The notes under the pieces: model-generated
Databases searched by the model: none
Seen by the model: only the letters and a program-made list of their open reading frames with translations
Told to the model about the DNA's origin: nothing
NCBI RefSeq assembly: GCF_023276435.1
Contig: NZ_JALLPO010000018.1
Span: 113,818-177,817, forward strand
Origin: Sphaerisporangium perillae
Lineage (GTDB): Bacteria; Actinomycetota; Actinomycetes; Streptosporangiales; Streptosporangiaceae
DNA: 64,000 nt
Reading direction: 5' to 3'
Shown: positions 1 to 64,000 of the stretch, one piece after another
Layout of the letters: each line of letters starts with the position of its first letter
Numbering within the stretch: position 1 is the first letter of the stretch
Translations under genes and position numbers: made by a program

Positions 1-5
1 TGCCG

Positions 6-1496
6 GTGATGACGAGGAATCTCGATGTGTCCGATCTCCGGATCCCGGAGGAGCCTCTGGGCGGGCTCGCGGGCCGGCACGGCGTGCGGCTGTTCTCCAC
101 GGGCGTCCTGCCCGTCGGTGCGATCGCCGTGGGTGCGATCACCGGCCGGTACGTCCCCGGCCTCGGAGCGGACGGCGCCGGCGCGGCGGCGGGGGGTTCC
201 TGGCTGAGCGGGGCGGGGCCGAGCCTGACCGGGCTGGGCGTAGGAGGCGTCGGGGCGGCCATCGTGCTCCAGGTCGCGGCGCTGCTGCTGTCGCTGCCGC
301 TCGCGCGGCTCGCCGCGCCGCTGGCGAGGCGCGAGCGGGTCATCGGCGTGGTGGACCGGCAGGTCCAGGCCTACCGCCCGGAGGTGATCTTCTACTTCTC
401 CGGCGCGCCGACCTCCGTCTATCAGGCCACCATGTGGCTGGACACGCTGGCGCGGCTCTCCCGCCGCACGATCGTCGTACTGCGCGAACGCGAGCTGCTT
501 CCGCTGCTCGGCCCGACGCCCCTCCCGGTGCTGTGCGTGCCCTCGGCGGTCGACCTGATGAACCTGCGGGGGCTGGACGGCGCCCGCCTGGCCCTCTATG
601 CCTCCAACGTCGGCAAGAACATCCACCTGCTGCGCGTGCCGGGCCTGCGCAGCGTGTTCATCGGCCACGGCGACAGCGACAAGGAGGCGTCGTTCAACCC
701 CTTCTCCAAGGTGTACGACGAGGTGTGGGTGGCCGGGCCGGCGGGCCGCGACCGCTACCTGCGCGCCCAGGTGGGCGTGCGCGACGAGAACATCGTCGAG
801 GTGGGCCGCCCGCAGCTGTCGGGGATCCGGCGGAGCGGGCCGGGCCTTGAGGCGCTCAGCGTGCTGTACGCACCCACCTGGGAGGGCTGGACCGAGGACC
901 TGTTCCACACCTCGCTCATCACGATGGGGCCGCGCATCGTCCGGACCCTGCTCGGGCACCTCCCCGCCGTGCGGCTGATCTACAAGCCGCACCCGCTCAC
1001 CGGCGAGCGCGACCCCCGCGCCGGGACCGCGCACCGGAAGATCGTGGCGATGATCGAGGCCGCGGCGCCGGAGGCAGGGCACCGGATCGTCACCGGTCCA
1101 GAACCGCACCTGTACGCCTGCTTCAACGACTGCGACCTGCTGATCACCGACATCTCCAGCGTGGTCGCCGACTTCGTGGCCGGCGGCAAGCCGTACGCCG
1201 TGACGAACGTGGCCGGGATGGCCGGCCACGTCTTTCGCGAGCGGTACCCGAGCGCGGAGGCGGCCTACCTGCTCGGCCCGGACCTGCGGGAGCTGCCGTC
1301 CGTCCTCGCCCAGCCGCGCGGCACGGGCGAGGACGACCTGGCCAGGGCGCGGCGCAGGATGAAGAGCTACCTGCTCGGCCCCGACCATCCTGACGCGATG
1401 ACGCGCTTCGACGACGCGGTCAACCGCGCGCTCGACAGGACGCCCGACAGGGCGGCGCTCCAGCGTGCGGCCTCGGCCCTGGAGCCGCGGGCCTGA
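6..1496 (+). CDS. CDP-glycerol glycerophosphotransferase-like membrane protein, possibly 5'-truncated
   Basis: The frame is open to the window edge, so the GTG at 6 may be internal and the true start may lie upstream; 496 codons are visible. The N-terminal third is hydrophobic with two likely membrane segments (about residues 33-50 and 80-100). The C-terminal part has the pattern of CDP-glycerol:poly(glycerophosphate) glycerophosphotransferases: VGRPQL near residue 268, LYAPTWEGW, IYKPHP and a late LLITDISSVVADF stretch. That family transfers glycerol phosphate from CDP-glycerol to build teichoic-acid-like wall polymers at the cytoplasmic face of the membrane. The convergent GT2 glycosyltransferase and the LCP ligase behind it support a wall-glycopolymer role. 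The exact acceptor cannot be read from the sequence. Confidence 0.72.
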   Translation: MMTRNLDVSDLRIPEEPLGGLAGRHGVRLFSTGVLPVGAIAVGAITGRYVPGLGADGAGAAAGGSWLSGAGPSLTGLGVGGVGAAIVLQVAALLLSLPLARLAAPLARRERVIGVVDRQVQAYRPEVIFYFSGAPTSVYQATMWLDTLARLSRRTIVVLRERELLPLLGPTPLPVLCVPSAVDLMNLRGLDGARLALYASNVGKNIHLLRVPGLRSVFIGHGDSDKEASFNPFSKVYDEVWVAGPAGRDRYLRAQVGVRDENIVEVGRPQLSGIRRSGPGLEALSVLYAPTWEGWTEDLFHTSLITMGPRIVRTLLGHLPAVRLIYKPHPLTGERDPRAGTAHRKIVAMIEAAAPEAGHRIVTGPEPHLYACFNDCDLLITDISSVVADFVAGGKPYAVTNVAGMAGHVFRERYPSAEAAYLLGPDLRELPSVLAQPRGTGEDDLARARRRMKSYLLGPDHPDAMTRFDDAVNRALDRTPDRAALQRAASALEPRA

Positions 1497-1530
1497 CCCC
1501 GGGTCCCTGGCCGGTCCGCGGCGACCAGGC

Positions 1531-2580
1531 CTAGAGCCCCGGGCCGCCGGGGCCTGAGGCCGTCCCCCGCGGCGGCTTGCCGAGGCTCGGCGGGCTGGTG
1601 AGAAAGCCCCAGCCCCACGAGATGTGCATGGTCGCGTACACCACCGGCAGCCGGAGCAGGGCGCCCGGGGCGAGCCCCCGACCGGTGACCAGCGAGCCGG
1701 CGAGGATCGCCGCGATGTACGCGCCGGGGATCAGCAGGCCCGGCCAGTAGAACGGCGACACGACCAGACCGAGCAGCATCGCCACGACCGCGAGCGGCGG
1801 GGCCAGGTAGCGGAGGTTGATCGTGCCCTCGTGGGTACGGGCCACGACCCTGCGCCAGCGGCCGTAGTGGAAGTACTGCTTGGCCAGGGCCTTCACGGTG
1901 GGCCGCGGCCGGTAGGAGACGCGCATGCGCGGCTGGAACCACACCAGGCCGCCGGTCTCGCGGATGCGGTGATTCATCTCCCAGTCCTGCGCGCGCTGGA
2001 AGTGCTCGTCGTAGCCGCCGACCCGCTCCAGCGCCTCCCGCCGGAAGACTCCAAGGTAGACGGTGTCGGCGGGGCCCGGCTCACCTCCGGTATGGAACCG
2101 CGCGTTGCCCACGCCGATCTTGGAGGTCATCGCGCACGCCACGGCCTGCTCGAACGGCGTGACGCCCTCGGCGGCCATGATGCCGCCCACGTTGTCCGCG
2201 CCGGTGCGTTCGAGCGTCTCGACCGCCACCTGGAGGTAGTCCTCCGGGAGCATGGCGTGCCCGTCGACGCGGGCGATGATCCCGTTGCGGGACGCGGTGA
2301 TCGCGGCGTTGAGCGCGTTCGGCGTGCGTCCGGTGGGGTTGGGCACGACCGTCACGCGGGGGTCCTCGGCCGCGAGGGCGTCGGCCACCTCCTGCGTGCG
2401 GTCATGGGACGGGCCGATGGCGAGGACGACCTCGATCGGACCGTCGTAACGTTGCGCGAGTACCTGCCGCACGGCCTCACGCAGGTGGCGCTCTTCGTTG
2501 AGCACCGGCATGACGACCGAGATCGGCGGCCAGACTCGTGTGGTCTGGCTGGTTCGGGGCGAGTCGGGGAACTCCTTCAT
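1531..2580 (-). CDS. Family 2 glycosyltransferase, membrane-anchored
   Basis: 349 residues. The start is placed at the ATG at 2580 because the GT-A fold begins right after it (ISVVMPVLNEERHL near residue 22) and the upstream codons look non-native. The nucleotide-sugar site contains RVDGHA, followed by FRREALERVGGYDE and HYGRWRRVV, the equivalents of the acidic metal site and QxxRW region. The C-terminal third has two or three hydrophobic segments. Similar proteins (succinoglycan ExoA-like) add sugars to membrane-linked glycans. It is divergent from the LCP gene with only 100 bases between the starts, so the two probably share a promoter region. The sugar donor is unknown. Confidence 0.82.
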   Translation of the reverse strand: MKEFPDSPRTSQTTRVWPPISVVMPVLNEERHLREAVRQVLAQRYDGPIEVVLAIGPSHDRTQEVADALAAEDPRVTVVPNPTGRTPNALNAAITASRNGIIARVDGHAMLPEDYLQVAVETLERTGADNVGGIMAAEGVTPFEQAVACAMTSKIGVGNARFHTGGEPGPADTVYLGVFRREALERVGGYDEHFQRAQDWEMNHRIRETGGLVWFQPRMRVSYRPRPTVKALAKQYFHYGRWRRVVARTHEGTINLRYLAPPLAVVAMLLGLVVSPFYWPGLLIPGAYIAAILAGSLVTGRGLAPGALLRLPVVYATMHISWGWGFLTSPPSLGKPPRGTASGPGGPGL

Positions 2581-2680
2581 GGCGGCGCTCACGCTACTGT
2601 ACGAGCGGGTGGGGACGGCAACCCATCGGGCGGCGCGAGCGTCCTCACCGGTGACCGTTCGAGGCGGAGGGGGCCACCAC

Positions 2681-4144
2681 GTGACCGACGACGACTCTGG
2701 TGTCCACGTCGGAGGCGACGCGTACGGCGGCGTCCGGCTGTCCCAGCGCCGCACGAAGCGGGCACGGTCGAGCGCGCGCACCGTCATCGTCACCGGCGCC
2801 CTGTCGAGCGCTGTGCTGCTCGGTTCCGGCGTCCTGTGGTTCCTGTCGAGCTACGCCACCAGCCAGATCAAGTCGGTCGAGGCGGGCACGACGGAGTCGG
2901 ACGCGCGCGGCGCGATGAACATCCTGCTCGTCGGGGTGGACAAGCGGGACGACCTCACGCGGCGGCAGCAGAACCAGCTCCACCTCGGCCGGGAGGTCGG
3001 CCAGCGCAGCGACACGATGATGGTGATCCATCTCTCGGAGGACCACTCGAAGATCACGGTGGTCAGCCTGCCCCGCGACAGCTGGGTCGACATCCCGGGC
3101 AAGGGCACCCATAAGATCAACTCGGCGTACTCCCTCGGCGGCGCGCCGCTCGCCGTCCGCACCGTGCGCAACGCGACCGGGCTGACGATCAACCACTACA
3201 TCGAAGTGAACGTGCTGGGGTTCATCAACGTCGTGGACGCCCTCGGCGGCGTCTCGGTGTGCACCCCGGTCGCCATCGACGACCAGCACACGAAGTTCAA
3301 GCTCCAGCCCGGCACCTACGAGCTGGACGGGGTGAAGGCGCTGTTCTACGCGCGCACCCGCGCCACCGCCCGTTCGGACCTCGACCGCATCGACCGGCAG
3401 CAGCAGGTCATCTCGGCGCTGCTCCAGCGGGCCCTCAGCGGCGGCACCCTCGCCAACCCCGCGAAGCTCACCGGGCTGGTCTCCTCGACCCTCAAGACCC
3501 TCACCGTCGACCAGGCCCTGGCCAAGGACCTGCTCGGCCTCGCCGACCAGCTCAAGGACGTGTCCACCGACGACGTGGCCTTCACCACGGTCCCGCTGGC
3601 CGACGTGAACTACCAGGCCCCCACGGGCGAGTCGGCGGTGCTGTGGGACAAGGCGGCCGCCCGCGACCTGTTCAGGCGCATCGCGGCCGACGAGCCGCTG
3701 GTCAAGCCGGCCACCGCCAAGAGCGCCACCCCGACGCCCTCCGCGACGTCATCGGCCTCCGCGCTCACCGTCGCGCCCTCGCGCATCGCGGTCCGCGTGG
3801 TCAACGGCACCGCCATCACCGGCCTCGGCGCGCGGACCAAGACCGACCTGCTGAAGGTGGGGTTCCAGGTGCCGTCTTCCCCTGGCGACACCACGCCCAG
3901 GAACCACGTCGAGACCCTCGTCCGCTACCCGGCCGGCCGTGAGGACTCCGCCCGCACCGTCGCCGCCGCCATCCCCGGAGCCGAGCTGCGCCAGGCCGAC
4001 GTCCCGGGCATCGAGGTCGTCGTGGGCTCCAAGTACAAGGGGACCAAGAAGGTCACCGTCAAGGAGGCCGCCCCCACGGCCACGCCCTCCGCCACCACGA
4101 CCCCGATCGCCAAGACCGCCACCGAGAACATCTGCAAGAATTGA
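2681..4144 (+). CDS. LytR-CpsA-Psr (LCP) family cell-wall glycopolymer ligase with C-terminal LytR_C domain
   Basis: 487 residues from the GTG at 2681, which has a GGAGGGGG ribosome site just upstream. A basic, Ser/Arg-rich cytoplasmic tail precedes one membrane anchor (about residues 30-52). The extracytoplasmic LCP domain follows, with its usual marks: MNILLVGVDKR, RSDTMMVIHL, VVSLPRDSWVDIPG, KINSAY, GLTINHYIEVN, YARTRATARSDLDRIDRQQ. A low-complexity Ser/Thr/Pro linker then leads to a LytR_C domain (RVVNGTAITGLGARTKTDL). LCP proteins transfer lipid-linked anionic glycopolymers or arabinogalactan-like chains onto peptidoglycan. Here it probably attaches the polymer made by the two neighbouring transferases. 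Confidence 0.93.
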   Translation: MTDDDSGVHVGGDAYGGVRLSQRRTKRARSSARTVIVTGALSSAVLLGSGVLWFLSSYATSQIKSVEAGTTESDARGAMNILLVGVDKRDDLTRRQQNQLHLGREVGQRSDTMMVIHLSEDHSKITVVSLPRDSWVDIPGKGTHKINSAYSLGGAPLAVRTVRNATGLTINHYIEVNVLGFINVVDALGGVSVCTPVAIDDQHTKFKLQPGTYELDGVKALFYARTRATARSDLDRIDRQQQVISALLQRALSGGTLANPAKLTGLVSSTLKTLTVDQALAKDLLGLADQLKDVSTDDVAFTTVPLADVNYQAPTGESAVLWDKAAARDLFRRIAADEPLVKPATAKSATPTPSATSSASALTVAPSRIAVRVVNGTAITGLGARTKTDLLKVGFQVPSSPGDTTPRNHVETLVRYPAGREDSARTVAAAIPGAELRQADVPGIEVVVGSKYKGTKKVTVKEAAPTATPSATTTPIAKTATENICKN

Positions 4145-4177
4145 CCCACCGTCCAGCCGCGCCCGCGGCCCGCCCTT

Positions 4178-4206
4178 CCCCGTCCGCGAGACAGCGCCCG
4201 ACGGGG
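4178..4206. terminator. Candidate bidirectional terminator
   Basis: CCCCGTC (4178-4184) and GACGGGG (4200-4206) form a 7-bp stem between two convergent genes. An outer arm pair, GGCCCGCCCT (4167-4176) and AGGGCGGGCC (4222-4231), is also perfectly complementary, so a nested stem is possible. There is no U-tract, as is common in actinobacteria. The outer right arm overlaps the end of the next coding region. Confidence 0.4.
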
Positions 4207-4214
4207 TACGGGAC

Positions 4215-4877
4215 TCACGCGAGGGCGGGCCGGTCGGCGCGGTCCACCGGGCCGTGCTGCGCCTCGCCCTGGGCCACCCGCCAGCCCAGCGGGGCCAGCG
4301 CGAGCCAGTAGCACACGGCGCCGATGGGGAGCAGATCCAGGTCGACCGCCATCACGGTGGTGCCCACCACGATCAGGACCGGGCTCCAGCCGCCGACCCG
4401 TGGCGGCTTGGCCATCGCGAGCAGCACGACCAGGGCGAGCAGGCCGACGTAGAACAGCACCGGCCCCACGGTGTAGAACGCGGGCTTCACCCCGGCGTAG
4501 CCCTGCACCTGCTCGAAGAGCCGGCTCATCTCCGGATGGTCCGCCGCGCGCATGCCCACGACGAGATCGATGACGATCTGCCCCACCGAGGCCGCCAGGC
4601 CGAGCAGGGCGATCACCGTGCTCCCGGTCGCCGTGAGCTTCAGGCCGGTGGTACGGCCGGTCACCATGCGGCGCAGGCCGAGGACGACGGGGCCGAACAG
4701 CAGCAGCCCGATCAGGAAGGCCACGTGGCCGGTGGTCCAGGCGACGCCCGGCCCCCGGACGCCGTCCATCCCGTCGAGCAACCGGAGGATCCCGTAGGCC
4801 AGGACGAGAAGCGGCGCGGCGACGAACGACATCCCGATGTAGACGTCACGGGGGGTGGGGAATGACCGAATCGACAT
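4215..4877 (-). CDS. Multi-pass membrane protein of unknown function
   Basis: 220 residues from the ATG at 4877, chosen because a GGAG site lies seven bases upstream; longer starts add only a Gly/Ser-rich tail. About six hydrophobic helices are visible: VYIGMSFVAAPLLVLAYGIL, then HVAFLIGLLLFG, STVIALLGLAASVGQIVIDLVVG, FYTVGPVLFYVGLLALVVLLAMA, PVLIVVGTTVMAVDLDLLPIG and a final short one. There is no catalytic motif I recognise. It is convergent with the LCP gene and in the same direction as purC, but 221 bases separate it from purC. Confidence 0.7.
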   Translation of the reverse strand: MSIRSFPTPRDVYIGMSFVAAPLLVLAYGILRLLDGMDGVRGPGVAWTTGHVAFLIGLLLFGPVVLGLRRMVTGRTTGLKLTATGSTVIALLGLAASVGQIVIDLVVGMRAADHPEMSRLFEQVQGYAGVKPAFYTVGPVLFYVGLLALVVLLAMAKPPRVGGWSPVLIVVGTTVMAVDLDLLPIGAVCYWLALAPLGWRVAQGEAQHGPVDRADRPALA

Positions 4878-5098
4878 GCTCCGATGATGGGCCGCGCCCC
4901 CGCCCGCCCCCATCAGGGATGACCCCCGACCCGACCCTGACGCCTCCCCCATCGCACCCCGGCACGGCCCCCCATCGACCCATGACAGAACCCCGCGAAT
5001 CCGGGATCATGGGGGGATGGCGCCCCTGACACGGGCACTGTATGGGCGCGACGGGGCACGTTGAGGGCCGCGCGGCCACGGCGAGTTGAGGGCTCCGG

Positions 5099-5929
5099 CT
5101 ACAAGGACTTGCCGGTGATGCGCTCGTACGCCTCGAGGTAGCGGGCGCGGGTGACGTCGACGACCTCCTGGGGAAGCTCGGGCGCGGGCTCCTTCTTGTC
5201 CCACCCGCTGCCGGTGGCCCAGTCGCGGACGTACTGCTTGTCGAAGGCGAACTGCGGGCGGCCCGGCTCCCACTGGTCGGCGGGCCAGAACCGCGATGAG
5301 TCGGACGTCAGCACCTCATCGCCCAGCGTCAGAGTGCCGTCGGCCGCCCGGCCGAACTCGAGCTTGGTGTCGGCGATGATGATGCCCCGCTCGGCGGCCA
5401 GCTCCGAACCGCGACGGTAGACCTCGAGCGTGAGTCGCCGCAGCTCCTCGGCGGTCTCGGCGCCCTCCTGGGCGGCCACGTCGTCGTAGGTGATGAACTC
5501 GTCGTGCGCGCCGAGCTGAGCCTTGGTGGTCGGCGTGAAGACCGGCTCGGGCAGCTTGGAGCCCTCCACGAGCCCGGCCGGCAGCGCCACCCCCGACACC
5601 GAGCCGCTCGCCTGGTACTCCTTCAGGCCCAGCCCGGCGAGGTAACCGCGCGCGATGCACTCGACGGGCACCATGTCGAGCTTGCGGCAGCGCACGGCCC
5701 GGCCCGCGAACTCCTCGGGGACGTCGGTCGCCGAGATCACGTGGTTGGGAACGACGTCCGCGAGCTGCTCGAACCACCACAGCGACAGCTGCGTCAGGAC
5801 CTTCCCCTTGTCGGGGATCGGCGTCGGCAGGATCGCGTCGTAGACCGAGATGCGATCGGACGCCACGAGGATGATGTCCCCTCGGTCCTCGTAGACGTCC
5901 CGGACCTTCCCGGAGTGGAGAAGCTTCAC
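5099..5929 (-). CDS. purC: Phosphoribosylaminoimidazole-succinocarboxamide synthase (SAICAR synthetase)
   Basis: 276 residues starting at the GTG at 5929, which has a GGGGGCAGG site directly upstream and places KLLHSGKVRDVYE at the N-terminus, as in the family. Other marks are SVYDAILPTPIPDKGKVL, VPVECIARGYLAGLGLKEY, KLPEPVFTPTTKA, IIIADTKLEFG and SSRFWPADQW. PurC joins CAIR and aspartate with ATP in the eighth step of IMP synthesis. It is monocistronic here and lies 14 kb from purE-purK. No regulatory site is evident in the 221 bases downstream. Confidence 0.97.
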   Translation of the reverse strand: MKLLHSGKVRDVYEDRGDIILVASDRISVYDAILPTPIPDKGKVLTQLSLWWFEQLADVVPNHVISATDVPEEFAGRAVRCRKLDMVPVECIARGYLAGLGLKEYQASGSVSGVALPAGLVEGSKLPEPVFTPTTKAQLGAHDEFITYDDVAAQEGAETAEELRRLTLEVYRRGSELAAERGIIIADTKLEFGRAADGTLTLGDEVLTSDSSRFWPADQWEPGRPQFAFDKQYVRDWATGSGWDKKEPAPELPQEVVDVTRARYLEAYERITGKSL

Positions 5930-6185
5930 CCTGCCCCCTGCTGTTCCGCTTGCGACCGGGCACAAGGCTACCGCCGGCCCCCTGGCCGCCCTGCAGGTGG
6001 CCGCGCCTTCGCGCCTGCCCGCGTGGACGCCCGAAAAGCCTGGTCACGACGGATGTCGTGCGGCCCGGCCGGTGAACGCGACCGGCCGGCTCCTGTCCGT
6101 GCCGCTCGATGGATCGGGCACTGCATACCAGAGATCGACAAATCATCCTAACTACTACCAATGCTCGCTATAAGCACTTATCCCC

Positions 6186-6214
6186 TTGACCTGGACAGGT
6201 CAGGCCCGTAAAGA
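6186..6214 (+). promoter_or_regulatory. Candidate sigma-70-type promoter overlapped by a 16-bp palindrome
   Basis: TTGACC (6186-6191) and TAAAGA (6209-6214) are separated by 17 bases. The -35 element lies inside the perfect palindrome TGACCTG-GA-CAGGTCA (6187-6202), which is well placed for a dimeric repressor. The rest of the roughly 400-base purC to proline-rich-protein gap (5930-6336) shows nothing else I can name. Confidence 0.45.
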
Positions 6215-6336
6215 TCGACACCTGTTAGTGGTCGGAAGTGATACCTCGCATTCGTTTCATCTGCTCCATCCCGCCGTACGCAGGTACTGACCGCATGTCG
6301 CACGATGTACCCGCTCAGGGAGAATCAGGCAGCGCC

Positions 6337-8013
6337 ATGAACGATCCGAGAGAAACAGGACCGCATAACGAGCCGCTCCCGGGCGGCCCGACCGCACACG
6401 GCGCCCAGCCCCCGCACGACGGACAACCTCCGTATGGCGGGCAACCTCCACACGGCGGGCAACCCGCGTACGGCAGCCGGCCTCCGTACGGCCAGCAACC
6501 CCCGCACCGCGGGCAACCTCCCTACGGCGGACAACCCGCGTACGGCAGCCGGCCTCCGTACGGCCGGCAACCCCCGCACGGCGGCCAGCCTCCGCACGGC
6601 GCACAGCCTCCCTACGGCGCACAGCCTCCGCACCACCAGCAGCCTCCGCGCGGCGGGCAGCCTCCGTACGGTCCGCCGGGGGCTCCCGCCCAGCCGCCCT
6701 ACGGCGCCACGCCTCCGTGGCAGACCATGCCCGGGCCCCGCGGACCTGTACCGCCCGCGCCCGGAGGCCCGCGGCGGCGGCGCGGGCTCCTCATAGGCGG
6801 CGCGATCGTGCTGGCCTGCCTCGTCGTCGCCGGCGGCGTCGGGGTCGGGGTCGTGACCGTCATCTCGAACCGCGCCGCCACCGTGACCACCCCCACACCG
6901 GTCGCCAAGCCGACGGGCCCGGACACTGCGGCCAAGCTCCGCGAAGCGGTGTCCAACCTCTCCGGCCTCCCCGCGATCCGCTACAAGGGCACGCTGGGCG
7001 GCGCGAGCACCAGCGTGGGTCTCGATGTCACGGTGATGAAGGGGGGAGCGGCTTACGGCAGGTTGACCGTGAAGGGCAGCAAGGTGGACGTGCTGTCCGT
7101 GGACGACTTCTCGTCGAAGAAGACGTTCCTGAAGGGCAACCTGGGCTATTGGACCGCCAGAGGCGTCCCGGCGGCCATCGCCAAGAACTACCTCGGCAAG
7201 TGGGTCAAGATCCCCGCTGGCAAGACGACCGCCACCGCCTTCGACACCCTCGTCCCGTCCAAGCTGGCACAGATGGTCAACCCGCCCGGGACGACACCGC
7301 ACGCCGCGCCGGAGCCGGGCAAGCAGGTCAACGGAGTCCCGACACAGGTGCTCCTGCTTCCGATCGGCCGGGTCCACATGACCACCACGCCGCCCTATCG
7401 CATCGTCCGCATCGAGCTGCCGAAGACGGGCGGCGACGGCGGTGGGCTGGGCGGCGGCAAGGATCCCGGCATTCCCGGCATCACGGACGTCGCCGGCCAG
7501 GGTCGTCCGGCATTTCAGCCGGCGCTTTCCCGGCCGTCCACTGGCCGGCTCGCTGGAGGACACCTCGACCTGACGGCGCTGAGCCCACAAGACGCGCAGG
7601 TCTCCGCCGGCAGCCTTAAGGCCAAGATCGGGCAGCTGCGGAGTTCGATCGACTCGCAGGTGAGCATCCAGGTGAAGGGCACCGGAAGCCTCTCACCCTG
7701 CGACTCCTCCGCCTGCACCGCCCACGCGCGGCTCGGCAACCGTCTCCTCGGCAAGGATCCCGACCACCGGCTGAAGCCGAAGGTCGCCATCGACGTCACC
7801 ATCGCCTTCCGCCTGGACGGCTCGCCGATCGGCTCGTGCAAGCGCACGATCGTCATGCGGATGAACAGCGTCGGCGCGGTATCGTGCGGCATCACCTACC
7901 ACGCCAACCCCGGCCAGAGCCACTCCATGGCCGCACGGATCACCGCCCTGCCCCGCAGCATGACCAAGGCGAGCATCGACGACATGCTGGAAGTCCTGAA
8001 AAGGAAGAATTGA
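6337..8013 (+). CDS. Pro/Gly/Gln-rich single-pass membrane protein with LppX-like extracellular region
   Basis: 558 residues from the ATG at 6337, preceded by AGGGAGA with long spacing; in-frame starts at 6238 and 6295 are possible. Residues about 10-145 are repeats on a PPYGGQPPHGGQ theme. A basic RRRR stretch and one membrane helix (VLACLVVAGGVGVGVVTVIS) come next. The outside region contains LREAVSNLSGLPAIRYKG and YGRLTVKGSKVDVLS, reminiscent of LppX/LprG-type lipoprotein folds, and a later part has paired cysteines (SPCDSSACTAH). Proteins of this shape are usually surface proteins of unknown role. A promoter with an operator-like palindrome lies upstream. Confidence 0.7.
   Translation: MNDPRETGPHNEPLPGGPTAHGAQPPHDGQPPYGGQPPHGGQPAYGSRPPYGQQPPHRGQPPYGGQPAYGSRPPYGRQPPHGGQPPHGAQPPYGAQPPHHQQPPRGGQPPYGPPGAPAQPPYGATPPWQTMPGPRGPVPPAPGGPRRRRGLLIGGAIVLACLVVAGGVGVGVVTVISNRAATVTTPTPVAKPTGPDTAAKLREAVSNLSGLPAIRYKGTLGGASTSVGLDVTVMKGGAAYGRLTVKGSKVDVLSVDDFSSKKTFLKGNLGYWTARGVPAAIAKNYLGKWVKIPAGKTTATAFDTLVPSKLAQMVNPPGTTPHAAPEPGKQVNGVPTQVLLLPIGRVHMTTTPPYRIVRIELPKTGGDGGGLGGGKDPGIPGITDVAGQGRPAFQPALSRPSTGRLAGGHLDLTALSPQDAQVSAGSLKAKIGQLRSSIDSQVSIQVKGTGSLSPCDSSACTAHARLGNRLLGKDPDHRLKPKVAIDVTIAFRLDGSPIGSCKRTIVMRMNSVGAVSCGITYHANPGQSHSMAARITALPRSMTKASIDDMLEVLKRKN
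6461..6590 (+). repeat. In-frame 72-bp tandem duplication coding the proline-rich tail
   Basis: The segment starting AACCCGCGTACGG at 6461 recurs at 6533, 72 bases (24 codons) later, with few differences. Shorter 12-18 base echoes of CCTCCGTACGGC surround it. It lies wholly inside the repetitive cytoplasmic tail of the membrane protein at 6337-8013. Confidence 0.75.
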
Positions 8014-8041
8014 CGCGCCGGAGCCGTCCGCCGGCGACGTG

Positions 8042-8851
8042 TCAGGGCACGACCGCGACGGTGATCATGTGGTCGGCGACGCCCAGCAGGGTCGGCTCGT
8101 GTTCGGACCGGCGGGCGACGTCCAGCAGCAGCGCCCTGCGCTCCGGATCGTCCAGCCATTCGTCGATGTCGGCGTAGAGGGCGAAGACCCCTTCCAGCGC
8201 ATGGCGCCGCGCGTCGGGCAGCCCCGCGTCGGCGAACTCGCCGATGATCTCGTCGGAGTCGTGGAAGTACGCGGTGGTGAAGCCCACGCCGTCGTTCTCC
8301 CGTAACAGCCCGGTGCGCGCGCACTCGTCCGCGACTTCGCGCACGGCCGGGTCGGTGTAGCGGTCCAGCCGGATCATGTGGTGCACGGCGGCCCATCTGC
8401 TGATGGTCGCCGCCGCGACCATCCCGCCCGGGCGAGCGACCCGGCGCGCCTCGGCCAGCGCACGTACCCGGTCACCTCTGGTGGTCAGGTGGTACAGCGG
8501 GCCGAGCAGCAGGACGGCGTCCGCCGAGGCGTCCGCGGCCTCCAGCGCCCGCGCGTCGCCGAGACGCGCCACGACCCCGGCCAGCCGCCCGGCCTGCTCG
8601 ACGTGCGTCGGCACCGGATCGATCAACTCGACGTCGTAGCCGTCGGCCGCGAGCCACTCGGCGTGCACCCCGCTGGCACCGCCCACATCGAGCACGCGGG
8701 CCGGCGCGGGTGGCAGGACTCGGCGCAGCACATCCTGCGTGCGCCAGAACTCCAGCCGGTTACGGCCCGAGCGCAGCCGGCCGTCTTCCCTGCCCTGCAA
8801 GTAGTGCCCCATGACCTCCGGGGCGATGCGCGAGGACGGTGATCCGCTCAT
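8042..8851 (-). CDS. Class I SAM-dependent methyltransferase
   Basis: 269 residues from the ATG at 8851; an ATG at 8863 and one at 8812 (MGHYLQGREDGRL) are alternatives. Motif I is VLDVGGASGVHAEW, with VELIDPVP as the acidic loop binding the ribose of S-adenosylmethionine, then ADAVLLLGPLYHL and GGMVAAATISRW. It is therefore a soluble Rossmann-fold methyltransferase. The ADAVLLLGPLYHLT pattern is common in small-molecule methyltransferases of the UbiE/Methyltransf_11 type, but the substrate cannot be told. It is convergent with the proline-rich protein (28-base gap) and divergent from the glutamine-synthetase-like gene. Confidence 0.85.
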   Translation of the reverse strand: MSGSPSSRIAPEVMGHYLQGREDGRLRSGRNRLEFWRTQDVLRRVLPPAPARVLDVGGASGVHAEWLAADGYDVELIDPVPTHVEQAGRLAGVVARLGDARALEAADASADAVLLLGPLYHLTTRGDRVRALAEARRVARPGGMVAAATISRWAAVHHMIRLDRYTDPAVREVADECARTGLLRENDGVGFTTAYFHDSDEIIGEFADAGLPDARRHALEGVFALYADIDEWLDDPERRALLLDVARRSEHEPTLLGVADHMITVAVVP

Positions 8852-8994
8852 GCCCGCAAGCATGCCCAGGCGAAGGCCGCGGCATCAACGTCTTTATCGG
8901 GGCTCCCGGTCGACACGGACGTGCCCGACCATGGCTCCTGTGGCCGGCGGCAGAGCTCCGGCAGGACGACACTGGGGGTGCGGAGGTGAGCGGA

Positions 8995-10359
8995 ATGGAT
9001 CAGCAGGAGCGCGCACGACGGGCCGGAGCCGCGCGGAAGGCGGCCGAAGACCTCGCCGCCAGAGGCGTGACCGGGGTCGCCGTCACCTGGGTGGACACCA
9101 GCGGCGTGACCAGGGTCAAGGCCGTACCGCTCGCGCGCCTGGAGCACGCCGCGGCCTGGGGCATCGGCGCCTCGCCGGTGTTCGACGCCTTCCTGCTGGA
9201 CGACTCGATCGTCAGCGGCCGCTTCGCCGGTGGGCCCGTCGGCGACCTGCGCCTGTACCCGGACCTCGACCGGCTCGCGGTGCTGACCGCGCTTCCCGGC
9301 TGGGCATGGGCGCCCGCGGACAGGTACGACCAGGATGGCGTGCCCCATCCCCTGGACGCCCGATATCTGGCGCGGCGCGAGACCGATCGGCTGGCCGTGG
9401 ACGGATTGTCGGTCCGGGCGTCGTTCGAGGTGGAGTGGGCCGCCTCCATCGGCGGTGGCGACGAGTTCGTGCCCGCGTGCACCGGCCCCGCCTACGGCAT
9501 GACACGGCTCAGCGAACGCTCCGGCTACCTGCGTGACGTGGTCGAGGCGCTCACGGCGGCCGGCGTCGCGGTGGAGCAGATCCATCCTGAGTACGCCGCC
9601 GGCCAGTACGAGGTCTCGGTCGCGGCCGAGGATCCCGTCGGGGCGGCGGACACCGCCGTCCTGGTCCGCGAGACGATACGCGCGGTCAGCCTGCGTCACG
9701 ATCTGCGCGCGACGTTCTCCCCCAAAGTGCTGGCCGACGGGGTCGGCAACGGCGCCCACGTCCACCTGAGCCTCTGGCGGGACGGCGTCAACCTGATGGC
9801 CGGCGGCGAGGGCCGTTATGGCCTCACCGCCGCCGGAGAGGGATTCGCCGCCGGCATCCTGACCCGGCTGCCGGCCCTGCTCGCGATCGGCGCCCCGTCG
9901 GTGGCCAGCTACCTGAGGCTCATCCCGTCCCACTGGGCGGGCGCGTTCGCGTGCTGGGGGCTGGAGAACCGCGAGGCGGCGATGCGGTTCGTCACCGGAT
10001 CGACCGGCGAGCGACCCCAGGCGGCCAACCTGGAGGTCAAGTGCTTCGACGCGGCGGCCAACCCGTATCTCGCCATGGCGGCACTTATCGCCGCGGGCCG
10101 CGCGGGCCTCGCCGATGGCGGCACGCTCCCCCAGTCCGTCGAGGTCGACCCCGCCTCCCTGGGCGGAGATCGCGGCATCGCGCCCCTGCCTTCCTCTCTG
10201 GGCGCGGCACTCCAGGCGTTCGAAACGGACGCCGTGCTGAAGGACGCCCTGGGCCAGGCCTTGATCGACACCGTCGCCACCGTCCGCCGCGGCGAAATCG
10301 CCCTCTTCGATGGAGCCACCCCCGAGGAAATAGCCGCACGCACCCGCTGGAAGCACTGA
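8995..10359 (+). CDS. Glutamine synthetase-like (GlnA4-type) ligase
   Basis: 454 residues from the ATG at 8995, which has GGAGG eight bases upstream. The N-terminal beta-Grasp part has VTWVDTSGVTRVKAVPL. The catalytic part has EVEWA, HPEYAAGQYEVS, NGAHVHLSLW, SYLRLIPSHWAGAFACWG, ENREAAMRF and VKCFDAAANPYLAMAAL, all family signatures for ATP, metal and glutamate binding. The usual adenylylation-site tyrosine loop of primary GlnA is absent. Related actinobacterial proteins ligate glutamate to polyamines or ethanolamine, so a gamma-glutamyl-amine ligase for nitrogen salvage is likelier than assimilatory GS. It stands alone, with no catabolic neighbours. Confidence 0.85.
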   Translation: MDQQERARRAGAARKAAEDLAARGVTGVAVTWVDTSGVTRVKAVPLARLEHAAAWGIGASPVFDAFLLDDSIVSGRFAGGPVGDLRLYPDLDRLAVLTALPGWAWAPADRYDQDGVPHPLDARYLARRETDRLAVDGLSVRASFEVEWAASIGGGDEFVPACTGPAYGMTRLSERSGYLRDVVEALTAAGVAVEQIHPEYAAGQYEVSVAAEDPVGAADTAVLVRETIRAVSLRHDLRATFSPKVLADGVGNGAHVHLSLWRDGVNLMAGGEGRYGLTAAGEGFAAGILTRLPALLAIGAPSVASYLRLIPSHWAGAFACWGLENREAAMRFVTGSTGERPQAANLEVKCFDAAANPYLAMAALIAAGRAGLADGGTLPQSVEVDPASLGGDRGIAPLPSSLGAALQAFETDAVLKDALGQALIDTVATVRRGEIALFDGATPEEIAARTRWKH

Positions 10360-10364
10360 ACCCG

Positions 10365-10379
10365 CGGCCTGCGAGGCCG
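10365..10379 (+). terminator. Small GC hairpin after the GS-like gene
   Basis: CGGCCT-GCG-AGGCCG forms a perfect 6-bp stem with a 3-base loop, six bases after the stop codon. It is short and has no U-tract. Confidence 0.35.
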
Positions 10380-10423
10380 GGCGTTCGCGGAGGTGGTGGG
10401 TCACGCGGAGATCAGCGGTGTCT

Positions 10424-10717
10424 CTACCGGCTGATGGCCCGCAGGACGGAGACGATGATCGCGGCGTGCTTGTCGCGGTCGGCGTGGATGGCGGCACGTT
10501 GCGTTCCGGGGGTGAGCACGATGAGTCGCAGGACGCCGCCCATGATGGCGTCGACGATCAGGTCGGGGGAGGTGCCCGGTGGCAGTTCGCCGCGGTCGAG
10601 GGCGGCCTGCACGATCCAGCGGCCGCCCCCGACCTCTCCGTACACGGTGAGGGCGGCGGTGAGCACCCGCTCCTCGATGCCCGGGTCCCGGTGGTCGTCC
10701 CCGCACCCTAGAGTCAA
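10424..10717 (-). pseudogene. TetR-family regulator remnant lacking its HTH
   Basis: The 97-codon frame (TTG at 10717, or an in-frame ATG at 10795) starts like the first helix of a TetR regulator (GIEERVLTAALTVYGEVG). It then jumps straight to what reads as the C-terminal ligand domain (GRWIVQAALDRGELPPGT, then PDLIVDAIMGGVLRLIVLTP). The usual helix-turn-helix of about 30 residues and the middle helices are missing, and the join lies near 10621-10636. The frame is still open, so the deletion was in frame. A functional repressor is unlikely, because no DNA-binding element remains. A dominant-negative partner or simple decay are the alternatives. Confidence 0.68.
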
Positions 10718-10754
10718 GTTCCGACTGCGGCAAGGAGTCGGCGCACGCCCGGGT

Positions 10755-11903
10755 TCACCCGGTGCCGGACCCAGGTCCAGAACCGGCGAACGCAAGGGCT
10801 GTGCCCGGTTTGCCCTTCCGACCGGCCGTGCCCCGGATCAGCAGCACCTGCCCGGCGATGAAGGCGACGGCGGCCAGCGAGGTAAGGGTCACGACCGCAG
10901 GCATGTACCAGGCCGGCCCGGAGTGCAGGACCTCCGGAACGGGCTCGCCGCTGGCCCCGCTCAGCATGAACGGCGAGGCCGGCGCCGCCGCCACGAGCAG
11001 GAGCAGGTACGGAAGCCCCGCCACGCCGTGCGCGACGAGCAGGGGCGCGCTCACCCCGGCCCGCCGCGCGACCGCGGCCAGCACCAGCGTGACCGCCGCG
11101 GCGGCGGCGAACAGCACGGCGAAGTTCCACGCCACTTTGGTCGCCTGCTCCATGTAGAACTCGCCCACCCCCGCGTACTGCTCCCCGTCGGGGCCGCGCA
11201 CGGTTTCCCGCGCCATCCGCTCAGCCTGGCCGATTGCCACGAAGTTCAGCACCGCGACGTTCGCGCCCGCCAGCGGCAGGTGGACCAGGATCGTCCGGGC
11301 CGCCCGGGAGACCGGCGCCGGACGCCACCCCGTGGTCGCGGGCCGGGTCAGCAGGAAGACGGTCACCAGGTGCGCCATGGCCGCCGCGCCCAGCACCGCC
11401 GCGTGGGCAGGGGTGTACCAGTCCGGCACGGCAAGCTCCAGAAAGTCGCGTGCCTCGGGTGAGCGCGCGACGGAGGCGTCCGCCGGCGGCCCCGTGAGTG
11501 CCAGCGCGGTGAGGCCGCCCAGGTACGGCGGGGTGAGCATGCCGGCGAGCAGCAGGCCGGCGGCCTTCCCCCTGCGCGATCCACGCCACAGCAGGGCTGT
11601 GACGCAGGTGAACAGCCCCGTGGCGACCAGAAAGAAGTACACCGCAGGCCGGCCGCCGGCCGCGGCGTGCTCGGCGTACCCCGCCAGTTCTGCCCGCACC
11701 GCGCCGGTGATCCGCCGGGTGCGCATGGCTGTGACGATGTCCAGGGTCCGCTGGATGCGCGCCGCCGCGGAGGTGGTCGCGGTGCGGTCGAGCAGGCCGA
11801 CGACCAGCCCGAACACCGCGACCTGCCCCGCGACGGCGATCAGCCACGTCCGCCGGCCGCCCGCCGCGCCTCCTGAGGACATGCCGGGATCAACCGAAGA
11901 CAT
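10755..11903 (-). CDS. Polytopic membrane protein of unknown function
   Basis: 382 residues from the ATG at 11903, which has GGGAG nine bases upstream. About eight hydrophobic helices are visible, starting with WLIAVAGQVAVFGLVVGLL, then VYFFLVATGLFTCVTALLW, AAGLLLAGMLTPPYLGGLTA, AVLGAAAMAHLVTVFLL, ILVHLPLAGANVAVLNFVA, WNFAVLFAAAAAVTLVLAAV, LVAHGVAGLPYLLLLVAAA and VTLTSLAAVAFIAGQVLL. A loop between helices 1 and 2 carries TLDIVTAMRTRRITGAVRAEL. I recognise no transporter or enzyme motif. It runs divergently from the GntR-ABC operon, 228 bases away, and could be regulated with it. Confidence 0.7.
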   Translation of the reverse strand: MSSVDPGMSSGGAAGGRRTWLIAVAGQVAVFGLVVGLLDRTATTSAAARIQRTLDIVTAMRTRRITGAVRAELAGYAEHAAAGGRPAVYFFLVATGLFTCVTALLWRGSRRGKAAGLLLAGMLTPPYLGGLTALALTGPPADASVARSPEARDFLELAVPDWYTPAHAAVLGAAAMAHLVTVFLLTRPATTGWRPAPVSRAARTILVHLPLAGANVAVLNFVAIGQAERMARETVRGPDGEQYAGVGEFYMEQATKVAWNFAVLFAAAAAVTLVLAAVARRAGVSAPLLVAHGVAGLPYLLLLVAAAPASPFMLSGASGEPVPEVLHSGPAWYMPAVVTLTSLAAVAFIAGQVLLIRGTAGRKGKPGTALAFAGSGPGSGTG

Positions 11904-12102
11904 GCCCGGACACTCCCAGCACGCCGGTAAGCCGCCCGTAAGCCGCCCGTAAGCGAGAAACACCAGGCTCCCGGCTCCGGCAGCCGAGCGCGGTCACGGG
12001 CACAGGCCGGTACCCGCGGGCGATCTCCGGGTCGGTTGCCGCCGCCGTGCGACGGTCTGCCGCAGCGATCCTTATGGCCCTTTAACGCCTAAGAGCCTAA
12101 AG

Positions 12103-12110
12103 TGCTAGCA
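12103..12110. promoter_or_regulatory. Possible YtrA-type operator/promoter region
   Basis: TGCTAGCA is a perfect 8-bp palindrome 22 bases before the GntR start. It sits within a short AT-richer stretch with repeated CCTAA/CCTAG words (12088-12116). YtrA-subfamily regulators usually repress their own operon, and this is the only symmetrical element seen. Weak evidence. Confidence 0.3.
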
Positions 12111-12131
12111 GCCTAGATAGATGGAGGAACG

Positions 12132-12524
12132 GTGATCGAGTTCCATCTGGACGGCCGGTCCGGCGTCTCGCCGTACCTGCAGCTGGTCCAGCAGGTGCGG
12201 CAGGCGCTGCGGCTCGGTCTGCTGCGTGAGGGGGATCGGCTTCCGACGGTCAAGGAGGTGGTGGCGCGGCTGGCGATCAATCCCAACACGGTGCTCAAGG
12301 CCTACCGGGAACTCGAGCACGAGGGGTTGGCGGCCGCCCGGCCGGGGGTCGGGACGTTCGTGACGAAGACGCTGACCGACGCCTCGCTGGCCGCGCACGC
12401 CCCGCTGCGCAGGGAGTTGCAGCGCTGGCTGGCCAAGGCCCGCCTGGCCGGCCTCGACGACGAAAGCATCGAGGCCCTCTTCATGACCACCTTTCGGACC
12501 ACCGCACAGGAGGACATAGCGTGA
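12132..12524 (+). CDS. GntR-family transcriptional regulator, YtrA subfamily
   Basis: 130 residues; GTG start with GGAGGA four bases upstream. The winged-helix domain occupies about residues 10-75 (PYLQLVQQVRQALRLG, GDRLPTVKEVVARLAINPNT, VLKAYRELEHEGL, PGVGTFV). Only a short tail of about 50 residues follows instead of a FadR or HutC ligand domain, which is the hallmark of YtrA regulators. These typically control the ABC transporter genes they precede. The stop overlaps the next start by four bases (GTGA), so it heads the operon 12132-17057. Signal molecules for such operons are often cell-wall antibiotics. Confidence 0.92.
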   Translation: MIEFHLDGRSGVSPYLQLVQQVRQALRLGLLREGDRLPTVKEVVARLAINPNTVLKAYRELEHEGLAAARPGVGTFVTKTLTDASLAAHAPLRRELQRWLAKARLAGLDDESIEALFMTTFRTTAQEDIA

Positions 12525-13411
12525 CCTCTGTCCTAGAAGCCCAGGCACTGGGCAGGAAGTACGGCAAGCGCTGGGCGCTGCGCGAGTGCACCATCGACAT
12601 CCCGGCGGGCCACGTCGTGGGGTTGGTGGGTCCCAACGGAGCCGGCAAGACGACGCTGCTGAAGCTGGCCTGCGGTCAGCTCGAACCGAGTGCGGGCGGC
12701 GTCACCGTGCTCGGCGGCCGGCCCGCGGGCACGCCCGCGCAGCTGGCCAGGGTCGGGTTCGTCGCCCAGGACACCCCCGTCTACGCGGGACTGACCGTCG
12801 CCGATCACCTGCGATTAGGCGCCCGGCTCAACCCCCGCTGGGACGAGGCCATGGCACGGGAGCGCATCGCGCAGCTCGGCCTCGCCCCCGCCCAACGGGC
12901 GGGCAAGCTGTCCGGCGGCCAGCGCGCCCAGCTCGCCCTCACCCTGGGCCTGGCCAAGCGGCCCGAGCTGCTGATCCTGGACGAACCCGTGGCCTCGCTC
13001 GACCCGCTGGCCCGCCGCGAGTTCATGCAGCACCTGATGGAGGCCACCGTCGAGCACCAGTTCAGCGTGGTGCTCTCCTCCCACCTGGTCTCAGACCTGG
13101 AACGGGTCTGCGACTTCCTGATCGTCCTGGTCGACTCCCGCGTGCAGGTGGCCGGGGAGGTCGACAGGCTGCTGGCCACCCATCACCGGCTCACCGGCCC
13201 ACGCCGCGACCCCGACCGGCTCCCCGCCGACCAGCACGTGATCTCCGCCAGCCACACCGACCGGCAGAGCACCTACGTGGTCCGTACCGACACGCCGATC
13301 CACGACCCCGCCTGGACGGTCACCCAGCTCAGCCTGGAGGACCTGGTCCTGGCCTACATGGACAAGCGCACCGCCGACAACCGGCGCGCCGCCCTGGAGG
13401 TGCAGCGATGA
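12521..13411 (+). CDS. ABC transporter ATP-binding protein
   Basis: 296 residues, GTG start overlapping the GntR stop. Walker A is GPNGAGKT (37-44), the signature LSGGQ is at 130-134, and Walker B LLILDE is at 150-155. The switch histidine is in VVLSSHLVSDLERVC. The last 100 residues are a divergent tail typical of YtrB/CcmA-like subunits. It powers the adjoining permease, most likely as an exporter or lipid/antibiotic resistance pump. ATGA overlap with the permease gene indicates translational coupling. Confidence 0.94.
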   Translation: MTSVLEAQALGRKYGKRWALRECTIDIPAGHVVGLVGPNGAGKTTLLKLACGQLEPSAGGVTVLGGRPAGTPAQLARVGFVAQDTPVYAGLTVADHLRLGARLNPRWDEAMARERIAQLGLAPAQRAGKLSGGQRAQLALTLGLAKRPELLILDEPVASLDPLARREFMQHLMEATVEHQFSVVLSSHLVSDLERVCDFLIVLVDSRVQVAGEVDRLLATHHRLTGPRRDPDRLPADQHVISASHTDRQSTYVVRTDTPIHDPAWTVTQLSLEDLVLAYMDKRTADNRRAALEVQR

Positions 13412-14460
13412 TCTGGCTGACCTGGCGCCAGCTGCGCGGCTCGGCCGCCATGATGGCCGCCGTACTCGTCATCCTCGCCGTCGCCCTGGCCCTGACCGGC
13501 CCCGACCTGGCCTCCGACTACACCGCCGGGATCGCCGCTTGTGCCCAGGACGACACCTGCGGCCGCTTCTACGACCGCTTCTTCGGCGCGTACGATCTGC
13601 CGTTCATGGCGGTCAGCCTCGTGGTGCTGCTCCTGCCGGCGTTGGTCGGGCTCTTTTGGGGAGCACCGTTGATCACGCGCGAGCTGGAGGCGGGCACGCA
13701 CCTGCTGGTGTGGAACCAGAGCATCACCCGCGGCCGCTGGCTGGCGATCAAGCTCGGGCTCACCGGCCTGGTAGCCATGGCCGCCGCCGGCGTGTGCGGC
13801 CTCGCGGTGACCTGGTGGTCCGACCCCCTGGACAAGTCGGCCCCGGCGGGCTTGGCCTTGATGAGTCCCCTGGTGTTCAGCGCGCGCGGCATCGCCCCCA
13901 TGGGATATGCGGCCTTCGCCTTCGTCCTCGGCGTGACCGTGGGCATGCTGGTGCGCCGCACGCTGCCCGCCATGGCCCTCACCCTGGCCGTCTTCGTCGC
14001 GATCCAGCTCGCCATGCCGCTGCTGGTCCGTCCCCACCTGATGCCCCCGGTCACCTCGACCTTCGAGCTCAGCGCGGTGAACGTGGACGGCTTCGGCATA
14101 AACCGGGACCGAGGCGGATATGTGGAGGTTCGCCTGAGCGATGCTGTTCCCGGCCACGGGGGCGCCTGGGTCCTGTCCAGCAAGCTGGTCGATTCGTCCG
14201 GACGTCCGGCCACCAGCCCCGAACCCGGAGTCGGGATCGTCCAGGTCTCGACGACGTCGGGACCCTGCTCACCGGCGGGACAGCAGGGCATGAGCGCGTG
14301 CCCGACGGAGGTCAACCGGCTCGGCTACCGGCAGCAGGCGACCTACCAGCCCCTGGAGCGCTTCTGGCCCTTCCAGTGGATCGAGACCGGGATCTACGCC
14401 CTGCTCACCCTCGGCCTCACGTGGTTGTCCTTCTGGTGGATCCGCAGGCGCCTGTCATGA
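13408..14460 (+). CDS. ABC transporter permease
   Basis: 350 residues; the ATG at 13408 overlaps the ATPase stop. About six membrane helices: MMAAVLVILAVALALTG, FMAVSLVVLLLPALVGLFWG, LAIKLGLTGLVAMAAAGVCG, a helix in GYAAFAFVLGVTVGMLV, TLPAMALTLAVFVAIQLAMP and a final GIYALLTLGLTWLSFWW. A large loop follows helix 1 (ACAQDDTCG) and another of about 120 residues precedes the last helix. The ITRELEAGTHLLVWNQSITRG loop is the cytoplasmic coupling region seen in transporters of this actinobacterial group. The substrate is unknown. Confidence 0.88.
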   Translation: MIWLTWRQLRGSAAMMAAVLVILAVALALTGPDLASDYTAGIAACAQDDTCGRFYDRFFGAYDLPFMAVSLVVLLLPALVGLFWGAPLITRELEAGTHLLVWNQSITRGRWLAIKLGLTGLVAMAAAGVCGLAVTWWSDPLDKSAPAGLALMSPLVFSARGIAPMGYAAFAFVLGVTVGMLVRRTLPAMALTLAVFVAIQLAMPLLVRPHLMPPVTSTFELSAVNVDGFGINRDRGGYVEVRLSDAVPGHGGAWVLSSKLVDSSGRPATSPEPGVGIVQVSTTSGPCSPAGQQGMSACPTEVNRLGYRQQATYQPLERFWPFQWIETGIYALLTLGLTWLSFWWIRRRLS

Positions 14461-15875
14461 CCATCATCAGGATCGCGGCCGCCGGGCTCGCCCTCCTCCT
14501 GGCGGCGGCCTGCACGGCGCCGGCGCCGCCGCGCGGCGAGGTGAGCACGGCAGCCAGTACGGCCTGCGCGCGGCCCGTACGGCCCCCCGAAGCGGAGACG
14601 CCCACCACGATCGACGTCATCGAGCAGGCGTACTTCTGCATCCTCGGCAACTACTACAGCGGCGCCACACTGGACGCCCGCTCGCTCCTGACCGCCGGAT
14701 TCGTCGCCCTGACCCAGGAGCTCAACCGCGACGGGCGCGACCTGCCGGGGGCCACCATGCCCGCGCTGACCGGTGACCGCAAAGCCGACTGGGCGGCCTT
14801 CGAGACCGCCTACCGGAAGATCACCGACCAGGTCCCCGGCCTGCGCGACAAGCTGGCCATCGTCACCCTCGAGGCCATCGTGGCCGGCCTCGGCGACAAT
14901 CACGCCCGCTGGGCACACGACGTCAAGCGGCCGCTCGACTACTACGACGGCGACGGCTACGGCCTGGGACTTGCGGCGAACGTCAACGGTCCCCAGGCGG
15001 ACGGCGACCCCGGCGTCACTCTCCCCCCGCTGTTCGTCACCACCGTGCAAGGCGGCGCGGCGCAGGCGGCCGGGCTGCGTCCGGGCGACCTCATCGAATC
15101 GATCAACGGATCGGCGCCCTTCATCGACGGCCAGGCCAGCCCCGCGATCAACGCCCTCTACCCCCAGTATCCGGAAGCGCGGCCGGTCCAGTTGCGGCTC
15201 CTGCGGCAGAGCACCGGCCGCCGCTGGACCGTGACGCTCAAGCCCGGCCTCTACCCGCGGGATCCGGCCGCCCTGCAAGCGGTGCAGTCGAAGCTGCTGG
15301 ACGACGACATCGCCTACGTACGGATGACCGGATTCGCCCCCGACTCCGCGAACCGGGTCCTGCGGGCGATCACCAGGCTGCGCACCGGCCGGACGCTGAC
15401 CGGCGTCATGCTGGACCTGCGCGGCAACGGCGGCGGCAGCCCCACGGAGGCGACCCGGCTGGTGAGCGCGTTCGCTCACGGCAAGGTCACCGCCTACCAG
15501 TGCACCGTGGACGGCAAGTGCCAGATTTCACGGACCGACGACACCGTCGAGCTGGTCGGCCTGCCGCTGGTGGTGCTCACGGACGCCGGCTGCGCCTCGG
15601 CCTGCGAGCACTTCAGCTCCGCGGTCAAGGACCTGCGCATCGGCCAGTTGGTCGGCACCAGGACCGCCGGGGTCATCTCCGGCCCGGCGCAGGGGTACCT
15701 GCTCAGCAACAACACCACGCTGGGCTTCCCCACCAGACACCACCTCGGGCCTAACCGCGAAGTGATCGACCGGATCGGCGTGCCACCCGACCACTACGTG
15801 CCCCTGACCCCCAAGGACGCGGCCGCCGGGCACGACCCCGCCCTGGCCAAGGCCCTGGCCTTGCTGCACAAGTGA
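14457..15875 (+). CDS. Secreted lipoprotein, S41-family (C-terminal processing) protease
   Basis: 472 residues; the ATG at 14457 overlaps the permease stop. The signal peptide ends in the lipobox LAAAC (Cys near residue 19). A PDZ-like domain follows (VTTVQGGAAQAAGLRPGDLI). The S41 core has MLDLRGNGGGSPTEATRLV, LPLVVLTDAGCASACEHFSS and GTRTAGVISG. The serine in ASACE corresponds to the family nucleophile. It lies outside the membrane and cuts an unknown protein. Its coupling to an ABC pump suggests an envelope-stress or peptide-processing role. Confidence 0.88.
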   Translation: MTIIRIAAAGLALLLAAACTAPAPPRGEVSTAASTACARPVRPPEAETPTTIDVIEQAYFCILGNYYSGATLDARSLLTAGFVALTQELNRDGRDLPGATMPALTGDRKADWAAFETAYRKITDQVPGLRDKLAIVTLEAIVAGLGDNHARWAHDVKRPLDYYDGDGYGLGLAANVNGPQADGDPGVTLPPLFVTTVQGGAAQAAGLRPGDLIESINGSAPFIDGQASPAINALYPQYPEARPVQLRLLRQSTGRRWTVTLKPGLYPRDPAALQAVQSKLLDDDIAYVRMTGFAPDSANRVLRAITRLRTGRTLTGVMLDLRGNGGGSPTEATRLVSAFAHGKVTAYQCTVDGKCQISRTDDTVELVGLPLVVLTDAGCASACEHFSSAVKDLRIGQLVGTRTAGVISGPAQGYLLSNNTTLGFPTRHHLGPNREVIDRIGVPPDHYVPLTPKDAAAGHDPALAKALALLHK

Positions 15876-15887
15876 ACGGACCTTTCG

Positions 15888-17057
15888 ATGAGACACCTCC
15901 TGGCAGTCGCCGCGGGACTGGCCGTCCTGGCCGCGTCCGCCTGCTCCGCACCCACACCGCCCCGCTCCGCCGTCCCCTCGGCCACGCCCACCGGCCCCGC
16001 CACCCTGCCCGCGCCCACCGGCGACCATCCGGTCGGCGCCACCGCCCTGTATCTGAAGGACACCTCTCGCCCCGACCCGTGGGTGCCCGAAGCGAAGGCC
16101 AGGGAACTCATGGTCACCCTGTGGTACCCGACACAGACGCGTGAGGGGCAGCGTGCCCAATACATGACGTCGAAGGAGTCGGAACTCACCCTGAAGGGCA
16201 AGAGGGTGACCGGCGTGCCGTATGACGTGCTGAACAAGACGCGCACCAACGCCTTCACCGACGCGAAACCAGCAGGGCGCAAGGGCAGCCTGCCCCTGGT
16301 GGTGCTCTCTCCCGGGTTCACCACGCCCCGGAGCACGCTCACGGCCCTGGCCGAGGAACTGGCCAGCAGAGGGTACGTGGTGGCCGGCATCGACCATACG
16401 TATGAGAACTACGCGACGACCTTCCCCGGCGGGCGGGTCGCCGAATGCGTCGCGTGCGACAGCGACTCGGACTCCGGCTTCGGCACAAAGGTGGTCGGGG
16501 TCCGGGCGGCCGATGTCTCCTTCGTGCTCGACCAGCTGACCGGGTCGAGCGCGAAGTGGGAGGGCTCCTCCCTGATCGACCCATCCAAGATCGCGATGGC
16601 CGGCCAGTCGATCGGAGGAGCCGCCACCCTGGCGGCCATGCTGAAGGACTCCCGGGTACGCGCCGGGATCAACATGGACGGCACCACCTACGCCCGGATC
16701 CCGAAGAGCGGGCTGTCGCGGCCGTTTCTGTTCATGGGCGCGGCAGGCCACCCGCCCGGAGGCAGCGACAATTCGTGGGACCGCGACTGGAAACTCATGA
16801 CCGGGTGGAAGCGCTGGCTCGTACTGCCCGGCGCGGATCATCAGTCCTTCACTGATCTGCCGCTCCTGTCGGGTGCTCTCGGCCTCGACTTACGGGTCGA
16901 TCTGTCCGCGGCCCGGTCCGTAGAGATCACCCGCACGTACGTCCGAGCCTTCTTCGACCTGCACCTGCATACCGGGCGCCAACCCCTGCTGGACGAACCG
17001 TCGCCACGCTACCCCGAGGTCAAGCTCTGCACCCCGGCCGGAAAGACCTGCGAGTAA
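15888..17057 (+). CDS. Secreted alpha/beta-hydrolase lipoprotein, PAF-acetylhydrolase/lipase type
   Basis: 389 residues, 12 bases after the protease gene. The signal peptide ends in a lipobox-like AASAC (Cys near residue 19). The hydrolase core reads LPLVVLSPGFTTPRSTL (oxyanion region), GYVVAGIDHTYENY, then the nucleophile elbow GQSIGGAATLAA. The Asp and His candidates are in INMDGTTY and GADHQSFTDLPLL. This order fits the platelet-activating factor acetylhydrolase type II group, which includes polyester hydrolases. Last gene of the GntR-ABC operon and followed by a strong terminator. Confidence 0.87.
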   Translation: MRHLLAVAAGLAVLAASACSAPTPPRSAVPSATPTGPATLPAPTGDHPVGATALYLKDTSRPDPWVPEAKARELMVTLWYPTQTREGQRAQYMTSKESELTLKGKRVTGVPYDVLNKTRTNAFTDAKPAGRKGSLPLVVLSPGFTTPRSTLTALAEELASRGYVVAGIDHTYENYATTFPGGRVAECVACDSDSDSGFGTKVVGVRAADVSFVLDQLTGSSAKWEGSSLIDPSKIAMAGQSIGGAATLAAMLKDSRVRAGINMDGTTYARIPKSGLSRPFLFMGAAGHPPGGSDNSWDRDWKLMTGWKRWLVLPGADHQSFTDLPLLSGALGLDLRVDLSAARSVEITRTYVRAFFDLHLHTGRQPLLDEPSPRYPEVKLCTPAGKTCE

Positions 17058-17167
17058 GGCTCGCTCGCGCTCGTAAGGCGATAGACGACCGCCTGTTCCG
17101 TCCACGCGCGGCGTCCCACGGAACAGGGACGGAACAAGCGCTCCCCTAAGATCTTCCATTAACACCG

Positions 17168-17204
17168 CGAACCCGGTCCGAAAGCTTCGTCCGGACCGGG
17201 TTCG
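17168..17204. terminator. Strong bidirectional terminator
   Basis: A perfect 13-bp stem, CGAACCCGGTCCG / CGGACCGGGTTCG, closes an 11-base loop. It sits between the convergent hydrolase and acyl-CoA dehydrogenase genes, 14 bases before the latter's stop. Confidence 0.85.
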
Positions 17205-17218
17205 TGCTGTTCGGTGGC

Positions 17219-18382
17219 CTACTTCAGGAGCTGGCGGGCCATGACCATGCGCTGGATCTGGTTGGTGCCCTCGTAGATTTGGGTGATCTTGGCGTCGCGC
17301 ATCATGCGCTCGACCGGGTAGTCGCGGGTGTAGCCGTAGCCGCCGAGGAGCTGGACGGCGTCGGTGGTGATGTCCATGGCGGCGTCGGAGGCGGCGCACT
17401 TGGCGGCGCTGGAGAAGAAGGTCAGGTCGGCGACCCGCTCGCCGTGCATGGCGAGCTCGGACTTGGCGGCCGCGGCGTAGGTGAGCTGCCGGGCGGCCTC
17501 CAGCTTCATCGCCATGTCGGCGATCATGAACTGGAGCCCCTGGAACTCGGCGATGGGCTTGCCGAACTGCTTGCGCTCCTTGACGTAGCCGATGGCGTAG
17601 TCGAGCGCGCCCTGCGCGATGCCGAGCGCCTGCGCGGCGATGGTGATGCGGGTGTGGTCGAGCGTGGCGAGGGCGGTCTTGAAGCCGGTGCCCTCCTCGC
17701 CGATCATGCGGTCCGCGGGGATGCGGACGTTCTCGAAGATCACCTGGCGGGTGGGCGAGCCCTTGATGCCGAGCTTCCTCTCCTTGGCGCCGAAGGAGAC
17801 CCCCTCGTCGGCCTTCTCGACGACGAACGCGGAGATGCCGCGGGCTCCGGCCTCCGGGTCGGTCACCGCCATGACCGTGTAGAACTCGGAGACGCCGGCG
17901 TTGGTGATCCACATCTTGGTGCCGTTGAGCACGTAGTGGTCGCCGTCCTTGACGGCCCGGGTCTTCATCGCCGCCGCGTCGGAGCCGGCTTCGGGCTCGG
18001 ACAGGGCGTAGGAGAACATGCCCTCCCCGCGCGCGACGGGCGCCAGGTAGCGCTGCTTGAGCTCCTCGGAGGCGGACAGCAGCAGCGGCACGGTGCCGAG
18101 CTTGTTGACGGCGGGGATCAGGGAGGAGGAGGCGCAGGCCCGCGCGACCTCCTCGATGACGATCACGGCCGCGAGCGCGTCCGCGCCGGCCCCGCCATAC
18201 TGCTCGGGGATGTGCACGGCGTGCAGTTCGGAGGCCACGAGGGCCTTGTAGGCGTCCCACGGGAACTCGCCGGTCTCATCGACGGTGGCGGCGTGCGGGG
18301 CGATCTTCTCGTCGGCAAGGGCCCTGACCGTCTCGCGCAGCATCAGGTGCTCTTCGGCGGGCGCGTAGAGAGGGAAGCTCAT
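17219..18382 (-). CDS. Acyl-CoA dehydrogenase
   Basis: 387 residues from the ATG at 18382; a TTG six bases earlier is in frame. FAD and substrate signatures are [41 protein letters not shown] and [15 protein letters not shown], and near the C-terminus [20 protein letters not shown] followed by YEGTNQIQR, whose Glu is the catalytic base in short- and branched-chain enzymes. It oxidises acyl-CoA to enoyl-CoA with electron transfer flavoprotein. No other beta-oxidation gene is adjacent. TAGTAT lies six bases before the ATG with no good ribosome site, so the transcript may be leaderless. A GGACGTCC palindrome sits just upstream. Confidence 0.94.
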
Positions 18383-18557
18383 GGACAAATACTAGGACGT
18401 CCAACAATACGGTCGGCGACGCAGGGGTATAGGAAGGACACCGCTCCGGCGAAATGTCCGCTTTGTACTGTTGCTGGAGACGGGGGGACCGGTAACATGC
18501 CTCGGCAACGTAACAGTAAAGATTGGGTCGACAGTCGTATATGGAAGGAGCACGCTC

Positions 18558-19877
18558 GTGTCCTATCGCCTGACGGTCCTGGGGACCGGATACTTGGGTG
18601 CCACGCACGCGGCGTGCATGGCCGCACTGGGCTTCGAGGTGATCGGCCTTGATGTCGACCCGGTGAAGGTGGCGCGACTGCAAGCGGGAGAGCTTCCCAT
18701 CCACGAGCCTGGCCTGGAGGAGCTGCTCCAGCAGGGGCTCGCGTCCGGCCGGCTCCGCTTCACCACCTCCTACCAGGAGGCCGCCGAGTTCGGCGACGTG
18801 CACTTCATCTGCGTGGGCACGCCCCAGAAGAAGGGCGAGTACGCGGCGGACATCTCCTACCTCGACGCGGTGGTCGAGTCCCTCGCCCCGCACCTCACCC
18901 GTGAGTGCCTGGTCATCGGCAAGTCCACCGTGCCGGTCGGCACCGCGCAACGGCTCGCCGACAAGCTCGCGCGCCTGTCGCCGGCCGGAGACCTGGTGGA
19001 GCTCGCCTGGAACCCCGAGTTCCTGCGTGAGGGCTTCGCCGTGCGCGACACCATGCACCCCGACCGCATCGTCCTCGGCGTCGTCTCCGAGAAGCCGGAG
19101 AAGGTGATGCGCGAGGTGTACGAGTCGATGCTGGCGGAGGGCACGCCTCTGATCATCACCGACTATCCGACCGCGGAGCTGGTCAAGGTCGCGGCCAACG
19201 CCTTCCTCGCCACCAAGATCTCGTTCATCAACGCGATGGCCGAGGTATGCGAGGCGGCGCACGCCGACGTCAAGGACCTCTCGCTGGCGTTGTCGTTCGA
19301 CGAGCGCATCGGCGGCCGGTTTCTCAACCCCGGCCTCGGCTTCGGCGGAGGCTGCCTGCCCAAGGACATCAGGGCGTTCATGGCCCGCGCGGGCGAGCTG
19401 GGCGCCGACCAGGCGCTCACGTTCCTGCGCGAGGTGGACGCCATCAACATGCGCCGCCGGGCCCGCATGGTCGACCTGGCCCGCGAGCTGGCGGGCGGCT
19501 CGTTCCGCGGCTGCACGGTCGGGGTGCTCGGGGCGGCGTTCAAGCCGAACTCCGACGACATCCGCGACTCGCCGGCGCTGGACGTGGCCGTGAACATCCG
19601 CGAGCAGGGCGGGAAGGTCACGGTGTACGACCCGGTGGCGCTGGACAACGCGCGCATGGCCCACCCGGCGCTCGGATACGGCCGATCGGCGCTGGAGGCG
19701 GCCAAGGGAGCGCACGTCGTGCTGCTGCTGACCGAGTGGCAGGAGTTCATCGACCTCGACCCGGAGAAGCTGGGCGAGGTCGTGGCCGCCCGCAAGATCG
19801 TGGACGGCCGCAACGCCCTGGACGCCGAGACCTGGCGCGCCGCCGGCTGGCATTACCGCGCCCTGGGCCGCCCCTGA
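18558..19877 (+). CDS. UDP-glucose 6-dehydrogenase
   Basis: 439 residues from the GTG at 18558, with GGAAGGAG seven bases upstream; longer in-frame starts lack a ribosome site. The NAD-binding fold is LGTGYLGATHAACMAALGF (8-26). The catalytic cysteine is C266 in GFGGGCLPKD, with K210 and K220 in the AELVKVAANAFLATK helix. The C-terminal UDP-binding domain has GAAFKPNSDDIRDSPAL. The enzyme makes UDP-glucuronate for surface polysaccharides. It is divergent from the acyl-CoA dehydrogenase (175-base gap) and convergent with purE. Confidence 0.95.
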   Translation: MSYRLTVLGTGYLGATHAACMAALGFEVIGLDVDPVKVARLQAGELPIHEPGLEELLQQGLASGRLRFTTSYQEAAEFGDVHFICVGTPQKKGEYAADISYLDAVVESLAPHLTRECLVIGKSTVPVGTAQRLADKLARLSPAGDLVELAWNPEFLREGFAVRDTMHPDRIVLGVVSEKPEKVMREVYESMLAEGTPLIITDYPTAELVKVAANAFLATKISFINAMAEVCEAAHADVKDLSLALSFDERIGGRFLNPGLGFGGGCLPKDIRAFMARAGELGADQALTFLREVDAINMRRRARMVDLARELAGGSFRGCTVGVLGAAFKPNSDDIRDSPALDVAVNIREQGGKVTVYDPVALDNARMAHPALGYGRSALEAAKGAHVVLLLTEWQEFIDLDPEKLGEVVAARKIVDGRNALDAETWRAAGWHYRALGRP

Positions 19878-19917
19878 CGGCACGGCGGGCCCGCAGCCCC
19901 TGGGCCACTACGCGAAA

Positions 19918-19951
19918 CCCCCCTTGGCCGGCGTCGGAGCGCCTTGGGGGG
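19918..19951. terminator. Hairpin between convergent UDP-glucose dehydrogenase and purE
   Basis: CCCCCC (19918-19923) pairs with GGGGGG (19946-19951) and GGC pairs with GCC inside, separated by a TT/TT internal mismatch. It abuts the purE stop codon. Probable bidirectional terminator. Confidence 0.55.
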
Positions 19952-20473
19952 CTACAGGCCGCCGGACCCCAGGGTCTCGGCCTCGGCGCGGAGCCGTTCT
20001 CCCTTGGCGTGCGCCTGGTCCCGGAGGGACGACTGGAACTCGGTCATCTTCCCCCGCAGCCCCTCGTCCGACGCGGCGAGTACGCGCACGGCGAGCAGCC
20101 CGGCGTTGCGGGCGCCACCGATCGCGACCGTGGCCACCGGCACCCCGGCGGGCATCTGCACGATGGACAGCAAGGAGTCCATGCCGTCGAGGTACTTCAG
20201 CGGCACCGGCACGCCGATGACCGGCAGCGGCGTCACGGCCGCGAGCATGCCGGGCAGGTGGGCGGCTCCTCCCGCCCCTGCGATGATCACTTTCAGCCCT
20301 CGCTCCGCCGCCCGCTCCCCGTAGGAGATCATCTCCTGGGGCATGCGGTGGGCGGAGACCACGTCCGCCTCGAACGGGACGCCGAACTCGCCGAGCGCCT
20401 CGGCGGCGAGCCGCATCACCGGCCAGTCGGAGTCGCTGCCCATCACGATGCCGACCACGGCAGCGCCGGCCAT
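19952..20473 (-). CDS. purE: 5-(carboxyamino)imidazole ribonucleotide mutase
   Basis: 173 residues. The class I PurE core is [75 protein letters not shown] split over the active site, and [15 protein letters not shown]. PurE moves the carboxylate of N5-CAIR to give CAIR in de novo purine synthesis. Its ATG overlaps the purK stop (ATGA), so the two are translationally coupled; purK makes its substrate. The C-terminal tail of about 20 residues is charged. Confidence 0.97.
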
Positions 20474-21642
20474 CAGACGTACTCCCCCGTGGCCAGGTGG
20501 ACGGCGGCATGCCGGGCGCGGGCGCGCACCTCGTCCAGGTCGGTGCCGAACGCGGTGACGTGCCCGATCTTGCGGCCGGGCCGCACCTCCTTACCGTAGA
20601 AGTGGACCTTCACCCCCGGGTCGTGCGCCATCACGTGCTCGTACCGTGCGAAGACGTCGGGGTCGGCGCCGCCGAGCACGTTGACCATCACCACGACGGG
20701 CGCCACCGGAGTGGGCGAGCCGAGGGGAAGGTCGAGCACGGCCCGGAGGTGCTGCTCGAACTGCGACGTGCGGGCGCCCTCGATGGTCCAGTGGCCGCTG
20801 TTGTGCGGGCGCATCGCCAGCTCGTTCACCATGACCTTCCCCCCGGGAAGCTGGAACATCTCCACGGCGAGCAGGCCGGTCACGCCCAGCTCGTTGGCGA
20901 TCTTGAGCGCGATGTGCTGGGCCTGGGCGGCCTCCTCGGGGTCCAGCCCGGGCGCCGGCGCGATCACCTCGACGCAGACGCCGTCCTGCTGGACGGTCTC
21001 CACGACGGGGTAGCTGACGCCCTGCCCGTGCGGCGACCGCGCCACCAGCACGGCCAGCTCACGCTCGAAGGGCACGAACGCCTCGGCCATCACCTCGGTG
21101 CCGCCGGCGAGAACCTCCGCGACCTCCTCCACCGAGGAGCAGACCCACACGCCGCGGCCGTCATAGCCGCCGCGCACGGCCTTGAGCACCACGGGCCACC
21201 CGTGCTCCTTGCCGAAGCCCTCCAGGTCGTCCGCGGATGAGACGCGCGCCCAGGCGGGGCAGGGGGCGCCGATCGCGGTGAGACGCTCGCGCATCGCGGC
21301 CTTGTCCTGGGCGTACACCAGCGCCTCGGCTCCCGGGCGCACGGCGAGCCCGCCGGCGGCGAGCGCCTGGACATGGCCGGTCGGCACGTGCTCGTGGTCG
21401 AAGGTGATCGCGTCGCAGCCCTCGGCGAACTCGCGCAGCACGTCGAGGTCGCGGTAGTCGCCGAGCCGCGTGTCGGCGATCACCCGCGCGGCGCTCTCGT
21501 CGAAGGAGTTCGCGAGGACGCGCAGCTCGACGCCGAGCGCGATGGCGGCCTGCTGGGTCATCCGGGCAAGCTGGCCCGCGCCCACCATGCCGACGACGGG
21601 CCCGATGGGAGGTGTTCCCCTCCTGGTCACAACACTGGTCAC
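20473..21642 (-). CDS. purK: 5-(carboxyamino)imidazole ribonucleotide synthase
   Basis: 389 residues from the GTG at 21642; another in-frame GTG lies four codons later. ATP-grasp features: [93 protein letters not shown]. PurK uses ATP and bicarbonate to carboxylate AIR. The start has no clear ribosome site but TAGGGT lies eight bases before it, so a leaderless or near-leaderless transcript is possible. It forms an operon with purE. Confidence 0.97.
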
Positions 21643-21731
21643 AAGCCCAAACCCTACCTATGGCGGCCAGGTGACCGTGATGTCCCCCGGTCCGGGCCGC
21701 GGCGGCGGACGGTGGCGCCGGCCGTGCCCGG

Positions 21732-22682
21732 TCAGGGGGTGATGTCGGCGAGGCCCCTGGACATGGCCACGGTGGTCAGCTTCCCGTCGGGGGCGACCTT
21801 GGTGGCCAGCAGGACCACCTCGGTGACGTGGATGGTGGCGGGGCTCGCCTTGCCGGTGAAGACCCGTACGGCGTCGGCGCCGAACAGCGGGTGGGCGAGC
21901 TTGCGGGAGTGCGCCTTCTGGGTGTACATGATCTTGATCGCGTGGAAGACGAGCGCGCCACCGCCGCCCACCCCAAGGGCCCTGGTCTCCCCCGGGATCA
22001 GCTGGAAGTCGTAGCTGAGCCGGTCGGGACGCACGGTGGAGGGCTTCTTCACCAGCTCGGAGAGCAGGTTCCGCATCGGGTCGCCCGAGGCGAACCGCAC
22101 CCCGCTGAGCCCGGCGCGATCGGAGAGGAAGGCCAGATGCTTCTGCGGGACGAGCCTGGCGCGCAGCCCGTCCTCGGGGTCGTCGGTGGGGACGGCGCGG
22201 GTCGTCTCGTCGGCGTTGAGGACCGGCGCGTCCCCGACGAGCTGGATGGGGCCGTTCGCCAGCCGCCAGCGGTCGTCCTCGTAGGCGAAGACGAAGTAGG
22301 ACGGCTGGGGCTTGCGCGCCAGCGCGACGAACCACGGGTGTTCCTCGGGGCGGTCGGGCAGGAAGTATTCGACATCGCCGTAGTCGACGCGCGCGGGAAC
22401 TGGACGGCCGTTCCGGGTCGCCTCGCAGGCACGGCCGCCCAGTTCGCTCGCGGCGGAGGTGGTCAGGAACAGGATCTTGTCGCAGTCGCGCTTCTTCCAG
22501 GCGTCGGCCAGTTCCTCGAGCACGCCGAAAGCGGTGGTCGCCTCGCCTTGTCCCAAGGTACGGGCGGCGGGTGCGGTGTCGGTCGTGGGGCCCGCCGCCG
22601 TGGCCGGACTGCCGCCGCTCTCCGCGCCACAGCCGGTCAGCAGAGCGACACCGATTCCCAGAGCGACCAGTCGGCGCAGCAC
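21732..22682 (-). CDS. Secreted lipoprotein of unknown function
   Basis: 316 residues from the GTG at 22682, chosen because GAGGTG lies nine bases upstream; a GTG at 22709 is the longest possible start. The N-terminus is RR, then a hydrophobic run ending in the lipobox LLTGC. The mature part has a FGVLEELADAWKKRDCDKILFLT stretch typical of small extracellular proteins of the NTF2-like or DUF type. Later come YFVFAYEDDRWRLANGPIQL and a second domain with KIMYTQKAHSRKLAHPLFGADAV. No catalytic residues are evident. It is divergent from the GtrA gene. Confidence 0.75.
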   Translation of the reverse strand: MLRRLVALGIGVALLTGCGAESGGSPATAAGPTTDTAPAARTLGQGEATTAFGVLEELADAWKKRDCDKILFLTTSAASELGGRACEATRNGRPVPARVDYGDVEYFLPDRPEEHPWFVALARKPQPSYFVFAYEDDRWRLANGPIQLVGDAPVLNADETTRAVPTDDPEDGLRARLVPQKHLAFLSDRAGLSGVRFASGDPMRNLLSELVKKPSTVRPDRLSYDFQLIPGETRALGVGGGGALVFHAIKIMYTQKAHSRKLAHPLFGADAVRVFTGKASPATIHVTEVVLLATKVAPDGKLTTVAMSRGLADITP

Positions 22683-22872
22683 GCTAGGAGCCACCTCTCC
22701 ATGGCACACCTTTGCGATCTGCGGCGCAGCCTAGCGCACCTTCTCCGTTACTAGCAGTGAAAATCCGGATATTTCAGCAAATGGGTTTTATGGGGACCTG
22801 TTGCGACAAGACGCGAGGCCACCCCCCGCACCGGTAACCTGATGGGGCTCCGGAACCGCAGGAAGGACCGTT

Positions 22873-23475
22873 GTGCAGTTCATCCGTCGTCTGTATGACC
22901 AGTTCTCCGCGCTTCTCCGAGAGCTCGCCAAGTTCGGGACGGTCGGCGCCGCCGCCTTCGTCGTCGACTTCGGCGGGACCAACCTCATGCGGTACGGAGC
23001 GCACCTCGGGCCGCTGACCTCCAAGGTCATCGCCACGGTGGTCGCCGCCACCCTCGCCTACCTGGCCAACCGCTTCTGGACCTGGCGGCACCGCGAGCAG
23101 ACCGGCCTCGCCCGCGAGTATTTCCTGTTCTTCGTGCTCAACGGCATCGGCCTGCTGATCTCGCTGCTCATCATCGGCTTCGTCGAATACACGCTCGAAA
23201 TGCGCGACCCGCTGAGCTACAACACCTCGCTCATCATCGGCACCGCCCTCGGCACGCTGTTCCGATTCTGGTCGTACAAGAAATGGGTGTTCCTGCCGCC
23301 GGAGCTGCCCGCGGTCGACCCGCACACCGGGCTTCCCGAAGCCGGTCCCGCGACCGGCGGGAGCGCGCCCCACGGCGGCACGCACGGCATGCCCCACCCG
23401 CAGCTGCCGCCGGACACCCCCGGCGCGCAGGCCAGCGCCGCCGACCGGGCACCGGGCGTCACTCCGGCCCGCTGA
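22873..23475 (+). CDS. GtrA-family membrane protein
   Basis: 200 residues; GTG start with GCAGGAAGG upstream. Four helices typical of GtrA (about residues 20-40, 48-66, 84-106, 116-133) end in the family motif RFWSYKKWVF. The first helix pair has KFGTVGAAAFVVDFGGTNL and AATLAYLANRFWTW. A low-complexity Pro/Gly tail of about 60 residues follows. GtrA proteins are thought to flip polyprenyl-linked sugars across the membrane for glycan modification. It may serve the same envelope pathways as the UDP-glucose dehydrogenase and GT2 gene of this window. Confidence 0.9.
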   Translation: MQFIRRLYDQFSALLRELAKFGTVGAAAFVVDFGGTNLMRYGAHLGPLTSKVIATVVAATLAYLANRFWTWRHREQTGLAREYFLFFVLNGIGLLISLLIIGFVEYTLEMRDPLSYNTSLIIGTALGTLFRFWSYKKWVFLPPELPAVDPHTGLPEAGPATGGSAPHGGTHGMPHPQLPPDTPGAQASAADRAPGVTPAR

Positions 23476-23514
23476 CCGCACACCCCGCCCGCGACCTCAC
23501 ACGGGCGCGCGACC

Positions 23515-24786
23515 TCAAGCGGGTCCGCTGACCACGCGGTGGCGGGCGGTCTCGGCGGCCGGTCGCAGGAAGAGCGCGAACACGGCAGGGCGCGGCCGCA
23601 CGAGCTCCAGGCGGCCACCGTCGGAGGCGGTGAGCGCGCGGGCCAGCGTCAGCCCGAGCCCCGTCCCCCCGGCGCCGCTCACATTACGGTCGAACACGCG
23701 GGCGCGCAGATGCTCCGGGATGCCGGGCCCCTGATCGGCCACCTCGATCACGATGGACTTGTCCGAGCTGCCCGTCGTGATCGTCACCGGGCCGTCCCCG
23801 TGCTCCAGCGAGTTCTCCAGCAGCGTCGACACGACCTGGCTCAGGCCGCCCTTGCTGACCATGGCGCGCAGGTCGCGGTCGCCGGCCAGGTGGAGCGTCC
23901 GCCTGGCCCGGCGGAAGGCCGGCTCCCACTCGGTGACCTGCTGGCGTAGCACCTCGTCGACGGAGATGGCCTCCGCCTGCGAATGGCGCTGCCGTCTGGC
24001 GGCGGCGAGCAGCTCGTCGATGACGGCGGTGAGCCGCTCGGCCTGGACGATCGCGGCCTCTCCCTCCTCGCGCACGATGGCGGGCTGGTCGGCGGCGGCC
24101 ACGATCTCCTCCAGCCGCATGGTGAGCCCGGTGAGGGGCGTGCGGAGCTGGTGGGAGGCGTCGGTGGCGAACTCCCGCTCCCGGCTCAGCAAATCGGCGA
24201 TGCGCGTCGCGCTGCGGTCGAGCACCTCGGCCACCCGGTCGAGCTCGGGTATGCCGTAGCGATGCCTGCTCGGCCGGGCGTCACCTGATCCCAGCCGCTC
24301 CGCGATCCTCGCGAGGTCCAGGAGCGGCAGGGTGAGCCGGCGTGACTGCACGACGGCTAGCGACACGGCGACCGCCAGCGCCAGCCCGGCGAGAGCCACG
24401 ATGAGCATGAGCCATCCCCGGACGTTGCGCTCGACCTGGGCTCGGTCGCGCGTTATCCGGACATAGACCCCACTTTCCGAGTGGGTCTCCTCCGTCATCT
24501 GCCGGTCGGGCGGCGGCTCCGTGCCGACGATGACCGTCGGGCTGTTGCGGATGAAGATCTGGACATACCTGCTGGGGTACTGCCGCTGCAATTCGTCGGG
24601 ATCGATGGGTCGATCCTCGATGCGGGCATACTCGACCTGACTGAGCAGCAGCGTGGCCTGAGCCCGGAGCTGCTGGACCGCCTCGTCATTGATGAGGCGG
24701 GTGACCACCAGACCGAGCGGAACCCCCAGAAGCAAGACCGCGATGGCCGCGACCACCAGGGTCGAGGAGAGCAACCTACGGCGCAT
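23515..24786 (-). CDS. Two-component sensor histidine kinase
   Basis: 423 residues. Membrane helices at about 8-30 and 124-146 flank an outside sensor region of about 90 residues. A HAMP linker follows (about 147-200), then the HisKA box FATDASHQLRTPLTGL with phosphoacceptor H212. The ATPase part contains LLENSLEHGDGPVTITT (N box), VADQGPGIPEHLRARVFDRN (G1/F) and GGTGLGLTLARALT (G2). It starts 11 bases after its response regulator. The sensor domain has no cysteines or recognisable ligand motif, so its signal is unknown. Confidence 0.95.
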   Translation of the reverse strand: MRRRLLSSTLVVAAIAVLLLGVPLGLVVTRLINDEAVQQLRAQATLLLSQVEYARIEDRPIDPDELQRQYPSRYVQIFIRNSPTVIVGTEPPPDRQMTEETHSESGVYVRITRDRAQVERNVRGWLMLIVALAGLALAVAVSLAVVQSRRLTLPLLDLARIAERLGSGDARPSRHRYGIPELDRVAEVLDRSATRIADLLSREREFATDASHQLRTPLTGLTMRLEEIVAAADQPAIVREEGEAAIVQAERLTAVIDELLAAARRQRHSQAEAISVDEVLRQQVTEWEPAFRRARRTLHLAGDRDLRAMVSKGGLSQVVSTLLENSLEHGDGPVTITTGSSDKSIVIEVADQGPGIPEHLRARVFDRNVSGAGGTGLGLTLARALTASDGGRLELVRPRPAVFALFLRPAAETARHRVVSGPA

Positions 24787-24797
24787 CTAGCTATGGG

Positions 24798-25466
24798 CTA
24801 TTCGCGCTCGAATCGGAAGCCGACCCCACGGACCGTGGTGATGTAGCGCGGCTTTGCGGCGTCGTCCCCCAGCTTGCGTCGCAGCCACGAGATGTGCATG
24901 TCGAGAGTCTTGGTCGAACCCCACCAGTTGGTGTCCCACACCTCCCGCATGATCTGCTCGCGCGTGACGACCTTGCCGGCGTCGCGGACGAGCACGCGAA
25001 GTAGGTCGAACTCCTTGGTGGTGAGATGCAGCTCCTTGTCCCCCATCCAGGCACGGCGCGAGTCCGCGTCGATGCGCACGCCCTGGACCACTGGGGTCTC
25101 GGACGTGCCGCGACGCAGAAGCGCGCGTACCCGGGCGAGTAGTTCCGCGAGGCGGAACGGCTTGGTCACGTAGTCATCGGCACCGGCGTCGAGCCCGACC
25201 ACGGTGTCGACCTCGTCGACACGTGCGGTCAGGATGAGCACGGGCGTGCCGTGCCCTTCGGCGCGGATGCGGCGGGCGACCTCCAGGCCGTCCATTTCAG
25301 GCAGGCCCAGGTCGAGCACGATGAGGTCGACGCCCCCGGACAGAGCCCTTTCCAGGGCCTGCGGGCCATCAGGGCTCACCTCCACCTGATAGCCCTCTCG
25401 GCGCAGTGCGCGCGCCAGGGGCTCGGAGATCGAGGTGTCATCCTCGGCGAGAAGTACGCAGGTCAT
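24798..25466 (-). CDS. OmpR/PhoB-family response regulator
   Basis: 222 residues. The receiver domain has acidic D9/D10, phosphoacceptor D52 in LIVLDLGLPEMDG, T80 and K102 (ADDYVTKPF). The C-terminal winged helix has LTTKEFDLLRVLVRDAGKVV, then the recognition helix TKTLDMHISWLRRKLGDD and RYITTVRGVGFRFE. First gene of the regulator-kinase operon. The 189-base gap upstream (25467-25655) holds no gene. Confidence 0.96.
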   Translation of the reverse strand: MTCVLLAEDDTSISEPLARALRREGYQVEVSPDGPQALERALSGGVDLIVLDLGLPEMDGLEVARRIRAEGHGTPVLILTARVDEVDTVVGLDAGADDYVTKPFRLAELLARVRALLRRGTSETPVVQGVRIDADSRRAWMGDKELHLTTKEFDLLRVLVRDAGKVVTREQIMREVWDTNWWGSTKTLDMHISWLRRKLGDDAAKPRYITTVRGVGFRFERE

Positions 25467-25655
25467 AAAGCGATCGTAGGACCTTAGGCGATCGTTTCCC
25501 GGGTACAGCGCGCGGTTTGACTCGTCGTTGACCCACCAATTGACCTGGGCAAAGACTCAGAAACTCGGGCGAGCCCACCCGCATTGCCTCCTACCCCAAG
25601 CGCCCCATCCCTACCCGCGCCATCTTCTCGGGATGACGCGGAGCGGAGCGCCGGG

Positions 25656-26147
25656 CTACGACTCGGCGTCGGACCCGGAGGTGTCCACGAAGCGCTGGAG
25701 GTAGAGCGCCTCCCCGAGGGCCTCGAGCAGCTGCAGCTCGGTCTCGAGGTAGTCGATGTGGTGTTCCTCGTCTTCGAGGATGTTCTCGAAGATGCGGGCG
25801 GAGGTGACGTCGCCCCGCTCGCGCATGAGCTGGATGCCGGGACGCAGGCGCCGCACGACCTCGATCTCCAGCTGAAGGTCGGACTCCAGCTGCTCCTTCA
25901 CGGTCTGCCCGATGTGCAGCGTGCCGAGCTTCTGGTAGTTCGGAAGACCCTCGAGGAACAGGATGCGGTCGGTGAGCACCTCGGCGTGTCGCATCTCGTC
26001 GATCGACTCGGCTCTGGTGGTGGCCGCGAGCTTGCCGTACCCCCAGTGCTCCTGCATCTTGGCGTGCAGGAAGTACTGGTTGATCGCGGTGAGCTCCGAC
26101 GTCAACTGCTCATTGAGCAGAGCGATGATCTCTCTGTCCCCCTGCAT
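25656..26147 (-). CDS. bfr: Bacterioferritin
   Basis: 163 residues, full length for the family. The di-iron ferroxidase ligands are all present: E18, E51, H54, E94, E127 and H130, and M52 in EMRHAE is the expected heme axial ligand. It assembles as a 24-mer storing ferric iron in the cytoplasm. It lies 16 bases after bfd and is probably expressed with it from a promoter next to two iron boxes. The start has CAGGGGG upstream. Confidence 0.97.
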   Translation of the reverse strand: MQGDREIIALLNEQLTSELTAINQYFLHAKMQEHWGYGKLAATTRAESIDEMRHAEVLTDRILFLEGLPNYQKLGTLHIGQTVKEQLESDLQLEIEVVRRLRPGIQLMRERGDVTSARIFENILEDEEHHIDYLETELQLLEALGEALYLQRFVDTSGSDAES

Positions 26148-26163
26148 GGGCAGCCCCCTTGAT

Positions 26164-26343
26164 CTATGCGGTCACGACGAGTTCGTCTGATCTCTTCAGG
26201 ATCGCACAGATCTTCCGGACGCATGTCGCGCAGTCCCGGCCGGCGCCCGTGGCATCACGGATCTGGCGCGCGCTCGTGGCGCCGGCGGCGATGCAGTCGT
26301 GTACCTCGCTCTCGGTCACGGCCTGGCAGACGCATACGTACAT
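26164..26343 (-). CDS. bfd: Bacterioferritin-associated ferredoxin (Bfd-like [2Fe-2S] protein)
   Basis: A 59-residue reading frame starting MYVCVCQAVTESEVHDCI and ending LKRSDELVVTA. Four cysteines in the Bfd arrangement, C-x-C at positions 4 and 6 and C-x2-C in RDCATCVRK, ligate a [2Fe-2S] cluster. Bfd reduces ferric iron in bacterioferritin so it can be released. Immediate position upstream of bfr, same strand, 16-base gap, supports the call. It is short enough to be missed by length-filtered gene finding. Two IdeR/DtxR-like boxes lie 28 and 57 bases upstream. Confidence 0.93.
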   Translation of the reverse strand: MYVCVCQAVTESEVHDCIAAGATSARQIRDATGAGRDCATCVRKICAILKRSDELVVTA

Positions 26344-26370
26344 GGCAGGAGAGGCCTTTCACGGGGGAAG

Positions 26371-26389
26371 CAAGGTAAGGCATACCTAA
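26371..26389. promoter_or_regulatory. IdeR/DtxR-type iron box 1
   Basis: CAAGGTAAGGCATACCTAA matches 14 of 19 positions of the iron-box consensus I recall, TTAGGTTAGGCTAACCTAA, including the AGGT and ACCTAA cores. It lies 28 bases upstream of bfd. Confidence 0.78.
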
Positions 26390-26399
26390 GATAGCCCAC

Positions 26400-26418
26400 C
26401 AAGGTGAGGCGTGCCTAT
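26400..26418. promoter_or_regulatory. IdeR/DtxR-type iron box 2
   Basis: CAAGGTGAGGCGTGCCTAT matches 12 of 19 consensus positions, in tandem with box 1 and 29 bases from it. The paired arrangement allows two dimers, typical of iron-dependent activation or repression of bfr-type genes. Confidence 0.65.
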
Positions 26419-26471
26419 GTGAGCTAGGCAACACCCGTGGAATGTTTCCCTTGCCATGCCGCTGACCTGCG

Positions 26472-27095
26472 TCAATGCCCTCGGGTGATCCACTCCTGCA
26501 GGTCCGGCGCCTCGGCGCCGATGCTCGTCGAATCGCCGTGGCCGGTGTGCACGACCGTTCCGGACGGCAGGACCAGCAGCCGGTCCCTGATGGAGTCGAT
26601 GATCGTGTCGAACGACGAGTACGAGCGCCCGGTGGCCCCCGGCCCGCCCGAGAACAGCGTGTCCCCCGTGAACACGACCCCGAGCTCCGGCGCGTACAGG
26701 CTGACGGCTCCCGGAGCGTGGCCGGGCGTGTGCAGCACGTGCAGCGTCCCGCCCGCCACCTTGATCACGTCGCCGTCGTGGAGCGGCTCGTACCGCCGCT
26801 CCGTGCCGTACACCATCTCCCACAGCGCGTCGTCGGCCGGATGCAGCAGGATCGGGGCGCCGGTCGCGTCGGCCAGCGCCCCCGCCGCGTTGATGTGGTC
26901 GTTGTGCGCGTGGGTGCAGACGATCGCCTTCAGCCGCCGGTCGCCGACCGCCTGCCGGATGGCCTCCGCGTCATGCGCGGCGTCGATCACGACCACCTCG
27001 TGGTCGTCCCCCACCAGCCACACGTTGTTGTCGACGTTCCAGGTGCCGCCGTCCAGCGTGAACGTCCCCGATGTGACGATCTTCCCGATGGTCAT
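26472..27095 (-). CDS. MBL-fold metallo-hydrolase, probable S-formylmycothiol hydrolase partner of mscR
   Basis: 207 residues from the ATG at 27095 with GGAG five bases upstream. The metallo-beta-lactamase motif is H62-A-H64-N-D66-H67, with further metal ligands in LHTPGHAPGAVSL, TGDTLFSGG and VHTGHGDSTSIG. This is the glyoxalase II/hydrolase branch rather than antibiotic resistance. It follows the S-(hydroxymethyl)mycothiol dehydrogenase with a 49-base gap; the same pairing is known in mycobacteria (mscR with its downstream neighbour). The likely role is hydrolysis of the formyl-mycothiol product, by inference from the pairing. Confidence 0.88.
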   Translation of the reverse strand: MTIGKIVTSGTFTLDGGTWNVDNNVWLVGDDHEVVVIDAAHDAEAIRQAVGDRRLKAIVCTHAHNDHINAAGALADATGAPILLHPADDALWEMVYGTERRYEPLHDGDVIKVAGGTLHVLHTPGHAPGAVSLYAPELGVVFTGDTLFSGGPGATGRSYSSFDTIIDSIRDRLLVLPSGTVVHTGHGDSTSIGAEAPDLQEWITRGH

Positions 27096-27144
27096 CGCGC
27101 TCCATCCCCCCGCATGGTCTCCCCCGTCGAGTGCCGCGTCCAGG

Positions 27145-28230
27145 TCACAGGACCACCACCGACCGCAGCACCTCGCCACGGTGCATCTTGGCGAAGGCCT
27201 CCTCGACCTGGTCCAGCTCGATCGTCTCGGAGACGAACCCGTCGAGGTTCAGCCGGCCCTGGAGGTAGAGGTCGATCAGCATGGGGAAGTCGCGGCTCGG
27301 CAGGCAGTCGCCGTACCAGGAGGACTTCAGCGCCCCGCCGCGGCCGAAGACGTCCAGCAGCGGCAGCTCGAGCGTCATGTCCGGTGTCGGCACGCCCACC
27401 AGCACGACCGTGCCCGCCAGGTCGCGCGCGTAGAAGGCCTGCTTGTAGGTCTCCGGCCGGCCGACGGCCTCGATCACGACGTCGGCTCCGTGGCCGCCGG
27501 TGAGCTCGCGGATCGCCTCCACGGGGTCGGCGGTCCTGGAGTTCACGATGTGCGTCGCGCCGAACTGGCCGGCCAGGTCGAGCTTGCGGTCGTCCACGTC
27601 CACCGCGATGATCTTCGAGGCGCCCGCGAGGGAGGACCCCAGGATCGCGGCGTTGCCGACCCCGCCGCACCCGATGACGGCGACGGAGTCACCTCGGGAG
27701 ACTCCGCCGGTGTTGATCGCGGCTCCGAGACCGGCCATCACCCCGCAGCCGAGCAGACCGGCCACGGCGGGACGGGCGTCGGGGTCCACCTTGGTGCACT
27801 GCCCGGCGGCCACCAGCGTCTTCTCGGCGAACGCCCCGATGCCCAGGGCGGGGGAGAGCGGCGTGCCGTCGGCGAGGGTCATCTTCTGCGTGGCGTTGTG
27901 CGTGGCGAAGCAGTACCACGGGCGGCCCCGCAGGCAGGCCCGGCAGTTGCCGCAGACGGCACGCCAGTTGAGGATCACGTAGTCACCTGGGGCGACGCCC
28001 GTGACGCCGGGGCCCACCGCCTCGACGACGCCGGCGGCCTCGTGGCCCAGCAGGAAGGGGAACTCGTCGTTGATCCCGCCCTCGCGGTAGTGCAGGTCGG
28101 TGTGGCAGACCCCGCAGGCCTGCACGTTGACGACGGCCTCGCCCGGCCCGGGGTCGGGAACGATGACGGTCTGCACCGTCACGGCCTCGCCCTTGCCTCC
28201 CGCGATCACACCCTGGACTTCGTACGGCAT
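27145..28230 (-). CDS. mscR: S-(hydroxymethyl)mycothiol dehydrogenase
   Basis: 361 residues with GGAGGG upstream of the ATG. Zinc-type alcohol dehydrogenase: catalytic zinc region C42-H43 and GHEAAG, structural zinc cysteines C93, C96, C99 and C107, NAD fold [17 protein letters not shown]. The text LACGVMAG-like [13 protein letters not shown] and the [17 protein letters not shown] loop match the mycothiol-dependent formaldehyde dehydrogenase group rather than glutathione enzymes. It oxidises the formaldehyde-mycothiol adduct. The adjoining MBL hydrolase completes the pathway. A promoter with an operator-like inverted repeat lies upstream. Confidence 0.9.
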
Positions 28231-28256
28231 GGTGCGTCCCTCCCTTTATGGACCTG

Positions 28257-28294
28257 CATCAACGTATATATCGACACGTTGATGGCGTTGACAA
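28257..28294 (-). promoter_or_regulatory. Promoter of mscR with a 9-bp inverted-repeat operator
   Basis: Reading the minus strand, TTGTCA (28294-28289) and TATATA (28270-28265) are 18 bases apart. The inverted repeat CATCAACGT (28257-28265) and ACGTTGATG (28276-28284) has perfect 9-bp arms and a 10-base spacer, covering the spacer and -10 region. This geometry fits a dimeric repressor or MerR-type activator. The cognate regulator is not in the window. Confidence 0.65.
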
Positions 28295-28316
28295 TGATGA
28301 CGCTTCCTCCCCGCCG

Positions 28317-29339
28317 TCAGGAACGGCGGAGCAGATGAGGCTGGATGAGGCCGAGCCCGCGGGCCGGTCTCCGGCGGATGCGCTGGATCACCAGGCCAGG
28401 GCTCCCCTCCACCGCCTCCGCGACGCCGGGGTCCACGAGCACCGTGCAGGGCCGGGCGATCGCGGTGAGCCGGGCGGCGAGGTTCACCGTCGTACCGAAG
28501 ACGTCGCCCATGGTCGGCAGCACCGGACCGTACGACAGCCCCACGCGCACCTCCCTGCCCTCCTCGCGGAGCACGTCCACCAGGTCGAGCGCGATGCGCG
28601 CCGCCTGCTCGGCCGTGGGAGCGGTGAACAGCACCTCGTCCCCGAGGGTCTTGACCAGGCGGGCGCCGTGGCCGGCGATGACGTCGGAGGCCTTGGACTC
28701 GAAGGTCTCGACCAGCTCGGCGAGGCCCTGCTCGTCCAGCTCGCGCGACACCTGGGTGAAGGACACCAGGTCGGCGAACCCGACGGCCAGGGTCAGGCGC
28801 CCCGGCACCGTCTCGGCGTTCAGGTCGGCCATCGCGAGCAGGCGGGTGCCGGCCGCGGCGAGCTGGGCACGCCAGACATGGACCAGCAGGGCCTCGAAGT
28901 CGGGCAGGAGCCGCCGGGTCGTCTCCATGACGCCCGCCATCTCCTCGTCGCCCGGCGGCTCGTCCCGATCGAGCATCGCGCCGATGATGATCTCGGACTG
29001 CCACTGCGCGAGCCTGGCCGTGGTCTGGCCGAGCGCGCGGGCCATCCGTACGACCGTCTCCTCGTCGATCAGCTCGCCATCCAGCAGGCCGGCCACGCGG
29101 CGCAGCGCCCGAACGTCGGCGTCGGTGAAGGCTCGCGTGTCGTCGGCGGGCGTGGCGAACCCCAGGGCCCGCCAGATGCGCTGGGACAGCTGCGGGGAGA
29201 CCCCGGCCAGCCTCGCCACATCCCCCCGGGTGTGGCGAGGCGCCGAGCCGACGAACAGCCGCTCGATCTGCTCGGCCGTGGGACGGCCCACGGTCTCGCT
29301 CTCACGCACCTTCAGGAGGTTACGCCACCTTCGGGGCAT
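28317..29339 (-). CDS. Class III adenylate/guanylate cyclase
   Basis: 340 residues from the ATG at 29339; a GTG three bases earlier overlaps the upstream stop. The N-terminal 160 residues are helical and MerR-like (TRGDVARLAGVSPQLSQRIW, FTDADVRALRRVAGLL). The catalytic domain carries the metal aspartates in GFADLVSFTQ and TLGDEVLF, plus VRVGLSYGPVLPTMGDVFG and TVNLAARLTAIA. This matches the single Streptomyces-type adenylate cyclase (cya). It makes cyclic AMP in the cytoplasm. Gene order with the PH protein and birA recalls the cya region of Streptomyces, by memory. Confidence 0.91.
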   Translation of the reverse strand: MPRRWRNLLKVRESETVGRPTAEQIERLFVGSAPRHTRGDVARLAGVSPQLSQRIWRALGFATPADDTRAFTDADVRALRRVAGLLDGELIDEETVVRMARALGQTTARLAQWQSEIIIGAMLDRDEPPGDEEMAGVMETTRRLLPDFEALLVHVWRAQLAAAGTRLLAMADLNAETVPGRLTLAVGFADLVSFTQVSRELDEQGLAELVETFESKASDVIAGHGARLVKTLGDEVLFTAPTAEQAARIALDLVDVLREEGREVRVGLSYGPVLPTMGDVFGTTVNLAARLTAIARPCTVLVDPGVAEAVEGSPGLVIQRIRRRPARGLGLIQPHLLRRS

Positions 29340-29851
29340 CACCGGCCGTCGATGTCCCCGTCGGCCGCGTCCTCCACCAGCCGGAACAGCTCCGACCGGA
29401 CCGTCTGGATCTTGGGGATGTCCCTCAGGTTGATCTCGCCCTTGTCCGAGGCCGACTCGACCACGAGCGTCCCGCAGCCCAGCATCCGCTCGACGAAGGT
29501 CTGGTCGGAGCTCACGCTGTTGACCTTGGCCAGCGGGATGTCGTCGTCGGACTTGCTCAGGATGCCGGTGCTGATGTTGAACCGGTGGGTCGTCAGCGTG
29601 TACGAGGTGGTCTTCCACCGCAGGTACGGGATGAACGACCAGAGTGCCAGCGCGACCACCGAGACGACCGCCACCGCTATCCACGCGATCTGGGCGTACT
29701 CGTAGTCCGTGGGGATGAGGATGAACGCCGCGCTCGACGCGGCGATGACAAGGAGCAGCGCGATGAAAGGCAGGACAAGGCGCTTCCAGTGCGGATGGAA
29801 CGAGTGCACGACCCGCTCCCCCACCGTCAGATGATGTTCAGGGAGACCCAT
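29339..29851 (-). CDS. PH domain-containing membrane protein
   Basis: 170 residues. Two helices at about residues 25-46 and 55-75 are followed by a bacterial PH domain (bPH2): YTLTTHRFNISTGILSKS, DIPLAKVNSVSSDQTF, GTLVVESASDKGEI and LRDIPKIQTVRSELFRLV. Such proteins sit at the membrane and may bind lipids or partners; function is generally unknown. The TGA stop overlaps the start region of the cyclase, so coupling is likely. A 89-base gap separates it from birA. Confidence 0.86.
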   Translation of the reverse strand: MGLPEHHLTVGERVVHSFHPHWKRLVLPFIALLLVIAASSAAFILIPTDYEYAQIAWIAVAVVSVVALALWSFIPYLRWKTTSYTLTTHRFNISTGILSKSDDDIPLAKVNSVSSDQTFVERMLGCGTLVVESASDKGEINLRDIPKIQTVRSELFRLVEDAADGDIDGR

Positions 29852-29940
29852 GGGGCAAATCGTGGCACGCCGATCTCCCCCACGTCTGCCCTGTCAGGTC
29901 ACGAGATGACCTGCACAAGGTCGCCGGTGCACCAGGCCGG

Positions 29941-30765
29941 CTAGCCGACGGCCGGACGCACGTGGACGACGTCCCCCACGCTCAAGGAATGGTCGACGCC
30001 GCCGGAGCGGACCAGCAGGTGGCCCGAGCCGTCCACGCCCGTGGCGACCCCTTCGAGCACGCGCTCACCGGGGAGCTCGACCCGGACCTCGTTGCCGATG
30101 GTGGCGCTCATCGCCCTGTACGCCGCCCGCAGCCCGCAGGCGTCGGCGTCCCCTTCGGCCGCCACCCAGTCGCGGTAGTGCGTCTCGATCTCCCGGAGCA
30201 CGGCCCGCATCAGCGGATCGCGGTCGGTGCACTCGGCGTCCTCGATGGCGAGGGAGGTGGCGGTGCCGACCGGCAGTTCCTCGGGGCGCACCGACACGTT
30301 GAGCCCCATGCCGACGATGACGGCGCCCTCCACGCGCTCGGCCAGGACGCCGGCGAGCTTGCGCTCCCCGACGAGCAGATCGTTCGGCCACTTCAGCCGG
30401 ACGTCCACGCCCGCGACGCGCCGCACGGCCGACGCGGCGGCCAGCGCCACCAGCAGCGTCACCCAGCCCTGCCTGGCCGGGGGGACGGCGGGCCGCAGCA
30501 GCAGGGAGAAGGTCAGGCCGGACCGCGAAGGCGCCGTCCACACGCGTCCGAGACGCCCGCGCCCCGCGAGCTGCAGCTCGGCGATGAGCACGGCGCCCTC
30601 ATGCGCGCCTTCGCGCGCGGCCTGCGCCAGATCGGCGTTCGTGGACCCGGTGCGGTCGACGACCGACAGCCGGGACCACAGTACGCCCGGGCGGACGACG
30701 GCCTTGGTCAGCGCCGCCTGCGACAGAGGCGGCCGGTCGAGATCGTTGTACGGCGAGTCAAGCAC
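29941..30765 (-). CDS. birA: Biotin-[acetyl-CoA-carboxylase] ligase
   Basis: 274 residues from the GTG at 30765, which has GGAGG eight bases upstream. Biotin/lipoyl ligase core: DRTGSTNADL, AELQLAGRGRLGRVWTAP (the GRGRxGR biotinyl-AMP loop), LKWPNDLLVGERKLAGVL and IVGMGLNVSV. The C-terminal SH3-like domain has VRVELPGERVLEGVATGVD. There is no N-terminal HTH, so it is a ligase only. It would biotinylate the acyl-CoA carboxylase alpha subunit whose gene starts at 63599. The GTG was preferred over an upstream ATG with no ribosome site. Confidence 0.95.
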   Translation of the reverse strand: MLDSPYNDLDRPPLSQAALTKAVVRPGVLWSRLSVVDRTGSTNADLAQAAREGAHEGAVLIAELQLAGRGRLGRVWTAPSRSGLTFSLLLRPAVPPARQGWVTLLVALAAASAVRRVAGVDVRLKWPNDLLVGERKLAGVLAERVEGAVIVGMGLNVSVRPEELPVGTATSLAIEDAECTDRDPLMRAVLREIETHYRDWVAAEGDADACGLRAAYRAMSATIGNEVRVELPGERVLEGVATGVDGSGHLLVRSGGVDHSLSVGDVVHVRPAVG

Positions 30766-30987
30766 CGGTCCATCCTCCTCCCTCGCGCGGGGTGGCGCGG
30801 CCCGGTTAGCGGGATGAGCAGCCAACACTCGGTAACACGGCCATCATTTCGGCTTGGAACGACGGCCCGCCGGGCCCGCGCCACCTGCCCGGCGCGTCCT
30901 CCGGTTAGTCAAATCGGGGTGAAGGGTGATGCTATGAGTAAGCCGCGCGAATGACCGGCAGCGGGACAAGGAACAGGTGAACGTCCG

Positions 30988-33201
30988 GTGAGCAAGCGTC
31001 TGGACCCTCGGAACTGGGCGAGCTGGAAGCCCTTCGGCATCGGCGAGCGCAAGCCCAACAACTACTTGGAGCTGTGGAAGGCGTTCCGGTCGGTCAAGGG
31101 GAACCGGCGCTACGCCTGGCGCATCCTGACCCAGGGCACCTGTGACGGCTGTGCCCTCGGCACCCAGGGCATGCGCGACTGGACGATGGACGAGATCCAT
31201 CTGTGCAACATCCGGCTGCGCCTGCTCAAGCTGAACACGATGCCGGCGCTGGACCCCTCGGCGTTGTCCGACGTGTCGGGCCTGGCGGGGATGAGGAGCG
31301 CGGAGCTGCGCGACCTCGGCCGCCTGCCCTACCCCATGCTGCGGCGCCGGGGAGAGCCGGGCTTCACCCGCGTCGGCTGGGACGAGGCGCTCGACCTGGC
31401 CGCCTCCCACCTGGACGGCACGCGGTTCGGCGCCTACCTCACCAGCCGGGGCGTCCCGAACGAGAACTACTTCGCGGCGCAGAAGGCCGTGCGGGCGCTC
31501 GGCACCAACTCGATCGACAACGCGGCCCGCATCTGCCACTCGCCCTCGACGGTCGCGCTGAAACAGACCATCGGCGCCGCCGCGACCACCTGCTCCTACA
31601 CCGACTGGATCGGCTCGGACCTGATCGTCTTCATCGGCTCCAACCCGTCCAACAACCAGCCGGTCGCCATGAAGTACCTGTACCACGCCAAGAAGGCGGG
31701 CACCCAGGTCGCGATGGTCAACTCCTACCGCGAGCCCGGCATGCAGAACTACTGGGTGCCCTCCAACGCCGAGTCGGCGCTGTTCGGCACGAAGATCACC
31801 GATCACTTCTTCGGGGTGAACGTCGGCGGCGACATCGGCTTCCTCAACGGCGTCCTCAAGCATCTCGTCGAGAACGACTGGCTGGACAAGACGTTCATCG
31901 ACCAGCACACCGCGGACTTCGAGGACGCGCGGCGGGCCGTGGCCGAGCAGTCGTGGGAGTCGCTGGAGGCGCTCAGCGGCGCAACGCGGGAGCAGATGTA
32001 CGAGCTGGCCAAGCTGCTCGGCGAGGCGAAGTCGGCGGTGCTCGTCTGGTCGATGGGCATCACCCAGCACTCCTACGGCGAGGAGAACGTCCGCTCGATC
32101 GTGAACCTCGCTCTGGCCAGGGGCTTCGTCGGACGGGACCACTGCGGGCTCATGCCGATCCGCGGGCACAGCGGGGTGCAGGGCGGCGCCGAGATGGGCG
32201 CCTACGCCACCGGCCTGCCCGGCGGCCTGCCGGTCACCCCGGAGAACGCCGCGCGGTTCGGCGAGAAGTGGGGCTTCGAGGTGCCGGCCACGCCCGGGCT
32301 CACCGCGACCGACATGATCGACGCGGCGCACGCGGGCGAGCTGGACGTCCTGATCTCCTCGGGCGGCAACTTCCTTGAGGTGCTCCCCGATCCGGCCTAC
32401 TGCCGCGAGGCGCTGTCCCGGCTCTCGCTGCGGGTCCACATCGACATCGTGCCCTCCAGCCAGATGCTCGTCGAGTCCGAGGGCGACGTCCTGCTGCTCC
32501 CGGCGCAGACCCGGTATGAGATGGAGGGCGGCGTGACCGAGACCTCGACCGAGCGCCGCGTCATCTTCTCCCCCGAGGTCGAGGGGCCGCGGGTCGGCGA
32601 GGCGTGGCCGGAGTGGAAGATCTTCACCGAGCTCGCCGCACGCGCGCGGCCCGAGCTCGCCGGTAAGATCCGCTATCCGGGCGGCACGCCGCAGATCCGG
32701 CGGGAGATCGAGGACGCCGTGCCGTTCTACAGCGGGATCGCCGGGCTGGCGAGGTTCGGCGACAACGTGCAGTACGGCGGGCGGCATCTGTGCCCCGGCG
32801 GGCGGTTCCCCACCGCCGACGGCCTCGGCCGCTTCTCGCCCGTCGCGCTCCCCGAGCTGCGGCGTCCCGACGGATCGTTCATGGTCGCCACGCGGCGCGG
32901 CAAGCAGTTCAACAGCATGGTCCACGAGCGGCGCGACGGCTTCAACGGCGCCACCCGCGAGGCCGTGCTGATCAGCCCGTACGACGCCGACCGGCTCGGA
33001 CTGCCCGACGGGGCCGAGATCGAGCTGAAGGGGGCGGCGGGCAGCTTCACCGGGCGCGTGCTGCGCGCGCCGCTCACCCCCGGCAACCTGCAGATCCACT
33101 GGCCGGAGGGCAACGTGCTCCTGGACGCCGCCCGCCGGTCCCCGGACGCCCGCATCCCGGACTACAACGCCGTCGTCACCCTGCGGAAGATCGCCCCATG
33201 A
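30988..33201 (+). CDS. FdhF/YdeP-family molybdopterin oxidoreductase
   Basis: 737 residues; GTG start with AGGTG nearby. YdeP-like layout: TCDGCALGTQGMRDW near residue 50, ICHSPSTVALKQTIGAAA, DLIVFIGSNPSNNQPV (molybdopterin dinucleotide contact), LARGFVGRDHCGLMPIRG, SGVQGGAEMG and TRRGKQFNSMVH. The N-terminus lacks a typical 4Fe-4S CxxCxxxC cluster motif and there is no selenocysteine. It is therefore not a standard formate dehydrogenase; YdeP is linked to acid or oxidative stress in E. coli but the substrate is unproven. It overlaps fdhD by four bases. Confidence 0.9.
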   Translation: MSKRLDPRNWASWKPFGIGERKPNNYLELWKAFRSVKGNRRYAWRILTQGTCDGCALGTQGMRDWTMDEIHLCNIRLRLLKLNTMPALDPSALSDVSGLAGMRSAELRDLGRLPYPMLRRRGEPGFTRVGWDEALDLAASHLDGTRFGAYLTSRGVPNENYFAAQKAVRALGTNSIDNAARICHSPSTVALKQTIGAAATTCSYTDWIGSDLIVFIGSNPSNNQPVAMKYLYHAKKAGTQVAMVNSYREPGMQNYWVPSNAESALFGTKITDHFFGVNVGGDIGFLNGVLKHLVENDWLDKTFIDQHTADFEDARRAVAEQSWESLEALSGATREQMYELAKLLGEAKSAVLVWSMGITQHSYGEENVRSIVNLALARGFVGRDHCGLMPIRGHSGVQGGAEMGAYATGLPGGLPVTPENAARFGEKWGFEVPATPGLTATDMIDAAHAGELDVLISSGGNFLEVLPDPAYCREALSRLSLRVHIDIVPSSQMLVESEGDVLLLPAQTRYEMEGGVTETSTERRVIFSPEVEGPRVGEAWPEWKIFTELAARARPELAGKIRYPGGTPQIRREIEDAVPFYSGIAGLARFGDNVQYGGRHLCPGGRFPTADGLGRFSPVALPELRRPDGSFMVATRRGKQFNSMVHERRDGFNGATREAVLISPYDADRLGLPDGAEIELKGAAGSFTGRVLRAPLTPGNLQIHWPEGNVLLDAARRSPDARIPDYNAVVTLRKIAP

Positions 33202-34175
33202 CCACCGTCGGCCGGGACGACCGCGCCATGGACACCGCCGGGCGCGTGCGTCCGGGGCCGACGACGAGGGCGCGGGTGCGCGAGGTGTCCGGCGCCGCAG
33301 TACGCGACCGGCGGGACGACCTGGCGACCGAGGAGCCGCTGGAGATCCGCATCACGGCGGGCGGCGACACCCGGACCCTGGCGATCACCATGCGGACGCC
33401 GGGCGCCGACTTCGAGCTCGCGGCCGGGTTCCTGTCCGGCGAGGGCATCGTGAGCCCCGGCGACATCGCCTCGATCGCGTACTGCACCGACGAGGACCTG
33501 CCGCCCGAGGCCCGCTACAACACGGTCACCGTGCGCCTGCACGGCCGGATCCTGCCCGACCTGCCCACCATGCACCGACATTTCCTGACATCGAGCGCCT
33601 GCGGCGTCTGCGGCACCGCCAGCCTCGACACCCTCCGGGCCCGCCACGCCTCGCTGGGCGCCTCCGGTCCGGCTCACTTGGGTTCCCCGGACTCCGCAGG
33701 CCGCGCCGGAACGGACCCGGCGACGGCCTCGCCGCCCCCGGGTCTCCCGCCGGTGCCCGCCGAGGTCCTGTACGAGCTGCCGCAGCGGCTCCGGCAGGCC
33801 CAGGGGATCTTCGGCAAGACCGGCGGCCTGCACGCCGCCGGCCTGTTCACCGCCGACGGATCGCTGATCGCCCTCCGCGAGGATGTCGGACGGCACAACG
33901 CCGTGGACAAGCTGGTCGGCTGGGCCCTGATGTCCGGACGGCTGCCACTCGGCGCGAACCTCCTGCTCGTCAGCGGCAGGACCAGCTACGAGATCATGCA
34001 GAAGGCCATGGCCGCGGGCCTGCCCATGGTCTGCGGCGTGTCCGCGCCCTCCTCGCTGGCCGTGGACCTGGCCAGAGAGTTCGGCATGACCCTCGTCGGC
34101 TTCCTCCGAGCCGAACGCTTCAACATCTACTCCGCCCCGGAGCGCGTCACCCTTCCGGCCGCGCCGGAAGGGTGA
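33198..34175 (+). CDS. fdhD: Sulfurtransferase FdhD for molybdoenzyme activation
   Basis: 325 residues; ATG at 33198 overlaps the oxidoreductase stop. Family marks are LEIRITAGGDTRTLAITMRT, DFELAAGFLSGEGI, the cysteine loop SACGVCGTASL, GIFGKTGGLHAAGLF, REDVGRHNAVDKLVGWAL and VSGRTSYEIMQKA. FdhD transfers sulfur from IscS to the molybdenum cofactor of FdhF-like enzymes, through the two cysteines in CGVC. An insertion rich in Ala/Gly/Pro follows the cysteine loop (residues about 150-185). The last codons are built into a transcription terminator. Confidence 0.95.
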   Translation: MTTVGRDDRAMDTAGRVRPGPTTRARVREVSGAAVRDRRDDLATEEPLEIRITAGGDTRTLAITMRTPGADFELAAGFLSGEGIVSPGDIASIAYCTDEDLPPEARYNTVTVRLHGRILPDLPTMHRHFLTSSACGVCGTASLDTLRARHASLGASGPAHLGSPDSAGRAGTDPATASPPPGLPPVPAEVLYELPQRLRQAQGIFGKTGGLHAAGLFTADGSLIALREDVGRHNAVDKLVGWALMSGRLPLGANLLLVSGRTSYEIMQKAMAAGLPMVCGVSAPSSLAVDLAREFGMTLVGFLRAERFNIYSAPERVTLPAAPEG

Positions 34176-34176
34176 C
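34146..34176. terminator. 14-bp perfect-stem terminator overlapping the fdhD stop
   Basis: GTCACCCTTCCGGC (34146-34159) and GCCGGAAGGGTGAC (34163-34176) pair perfectly around a CGC loop. The fdhD stop codon TGA (34173-34175) is inside the right arm. It lies 17 bases before the convergent ppc stop and can serve both strands. Confidence 0.88.
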
Positions 34177-34193
34177 CGCACCGCTCCGCGGGA

Positions 34194-36887
<2,694 letters not shown>

Positions 36888-37019
36888 ACCACGAAGCGTA
36901 TCCAGTCCGTCCCGGCGACCGAGTACCGGTCTCATCCATTGGACTAGACCATTGGCGGCGAGCCGGTGAACCGTCGCGGACGCCGGGGTGAACGACGTCC
37001 GGGACAGATGGTCAGAAGT

Positions 37020-38576
37020 TCAGGAGGGACGGGATACAGCAGTGAGGAGGTCGGGGAGGCGGGCGTAGCCGATCATGGCGGCCAGCCGCCGGCCCGCGAA
37101 GGCCACCGCCAGGCCGTACGGCACGGCCAGCAAGGCGACCCAGGTAAGTCCCAGGAACACCGGCAGCACCACTGGGACGGCGAGCAGGCTCGTGCCCAGC
37201 ATCGCGCCGAACGACCCGGCGAACGCCACCCCGCCTTGCCCCGGAGCCGCGCTGGTGAAGGCGTTGATCCGTTCGGGATAGGTGTAGGGCAGCACCACGC
37301 TGGTCACCGCCCCCACGCCCAGGGCGATCTGCAGCAGGCCCGCGGAGGTGAGCAGAGCGGGGAGCACCCAGGGCGGATACCCGGCGAACAGCGCGGCGGC
37401 GATCGACAGCACGGCGAGCAGCGGGACCGCGACCAGCGAGACGGCCAGGTGCCGCCCCGCGAAGTCGGTGCGCAGGTCGCGCTGGGAGGAGTACACGATC
37501 GCGTTCATCCACAGGGCACGGCCGTCGATGCCGAAGGCGTTGGACGCCTGGAGCCCGATCATGAGCGCGCCGATGCACGCGGGGGCGACGGCCAGCGCCG
37601 CCCCTTCCAGGCCGTTCGGGCCGCCGCTCAGGGAGAACATCAAGATCCCGGCGAAGCCGACCGCCGCCATCCAGCCCATGCGCCCGCGCGGCTCGCGGCG
37701 GACGTACTTCAGCTCCTTGGCGACGACGGCGCCGAGCGGACCGGCGGGAAGCAACCCGTCGAAGCGGCTGCGGCGCACCGAGCCGACCTGCGTCGAGGAG
37801 TCGGCCCGCACCATCGCCCTGCGAAGCACCGCGATCCACACGTCGCCGAGGGCGAGCACCACCACGCCTACGACGGCGATCTCGGCCAGCCCGGCGAGCG
37901 CGCCGTCGGCGATGGCGTGCGCGGCCATGGCCGGCGGCCCCCACCGCACGATCGAGGCGAGGCCGGAGAGGAACACGCGCGGGTCGCCGCCGACGCCCTG
38001 GTTCAGCAGCAGGTTCGGCACCTGGGTCAGCAGGATGACGAACACGACGCCCACGGCCAGCAGGTCACGGCCGCGCCGGGTGCGCAGCACCCCCGAAAGC
38101 GCCGTCGTGACGACCCGCGAGGCCACCAGGCAGAACGCGAGCTGCAGCACCGCCGCCACCAGGCCGACCAGCACGCCGGTCAGGCTGCGCGACAGCCCGA
38201 CCACGGCGCCGAGGAGCACCAACAGCGAGGCCAGCGGCCACGGCCCGGTGACCGACGCGGCGAACATCCCGGTGGCCATCTGGCGTGCGGTCAGCGGGAA
38301 CAGCGCCAGCCTCGCGGGGTCGAGCGTCTCGTCGACGCCGAACACGAGCAGCGGGCCGATCACCCAGATCAGCGTGAGGAGGGTGAACAGCACCATGCCG
38401 GCGTCCAGCGCCACATCGGGAGGCGCGAGCCGCAGCAGGCTCATCAGGGCGAAGCCGCCACACGCGGCCAGCGCCGCCGCGATCAACGTGAAGACGAAGC
38501 CGACCTGCCGCATGACGTCGCCGCGCAGGTTGCCGGCGATCAGCCGCAGCTTCAGCCGGACGAAGAGCCAGGCCAT
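37020..38576 (-). CDS. ABC transporter permease, Streptomyces-type exporter subunit
   Basis: 518 residues from the ATG at 38576, with GGGGAGGGG upstream. About twelve helices are seen, e.g. FVFTLIAAALAACGGFALMS, MVLFTLLTLIWVIGPLLVFG, GMFAASVTGPWPLASLLVLL, GVVFVILLTQVPNLLL, IAVVGVVVLALGDVWIAVL and VVLPVFLGLTWVALLAVPYG. The loop ALFPLTARQMATGMFAA is typical of this permease group. It follows its ATPase by 90 bases on the same strand. The exported substrate is unknown. Confidence 0.87.
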   Translation of the reverse strand: MAWLFVRLKLRLIAGNLRGDVMRQVGFVFTLIAAALAACGGFALMSLLRLAPPDVALDAGMVLFTLLTLIWVIGPLLVFGVDETLDPARLALFPLTARQMATGMFAASVTGPWPLASLLVLLGAVVGLSRSLTGVLVGLVAAVLQLAFCLVASRVVTTALSGVLRTRRGRDLLAVGVVFVILLTQVPNLLLNQGVGGDPRVFLSGLASIVRWGPPAMAAHAIADGALAGLAEIAVVGVVVLALGDVWIAVLRRAMVRADSSTQVGSVRRSRFDGLLPAGPLGAVVAKELKYVRREPRGRMGWMAAVGFAGILMFSLSGGPNGLEGAALAVAPACIGALMIGLQASNAFGIDGRALWMNAIVYSSQRDLRTDFAGRHLAVSLVAVPLLAVLSIAAALFAGYPPWVLPALLTSAGLLQIALGVGAVTSVVLPYTYPERINAFTSAAPGQGGVAFAGSFGAMLGTSLLAVPVVLPVFLGLTWVALLAVPYGLAVAFAGRRLAAMIGYARLPDLLTAVSRPS

Positions 38577-38667
38577 GACGGCCCCTCCCCGCTGAGGACC
38601 AGGAACAGGGCGGCGTCCGGAGAGATCACGTGACGGCGGCGCCCGGCCAAGCCGGGGTCCGGAGAGA

Positions 38668-39477
38668 TCAGGCGCGGGCGGAGCCGAGCCATGACAGGCC
38701 CTCCTCGCCGTTGCCTCGGGCGCCGACCAGGTCGAGCAGTGCCTCGTTGAGGGTGTGGTCGCCGCGCACCTCACTGAGCGGGCCCTGGGCGACGATGTGG
38801 CCGAGGTTCATGACCGACACCCAGTCGCAGAGCCGCTCGACCAGTTCCATGACGTGGCTGGAGAAGACCACGGTCGAGCCGGAGGAGGTGTAGCGCTGGA
38901 GGACCTCGACGAGGGTGTTGGCGCTGATCGGGTCGACGCCCTCGAAGGGCTCGTCAAGGAAGAGGACCTCGGGGTTGTGCAGCAGGGCGGCGGCCAGGCC
39001 GATCTTCTTGCGCATGCCGGTGGAGTAGTCGACGACCAGCTTGTCGGCCGAGCCGGTGAGGTCCATGACCTTCAGCAGCTCCTCGGCGCGCTGTGCGACC
39101 TCGTCCTTCGGTATGCCGCGGAGCTGGCCGTTGTAGGTGAGCAGTTCGCGGCCGGAGAGCCGTTCGAAGAGCCGCAGCCCCTCGGGGAGCACACCGACAT
39201 GGGCCTTGACCGCGACGGGGTCACGCCACACGTCGACCCCGTTGACCTCGACCGAGCCCGCGTCGGGCAGCAGCAGGCCGGTGATCATGCTGAGCGTGGT
39301 GGTCTTGCCCGCGCCGTTCGGCCCGACGAGGCCGGCGAAGCTGCCACGCGGCACCACGAGATCGACTCCCGCCACCGCCACCTGCTGCCCGAACCGCTTG
39401 TACAGCTTGTGGGTCCGGACCGCTTCGGCGGAGCCCGCTATCACGGGCGAGCCGCCCCCGGCGGCGAAACTGGTCAT
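38668..39477 (-). CDS. ABC transporter ATP-binding protein
   Basis: 269 residues from the ATG at 39477. Walker A GPNGAGKTT, an LLPDAGSVEVNGVDVW Q-loop region, signature YSTGMRKKIGLAAAL (divergent but normal for this class), Walker B EVLFLDEPFEGVDP, and the switch His in VVFSSHVMELVERLC. It energises the membrane subunit at 37020-38576. It is divergent from pccB, 75 bases between the starts. Confidence 0.94.
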   Translation of the reverse strand: MTSFAAGGGSPVIAGSAEAVRTHKLYKRFGQQVAVAGVDLVVPRGSFAGLVGPNGAGKTTTLSMITGLLLPDAGSVEVNGVDVWRDPVAVKAHVGVLPEGLRLFERLSGRELLTYNGQLRGIPKDEVAQRAEELLKVMDLTGSADKLVVDYSTGMRKKIGLAAALLHNPEVLFLDEPFEGVDPISANTLVEVLQRYTSSGSTVVFSSHVMELVERLCDWVSVMNLGHIVAQGPLSEVRGDHTLNEALLDLVGARGNGEEGLSWLGSARA

Positions 39478-39552
39478 GCCGTTCACTCTAACCGGGGGCG
39501 CTACTCCACCTCCGGATGACCGCGGATGTGAGCGGCGGGCTAACCTACGGGC

Positions 39553-41151
39553 ATGAGTGCTGACCCGGTTCCACACCTCGACGGCATCGACCCGCACACC
39601 ACCGCGGGAAAGATCGCTGACCTGGAGCGACGCCGCGAAGAGGCGTCCCACGCCGGGTCCGCGCGCGCGGTGGAGAAGCAACACTCCAGGGGCAAGATGA
39701 CCGCGCGCGAGCGGCTGGTCGCCTTCCTCGACGAGGGGTCCTTCGTGGAGTTCGACGAGCTGGCCCGCCACAGGTCGACCAGCTTCGGCATGGCGGACGA
39801 GCGGCCGTACGGCGACGGGGTCGTGACGGGGTACGGCACTGTGGCGGGCCGTCCGGTGGCGGTCTTCGCGCAGGACTTCACGGTCTTCGGCGGCTCGCTC
39901 GGCGAGGTCTTCGGCGAGAAGATCGTCAAGGTCATGGACCACGCCCTGAAGACGGGCTGCCCGGTCGTCGGCATCAACGACTCCGGAGGCGCCCGCATCC
40001 AGGAAGGCGTCGTCTCGCTCGGCCTCTACGCCGAGATCTTCAAGCGCAACGTGCACGCCTCCGGGGTGATCCCGCAGATCTCCCTCATCATGGGGCCGTG
40101 CGCCGGGGGCGCGGTGTACTCTCCCGCGCTGACCGACTTCGTGCTCATGGTGCGCGAGAAGTCCCACATGTTCATCACCGGGCCGGACGTCATCAAGACG
40201 GTGACCGGCGAGGAGGTGACGTTCGAGGAGCTCGGGGGCGCGCACACCCACAACTCCAGGTCCGGGGTGGCCCATTACGAGGCGGCCGACGAGAACGACT
40301 GCCTGGAGTTCGCCAAGGCGCTGCTGTCCTACCTGCCGTCCAACAACATGGACGAGGTGCCGGCGTTCGACTCCCCGGCCGAGCCGACCGTCACCGACGC
40401 CGACCGCGAGCTCGACGTGCTGATCCCCGACTCGGCGAACCAGCCGTACGACATGCATCGGGTGATCGAGCACGTGCTCGACGACGGCGAGTTCCTGGAG
40501 ATCCACGCGGAGTTCGCGCCGAACATCGTCGTCGGGTTCGGGCGGGTCGAGGGCAGTTCGGTAGGCGTGGTGGCCAACCAGCCGATGAGCTTCGCGGGGA
40601 CGCTGGACATCGCCGCCTCGGAAAAGGCCGCGCGATTCGTCCGCACTTGTGATGCTTTTAATATCCCTGTCCTGACTTTTGTGGACGTGCCGGGGTTCCT
40701 GCCGGGTACGGATCAGGAATGGAACGGGATCATCCGGCGCGGCGCCAAGCTCCTGTACGCCTACGCGGAGGCGACCGTGCCGCTGGTGACGGTGATCACG
40801 CGCAAGGCGTACGGCGGCGCGTACGACGTCATGGGCTCCAAGCACCTCGGCGCCGACATCAACCTGGCGTGGCCGACGGCCCAGATCGCGGTGATGGGCG
40901 CTCAGGGCGCGGTCAACATCCTCTACCGGCGGGAGCTGGCCACGGCCGAGGACCCCGAGACGGAGCGGGCGCGCCTGATCAGCGACTACGAGGACACGCT
41001 GGCCAATCCGTACCTGGCGGCCGAGCGCGGATACGTCGACGCGGTGATCAGGCCTTCCGACACCCGGATCCAGATCGTCAGGGCGCTTCGCGCGCTCCGC
41101 AACAAGCGCCAGACCCTGCCGCCGAAGAAGCACGGCAACATCCCCCTGTAG
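39553..41151 (+). CDS. pccB: Acyl-CoA carboxylase beta (carboxyltransferase) subunit, propionyl-CoA type
   Basis: 532 residues, full length. Carboxyltransferase marks: [103 protein letters not shown] and [13 protein letters not shown]. It transfers CO2 from biotin to propionyl- or acetyl-CoA, giving methylmalonyl- or malonyl-CoA. The epsilon subunit gene follows by nine bases. TAACCT lies six bases before the ATG, so it may be leaderless. Confidence 0.96.
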
Positions 41152-41160
41152 GAGCCGTCC

Positions 41161-41364
41161 ATGGATCAGCCCTATCTGAGGATCATTCACGGCGACGCCA
41201 CTTCCGAGGAGGTCGCCGCGCTGGTCATCGCCATCGCGACAAGAGCCTCAAAACCTGCTCAACCCGCGCGAAGCCGCGAAACGTGGCGTAACCCAGCACA
41301 TCAGATGAGAAGGGTGTTCCCTACGGGGCCAGGAGCGTGGCGGGCAAGCTCACGGCCTCATTAG
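41161..41364 (+). CDS. accE: Acyl-CoA carboxylase epsilon subunit
   Basis: 67 residues with GGAG upstream, nine bases after pccB. The family pattern is clear: YLRIIHGDATSEEVAALVIAIA at the N-terminus and a tail ending GPGAWRASSRPH. The epsilon subunit is an actinobacterial accessory that binds the beta subunit and raises carboxylase activity. It confirms an AccA-AccB-epsilon complex rather than an independent decarboxylase. Confidence 0.92.
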   Translation: MDQPYLRIIHGDATSEEVAALVIAIATRASKPAQPARSRETWRNPAHQMRRVFPTGPGAWRASSRPH

Positions 41365-41467
41365 ATCTTTCGAAGTGGGTGTCAAGCGCGCTAAGAGTTG
41401 GGACTATCTAGAAATGGGGGAATATAGTCAGCCGATCATCAACTAGGACCGAGGCCTGGAGGAGAGC
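41365..41467 (+). promoter_or_regulatory. Possible promoter region of the NYN gene
   Basis: TTGGGA near 41398 and an AT-richer run ending in ATATAGT near 41424-41430 resemble a promoter. GACTAT and ATAGTC also form a 6-bp inverted repeat there. Weak. Confidence 0.3.
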
Positions 41468-42415
41468 ATGGCAATCCCGGACCTCACACCGCATCCCGTG
41501 GCGGCGAAATACGCCGTCCTCGTGGACGTCGGCTATCTCTACGCGGCGGCGGGCGAGGTCATCCTGGGGGCCAAGGAGCGCAAGGAATATCGCGTCGCCG
41601 CCGACGAGCTCATCCAAGCCCTCAAGAAGCACGCGATGGAGCGCATCCCCGGCGAGCTGCTGAGGGTCTACTGGTACGACGCCGCCCGCGACCGCGTTCC
41701 CACGGTCGACCAGCGCGTGATCGCGCAGCTTCCCTGGGTCAAGGTGCGCCTCGGCAACCTCAACGCCCGGGGGCAGCAGAAAGGCGTCGACGCGCAGATC
41801 CGCAGCGACCTCGAGGCCCTCGCCCGCCACCACGCCGTGAGCGACACCGTGCTGATCGCCGGCGACGAGGACATGGTGCCCGCCGTCGAGGCCGCCCAGA
41901 CGTTCGGGGTGCGCATCCACCTGTGGGGGGTCGAGCCGCCCTACGGCACCAACCAGGCCGAACGCCTGGTCTGGGAGTCCGACACCGTCGAAGAGCTGGG
42001 CGCCGACTTCCTGCGGCCCTACTTCAGCCGCGCCGCCCAGGTCGTGCCCGCCGCCGCGCCGTCGCCGCCCTCGCCCGCCCAGGTGTTCGCCGGGCGCACC
42101 GCGATCAGCGCCAAACCCGCGGTCAAGCACCCCGGCCAGGTCACCAAGCTCGGGCCGAGCCGGCCGAGGGTCGAAGAGGTCGGCGAGCACGTCGCGCAGA
42201 AGTGGATCCTCACCCGCGGCCGCGACAACATCCGCGACCTGCTCCCCGGCCCGCTGCTGCCGACCGTCATCGACACCGAACTGCTCATCGAGGCGGAAAA
42301 GGAGCTCGGCCACTCGCTGCGCCCCTACCCCGAGGCCCGAGTATGGCTACGCGACGGCTTCTGGGCCCGCGTCTACCGCGAATTCGACCTAGGCGTAGGC
42401 ATCTCCACCAAGTAA
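41468..42415 (+). CDS. NYN domain-containing putative nuclease
   Basis: 315 residues with GGAGGAGAGC upstream. The NYN/PIN-like core is YAVLVDVGYLYAAAG (first metal Asp), LRVYWYDAARDRVPT, QQKGVDAQIRSDLEALA and VLIAGDEDMVPAVEAA (second acidic site), then VRIHLWGVEPPYGTNQAERL. This arrangement predicts a Mg-dependent RNA-cleaving fold of the LabA/NYN group. A linker and a C-terminal domain of about 90 residues (GEHVAQKWILTRGRDNIRDL) follow, often seen in these actinobacterial proteins. The target is unknown. Confidence 0.86.
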   Translation: MAIPDLTPHPVAAKYAVLVDVGYLYAAAGEVILGAKERKEYRVAADELIQALKKHAMERIPGELLRVYWYDAARDRVPTVDQRVIAQLPWVKVRLGNLNARGQQKGVDAQIRSDLEALARHHAVSDTVLIAGDEDMVPAVEAAQTFGVRIHLWGVEPPYGTNQAERLVWESDTVEELGADFLRPYFSRAAQVVPAAAPSPPSPAQVFAGRTAISAKPAVKHPGQVTKLGPSRPRVEEVGEHVAQKWILTRGRDNIRDLLPGPLLPTVIDTELLIEAEKELGHSLRPYPEARVWLRDGFWARVYREFDLGVGISTK

Positions 42416-42682
42416 CCCCCCGCAGCCCCCGCTCCCCCCAGCCGCCGCTGCCCCCAGCGCGCCCGCCCTCCTTCGGCCGGCGTCCCACTCCCTCCCCGGC
42501 CGATACGGTCCTCGGGATTCGGCGCCGCGACGACGGGAACGGGGTACGGCGGGACCGGCGCCGCCGTACGGTGGGCTACCTGGTGGCTTGCGGAAGACCC
42601 ATGAGCCACCCCTCCGGCCCGGCCACAGCCGGGTCCGATTCCCGCCAGTCGTGGGCTGCCAGCAGCGCATAACGTCGTACAT

Positions 42683-44455
42683 GTGACCCCACACCAGACC
42701 CTCGACTTCGACTCCTGTTACCGGGCGGCGAGCGCCCGCGACACGAGGTTCGACGGGCGGTTCTACACAGCCGTCACCTCGACCGGGATCTACTGCCGCC
42801 CCATCTGCCCGGCGCGCACCCCCGCACGACGTAACGTCCGCTTCTACCGGCACGCCGCGGCGGCCGAGGCCGCGGGCTTTCGCCCGTGCCGCCGCTGCCG
42901 GCCGGAGCTCAGCCCTGGAGACCCCGGCTGGGACGTCCCCGCCGACCTCGTCGGGCGCGCCCTGCGCCTGATCGACGACGGGGTGGCCGACGAGTACGGC
43001 GTCGCCGGGCTGGCGAACCGGCTGCACGTCACCGAACGCCACCTGCTGCGCCTGTTCACCGCCCAGCTCGGCGCCGGTCCGCTGGCGGTGGCGAGGACCC
43101 GGCGGCTCCTGCTCGCCAAGCAGCTGCTGACCGAGACCTCGCTGCCGATCACCGACGTCGCGTTCGCGTCCGGGTTCGGCAGCGTCCGCCAGTTCAACGC
43201 CACCATGAAGGAGGCGTATGGCTTCGCCCCCAGCGACCTGCGCACCTCCTCGGGACCGCTCGCCCGGGTCGCCGCTCGGCCCGGCAGCACGTCCCCGACT
43301 GGTACGGAAGCACCTGCTACCGCTCGGACGGCGACCGGTACTCGACCCGGCACGGCCACCGCTGGTGCGCGGGCCGAGGCGGCACCCGCCCCTGGCATGC
43401 CGGCGGCGCTCACGCTACGGCTGACCCACCGCACTCCCTATGACGCCGAGACCCTGCTCGCCTTCCTCTCCGCCCGGGCGATCCCAGGGGTGGAGGAGTC
43501 GGGTCCGGCGGGCTACCGGCGCGCCGTCCCCGGCGGGGTGATCACGCTGGCTCCGGCGGACGGGCACGTCAAGCTGTCGGTGACCTTGGACGACACCCGC
43601 CACCTGGCCAGGATCGTCTCCCGGTGCCGCCGGCTGCTCGACCTGGACGCCGACCCGGGCGCCATCGCCGACGTCCTCGGCGCGACCACGCTCCGGCCGC
43701 TCGTCGAGCGCAGGCCGGGACTGCGCGTGCCGGGCGCCTTCGACGGCTTCGAGCTGGCCGTGCGCGCCGTGGTCGGCCAGCAGGTCTCCGTGGCGGGAGC
43801 CAGAACGCTGCTCGGCCGCATCGCCGCCCGCGCCGGCACCTTCGCCAAACCCTGCGACATCCCCGGCACCCCCGCTGCCGCCCAGCCGTCCGTCCTCGCG
43901 GCTGCCGGCATCTCCGCCGGCACCCCCGCAGCTCCTGCGGAAGCCCGTACGGACTCTCCGGCCGGCGCGCACCCGGCCCCTCCGGTGGGTGCCGGTGCTG
44001 ACGGCCCATACCTGCTGTTCCCGAATGCCGAACGGCTGGCGGAGGCCGATCTTTCCGGGCTCGGGCTCACAGGCCGGCGGATCGCGACGCTGAAGGCCGT
44101 CGCCGAGAAGGTGGCCGACGGCGAGCTGGACCTCGACGGCGGCGCGGATCCGGCCGAGACGGCCGCGCGGCTGATGGCGATCCCGGGCATCGGCCCCTGG
44201 ACGACCGGCTACATCGTGATGCGCGCGCTGCGCGACCCCGACGCGTGGCCCGCCGGGGACCTCGGCCTGCGACGGGCCATGAAGGCGCTCGGCATCGCCG
44301 AAGACGACGTCGAGCGGTGGCGCCCCTGGCGGGCCTACGCCGCCCTGCACCTGTGGAGCTCGGAAGGACGCCGGTTAGCCCAGGTAGAGCCCGAAACGAC
44401 CTCGTCCCCGGGACCACTGACTTCCGGGGCCACCACACTGAAGGAGACCCGATGA
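42683..44455 (+). CDS. Fusion of Ada-type phosphotriester sensor, AraC HTH and AlkA DNA glycosylase
   Basis: 590 residues, GTG start. Residues 1-75 are the Ada zinc domain with C38, C42, C69 and C72 in YCRPICPARTPARRNVRFY and FRPCRRCRPE; C38 is the methyl acceptor equivalent. An AraC helix-turn-helix follows (about 90-190, ERHLLRLFTAQLGAGPL, QFNATMKEAYGFAPSDL). Then AlkA N-terminal and HhH-GPD domains (MAIPGIGPWTTGYIVMRAL, catalytic Asp in PAGDLGL). A low-complexity Ala/Pro linker interrupts the glycosylase near 395-440. It senses methylation damage and excises 3-methyladenine. The stop overlaps ogt. Confidence 0.92.
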   Translation: MTPHQTLDFDSCYRAASARDTRFDGRFYTAVTSTGIYCRPICPARTPARRNVRFYRHAAAAEAAGFRPCRRCRPELSPGDPGWDVPADLVGRALRLIDDGVADEYGVAGLANRLHVTERHLLRLFTAQLGAGPLAVARTRRLLLAKQLLTETSLPITDVAFASGFGSVRQFNATMKEAYGFAPSDLRTSSGPLARVAARPGSTSPTGTEAPATARTATGTRPGTATAGARAEAAPAPGMPAALTLRLTHRTPYDAETLLAFLSARAIPGVEESGPAGYRRAVPGGVITLAPADGHVKLSVTLDDTRHLARIVSRCRRLLDLDADPGAIADVLGATTLRPLVERRPGLRVPGAFDGFELAVRAVVGQQVSVAGARTLLGRIAARAGTFAKPCDIPGTPAAAQPSVLAAAGISAGTPAAPAEARTDSPAGAHPAPPVGAGADGPYLLFPNAERLAEADLSGLGLTGRRIATLKAVAEKVADGELDLDGGADPAETAARLMAIPGIGPWTTGYIVMRALRDPDAWPAGDLGLRRAMKALGIAEDDVERWRPWRAYAALHLWSSEGRRLAQVEPETTSSPGPLTSGATTLKETR

Positions 44456-44958
44456 CCTCGACCATCGACGCTCAGGTGCTGCCGACTCCGGCCGGGCCGC
44501 TGTCGCTGCTCGTCCACGACGGCGTGCTCGTCGCCGCCGGCTTCACCGCAGACCCCGGCCAGATGTTCGCCCGCCTGCCGGCGCCGCTCAGGGCGCTCCC
44601 CCTCCAGACCGTCGGGGACCTCGGCAAGCCCGCCCAGGCCGTGCGCGACTACCTGGACGGCGACCTGTTCGCCCTCGACACCGTGGAGGTGGACCAGCCG
44701 GGTACGCCGACCAGGCAGCGGCTGCTCACGGCGCTGCGCGCGGTGCCGGCGGGTACGACGGTGCGCTACGCGGAACTGGCCGAGCGTGCCGGGCTGCCCA
44801 GGACGGCGGCTCGGGCGGCGGGGTCGGCATGCGCCCAGAACCTCATCGCCCCGTTCGTCCCCTGCCACCGGGTGCTCCCCTCCACGGGCGGCTTCGGCGG
44901 CTACTACTACGGCACCACGGTCAAGGAGTGGCTGCTCCGGCACGAGAACTCCCTCTGA
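44452..44958 (+). CDS. ogt: Methylated-DNA-[protein]-cysteine S-methyltransferase
   Basis: 168 residues; the ATG overlaps the glycosylase stop with AAGGAG upstream. The active site is PCHRV with C138, followed by GGYYYG. The HTH-like helices (LTALRAVPAGTTVRYAELA, AARAAGSACAQNLIAPFV) position O6-alkylguanine. It removes alkyl groups from guanine in a single-turnover reaction. With the Ada/AlkA gene upstream it completes an adaptive-response operon in which the Ada transferase half is on a separate protein. Confidence 0.96.
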   Translation: MTSTIDAQVLPTPAGPLSLLVHDGVLVAAGFTADPGQMFARLPAPLRALPLQTVGDLGKPAQAVRDYLDGDLFALDTVEVDQPGTPTRQRLLTALRAVPAGTTVRYAELAERAGLPRTAARAAGSACAQNLIAPFVPCHRVLPSTGGFGGYYYGTTVKEWLLRHENSL

Positions 44959-44969
44959 GCCCATGGCCG

Positions 44970-44990
44970 GCCGGGCTCTGGCAGCCCGGC
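44970..44990. terminator. Terminator between ogt and the secreted protein
   Basis: GCCGGGCT (44970-44977) and AGCCCGGC (44983-44990) form a perfect 8-bp stem with loop CTGGC, in the gap between convergent genes. Confidence 0.7.
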
Positions 44991-45032
44991 TCGGCCGCCG
45001 GAGCACGGCCCGGCCCCAAAGACCCGGCTCGG

Positions 45033-45968
45033 TCAGGAGTCGCCGGAGTCCTTCCGGACGGTGCTCTGGACCTCGCCGACCGGGATGTCCCTGGTGACGG
45101 TGGCCTGGACCGGCTGGAAGGCGAAGCCCACTCCGGCACCCGTCACCGGCCACACGGTGGTCACGGACATGACGTACACCTTGCGCGGCTGGTCGATCGA
45201 GGCGCGCAGGTAGACCACCCCGCAGCTGAATGTGCCGCCCTTCGCGTACGGGTGGCCCGTCGCGCCGCAGTCCTCCTTGACCTCCGCCCGGCCGGCGGGC
45301 GCGCCCGACTTGATCTCGACCCTGTCGAGGGTGGCGGTGACGGTGGCGGACATGACGCCGGGGATCTCGGCGGTCACCGAACGGCTGGTCTCCCCGATGC
45401 CGGTCAGCCAGACCCAGGTCGGCAGGTTCACGTAGCTCTTGACGTCCGGGCTGAGCTCGATCTTCGGCTCGGGCACGGTCAGCGCGGCCCGGGCGAGCTG
45501 GTAGAGCTCCTGCAACGTGATCCCGCCGGGCGGGGTGGTGCCCGCCGGCACCCAGACGGCTCCCTCGAGCCCCGTCCAGCAGGAGAGCCCGTCGGGGTCG
45601 GCCGCGTTGTACGCGGGCGTCCACCAGCGGCCGTCCTTGCCGACCTTGTCCTTGTACTGCTTGAGGAACCGCTCGTAGTCCTCTTCGGTGCCGTTCGGGT
45701 GGGTGTGGAACCAGAAGTCCCTGACGTTCTCCTGCCGGTCGAGCATGGCATCGGCGTTGTCACCGGGCTCGTACCAGCAGGGACGCTGGACGCGGTAGCC
45801 GTCGCTCTTGGCGCCGAGGCCGTTGCCGCTGAGCACGATCTTGGAGTTGCGCAGCACCACACCGCTGGTGCGGTCGTTCTGGAAGCCGTCCCCGATCGGG
45901 CCTCCCGGGTCCCCGGCCGGCGCGGTGACCAGCGAGGCGGCCAGGACGAACGGCATCAGTGATCTCAT
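45033..45968 (-). CDS. Secreted protein of unknown function
   Basis: 311 residues from the ATG at 45968, GGAG eight bases upstream and overlapping the lipoprotein stop. The signal peptide is MRSLMPFVLAASLVTAPAG. The mature protein has about six cysteines, a WFHTHPNGTEEDYERFLKQY region and a late beta-rich part (VEIKSGAPAGRAEVKEDCG, CGVVYLRASIDQPRKVYV). I know no function for this pattern; it recurs, as I remember, beside actinobacterial Tad loci. It is the last gene of the minus-strand block that continues from the pilus genes. Confidence 0.72.
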   Translation of the reverse strand: MRSLMPFVLAASLVTAPAGDPGGPIGDGFQNDRTSGVVLRNSKIVLSGNGLGAKSDGYRVQRPCWYEPGDNADAMLDRQENVRDFWFHTHPNGTEEDYERFLKQYKDKVGKDGRWWTPAYNAADPDGLSCWTGLEGAVWVPAGTTPPGGITLQELYQLARAALTVPEPKIELSPDVKSYVNLPTWVWLTGIGETSRSVTAEIPGVMSATVTATLDRVEIKSGAPAGRAEVKEDCGATGHPYAKGGTFSCGVVYLRASIDQPRKVYVMSVTTVWPVTGAGVGFAFQPVQATVTRDIPVGEVQSTVRKDSGDS

Positions 45969-46690
45969 CGGCGGCACTCCTTCGCACGCTGATGGGGGTA
46001 GGAGGCGTGCATGTAGGTCCTGACCCGCCACATCCCGTCGTCGCCCTTGCGCACGGCGGCGACCTGGAGGTACACCGAGGCGGGCTGCCTGGTCCAGGCG
46101 GGCTGGGTGGCGATGGGGCGGGCGCTGTCGGCGTCGGTCACCCGCACGCCCGACTCGTCGACGCAGGCGTCGACCTCCGCGCCGCGCCCGCTGACCGACG
46201 GCACCTGGATGGCGTACACCTTCGCGGTCCCGCCGGCCGATTCGCGCCGGTCCACGAAGCCGCGCACCCAGGTGTAGGCGTCGCGGCTCGCCTGATCTTC
46301 GACACCGGAGAGGTAGGCCTCGTCCTCACCCTGGGTGACGACCGCCTTCCATGATCCGACGTAGCCGTCGGTGAACGCCTTGACCATGGCCTGCTGCGCG
46401 GCGTCGAGGCCGGCGGGCCACTCGATCGACACGGTCATTCCCGGCGTGAGCTCGACGGTCTGCACCCAGGGCGTCGACAGTGCGCCCGGAGCGTTCGCCG
46501 AGCCGGGCGTGGCCCCGGGGCCGGTCGTCGTGGCGACGGAGGGGCCGGTGGTCGCCGTGCCGGCGGGATCGGTGGCCGTGGTGTCCCCGGCCGGGGTGAA
46601 CGGGCGCTCCGCGCCGGCGTCCGCGCAGCCGCTGCCGAGCAGGCAGGTTCCGCCCACGGCGACGGCGGCAAGGGCGGCCCGCATCCGCAT
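45965..46690 (-). CDS. Lipoprotein of unknown function paired with the secreted protein
   Basis: 241 residues from the ATG at 46690 (ATG at 46684 also possible). The signal peptide MRMRAALAAVAVGGTCLLG ends in the lipobox SGC. A Thr/Ala/Pro-rich linker follows, then a folded region with WVQTVELTPGMTVSIEWPAGL, KAFTDGYVGSWKAVVT, RDAYTWVRGFVDRRES and RVRTYMHASYPHQRAKECRR. No catalytic motif is apparent. It is translationally coupled to the secreted protein by a four-base overlap, suggesting one complex outside the membrane. Confidence 0.72.
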   Translation of the reverse strand: MRMRAALAAVAVGGTCLLGSGCADAGAERPFTPAGDTTATDPAGTATTGPSVATTTGPGATPGSANAPGALSTPWVQTVELTPGMTVSIEWPAGLDAAQQAMVKAFTDGYVGSWKAVVTQGEDEAYLSGVEDQASRDAYTWVRGFVDRRESAGGTAKVYAIQVPSVSGRGAEVDACVDESGVRVTDADSARPIATQPAWTRQPASVYLQVAAVRKGDDGMWRVRTYMHASYPHQRAKECRR

Positions 46691-46839
46691 GCCGCCGACG
46701 CTAGCCACCCGCCGCGCGACCAGACCACCGTTATGCCCGTATCGGCATGACTCCGTCACCACCGCCACCTCTCTCCGCCGCTTCTCTCATGTCTCCCGTC
46801 GTCTTCCGCCATCCTCGGCCCGCCGCCACGGTTCTCCCG

Positions 46840-46946
46840 CCCGCCGTCACGCTTCTGCGGCCCGCCCGTCACGCTTCTGCGGCCCGCCCGTCACGCTTCT
46901 GCGGCCTGCCCGTCATGCTCCTCGGCTTCGGTGTCAGGCTCCTCGG
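46840..46946 (-). repeat. Degenerate 21-22 bp tandem repeats beyond the BTAD stop codon
   Basis: Five units: 46840-46860, 46861-46882, 46883-46904, 46905-46925 and 46926-46946. Units 2 and 3 are identical, 22 bases each (CCCGCCCGTCACGCTTCTGCGG is the unit, shortened here to its core GTCACGCTTCTGCGG). Every unit contains GTCA, the same word that forms the stop codon of the BTAD gene at 46955-46957. It lies in the 264-base gap 46691-46954, where I see no gene. Confidence 0.75.
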
Positions 46947-46954
46947 CTTCCCTG

Positions 46955-49900
46955 TCATGCCGACGGCATCGAATGCAGTCGCCAGGTGGGCAGGAGCTCG
47001 TCGATCAGCGCCTCGGTCTCGGGGGCCATCCCTCCGCCGTAGGGATGGGAGGACGCGCGGCGGTGCAGCCCGTCGACGACCGCGCGCAGCTTGAGCGGGT
47101 CCCCGGTGGCGTGCGCGGCCCTGAGCAGGTCGCGCCAGAGCCCCTCGTCGTCGGCGGCCAGCAGCAGGCCCGCCCGTATCGCGGCCACGGCGGCGTCGGC
47201 GTCGCCGTGGGCCAGCCGCACCTCGCACAGCCGGTGCGCGGCGTCCGCCACGCTGGCCGTCACCTCGTACTCCAGCTCGTCGGCCGCCAGCCAGGCGTAC
47301 CGCCCGCGCGGCCTGCCGTTGAGCAACGGGCCCCGGACCAGCCCCAGAGCCTTGTCCAGCAGTACGGCCCGGGCGCTCGGGTCGTTGTGGGAGCGGCGGA
47401 CGAGCTCGCGGAACAGCTGCCAGTCGGACCGCACCTCGGGACCGAGCCGGAGCCGGCCGGTGTCGTCGGCCCGGAGGTTGGGCCGGCCCTCGCTGTCGGT
47501 GCCCAGCCAGTCGGCCACCCGGGCGATCGTCGCGTCGCGCACGACGGCCTGCACCCCGCGCGGCCACAGGATGCCGCCGAGCACGACGGGATGCACCCCG
47601 GCCGGGTGGGTGGCCAGGTAGACGATCAGCTCGCAGGCCAGCTCGGCCCTGCCCTCCTCCAGCGGCGGGACCGGCCCGATCTCGATCGGGCCGAGGATCC
47701 GCACGTTGATCGAAGGGGTCGTGGTGAACTCCCGCGGTTCCCCTTCCTCGCGGACCGGCTCGCCTTCGCGGCGCTCGGCGGTGCGGAACAGCTCGATGAC
47801 CGCGTCATAGTGCCGCCGTGGCAGCAGCTGAGCCGCGACCGCGACGCCGAGGGCGCCGACCTTCGCGTCGCCGTCCTCGGTGATCTCCCAGGTCCACGTG
47901 GCGTGCGGGACGTCGCCCGCGATGACGTACCCGGCGGCCATGCGGGTGCCGGCGCGGCCGAGCCGTGCCAGCCGGACCGCCTCCTCGGGGTCCGGCGCGA
48001 TCGCCGACAGCAGGAAGTGCGGCGGCCAGACGGGGTCGGCGGCGCGGCCGTGGACGCGGCCGGTCAGCACCTGCGCACCGGTCGCGGCCGTCTCCTCCGC
48101 CCTGGCCTCCAGCTCCGGCAGCGCCTCCGCCAGGCTGCCGACGACCCGGACGCGGTGCGGGGCGATCGTCGCCAGGTCGGCGCCGAAGCCGACCAGCGTG
48201 ATGCGCATCTCGTCGGACCAGCGGTTGGTCGCCAGCTCGACGGCGAGCGCGGACAGGGCGTCGCGCACGCGGTGCCCGGTGATGGCGATCACACCGTGCG
48301 CCGCCTCCAGGTCGATCAGCACCCGGCCCGATTCGGTGACCCCGAGCGAGACCAGGCCGGGGTATGGCGCGGGCACGTCCGCCACGGCGTGTTCGTCGAT
48401 GCCCCGGCCTTCGTGGGCGAGCAGCCGCCACGTGCGGCCGCCGTCGTGCGACTCCCAGGGCTCGGGCGCGTCATGCTCCGGCGGGTGGATCCACAGGTCG
48501 AGCCCCCGGGCGGACAGGTGGACGGCGTAGATGGTCGGCGGTACGCGGCCCTGCTCGGCCAGGAGCTTGCCGAGCACGCGCAGACCGTTGTCCAGCATGC
48601 GACTGCCGGGCGCGTCCGACCCGAGGCGCAGCGCGACCTCGGCACCGGCGGCGTCCCCCCTCGGCCGGGGAATGCGGTGCCCGAAGGCGCGGTACCACAG
48701 TTGCTCGCGCCGGCGGCGTCCGAGCACCGCGAGCAGGCCGGCCGCGGCGAGCGACCCGCCCGCGAGGTATTCGAGCAGGTCGAGCCCGCCGCCGTGGTCC
48801 TGCCTCTCAGGCCTGTCACCCCGGTCGGCCGCGTCGACCCGGGCGGGGCTCTGCGGCCTTCCTGCCTGGACGGACTCCACCGCGCCGGTCTCACCCGGCG
48901 GCGAGACGGCGGTCTTGGGGATCTTGGCGGAGACGGCGGGCACCTTGGGCGGGGGAGGCAGGTGGTAGGTGCGCTCGGGCATCGCGGGCGGCGGCAGGAG
49001 GATCCCGGTGCTCCCGCGCTTCCCCGCGTCCCCGCGCTTCGCCGTCTCGCCCTGCTTCGCGGTGTCGCCCTGCTTCGCGGTGTCGCCCTGCTTCGCGGTG
49101 TCGCCCTGCTTCGCGGTGTCGCCGTGCTCTGCCGTTCCGTCGGTGGCCCGGTCGCCACGCGTGTTCTCGGCGGCCTTGGCGGCCTGGTCCCCCGCGTCCT
49201 GCTCCGCCTTGCCCGTGGCGGGGAGGAACTCGGTGCGGCCGTCCAGCTCGGCGGGCTTGCCCGGATGCTTGGCGAGGGTGGTCTCCCGGCGCTCGTCGGC
49301 GGAGACGACGTGGACGTTCCTGGCGTCGTCCGGCATGTCGAGGACCCAGCCGGGCCTGATCAGGTCGGCCATCTGCAGGCGGGTGCCGTCAGGCTGCGGC
49401 TTGTGCTGGTTGAGCCGGTAGATCTCCGGATAGCGCCGCCCGTCCCCCAGGCACTTCTCGGCGATCTCCCAGAGGCTCTCGTGGTGGCGCCCGTGCGGCG
49501 GCTGGACCACGTAGACCTTCTTGACCTCGCGCACCGCCTCCAGCGAGGAGTGCTCCTCGGGGATCGGGGCGGTCAGGGCCGCGGCCACCACGGAGGGCCG
49601 GGCCGGCGGCGGGCCGGAGCCGATGCCGGCGATCGGGATCGCGACGGCGGACACGGTGAACAGCATCAGCGCGGTGGAGACGAGCCGGTTGGCCAGCGCC
49701 TGCGGGCCGCCGGACAGCGGGACGCGCGCCGGCATGCCGACCCTGCGGATCCCGGAGTACACCTCCACGACCACGCAGATGACCAGCTGGAACCAGGTGA
49801 GCCAGACCAGCAGGACGAGGATGGCGACGGCCGTGGTCGTGCTGACCTGCCGGGTCAGCAGGTCGCCGTTGAGCAGTTCCTCCGGCAGCGGAGGGCCGGC

Positions 49901-50071
49901 GAGGCGGAGGAGGGCATAGGGGACGCCGCCCATGAGCGCGGCCAGGGCGATCAGCGCGGCCAGGCCGGCGATCACGTCGCCGACCGTGCGCCGCGGCCGG
50001 ATGCGCTGGACCGGCGCCGCCGGGGTCAGCCGGGACGGCGGGCGCGTTGGGGGCCTGCGTGACGCGGTCAT
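46955..50071 (-). CDS. Membrane protein with LysM-like and C-terminal BTAD domains, Tad-locus regulator candidate
   Basis: 1038 residues with GGAGGGAGAGGG upstream. Three helices lie at about residues 32-55, 79-105 and 129-150. A LysM-like domain follows at about 185-245 (SLWEIAEKCLGDGRRYPEIY, LNQHKPQPDG, IRPGWVLDMP). A Lys/Gly-rich linker contains the six-residue repeat GDTAKQ (about 311-353). A fourth helix (about 428-450) is followed by a large globular part and a BTAD domain (about 788-1030: RILGPIEIGPVPPLEEGRAEL, ACELIVYLATHPAGV). BTAD domains belong to transcription factors of the SARP/AfsR type, but no HTH with an OmpR fold is obvious before it. Its place 31 bases after the TadG-like gene ties it to pilus assembly or control. 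Confidence 0.82.
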   Translation of the reverse strand: MTASRRPPTRPPSRLTPAAPVQRIRPRRTVGDVIAGLAALIALAALMGGVPYALLRLAGPPLPEELLNGDLLTRQVSTTTAVAILVLLVWLTWFQLVICVVVEVYSGIRRVGMPARVPLSGGPQALANRLVSTALMLFTVSAVAIPIAGIGSGPPPARPSVVAAALTAPIPEEHSSLEAVREVKKVYVVQPPHGRHHESLWEIAEKCLGDGRRYPEIYRLNQHKPQPDGTRLQMADLIRPGWVLDMPDDARNVHVVSADERRETTLAKHPGKPAELDGRTEFLPATGKAEQDAGDQAAKAAENTRGDRATDGTAEHGDTAKQGDTAKQGDTAKQGDTAKQGETAKRGDAGKRGSTGILLPPPAMPERTYHLPPPPKVPAVSAKIPKTAVSPPGETGAVESVQAGRPQSPARVDAADRGDRPERQDHGGGLDLLEYLAGGSLAAAGLLAVLGRRRREQLWYRAFGHRIPRPRGDAAGAEVALRLGSDAPGSRMLDNGLRVLGKLLAEQGRVPPTIYAVHLSARGLDLWIHPPEHDAPEPWESHDGGRTWRLLAHEGRGIDEHAVADVPAPYPGLVSLGVTESGRVLIDLEAAHGVIAITGHRVRDALSALAVELATNRWSDEMRITLVGFGADLATIAPHRVRVVGSLAEALPELEARAEETAATGAQVLTGRVHGRAADPVWPPHFLLSAIAPDPEEAVRLARLGRAGTRMAAGYVIAGDVPHATWTWEITEDGDAKVGALGVAVAAQLLPRRHYDAVIELFRTAERREGEPVREEGEPREFTTTPSINVRILGPIEIGPVPPLEEGRAELACELIVYLATHPAGVHPVVLGGILWPRGVQAVVRDATIARVADWLGTDSEGRPNLRADDTGRLRLGPEVRSDWQLFRELVRRSHNDPSARAVLLDKALGLVRGPLLNGRPRGRYAWLAADELEYEVTASVADAAHRLCEVRLAHGDADAAVAAIRAGLLLAADDEGLWRDLLRAAHATGDPLKLRAVVDGLHRRASSHPYGGGMAPETEALIDELLPTWRLHSMPSA
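49047..49136 (-). repeat. 18-bp coding tandem repeat (GDTAKQ)
   Basis: TCGCCCTGCTTCGCGGTG occurs four times exactly (49047-49064, 49065-49082, 49083-49100, 49101-49118), with a degenerate fifth and similar copies on the other side. It codes a charged GDTAKQ linker. Identity at DNA level implies recent expansion or contraction. Confidence 0.9.
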
Positions 50072-50102
50072 CCCTCTCCCTCCTTCGTCTCCGTCGTCCC
50101 GG

Positions 50103-50609
50103 TCACGGCTGCTGGTCGCCGGGATCGGGGCCGGCGGTGGCGCTGCCGGACATGTCCGAGCCGGCGAAGCCGAGCGCCGCGAGGAACAAGGCGTCCCAGC
50201 GGGCGCTCACCGCGACGGTCACCTCGGCCTGCCCGGCACCGGTCCGGCACCGGGTGAGCTTGATCTTCGCGTCGTCGTGGGCGTCGACGATCTCCTGGGC
50301 CCTGCCGCAGACCGCCCGCTCGTCGCCGAGCAGGCGGACCTGGCCGGTGGCCCGGAGGTTCTCGACGTCTATCTGGTCGGCGGCGGCCCGTGCCGCCTGC
50401 TCGGCGACGTCGGACGCCCGCAGCCGTGCGTTGATCGCCGCGCCGCCGTCCACCAGCAGGCCGGCCAGCAGGAAGACCACGACCGAAAAGATCACCACAA
50501 ATACCGACATCGAGCCCCGGTCCGCCCGGAGCCGTGGCACCCGGCCCTTCCGGACATCGTCGTGGAGAGGGGTGGTGTGACTTCCCCGAGCACCCCGGGG
50601 CCGCGTCAT
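50103..50609 (-). CDS. TadG-like pilus assembly protein
   Basis: 168 residues; ATG overlaps the TadE stop. The N-terminal cytoplasmic tail ends in RADRGSMSVFVVIFSVVVFLLAGL, the TadG/TadE-like membrane anchor, with a glycine that could be a prepilin-type cleavage point but Phe instead of Glu at +5. The outside part has DGGAAINARLRASDVAEQAARAAADQI typical of TadG-like N-termini, and two cysteines (GDERAVCGRA, LTRCRTG). Minor pilin-like or assembly role. Confidence 0.84.
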   Translation of the reverse strand: MTRPRGARGSHTTPLHDDVRKGRVPRLRADRGSMSVFVVIFSVVVFLLAGLLVDGGAAINARLRASDVAEQAARAAADQIDVENLRATGQVRLLGDERAVCGRAQEIVDAHDDAKIKLTRCRTGAGQAEVTVAVSARWDALFLAALGFAGSDMSGSATAGPDPGDQQP

Positions 50610-51016
50610 TCGACCCTCCGGAACTGCTCCAGCGGCACCACCGAGTCGCCCTTCATCCGCTTGGCCGCCCCGAACCCGAGAAAGTCCAGGTTGAGCTCGC
50701 AGGTCACGGTCGCCCGGACGCTACCGCCCTCTCGCCAGTCACTGCCGGAAAGGGTGACCACCGGCCGGCACTCGCCGTCGAGCGCGGAGCCGGCGGCGTC
50801 GCGCGCGGCACGCTCGGCCGTGCTCCGCGTGCGCTGGACGGAAGCGGCGCGCGCGGCGTCCCTCGCCGCCCCGTTGACCTCGCCCTGCGCCTCGACGACG
50901 CGGCCCGCGCCGACGAGGAACATCAGGAAGAGCAGGAAGACCGGCGCCAGCATCACCGTCTCGACCGCCATCGACCCCCGGTCGCGCCCACGTCCGCGTG
51001 TGGGGCGCCCGGTCAC
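50606..51016 (-). CDS. tadE: TadE-like pseudopilin
   Basis: 136 residues from the GTG at 51016, which overlaps the Flp-like stop. The basic leader ends RDRG, then SMAVETVMLAPVFLLFLMF: a Gly-Ser cleavage point with Glu at +5, the type IV prepilin rule. The outside part has GEVNGAARDAARAASVQRT and two cysteines (DGECRPVV, VTCELNLDFLGF). TadE minor pilins help assemble Flp fibres. It would need a prepilin peptidase, which is not in this window. Confidence 0.9.
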   Translation of the reverse strand: MTGRPTRGRGRDRGSMAVETVMLAPVFLLFLMFLVGAGRVVEAQGEVNGAARDAARAASVQRTRSTAERAARDAAGSALDGECRPVVTLSGSDWREGGSVRATVTCELNLDFLGFGAAKRMKGDSVVPLEQFRRVE

Positions 51017-51258
51017 GGCTTTCCGCCGGTACCGCCGGTACCGCCACCTCCACCGCCGAAGTTGCTCTGGATCTCGGCCTGCTTCTGGGTGACCAGGGTC
51101 TTGATCAGCGTGGCCAGGCCGAGGGCCACGCCGGCGATGATGGCGGTGATGATCACCCATTCGACGGCGGAGGCGCCGCGCGAGGGGGCGGTCCTGGCAC
51201 GGTCGATCCGCACGTGCAGCACGGCGACCAGATAGGTGAACCACGGTGGTGTGAACAT
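51013..51258 (-). CDS. Flp-like pilin
   Basis: 81 residues. The leader MFTPPWFTYL...APSRG ends at G28 followed by ASAVEWVIITAIIAGVALGL: after cleavage Glu would be at +5, the pilin signature. The rest is short and ends in a Gly-rich tail (SNFGGGGGGTGGTGG). The size and single helix suit the Flp major pilin. Its ATG directly follows the tadC TAG stop. Longer leader than most Flp proteins. Confidence 0.82.
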   Translation of the reverse strand: MFTPPWFTYLVAVLHVRIDRARTAPSRGASAVEWVIITAIIAGVALGLATLIKTLVTQKQAEIQSNFGGGGGGTGGTGGKP

Positions 51259-52185
51259 CTAGGACCCCAACATCTTCATCGCTGCCGGAAAACTGAGAAA
51301 GATCACGAATCCCGCGCAGAGCAGGAGCTGGGCGACCAGCATGGACTGTGAGCGCTCGCCCGCCTGGCCCTCGACCTCGGCGAGCTCGCGCCGCCGCATG
51401 GTCGCCGCGCGGGCGGTGAGCGAGGCGCGGACCTTGGCGCCGTCGTCGGCGACCAGCCCCAGCGCCGCCGACAAATCGCGCAGCTCGTCGACGTTGATCT
51501 CGTCGCCGAGCCGGCCGAGCGCCTGCCAGGGGGTGATGCCGATGATCCTGGCGTTGGCCAGGGCTTCGCGGATGCGGGCCATCGCCCAGTTGGACGCGTT
51601 GGCGCCGTCGCCGACCGACACGGCCATCAGCAGCGCCTCCGGCACTCCCCTGCCGCCCGCCAGGTTCATCGCGACCAGGTCGAGGAAGGCGCCGACGGCG
51701 TGCCGGAAATCGCGGCGGCGCACCGCGGCGTCCCTGCGGATCTGCAGGTCGGGGAGGAAGAAGAACACCAGAGCCACGAGCAGCGCCGCCCACAGCGGCA
51801 CCTGGAGCGGGACACCCCACTCCATCAGCACCAGCCAGGCGGCCAGGATGGGGAACGCCAGCAGCCCCGACACCGCGAGCAGCACCTTGGTGGCGAGATA
51901 GCCCTCGAAGGACCTGCCGAGCAGCGCGAGGTCGGCGCGGGTGGAGCGGACCTCCCAGCCACGCGAGGCGTAGAACTGGGCGAGCCGTACACCGACCTCG
52001 CGGCGGAAGGCGCTGACCTCCTCGTCGGGGCTGATGAGCCGGAGCCGGTGCGCGTCGTCGCCCTCGCGGACCGAGTCGAGCGCGAGGAGGCGGGCCACCA
52101 GCCCCGGCCTCGGCGGGAACAGGGCCCGGATCAGCAGGAACAGCCCCAGGCCGAACACCGCTCCCGCGAGCACGTTCTCAACCAT
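51259..52185 (-). CDS. tadC: TadC-like pilus assembly inner-membrane protein
   Basis: 308 residues from the ATG at 52185 (a GTG at 52194 is possible). Type II secretion F domain: helices at the N-terminus, VLLAVSGLLAFPILAAWLVL, QVPLWAALLVALVFFFL and a C-terminal LVAQLLLCAGFVIFLSF, with the cytoplasmic helices AVGAFLDLVAMNLAGGRGVPEALLMA and LRDLSAALGLVADDGAKVRASL. Platform partner of TadB. It overlaps tadB by eight bases. Confidence 0.9.
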   Translation of the reverse strand: MVENVLAGAVFGLGLFLLIRALFPPRPGLVARLLALDSVREGDDAHRLRLISPDEEVSAFRREVGVRLAQFYASRGWEVRSTRADLALLGRSFEGYLATKVLLAVSGLLAFPILAAWLVLMEWGVPLQVPLWAALLVALVFFFLPDLQIRRDAAVRRRDFRHAVGAFLDLVAMNLAGGRGVPEALLMAVSVGDGANASNWAMARIREALANARIIGITPWQALGRLGDEINVDELRDLSAALGLVADDGAKVRASLTARAATMRRRELAEVEGQAGERSQSMLVAQLLLCAGFVIFLSFPAAMKMLGS

Positions 52186-53089
52186 GGGCGGCACCCCCGG
52201 CCACCAGCTCGCGATCGAGGGGGGCGCCCGAGGCCGGCCCGAGGAGGCGGGCGGGTTTGTCGAACCGCGCGAGCCGCCGCATCCACGCGAACCCCGCGCC
52301 GAACAGCCCCGCGACGACGACCAGCACGGCCTGGCCCAGGAGGGAGTCGTACTCCTCGACGTAGGAGGGATTGAAGACGACCAGCGCCGCCGCGAAGGCG
52401 ATGGCAGTGCCGACCACGATCTGCACGCTGCGGCGCGTCGCCCGGCGCTCGGCCTCGACCCGCCGGCGCATGTCGAGCTCCTCGCGCGCCGATACCGCGA
52501 GCGCGCCGAGCACCTCGCGCAGGCCCGGGCCGCGCAGCTTGGCGTTCAGGATGAGGGCGGCGATCACCAGGTCGGCGGACGGGTCGTCGAGCTCGTCGGC
52601 GAACAGCCGCAGCGCGTCGGGCAGCGGCATCCGGGTGTGCAGGCGGTCGACCATGGCGCGCAGGTGGGGGCGGAGCGTCGGCGCCGCCGCCCTGATGGAG
52701 GACGGGATGGCCTGTTCCAGGCCCGCCGCGCCCGCGATGGTGTCCCTCAGCGACTCGGTCCAGGCCGCGAGCCCCTCGAGCCGGGTCATGGCCGCCCGCT
52801 CCTCCGCGGCCCCGCCGGTCAGCCCGCGCCAGGCCAGGACGAGCAGGACGGCGCCCGCCGCCATGACCGGCCAGCCGGTGATCACCAGCACCATGCCGCC
52901 GGTGATGGTCGCGATGGCCGAACGGGTGGACAGCCGGCGCACCAGCTCGCGGCGCCGCGCCCCACGGTCGGGCGTGGCAGGCCCGGGACGCAGACCGTAC
53001 AGGGCCAGCCCGAACAGGAACAGGCCGCCGCCTATCGCCGCGCCGGCGAGGATCGCCAGCGGATCGAACAGCCCGGCCGGCAACGGCAT
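52178..53089 (-). CDS. tadB: TadB-like pilus assembly inner-membrane protein
   Basis: 303 residues; its ATG shares one base with the tadA stop (TGATG). T2SF-domain features: AAWTESLRDTIAGAAGLEQAI, DALRLFADELDDPSADLVI, LAVSAREELDMRRRVEAERRATR and helices at both ends (AILAGAAIGGGLFLFGLALY, GMVLVITGWPVMAAGAVLLV, FAAALVVFNPSYVEEY). With TadC it forms the membrane platform on which TadA drives pilin extrusion. Confidence 0.9.
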   Translation of the reverse strand: MPLPAGLFDPLAILAGAAIGGGLFLFGLALYGLRPGPATPDRGARRRELVRRLSTRSAIATITGGMVLVITGWPVMAAGAVLLVLAWRGLTGGAAEERAAMTRLEGLAAWTESLRDTIAGAAGLEQAIPSSIRAAAPTLRPHLRAMVDRLHTRMPLPDALRLFADELDDPSADLVIAALILNAKLRGPGLREVLGALAVSAREELDMRRRVEAERRATRRSVQIVVGTAIAFAAALVVFNPSYVEEYDSLLGQAVLVVVAGLFGAGFAWMRRLARFDKPARLLGPASGAPLDRELVAGGAAHG

Positions 53090-54396
53090 CACGACCACGC
53101 TCCCATCGTCGGGTCGTAGCCGTGGTAGGCCAGGTCGTTGACGCACGCGATGGGGGCGTGCGGCACGGCGTACCCGTCGGGGCCGGGGGCGAAGACCTCC
53201 GAGGACAGGACGCGCCCGTCGACCCCGGCGACCTCGCGGACGCTGGCGACATAGCGCCGCAGCCGCCCGCCCTGGTGGTAGTCGTTGCGCTTCTCGATGA
53301 AGATCACGAAGTCGATGGCGCCCGCGATCAGCATGTGCGTCGCCTCGATCGGCAGGCGTTCCTCGGCCTGCAGCGCGTAGGTGGCGATGCGGTTGAAGAC
53401 CTCCATCGAGGAGTTGGCGTGGATGGTCGACAGCGAACCGTCGTTGCCCTGCGTCATGGCGTTGAGCATCGTGACGATCTCGTCGCCCAGCACCTCGCCG
53501 ACGATGACCCGGCTGGGGTTCATGCGAAGCGACCGCCGCACCAGCTCGGCCATCGTGATCTCGCCCTGTCCCTCCGAGTTCGGCAGGCGGTGCTCGAAGG
53601 CCACGACGTTGGGATGCAGCTCGGGGAACTGGTCGAGCCCGAGCTCCAGCGCCCGCTCCACCGTGATCAGGCGCTCGTGCGGCGGGATCTCGTTGGCCAG
53701 GGCGCGGAGCAGGGTCGTCTTGCCGGCGTTCGTCGAGCCGGCGATCATGATGTTCTTCCTGGCCGCGACGGCCGCCGACAGGAACCGGCCCAGCTCGGGG
53801 GTGAGCGTGCCGTTCCCGACCAGATCGCTGAGGAAGACCTTGCCGAGGCGCGCCCGGCGGATCGACACGGCGGGACGCACCGTGACGTCCATGACGGCCG
53901 AGAGCCGCGAGCCGTCGGGCAGGCGCAGGTCGAGCTGCGGGTTGGCGGTGTCGAAGGCACGGCTGGACAGCCCGCTGTAGGCGGCGAGGATCTGGATGAG
54001 CTCGATCAGCTCCTCGTCGGACTCGGCCACCGGGTCGTGGACGACCTCCCGGCCGTCGGCGTACCCCACGAACACGCGGTCGCAGCCGTTGACGTCGATG
54101 TTCTCGACCTCGGAGTCGTCGAGCAGCGGCTGGAGCCGGCCCACCCCGAACAGCGCGGCGTGGATGCCCGCCGCCAGGGCCTCCTCCTCCTCGGCCGTCG
54201 GAGGGGTGCGCCCGGAACCGATCTCGTTGCGGGCGTGCTCCTCCAGCACCTGGGAGATCAGCGCCCGCGCGAACTGGCGCTCGTCCTCCCCGGACATGGG
54301 CACCAGCCCGCTGGCCTGGTCGAGCCTGCGCTGGTGAGCCAGCCGGTCACCGACCTCCTGGCGGAACCGCTTCACCAGCGTGTGGTCAATGCTCAT
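53089..54396 (-). CDS. tadA: TadA/CpaF-type secretion ATPase
   Basis: 435 residues. Walker A is GSTNAGKT (220-227). Asp-box region TVERALELGLDQFPELHPNV, Walker B MNPSRVIVGEVLGDEIV and the His-box NDGSLSTIHANSSMEVFNRI complete the GspE/VirB11 pattern of the CpaF class. It powers pilus extension from the cytoplasm. It lies 40 bases after tadZ and overlaps tadB. Confidence 0.96.
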   Translation of the reverse strand: MSIDHTLVKRFRQEVGDRLAHQRRLDQASGLVPMSGEDERQFARALISQVLEEHARNEIGSGRTPPTAEEEEALAAGIHAALFGVGRLQPLLDDSEVENIDVNGCDRVFVGYADGREVVHDPVAESDEELIELIQILAAYSGLSSRAFDTANPQLDLRLPDGSRLSAVMDVTVRPAVSIRRARLGKVFLSDLVGNGTLTPELGRFLSAAVAARKNIMIAGSTNAGKTTLLRALANEIPPHERLITVERALELGLDQFPELHPNVVAFEHRLPNSEGQGEITMAELVRRSLRMNPSRVIVGEVLGDEIVTMLNAMTQGNDGSLSTIHANSSMEVFNRIATYALQAEERLPIEATHMLIAGAIDFVIFIEKRNDYHQGGRLRRYVASVREVAGVDGRVLSSEVFAPGPDGYAVPHAPIACVNDLAYHGYDPTMGAWS

Positions 54397-54436
54397 GGCT
54401 CGCTCCGCTCGCTGCCGTCCGGGCGTGATCGAACGC

Positions 54437-55231
54437 TCATCTGGCTCGCTCCCCCGATCTCGGGCGGGGGACGTCCGTCACCGGCTCGGCGGCACGGGCG
54501 GGCGCCACCCGGGCGGCGAGGCGGCCGGCGAGCTCTCGGGCCGTGCGGATCAGCAGGGAGCGGTCCAGGCGGCCACCCCACTGGCCCCTGAGCAGTTCGG
54601 CGCCCTTCGGGTCGTACGCCAGGCCCGCCACGAAGGCGACCTCCCTGCTGGTCGCGGCGACGATGCGGCGCACCTCGTCGATCGAGGCGCGGTAGGACCG
54701 GGGGTCGGCGATGACCACCACGCCGACCTGCCCGCCGATGAGCATGAGCCGTTCGCGCAGGTGGGCGACGTGGTCGAGGCTCGGCCGGGTGAACAGCAGC
54801 GTCACCTCGGCCTCCGCGACGAGGTCGCTCATCTGCGGATGGGCGCCGAGCCGGCCGCAGTCGGCCAGGACGTCGGCGCCCGGCAGCGCGGCGAGCGCCC
54901 GGCCGAGGGGACCCCACAGCCACGTCAGCCCGGCGGCCTGCTCGCCGTTGGTCAGTCCGGTCAGCACGTCGAGGCCGCCGACGAGCTTCTGGGTGTGCTC
55001 GTGGACCTGTTCGGGGCGCAGCCCGCGGCGGGCGGTCGCGCCGAGGCTCAGCAGGCCCCGGGACGGGTTGAGCACGCCGCCGTCCACGCTCGGAAGGCGG
55101 TAGACCAGGTCGCCGCCGGAGGGGTCGCATTCGGCCAGGAGCACCGGCCGCGGCCAGACCGCCCCGAGCGCCGTCGCGGCTGTGGTCACGCCGGGCGCCC
55201 CCTTGTCGGCGGCGAGCGCGATGAGGGCCAC
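54437..55231 (-). CDS. tadZ: TadZ/CpaE-like ParA-fold protein
   Basis: 264 residues from the GTG at 55231, one base after the SAF stop. A MinD/ParA-like fold: ALIALAADKGAPGVTTAATAL is the P-loop region, with LLAECDPSGGDLVYRL as Walker A' and VLADCGRLG as the second acidic strand. The P-loop reads KGAPGVTT where the ParA class has KGGxGKTT, so the second lysine is Val. Actinobacterial TadZ homologs often look like this. TadZ marks the pole or site of pilus assembly. Confidence 0.86.
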   Translation of the reverse strand: MALIALAADKGAPGVTTAATALGAVWPRPVLLAECDPSGGDLVYRLPSVDGGVLNPSRGLLSLGATARRGLRPEQVHEHTQKLVGGLDVLTGLTNGEQAAGLTWLWGPLGRALAALPGADVLADCGRLGAHPQMSDLVAEAEVTLLFTRPSLDHVAHLRERLMLIGGQVGVVVIADPRSYRASIDEVRRIVAATSREVAFVAGLAYDPKGAELLRGQWGGRLDRSLLIRTARELAGRLAARVAPARAAEPVTDVPRPRSGERAR

Positions 55232-55232
55232 G

Positions 55233-55934
55233 TCAGCCGGCTCCGGCGAGCTTGCCCAGGGCGATCTCACCGCTCGAGGAGTACATGGCGATCGTCGGGG
55301 ACACCGTCGCGTCCACGACGATGGAGACCAGGCCCGAGTTGCTCCGGTCGCTGTCGCCCACGCTCTCGACCAGGGCGCTCGGTGCGAGCACCTTGCCCTG
55401 CGCGGTGCCGCGGCCGGAGCCGGGAACGTACAGGACCTGGACGTGGTCACCCCTCTGGAGGCCCAGCGGCACCTGGCCGGCCTTGAGCGCGAGGCCGAGA
55501 GTGACCTTGCCGGGGCCGACCTGCTCGCTGTCTCTGCTGACCATCTGCTCGGTGAGCAGGGTGCCGGGCAGGAGCGTGACCCTGGCGAACGTCGTGGCGA
55601 CCTCCTGGCGGTGGGCCCAGGCGACGTAGCCGACGCCGGTGTCGGCGATCTGGACCTCTTCCATCGCCTCGGGGACGATCGGCTGGCCAGGGCCGATCTG
55701 CTGGGTGATCTGGATGGCGGACACCCGGTCACCGCTGCGCAGAACCAGCAACGTGGTGGCGAGCGCACCGCCGAGGACCAGGAGCAGGGCCAGCGCGGCG
55801 AGAGCGGGTTTTCGCTCGCGCGGCGGCACGGGGAGCTTGCGGGAGGCCGGTCCGGACAGCGCGCCCGGCGACCCCGGGCGCTCCGCGTTCGCGGACGCGC
55901 GGTCGTCGCGGTCGGATTTCTCGCTGATCCTCAT
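55233..55934 (-). CDS. cpaB: CpaB/RcpC-like SAF-domain protein
   Basis: 233 residues. One N-terminal helix (ALAALALLLVLGGALATTLLVL) anchors it, then a SAF domain: VSAIQITQQIGPGQPIV, AEEVQ-like MEEVQIADTGVGYVAW, ATTFARVTLLPGTLLTEQM, LGLALKAGQVPLGLQRGDHVQVL. In Gram-negative Tad systems CpaB works with the secretin; in a Gram-positive there is no secretin and the role is unproven. First gene of the minus-strand Tad operon. Confidence 0.86.
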   Translation of the reverse strand: MRISEKSDRDDRASANAERPGSPGALSGPASRKLPVPPRERKPALAALALLLVLGGALATTLLVLRSGDRVSAIQITQQIGPGQPIVPEAMEEVQIADTGVGYVAWAHRQEVATTFARVTLLPGTLLTEQMVSRDSEQVGPGKVTLGLALKAGQVPLGLQRGDHVQVLYVPGSGRGTAQGKVLAPSALVESVGDSDRSNSGLVSIVVDATVSPTIAMYSSSGEIALGKLAGAG

Positions 55935-56304
55935 GGGTGGGGGGCTCCCGAATCAGGGACCGGGCCGGCACCCTCACCATGCGCTGATATCGATCAGCAT
56001 GGGGGGCCGATCGAGATGAACCGCATGACCACGGTGCGGGACGGCATGGTCACGGATATGTAGGACGGGGGTCGCTGGGTTTATCTTCCGGAATTCTCAT
56101 GCCATTGTGTGCAGCTTGCACCAAGCTCAGGGACAGAAACCGGACCCATGCTTATCCACTATGGATCGGCTGTCAACGGGATGGTCAAGGATCGCAATGG
56201 TCCCGCGACGCCGTCGGCAATGATATTTCCGTTGATATTCCCCTTTGTATCGGCAGTATCGTCGGATCACACTTACCACTCTGGTTTCCCTGCGAACCGG
56301 CATC
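55935..56304 (-). promoter_or_regulatory. Upstream region of the Tad operon
   Basis: 370 bases with no gene, noticeably AT-richer between about 56200 and 56290. A palindrome GCTGAT-ATCG-ATCAGC (55983-55998) lies 49 bases before the cpaB start. On the minus strand TTGACA (56176-56171) and TAAGCA (56154-56149) are 16 bases apart and form a plausible promoter. TTATCCACT (56152-56160), one base off a DnaA box, overlaps that -10. Confidence 0.42.
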
Positions 56305-56658
56305 CTAACCGCCGTCGCCGCGGGCATCCCCTTCAGGGCCGGGCCGGGTCTCCTCGTCGATCCAGTGCAGGTAGGCATCGAGGCCGCCCTCGACCGGCAG
56401 GCAGATGATCTCCGGGGTCTCATACGGATGCGCCTGCCGGAGGTGCTCGGCCAGCTCGCCCGACCGCTCCCGGGTGGTCTTCATGAGCAACAGGAACTCC
56501 TCGGCCGTCTCAACCCGCCCTTTCCACCGGTAGGTGCTGGTGATCGGGCCGACGATCTGGGCGCAGGCGGCGAGCCGCGCGGAGACGGCCGACCGGGCCA
56601 GCTCCGCGGCCGTGGCGTGGTCGTCCACCGCGACCTGGACCTGGACGTACTGCGGCAT
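56305..56658 (-). CDS. cutA: Divalent-cation tolerance protein CutA
   Basis: 117 residues from the ATG at 56658 with AGGGGGG upstream; a longer in-frame start has no ribosome site. The CutA1 core is VQVAVDDHATAAELARSAVS, RLAACAQIVGPITSTYRWKG, EEFLLLMKTTRE, RQAHPYETPEIICLPVEGG and AYLHWIDEET. It is a trimeric PII-like protein whose real role is unsettled. It lies between the Tad promoter region and the DnaA-box region. Confidence 0.93.
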   Translation of the reverse strand: MPQYVQVQVAVDDHATAAELARSAVSARLAACAQIVGPITSTYRWKGRVETAEEFLLLMKTTRERSGELAEHLRQAHPYETPEIICLPVEGGLDAYLHWIDEETRPGPEGDARGDGG

Positions 56659-57063
56659 GAAGCCCCCTTCGGGTTCACCGGCCCGGCTCTCGCCGCCGGA
56701 TGTACACAGCTTTATCCACAACTTCAGCCGTTATCCCCCGGCGCACACCCACCCGAATCGTAGCGATATATCCGGTTTAAGGCTGGAAATCACGCCACAA
56801 GGTCACGAACTTATCCACAGGCCGGGCGGTTATCCACAGCGGAGCCCACATCCCCTGTGGACAACCCGCCCCCGGCACCGGAGCGCCGACCTAACCACCC
56901 GGTGCGGCGTTCTTTTCGTATCGGTCTTTTAACATCAAACCGGACGAAACGAGCATGGACGTACTGAAACCCGCATTAGCGGGAAGGATACCTACGTCTC
57001 CCCTCGACACTTGCACAGTCCGGCCCGGATACATGGGGCCGGAGCTCTCGAGAAGGAGGGGTT
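56659..57063. other. 405-base gap with a DnaA-box cluster
   Basis: Between divergent cutA and the lipoprotein gene there is no ORF. Perfect 9-mers TTATCCACA occur at 56712-56720, 56811-56819 and 56830-56838. TTGTCCACA, the actinobacterial DnaA box, occurs on the minus strand at 56856-56864. An AT-rich patch TAGCGATATATCCGGTTTAA lies at 56761-56780. A TTATCCCCC at 56731 is a weaker box. No dnaA, dnaN or rpmH is in the window. Confidence 0.72.
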
Positions 57064-57678
57064 ATGAAGAGAATCCTGGCGTCCAGCGTCGGGCTTGCCA
57101 CGACCGCCCTGCTGGTAAGCGCATGCGGCGGAGCCGGCGAACCCGCGACGAGCTACAGCAGGGCGGCGGCGAACGCCACCGAGTCCCCGTCGATGGAAAC
57201 CTCTCCCTACCCCGAGATGTCGCCGACGGCGACCAGCACGGCGACGAGCACCAGCACATCCTCCCCCGGAGCCTCACCGTCGGGGACCGGGTCCATGAGC
57301 CCCATGCCCACGCCCCAGAACGCGATGGTCAAGCTCGCGGAGTCCAAGTACGGCAAGATCCTCGTCGGCGAGAACGGCCACACGCTCTACATGTTCGACA
57401 AGGACAAGGACGACACCCCAAGCTGCTACGACGCCTGCGCGGTCGCCTGGCCGCCGCTCCTCACGCTGAGCAAGCCCAAGGCGGGACCGGGAGTGATGGA
57501 GAATCTTCTCGGCACCGCGACCCGCAAGCAGGGCGAGAAGCAGGTCACCTACAACAAGCACCCGCTCTACTACTACAGCGGCGACAAGAACCCAGGCGAG
57601 TACAACGGCCAGGGCAAGAGCGAGTCGGGCGGCAAGTGGTACGTCGTCGGCCCTGACGGCAAGAAAGTGGAGAAGTAG
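57064..57678 (+). CDS. Secreted lipoprotein with YxxxD-type repeats (COG4315-like)
   Basis: 204 residues with AAGGAGGGG upstream. Lipobox LLVSAC near residue 20, then a Ser/Thr/Pro/Ala-rich linker. Two Lipoprotein_15-like units follow: KYGKILVGENGHTLYMFDKD and a second with LYYYSGDKN and GKWYVVGPDGK, plus SCYDACAVAWPPLL. This family is known as predicted lipoproteins of unknown function, sometimes tied to electron transfer or surface adhesion. It is separated from cutA by the DnaA-box gap. Confidence 0.88.
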   Translation: MKRILASSVGLATTALLVSACGGAGEPATSYSRAAANATESPSMETSPYPEMSPTATSTATSTSTSSPGASPSGTGSMSPMPTPQNAMVKLAESKYGKILVGENGHTLYMFDKDKDDTPSCYDACAVAWPPLLTLSKPKAGPGVMENLLGTATRKQGEKQVTYNKHPLYYYSGDKNPGEYNGQGKSESGGKWYVVGPDGKKVEK

Positions 57679-57782
57679 GAAGACGGGCACCCGCAGGTCT
57701 GGTTGACGTAAACCTCCGGACCGGACGAACTCCCGTCGCTACGTTGAAGCGCGGGAGAGCCGGACCCCGGAGGAGACGTCGG

Positions 57783-60700
57783 ATGCGGATCATGCTTACC
57801 GTGGTCTCAGAGCACGGCCACCGTGACGTCGTCGTCGACGGTGACGAGGAGACCACGGTCGCGGGGCTCGCCGCCGCGCTGGCCGGACCGCCCCGAGAGC
57901 GCCGCGGCAACGTCGTGCGCCTTTCGCGCGCCCGCGCCCCGTACGGCCTCGGCGGGCAGGCGCGCCCGCGCGGCCAGGAGGCCCCGTCACTGTGGGTGGA
58001 CGGCAGGCGGCTGGACCCGGACGCGTCCATCGCGGCCGCGCTGCGGGACGGCGACCTGGTGACGCTCGACCAGCGCGCCGCGGGGTCGACGGTCCTCGCC
58101 GAGCCGGGCGGCGTCATCGAGATCAGGGTCACCGGAGGACCCGCCGCCGGATCGGTCCACCGGCTGGGGCTCGGAGTCCACGTCATCGGCTCCGACCCCT
58201 CCTGTGCGGTCTCCGTCGACGACCACCACCTGCCCGCGGAGGCGGCGGAGGTGCGCGTCACCCCGGATGAGGTGCTCGTGAGATCCGTGTCGTCCCCCGG
58301 CAGGGCGGCCGCGAAGCCGTCGAGAAGGGCCCGGCGGGCCGCCCGGCGGCGGGCCCGGGGCAGGGCGCAAGGCAAGGCGCAGGGCAGGGCCTCCCTCGCC
58401 GGCGTGGCGAGCGGTGAGGTCATCGCCGCGCTGACGCGCGGAGCTGCGCACACCGTCCCCCAGCTCGCGGGCGAGCCGGTGAGCACCCCTCGGCCATGGC
58501 GCGAGGGAGCACCTCTCACCTGCGGGAACTCCGTCCTCGTCCTGCGGGCCACCGAACCGCCGGACGCCCACCTCGACGCCCTGCCGACCGGCGGCCTCGC
58601 CTACAACCGGCCGCCCCGCCTGCGCCCGGCCGAGCGCCGCCGCCGGTTCGAGGTGCCCGCCGAACCGAGCCGGGGAGAGGGCGTGCGCCTCCAGTTGCTG
58701 GCGGCCTGCCTGCCCGCGCTCCTCGGGCTGACCATGTTCGTGGTCTTCCAGATCTGGTACTACCTGCTGATCGCCCTCATGACACCGATGATCATGATCG
58801 GCCAGGGGATCAGCGACCGGCGGCACGGCCGCAAGAAGTACCGCCAGGCTGTGAAGGCGTACAAGGAGCGGCTGGCCGCCTTCGAGGCCGCGGTCGAGAA
58901 GGCCAGGGCCGTCAACGAGCTCGAACGCCGCGCCGCCTCCCCCGACCCCTCCGAGCTGCTGCTGACCGCGACCGGCCCGCGGCGGCGCCTTTGGGAGCGC
59001 AGGAGCCACGACCCCGACGCGCTGCGCCTGCGCATCGGCCTCGCCGACCTGCCCGCCGAGATCGAGTTCGTGCCGGAACGCGGTGCCCCCGCCGACATCC
59101 CGATGCCCGAGCCGCCGCTGTCGGGCGCCGTGCCGGTGTCCCTGGCCATGCGCCGCCTCGGCGTGGCCGGCATGACCGGGCCACGCGACGTCGCGCTCGG
59201 GCTCGCCCGTTCGCTGGTCGGCGCGGCGGTCACCCTGCACAGCCCGCGCGACCTCGCCGTGGTCGTCCTGTCCGCCCACGCCGACGGGGCCGCCCAGTGG
59301 AACTGGGCGCGCTGGCTGCCGCACTGCGCGCCCCGCGACGCCGACTGCGTCGCGCTCATCGGCGCCGACCCCGAGGCCGCGGCCCAGCGGGTGTCGGAGC
59401 TGGCCGCCCTGATCGGCGAGCGGCTCGGCGACGACGACGCCCTCGGCCTGAGCGCTCTGGCCCCCGCCAAGGGCTGGGGACGCTCGTTCCTCCCCGACGA
59501 GGAGCCTCTGTTCGCCGCCTACGACGACCGCCCGTACGACGTGCTGGTGATCCTCGACGGCGCGCAGGTGCTGCGCACCCTGCCAGGCATGCCGCAGGTC
59601 CTGCGGCAGGGCCCCCGCGCCGGCGTGTACACGATCGCGATCGACGAGGACCAGCGGCTGCTGCCCGAGGAGTGCGCCACCGTCGTCGACTGCGGTCCCG
59701 ACGGCTTCGTCCGGCTGCGCGGCGGAGGGCTGGACGCGATCGGCGAGATCCTCGCCGACCAGGTCTCACCCGCCTGGTGCGACCGCCTCGCCCGGTCGCT
59801 CTCCCCGCTGCGCGACGTGAGCAGGGACGACGCGGCGGCCGCGCTGCCCGGCTCCGTACGCCTGCTCGACCTGCTGGAACTCGCCCCCTCCGGCCGCACC
59901 ATCGCAGCGCGGTGGCGGTCGGGAGGCCGCACCACCGAGGTGCCCATCGGCATCGGAGCCGACGGCCCGTTCAGCGTGGACCTGAGCGCGGACGGCCCGC
60001 ACGCGCTCGTCGCGGGCACCACCGGAGCGGGCAAGTCCGAGCTCCTGCAGACGCTGATCTGCTCGCTCGCCGTCGCCAACCGCCCGGACGAGATGACGTT
60101 CGTGCTGATCGACTACAAGGGCGGCGCCGCGTTCAAGGAGTGCGTGCGGCTGCCGCACACCGTCGGCATGGTGAGCGACCTCGACGAGCACCTCACCCAG
60201 CGGGCGCTGGCCTCCCTCGCCGCCGAGATCCGCCGCAGGGAGCGGCTGCTGCTCGCGGCCGGGGCCAAGGACATCGACGACTACCAGGAGCTGCGGGACC
60301 GCCCGAGCACCGGATCCGGGGTCACCCTCGGCGGGGTCGCGCTCCCCTCGCCGAGGCCCCCGGCGGACGGCGCCGCCTCACCACTGGAGCCGCTTCCCCG
60401 GCTCCTGCTGATCATCGACGAGTTCGCCGCGCTGGTGTCGGAGCTGCCGGACTTCGTCGACGGGCTGGTCGACATCGCCCGGCGCGGCCGGTCCCTCGGC
60501 ATCCACCTCATCCTCGCCACCCAGCGGCCCGGAGGGGTCGTGACCGCCGACATCCAGGCCAACACCTCGCTGCGCATCGCGCTGCGCGTCACCGAGGCCA
60601 CCGAATCGGCCGACGTCATCAACGGCCCCGAGGCCGCGCACATCTCCAAATCCACCCCCGGGCGGTGCTACGTACGGTCGGGCGTCGGGGCGGCGCAGGC

Positions 60701-62609
60701 CGTGCAGACCGCGCGGGTCGGCGGGAGGGTGCCGCAGGCCGCGCGGCGCGGCGGCGGGCCGAGAGTCGTGGAGGTCGGCTGGCGCGACCTCGGGCATCCG
60801 CTACGCACGGCCGCCGAGGCGGGCGGCACGTCCGGCGCCGAAGGGCCGACGACCGACCTGGCCGTCCTGGTGGACGCCATCGTCGACGCCACCCGCCTGA
60901 TGGGCATCAGGGAGCAGCCGAGCCCGTGGCTGCCCCCGCTTCCCGACCTTGTCCTGCTGGAGCAGCCCGCCCGCCGCGCGGAGCCCGGGAACGACCGGGG
61001 CGAGGTGCCGCCGCTGCGGTTCGGCGTCACCGACCTGCCCTGGGCCCAGGATCGCGAGCCGCTCGCCCTCGACCCCGCCCACGGCGGCCACCTGCTGATC
61101 GCCGGCACGGCCCGCACCGGCAGGTCCACGGTCCTGCGGACCCTCGCCGGCTCCATCGCCCTGCACGCCTCGCCCGAGGACGTGCACGTGCACGCGATCG
61201 ACTGCGGCTCGGGGTCCCTGCTGCCGCTCGTCGCGCTGCCGCACTGCGGCGCGGTGGTCACCCGCGACCAGCTCGACCGGGTCGAACGCCTGCTCACCCG
61301 GCTACGCGAGGAGGTCGGGCGCAGGCAGCAGCTCCTCGCCGAGGCGGGGTACGCCTCGCTGGCCGAGGCGAGGGCCGCCGCCAGGCGCGCGTCCCAGGGC
61401 GGCGCCGCTCACGGCGGCAAGGGGAGTACGGCTCTGAGCGGTACGGCCCACGCCGGCGCCGATCACGGCGATGCGGCTCAGGACGACGACCCGACGCTCC
61501 GGATGCCGTGGCTCGTGCTCATGCTCGACCGGTGGGAGGGCTTCACGGCGGCGTTCGAGGCCTACGACTACGGGCGGCTGCTCGACGCCCTCATGCAGTT
61601 GCTCCGCGAGGGCCCGGCCGTGGGGCTGCGCGCCGTGGTGACCGCCGACAGGTCCGGCCTGCTCGGCCAGATCTCGACCCTGTTCGAGGACCGCCTGATC
61701 ATGCGGCTGGCCGACCCGGCGGACTACGGGCTGGCCGGCCTCCCGCCGCGGGGCATCCCCTCGGTCCTCCCGCCCGGGCGGGCGCTCTCCATCGGGGAGC
61801 AGGGCGTCGTGGAGAGCCAGATCGCCCTGCTGTGCGATGACCCGTCCGGGCCGGCCCAGGTCGCGGCGCTGCAGACCCTCGCCCGCACGGCCGCGGAGAC
61901 GTTCCCCGGGCCGGACTCGCTGCTGCGGGTCGACGCGCTGCCCATGCGGATCACCTCGGCGCAGGCCCTCGACCTGGCCCCCGGTTTCAAGCCGCCCTCG
62001 CCGCTGTGGACGCTGCTCGGCGCGGGCGGCGACTGCCTGGCCCCGCTCGGCGTCGACCTGCTGGCGCAGGGCCCGGCCGCCGTGATCGCCGGGCCGGCCC
62101 GCTCCGGACGGTCGTCCGCGCTGCTCACGGCCGCCCGCTCGCTGCTCGCGCACGACACCCCGGTCGCCGTGGTGGCCCCCCGCCGCAGCCCGCTACGCGA
62201 GCTGTCCGGCGAGCCGGGGGTGCTCGGGATCATCACGGGCGACGGCGAGGACCTGCCCGGCGTGGTCGGGGATCACGACCGGTACGTCGTCGTCGTGGAC
62301 GACGCCGAGCTGGTCTCGCCCGACTCTCCCCTCGGCATGGCGCTCGAGGGCACCTTGCGCAGCGGCAGGGACGGCGAGCACGCCCTGCTGATCGCCGGGA
62401 CGACCGGCGACCTGGCGACCGCCTACCGGGGGTTCGTCGCCGAGGCCCGCAAGGCGCGCACCGGGCTGCTGCTGGCGGTGCAGAGCCCGGCGGACGGCGA
62501 CCTGTTCAACGTGCGGCTGCCGCGCGGCGCCGTCGGCGGCCCGCCCGGCCGCGGCCTCCTCGTGATCTCCGGCACCCCCACCCCGATCCAGACCGCGCTC
62601 AGCACCTGA
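57783..62609 (+). CDS. EssC-like type VII secretion ATPase: ubiquitin-like + FHA + FtsK x3
   Basis: 1608 residues from the ATG at 57783, GGAGGAG seven bases upstream. The first 100 residues read as a ubiquitin-like fold (MRIMLTVVSEHGHRDVVVDG). An FHA domain covers about 110-175 (GVHVIGSDPSCAVSVDDHHL). Two helices lie at about 303-340. Three FtsK/SpoIIIE modules follow: Walker A GTTGAGKS (745-752) is intact, with LLIIDEFAALVSEL as Walker B; the second (GTARTGRS, 1108-1115) and third (GPARSGRS, 1437-1444) have Arg for Lys, so only module 1 is likely to hydrolyse ATP. The FHA and ubiquitin-like N-terminus is EssC/YukB-like, not ESX EccC. It faces a WXG100 gene. Confidence 0.87.
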   Translation: MRIMLTVVSEHGHRDVVVDGDEETTVAGLAAALAGPPRERRGNVVRLSRARAPYGLGGQARPRGQEAPSLWVDGRRLDPDASIAAALRDGDLVTLDQRAAGSTVLAEPGGVIEIRVTGGPAAGSVHRLGLGVHVIGSDPSCAVSVDDHHLPAEAAEVRVTPDEVLVRSVSSPGRAAAKPSRRARRAARRRARGRAQGKAQGRASLAGVASGEVIAALTRGAAHTVPQLAGEPVSTPRPWREGAPLTCGNSVLVLRATEPPDAHLDALPTGGLAYNRPPRLRPAERRRRFEVPAEPSRGEGVRLQLLAACLPALLGLTMFVVFQIWYYLLIALMTPMIMIGQGISDRRHGRKKYRQAVKAYKERLAAFEAAVEKARAVNELERRAASPDPSELLLTATGPRRRLWERRSHDPDALRLRIGLADLPAEIEFVPERGAPADIPMPEPPLSGAVPVSLAMRRLGVAGMTGPRDVALGLARSLVGAAVTLHSPRDLAVVVLSAHADGAAQWNWARWLPHCAPRDADCVALIGADPEAAAQRVSELAALIGERLGDDDALGLSALAPAKGWGRSFLPDEEPLFAAYDDRPYDVLVILDGAQVLRTLPGMPQVLRQGPRAGVYTIAIDEDQRLLPEECATVVDCGPDGFVRLRGGGLDAIGEILADQVSPAWCDRLARSLSPLRDVSRDDAAAALPGSVRLLDLLELAPSGRTIAARWRSGGRTTEVPIGIGADGPFSVDLSADGPHALVAGTTGAGKSELLQTLICSLAVANRPDEMTFVLIDYKGGAAFKECVRLPHTVGMVSDLDEHLTQRALASLAAEIRRRERLLLAAGAKDIDDYQELRDRPSTGSGVTLGGVALPSPRPPADGAASPLEPLPRLLLIIDEFAALVSELPDFVDGLVDIARRGRSLGIHLILATQRPGGVVTADIQANTSLRIALRVTEATESADVINGPEAAHISKSTPGRCYVRSGVGAAQAVQTARVGGRVPQAARRGGGPRVVEVGWRDLGHPLRTAAEAGGTSGAEGPTTDLAVLVDAIVDATRLMGIREQPSPWLPPLPDLVLLEQPARRAEPGNDRGEVPPLRFGVTDLPWAQDREPLALDPAHGGHLLIAGTARTGRSTVLRTLAGSIALHASPEDVHVHAIDCGSGSLLPLVALPHCGAVVTRDQLDRVERLLTRLREEVGRRQQLLAEAGYASLAEARAAARRASQGGAAHGGKGSTALSGTAHAGADHGDAAQDDDPTLRMPWLVLMLDRWEGFTAAFEAYDYGRLLDALMQLLREGPAVGLRAVVTADRSGLLGQISTLFEDRLIMRLADPADYGLAGLPPRGIPSVLPPGRALSIGEQGVVESQIALLCDDPSGPAQVAALQTLARTAAETFPGPDSLLRVDALPMRITSAQALDLAPGFKPPSPLWTLLGAGGDCLAPLGVDLLAQGPAAVIAGPARSGRSSALLTAARSLLAHDTPVAVVAPRRSPLRELSGEPGVLGIITGDGEDLPGVVGDHDRYVVVVDDAELVSPDSPLGMALEGTLRSGRDGEHALLIAGTTGDLATAYRGFVAEARKARTGLLLAVQSPADGDLFNVRLPRGAVGGPPGRGLLVISGTPTPIQTALST

Positions 62610-62619
62610 CGGCGGCGGC

Positions 62620-63069
62620 CTACTGGCAGCCTTGGTCGCCGTCGTCGGGGCGGAAACATTCGATGGGGCCGCCGAAGGTGGAGGTGATCCTGAACGACAT
62701 GCCGGGGAGCAGGGGGACCACGGCGACGGCGTCGCCCTCGACGACCACGCCGCGCTGGTCGCCCCTCTCCCACGCCCGTACCTCGACGGCCTGGAGCATC
62801 TTGGGCCCGACGGTGCGCACGATGCCGCGCGCGCGGGCCTCGGCGGCCTCCTGCCAGCCCCCGGCGCCGGTGCCCGCCGCCCGGGCGACGCGCGCTCCCT
62901 CACGGGCCGCGGCGTCGGCGACCTGCCTGCTGTGGAAGACCAGCGTGAACTGCACGATGAGCAGGATCACTACAAGCACGACCGGCATGATCAAGGCCAG
63001 TTCGATGACGGAGGCGCCGCGGTCGTCTCTCCGCCTCCGTCCGGCCGGCGGCGCGCCGGTCACCTTCAT
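62620..63069 (-). CDS. TadE-like pseudopilin next to the EssC-like gene
   Basis: 149 residues from the ATG at 63069. The leader RRRRDDRG ends at G18, then ASVIELALIMPVVLVVILLI: Glu would be at +5, a prepilin-type site. The outside part has VFHSRQVADAAAREGARVARAAG and a cysteine pair in PIECFRPDDGDQGCQ at the very end. It is a second TadE unit 12 kb from the main Tad locus, convergent with the EssC-like gene (10-base gap). It lies 29 bases after the WXG100 gene and is probably co-transcribed with it. Confidence 0.85.
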   Translation of the reverse strand: MKVTGAPPAGRRRRDDRGASVIELALIMPVVLVVILLIVQFTLVFHSRQVADAAAREGARVARAAGTGAGGWQEAAEARARGIVRTVGPKMLQAVEVRAWERGDQRGVVVEGDAVAVVPLLPGMSFRITSTFGGPIECFRPDDGDQGCQ

Positions 63070-63098
63070 CGGGACACGCCCCGCCGCGAGGCGAGCCG

Positions 63099-63371
63099 CT
63101 ATCGGGTCGCGGACTCGATGTTGCCGCGGTAGGTGGTGATGATGCGGGACGCCTCGGTCAGCTCCTCGGACATCCTCTGGAACGCCTGCCGGTAGTTCTG
63201 CCAGGCACCGCCGAACCGCACCGCTCCCGGACCCGTCCAGGCGCTGCCGACCTTGGCCGCCTCGCGGTCGAGCGCCGCCATCGTCTGGCGCACCTGCTCG
63301 GCCTGCTGCGTGAACTGGGCGGCCATGTTCTGCATTTCCGCGGGGTCGCCGCCGAGCAAGCTCTGGCTCAT
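63099..63371 (-). CDS. WXG100-family ESAT-6-like secreted protein
   Basis: 90 residues from the ATG at 63371 with AAGGAG seven bases upstream. A helix, W45-T46-G47 turn and a second helix form the ESAT-6 hairpin (MAALDREAAKVGSAWTGPGA, AWQNYRQAFQRMSEELTEAS). The C-terminus ends TTYRGNIESATR, so the YxxxD/E export signal is off by one position. It is the likely substrate or partner of the EssC-like ATPase. No second WXG100 gene is adjacent, so it may homodimerise. Confidence 0.92.
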   Translation of the reverse strand: MSQSLLGGDPAEMQNMAAQFTQQAEQVRQTMAALDREAAKVGSAWTGPGAVRFGGAWQNYRQAFQRMSEELTEASRIITTYRGNIESATR

Positions 63372-63598
63372 GCCGGTCTCCTTCGGGATCGTCTGCATAC
63401 AGGGGGTAGCCAAACGCCCCTACCTTAGACGTCAAACCCCTCAGACGCACCGGTTATACCGAGTGATTATCAGCGTCGGCCCGGACAAATGATCTGGAAT
63501 CGCGCAAGTATGCGGGGGGGTAGGGGGTCACGGCAGATCAGAGGCCGCTTACACTCCGTGGAAGGCGCGAAAGGCCCTGGAGGAAAGGGACGACCTCG

Positions 63599-64000
63599 GT
63601 GCAGAAGGTCCTCATCGCCAATCGTGGCGAGATAGCGGTGCGGATTGCCCGCGCATGCAAAGACGCCGGCCTGACCGGCGTCGCGGTGTACGCCGACCAA
63701 GACCTCGACGCACTCCACGTGCGCATGACGGACGAGGCCTACGCGCTGGGCGGCCAATCCCCCGCGGAGACCTACCTGGACATCGGCAAGCTGCTGCGCA
63801 TCGCGGCCGAGTCCGGCGCCGACGCCGTCCACCCGGGGTACGGCTTCCTCGCCGAGAACTCCGCCTTCGCCCAGGCGGTGATCGACGCCGGCCTGACCTG
63901 GATCGGCCCGCCGCCCGCCGCGATCGACGCCCTCGGCGACAAGGTCCAGGCCCGGCACATCGCGCAGCGCGTCGGCGCGCCGCTGGTCGCCGGGACGGCG
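63599..64000 (+). CDS. Acyl-CoA carboxylase alpha (biotin carboxylase) subunit, 3' end beyond window
   Basis: 134 codons seen from the GTG at 63599 (AAAGGGA upstream), running off the window. The biotin carboxylase N-terminus is typical: [72 protein letters not shown] and [18 protein letters not shown]. It carboxylates biotin on its own C-terminal BCCP domain. Partner of pccB and accE at 39553-41364, and substrate of birA at 29941-30765. The 227-base gap upstream, shared with the WXG100 gene, contains TACACT as a possible -10 near 63550. Confidence 0.93.

What the first reader, a model, noticed from the sequence alone, without database searches (positions are those of the whole stretch)
56712..56864. 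Four perfect DnaA-box 9-mers in 153 bases of a gap far from any dnaA gene
TTATCCACA occurs three times on the plus strand and TTGTCCACA once on the minus strand within the cutA-lipoprotein gap. In such GC-rich DNA this cannot be expected by chance. A further near-match (TTATCCACT) lies 560 bases away on the promoter side of the Tad operon. No replication gene is near, so this looks like a non-oriC DnaA-binding locus, perhaps a datA- or DARS-like titration site, or DnaA control of the flanking genes.
Basis: partly seen in the sequence, partly recalled or inferred. Interest (0 to 1): 0.72.

Follow-up and report, generated by a model that had tools for sequence, protein, structure and literature searches.

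The report
Spacing-locked DnaA docking array outside oriC
A non-coding gap in this actinomycete chromosome carries a set of predicted docking sites for DnaA, the protein that starts chromosome copying; their spacing is kept in related genera even where neighbouring genes come and go, so the array likely works as a DnaA sponge or switch rather than as a control element of one gene.

Summary
In detail: three TTATCCACA and one reverse TTGTCCACA lie within 56712-56864. The 9.3 Mb genome has 55 exact TTRTCCACA, and this is its only group of four within 153 bp. Boxes occur in the same gap in all 11 genomes of the genus (Sphaerisporangium), also in the four loci where cutA and the two where the lipoprotein were not found. 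A strict three-box form (A, about 100 bp, B, 19 bp, C) occurs once each in 31 of 341 family genomes, in six genera, with no match to the reversed control, and in 0 of 353 sampled genomes of the class outside the family. A-B spacing falls in two classes, 88-91 and 97-102 bp, while distances to flanking genes vary several-fold. I read it as a stand-alone DnaA-assembly locus, likely titrating or switching DnaA as reported for datA and for clusters in Streptomyces and Bacillus. DnaA binding and function are untested. In the other array genera it lies about 100-340 bp before a type VII secretion ATPase gene, so gene regulation is the main rival. Many related genera lack it.

The parts
56700..56708 (+). 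weak DnaA-box partner ATGTACACA (two mismatches), 12 bp before box A
   Evidence: better-matched partner at the same 12-bp step in G108 (TTGTCCACA), G120 (TTGTCCACA) and G031 (CTGTCCACA)
56712..56720 (+). DnaA box A, TTATCCACA
56731..56739 (+). weak box TTATCCCCC (two mismatches), 19 bp after box A
56770..56779 (+). central element ATCCGGTTTA in the A+T-richer stretch between boxes A and B
   Evidence: present with variants in the alignment of 11 genus gaps; exact or near-exact pattern in 4 genus loci and in none of 26 loci of other genera; A+T content of this stretch. Binding protein unknown
56811..56819 (+). DnaA box B, TTATCCACA, 99 bp after box A
56830..56838 (+). DnaA box C, TTATCCACA, 19 bp after box B
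56856..56864 (-). DnaA box D, TTGTCCACA
   Evidence: of the 10 other genus loci only G031 has an exact reverse box near this place
56152..56160 (+). outlying near-match TTATCCACT
   Evidence: the same letters upstream of the array in G125 and G120, so 3 of 11 genus loci
56305..56658 (-). cutA (PF03091), flanking gene, not part of the array
   Evidence: not found in 4 of 11 genus loci
57064..57678 (+). lipoprotein gene (PF03640), flanking, not part of the array
   Evidence: not found in 2 of 11 genus loci
57783..62609 (+). EccC/EssC-like type VII secretion ATPase gene, the conserved neighbour on one side
   Evidence: PF01580; NCBIfam EssC/EccC matches below the equivalog cut-offs; PDB sequence matches to EccC and YukB
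55233..55934 (-). cpaB-like gene at the head of the Tad operon, the conserved neighbour on the other side (label is mine, from position and reading; no Pfam or NCBIfam match)
   Evidence: no match; TadA beside it has PF00437

Best explanation
This is a conserved non-coding array of predicted DnaA boxes outside oriC that likely gathers DnaA into one bent or looped complex and so would lower the DnaA available to start replication at oriC. Shown: the boxes, their conserved gap and internal spacing, persistence where cutA and the lipoprotein were not found, rarity in the genome, and absence from 353 sampled genomes of the class outside the family. Inferred: that DnaA binds (consensus boxes; the 12-bp step between box starts, a 3-bp gap, is a pair geometry reported for E. 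coli DnaA). Inferred: that boxes A and B, about 100 bp apart with an A+T-richer stretch between, are brought together. Inferred: that copying this locus, 1.06-1.89 Mb from dnaA in 11 measured relatives, doubles the sink and delays re-initiation.
For: Boxes in the same gap in 11 of 11 genus genomes, with 31 exact boxes against 0.14 expected. Strict triple in 31 of 341 family genomes, once each, reversed control 0; 0 of 353 outside the family. In 18 of 18 triples whose neighbours were checked (of 31) it lies in the gap from the cpaB-like gene towards eccC. Moving the A-B distance to 53-83 or 115-145 bp leaves 2 of 341 genomes, the same two, on another stretch. In 15 loci A-B has sd 1.2 bp while C-to-eccC runs 97-961 bp and cpaB-to-A 338-1208 bp. 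dnaA is present with its ATPase and DNA-binding domains, and the dnaA-dnaN gap holds one-mismatch boxes only. Box clusters in S. coelicolor and B. subtilis are said to repress untimely initiation (passages).
Against: No binding or functional data. 23 of 51 loci across the family have no exact box in the gap, so the function is dispensable or done otherwise there. Four boxes are few beside 55 in the genome. In g6, g16, g44 and g58 the array ends 97-112 bp before the estimated eccC start in 8 of 9 loci (the ninth could not be estimated), as a regulatory site would. Clusters in B. subtilis and Streptomyces are described as close to oriC; this one is 0.13-0.22 genome lengths away in 11 relatives, and its distance in the window's own genome is unknown. 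In 5 of 11 genus genomes box B or C is degenerate or differently spaced. The central element is not shared as a motif between genera.
Confidence: 0.55

Rival explanations
1. DnaA acts here as a transcription factor: the array controls the eccC (type VII secretion) promoter, and perhaps the divergent Tad operon, coupling secretion to the cell cycle.
For: eccC is the neighbour found beyond the cpaB-like gene in 50 of 51 loci. In g6, g16, g44 and g58 the array ends 97-112 bp before the estimated eccC start in 8 of 9 loci. In a g5 genome whose boxes lie about 4 kb from cpaB an A-100-B pair still sits about 0.33 kb before eccC.
Against: The C-to-eccC distance varies from 97 to 961 bp, and in 9 of 11 genus loci the lipoprotein gene lies between, while A-B spacing is held within a few bases. 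Many genera keep both genes without boxes.
Confidence: 0.27
2. The array is a DnaA-reactivating (DARS-like) site that exchanges ADP for ATP on DnaA and promotes initiation.
For: [quoted passage not shown] Its place away from oriC is compatible.
Against: Sequence cannot separate reactivation from titration. No Fis or IHF site was shown here, and the A-B distance of about 100 bp was not compared with that of DARS.
Confidence: 0.08
3. The boxes are chance, or sites of another protein with a similar target sequence.
For: No binding data exist. The central element could belong to another protein.
Against: Shuffles and the reversed pattern give almost none. The letters are those that a review lists as high-affinity DnaA boxes (TTATCCACA for four bacteria; TTGTCCACA for S. 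coelicolor and M. tuberculosis; passage).
Confidence: 0.06
4. A second or relic replication origin.
For: DnaA boxes with an A+T-richer stretch between them.
Against: The gene products scanned around it gave no replication family, while dnaA and dnaN lie on another contig with their own boxes. Not every neighbouring gene was scanned.
Confidence: 0.04

Closest known systems
Streptomyces coelicolor non-oriC DnaA-box cluster (Smulczyk-Krawczyszyn et al. 2006, J. Bacteriol. 188:6184; paper not held, known here only through passages of papers citing it)
   Same: Actinomycete; DnaA-box cluster outside oriC; reported by citing papers to repress untimely initiation.
   Different: Its sequence, spacing and neighbours could not be compared. 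It is described as close to oriC, while this array is 1.06-1.89 Mb from dnaA in 11 relatives. The array pattern was found in 0 of 353 sampled genomes outside the family.
Bacillus subtilis DnaA-box clusters (DBCs)
   Same: Several clusters outside the origin; removing six caused early initiation (passage of PMC5295017).
   Different: Redundant set described as oriC-proximal; the same review also says no cluster with a significant role has been identified. Here one array per genome matches the pattern.
Escherichia coli datA
   Same: Non-coding; boxes on both sides of a central site; spacing between boxes 2, 3 and the site between them matters (PMC4585315, passage).
   Different: datA needs IHF and promotes DnaA-ATP hydrolysis; neither is shown here, and the central element has no known binder.
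Escherichia coli DARS1 and DARS2
   Same: Core of three DnaA boxes in non-coding DNA.
   Different: IHF and Fis sites of DARS2 not shown here; activity untested.

Membership tests
Non-oriC DnaA-box cluster (Streptomyces / B. subtilis type) | Several near-consensus DnaA boxes close together, beyond chance | tested here: met
   Four exact boxes in 153 bp against 0.02 expected in the gap; only such group in the genome
Non-oriC DnaA-box cluster (Streptomyces / B. subtilis type) | Lies outside the origin | tested here: met
   dnaA and dnaN with their own boxes are on another contig; 1.06-1.89 Mb from dnaA in 11 relatives
Non-oriC DnaA-box cluster (Streptomyces / B. subtilis type) | Binds DnaA and restrains initiation | not testable with these tools
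   Needs gel shift or ChIP and a deletion strain
datA | DnaA boxes on both sides of a central site with constrained spacing | tested here: met
   A-B 97-102 bp in 30 and 88-91 bp in 6 of 36 array genomes; A+T-richer stretch between
datA | IHF site between the boxes and IHF-dependent ATP hydrolysis on DnaA | tested here: inconclusive
   The central element was only compared by eye with a recalled IHF consensus; no motif shared between genera was found; hydrolysis not testable. Not filed as datA
DARS | Three-box core | tested here: met
   Boxes A, B and C; DARS spacing was not compared
DARS | Stimulates ADP-ATP exchange on DnaA | not testable with these tools
   Biochemical assay needed
oriC (chromosomal origin) | Next to dnaA-dnaN | tested here: not met
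   dnaA is on C57 with dnaN beside it; the array is on C31
Promoter element of cutA or of the lipoprotein gene | Lost when the gene is lost | tested here: not met
   Boxes kept in 4 of 11 loci where cutA was not found and in 2 of 11 where the lipoprotein was not found; G123 has neither
Promoter element of eccC | Fixed place relative to the eccC start | tested here: inconclusive
   97-112 bp in 8 of 9 loci of four genera, but 157-343 bp in g28 and 283-961 bp in the window's genus

The most novel reading that the evidence does not exclude
A two-module DnaA switch of its own kind: DnaA on box A with its weak partners and DnaA on boxes B and C, set about whole helical turns apart (88-91 or 97-102 bp, and 110-111 bp in a sister genus) around an A+T-richer centre, joined into a loop by the DnaA domain-I dimer described for Actinomycetes, making a single-copy replication-control locus that is ancestral in this family and was lost or rebuilt in several genera.
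Probability: 0.25. Interest if true: 0.78.

Novelty: new variant of a known kind. Interest (0 to 1): 0.58.

Why it matters
The passages I saw report control of DnaA by chromosomal sites for E. coli, B. subtilis and one Streptomyces. An array whose internal spacing is kept across six genera gives a precise, deletable target in other actinomycetes. It would let one ask whether a single off-origin DnaA complex sets initiation timing there, and whether fixed box spacing is what separates a DnaA sink from a gene switch.

Tried and rejected
Chance cluster: rejected by shuffles and by reversed or re-spaced patterns. Control element of cutA or the lipoprotein gene: rejected by persistence where they were not found. 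Structured RNA: no Rfam match at the gathering threshold in 50000-64000. Second origin: no support. Spread over the class: 7 of 394 genomes, all in the family. cutA loci outside the genus: among 27 fetched loci (L046-L072, of 107 genomes with a cutA match among 120 searched) there was no exact box and only three single near-matches. A B-C pair alone is not unique: with up to two mismatches it also occurs elsewhere in the genus, including one exact pair at G031:C1:229032; the claim rests on the triple and its place. A periodicity statistic on A-B spacings gave nearly the same value for 10.0, 10.5 and 11.0 bp and has no null that allows for kinship, so helical phasing is only suggested. Matching the central element by eye to recalled IHF and AdpA consensus sequences gave nothing usable. 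The tree of 51 loci is a quick one with two long branches. Its array labels were set by genus, so 6 of its 22 array rows (G108, G122, G124, G031, G126, G044) do not match the strict pattern, and one of its six 'pair' rows (L204) has boxes only 30 bp apart. The first triple script listed no triple for five of the 11 genus genomes, because box B or C is degenerate or differently spaced there. The counts cut the gap of L214 short, so one of its boxes was counted instead of three. My label cpaB-like has no library match.

Full report
What is there. The four 9-mers are at the stated places. They lie in a gap between cutA (minus strand, PF03091) and a lipoprotein gene (PF03640). Outside these sit, on one side, a Tad operon on the minus strand: TadA (PF00437), a T2SSF-domain gene and, at its head, a gene that I call cpaB-like from position and reading only, since no Pfam or NCBIfam family matched it. 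On the other side is a gene for a 1,608-residue ATPase. NCBIfam and PDB sequence matches make it EccC/EssC-like (type VII secretion), below the equivalog cut-offs; a WXG100 gene lies next to it. I call it eccC. Weaker boxes extend the set: ATGTACACA 12 bp before the first box and TTATCCCCC 19 bp after it.

Rarity in the genome. The genome (9,304,335 bases, 120 contigs) has 55 exact TTRTCCACA; the reversed pattern has 20. No other group of four lies within 153 bp; two groups of three do. dnaA is on another contig, C57, with dnaN beside it. The gap between them holds five one-mismatch boxes and no exact one; the nearest exact boxes are at C57:8198 and 15593. An origin built of weaker sites would look so.

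The genus. One of two loci of the named search is Sphaerisporangium corydalis, and its contig length equals that of G120's contig, so I take the genus to be Sphaerisporangium. All 11 genus genomes have boxes between the cpaB-like gene and eccC. cutA was not found there in 4 of 11 (G120, G121, G031, G123) and the lipoprotein in 2 of 11 (G081, G123). These 11 gaps hold 31 exact TTDTCCACA against 0.14 expected, each gap above all of its 100 shuffles. The spacing from the box A nearest to B, to B, is 97-102 bp in 10 and 88 bp in one (positions). In G122 and G124 that A box has one mismatch and an exact one lies 12 bp further out; in G031 box B has two mismatches. Six of the 11 match the strict three-box form.

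The family. The strict pattern (TTDTCCACA, 75-105 bases, TTDTCCACA, 10 bases, TTDTCCACA) occurs in 31 of 341 family genomes, in 6 of 68 genera, once each: 16 of 16 in g6, 6 of 11 in the window's genus, 4 of 5 in g28, 2 of 4 in g44, 2 of 2 in g58 and 1 of 1 in g16. The reversed control has no match. I checked neighbours by tblastn in 18 of the 31; in all 18 the array is upstream of the cpaB-like gene, in the gap towards eccC. The other 13 were not checked in this way. With the A-B distance moved to 53-83 or 115-145 bp, 2 of 341 genomes match, the same two g33 genomes each time, on another stretch. In a class sample 7 of 394 genomes match, all 7 in the family: 0 of 353 outside.

Spacing. In the 31 genomes A-B is 98-102 bp in 25, 89-91 in 5, and 111 in G120, whose second A box is at 99. 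With the other five genus genomes (97, 97, 97, 102 and 88) that makes 30 genomes at 97-102, 6 at 88-91 and none at 92-96; the pattern would have allowed 84-114. In three g33 loci A-B is 110-111, in g51 116, in g59 118 and in one g5 locus 100. Steps of about ten bases suggest helical phasing; my statistic could not decide it, and many of these genomes are close kin. In 15 loci measured together A-B has sd 1.2 bp, while C-to-eccC runs 97-961 bp and cpaB-to-A 338-1208 bp.

Losses. Of 51 loci examined, 50 have eccC found beyond the cpaB-like gene. The 22 loci of the array genera hold 62 exact boxes against about 0.27 expected; the 29 others hold 17 (0.3 expected), all in 6 loci, and 23 loci have none. 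In a quick tree of the two proteins the array genera fall in three places, needing three changes. An ancestral array with several losses fits; separate gains are not excluded. The array is not universal in the family, and whatever it does is dispensable or done otherwise in many genera.

Place on the chromosome. In 11 relatives with array and dnaA on one contig the distance is 1.06-1.89 Mb: 0.21-0.22 of the genome in 3 Sphaerisporangium genomes (G124 taken as circular), 0.13-0.16 in 7 g6 genomes and 0.13 in G095. From the same coordinates the boxes point towards dnaA in all 11; since eccC then points away from it, this may only reflect gene orientation. For the window's own genome the distance is unknown.

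Mechanism. PMC11317965 (passages) reports that E. coli DnaA prefers pairs of boxes 2 or 3 bp apart; box A has such a partner, weak in the window and exact in G120 and G108. PMC4585315 (passages) says datA needs boxes 2 and 3 and the IHF site between, with spacing that matters; here A and B flank an A+T-richer stretch, whose ATCCGGTTTA-like core is seen within the genus but not in other genera. PMC13270200 (passages) describes a DnaA domain-I dimer across Actinomycetes and cites proposals that domain I joins DnaA on distant boxes. PMC5742627, PMC4585315 and PMC10950094 (passages) state that box clusters in S. coelicolor and B. subtilis repress untimely initiation; PMC5295017 (passages) reports early initiation after loss of six B. 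subtilis clusters, but also says that no cluster with a significant role has been identified there. From these I infer a stand-alone DnaA-assembly locus that lowers DnaA at oriC. Every step beyond the DNA letters is inferred. Control of eccC is the main rival: in g6, g16, g44 and g58 the array ends 97-112 bp before the estimated eccC start in 8 of 9 loci.

In print. Searches for DnaA-box clusters in Streptomyces, Actinobacteria and Streptosporangium listed no paper whose title or abstract start points to such a locus in this family. The library holds open-licence papers only, and I saw listings and passages, not whole papers.

Noticed in passing
L034:1936-2011 (G000:C57:58935-59010): Two TTATCCACA, each with a one-mismatch partner 12 bp on, lie between a MatE gene and a dnaB gene interrupted by a homing-endonuclease (intein-like) domain, about 45 kb from dnaA; a possible DnaA target.
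   Followed up: partly
L033:2058-2130 (G000:C57:39057-39129): Three TTGTCCACA at exact 32-bp steps between a poly(A)-polymerase/tRNA nucleotidyltransferase-type gene and a class-III aminotransferase gene.
   Followed up: partly
L039:1855-1975 (G000:C39:84854-84974): Two divergent box pairs, each with a 12-bp step, 100 bp apart, upstream of an EamA-type transporter gene: the same 100-bp distance as in the array. Conservation not tested.
   Followed up: partly
L221, L222 (G109:C2:1003379-1003529; G083:C17:73965-74115): In two g33 genomes another multi-box group lies on a different stretch; it alone answered both spacing controls.
   Followed up: no
L182:4860-4999: In a g5 genome (G004) the boxes lie about 4 kb from the cpaB-like gene, yet an A-100-B pair with a 12-bp partner after B sits about 0.33 kb before eccC.
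   Followed up: partly
window 63099-63413 (-): A WXG100 gene (PF06013) next to the eccC gene, facing it, in keeping with a type VII secretion locus.
   Followed up: partly
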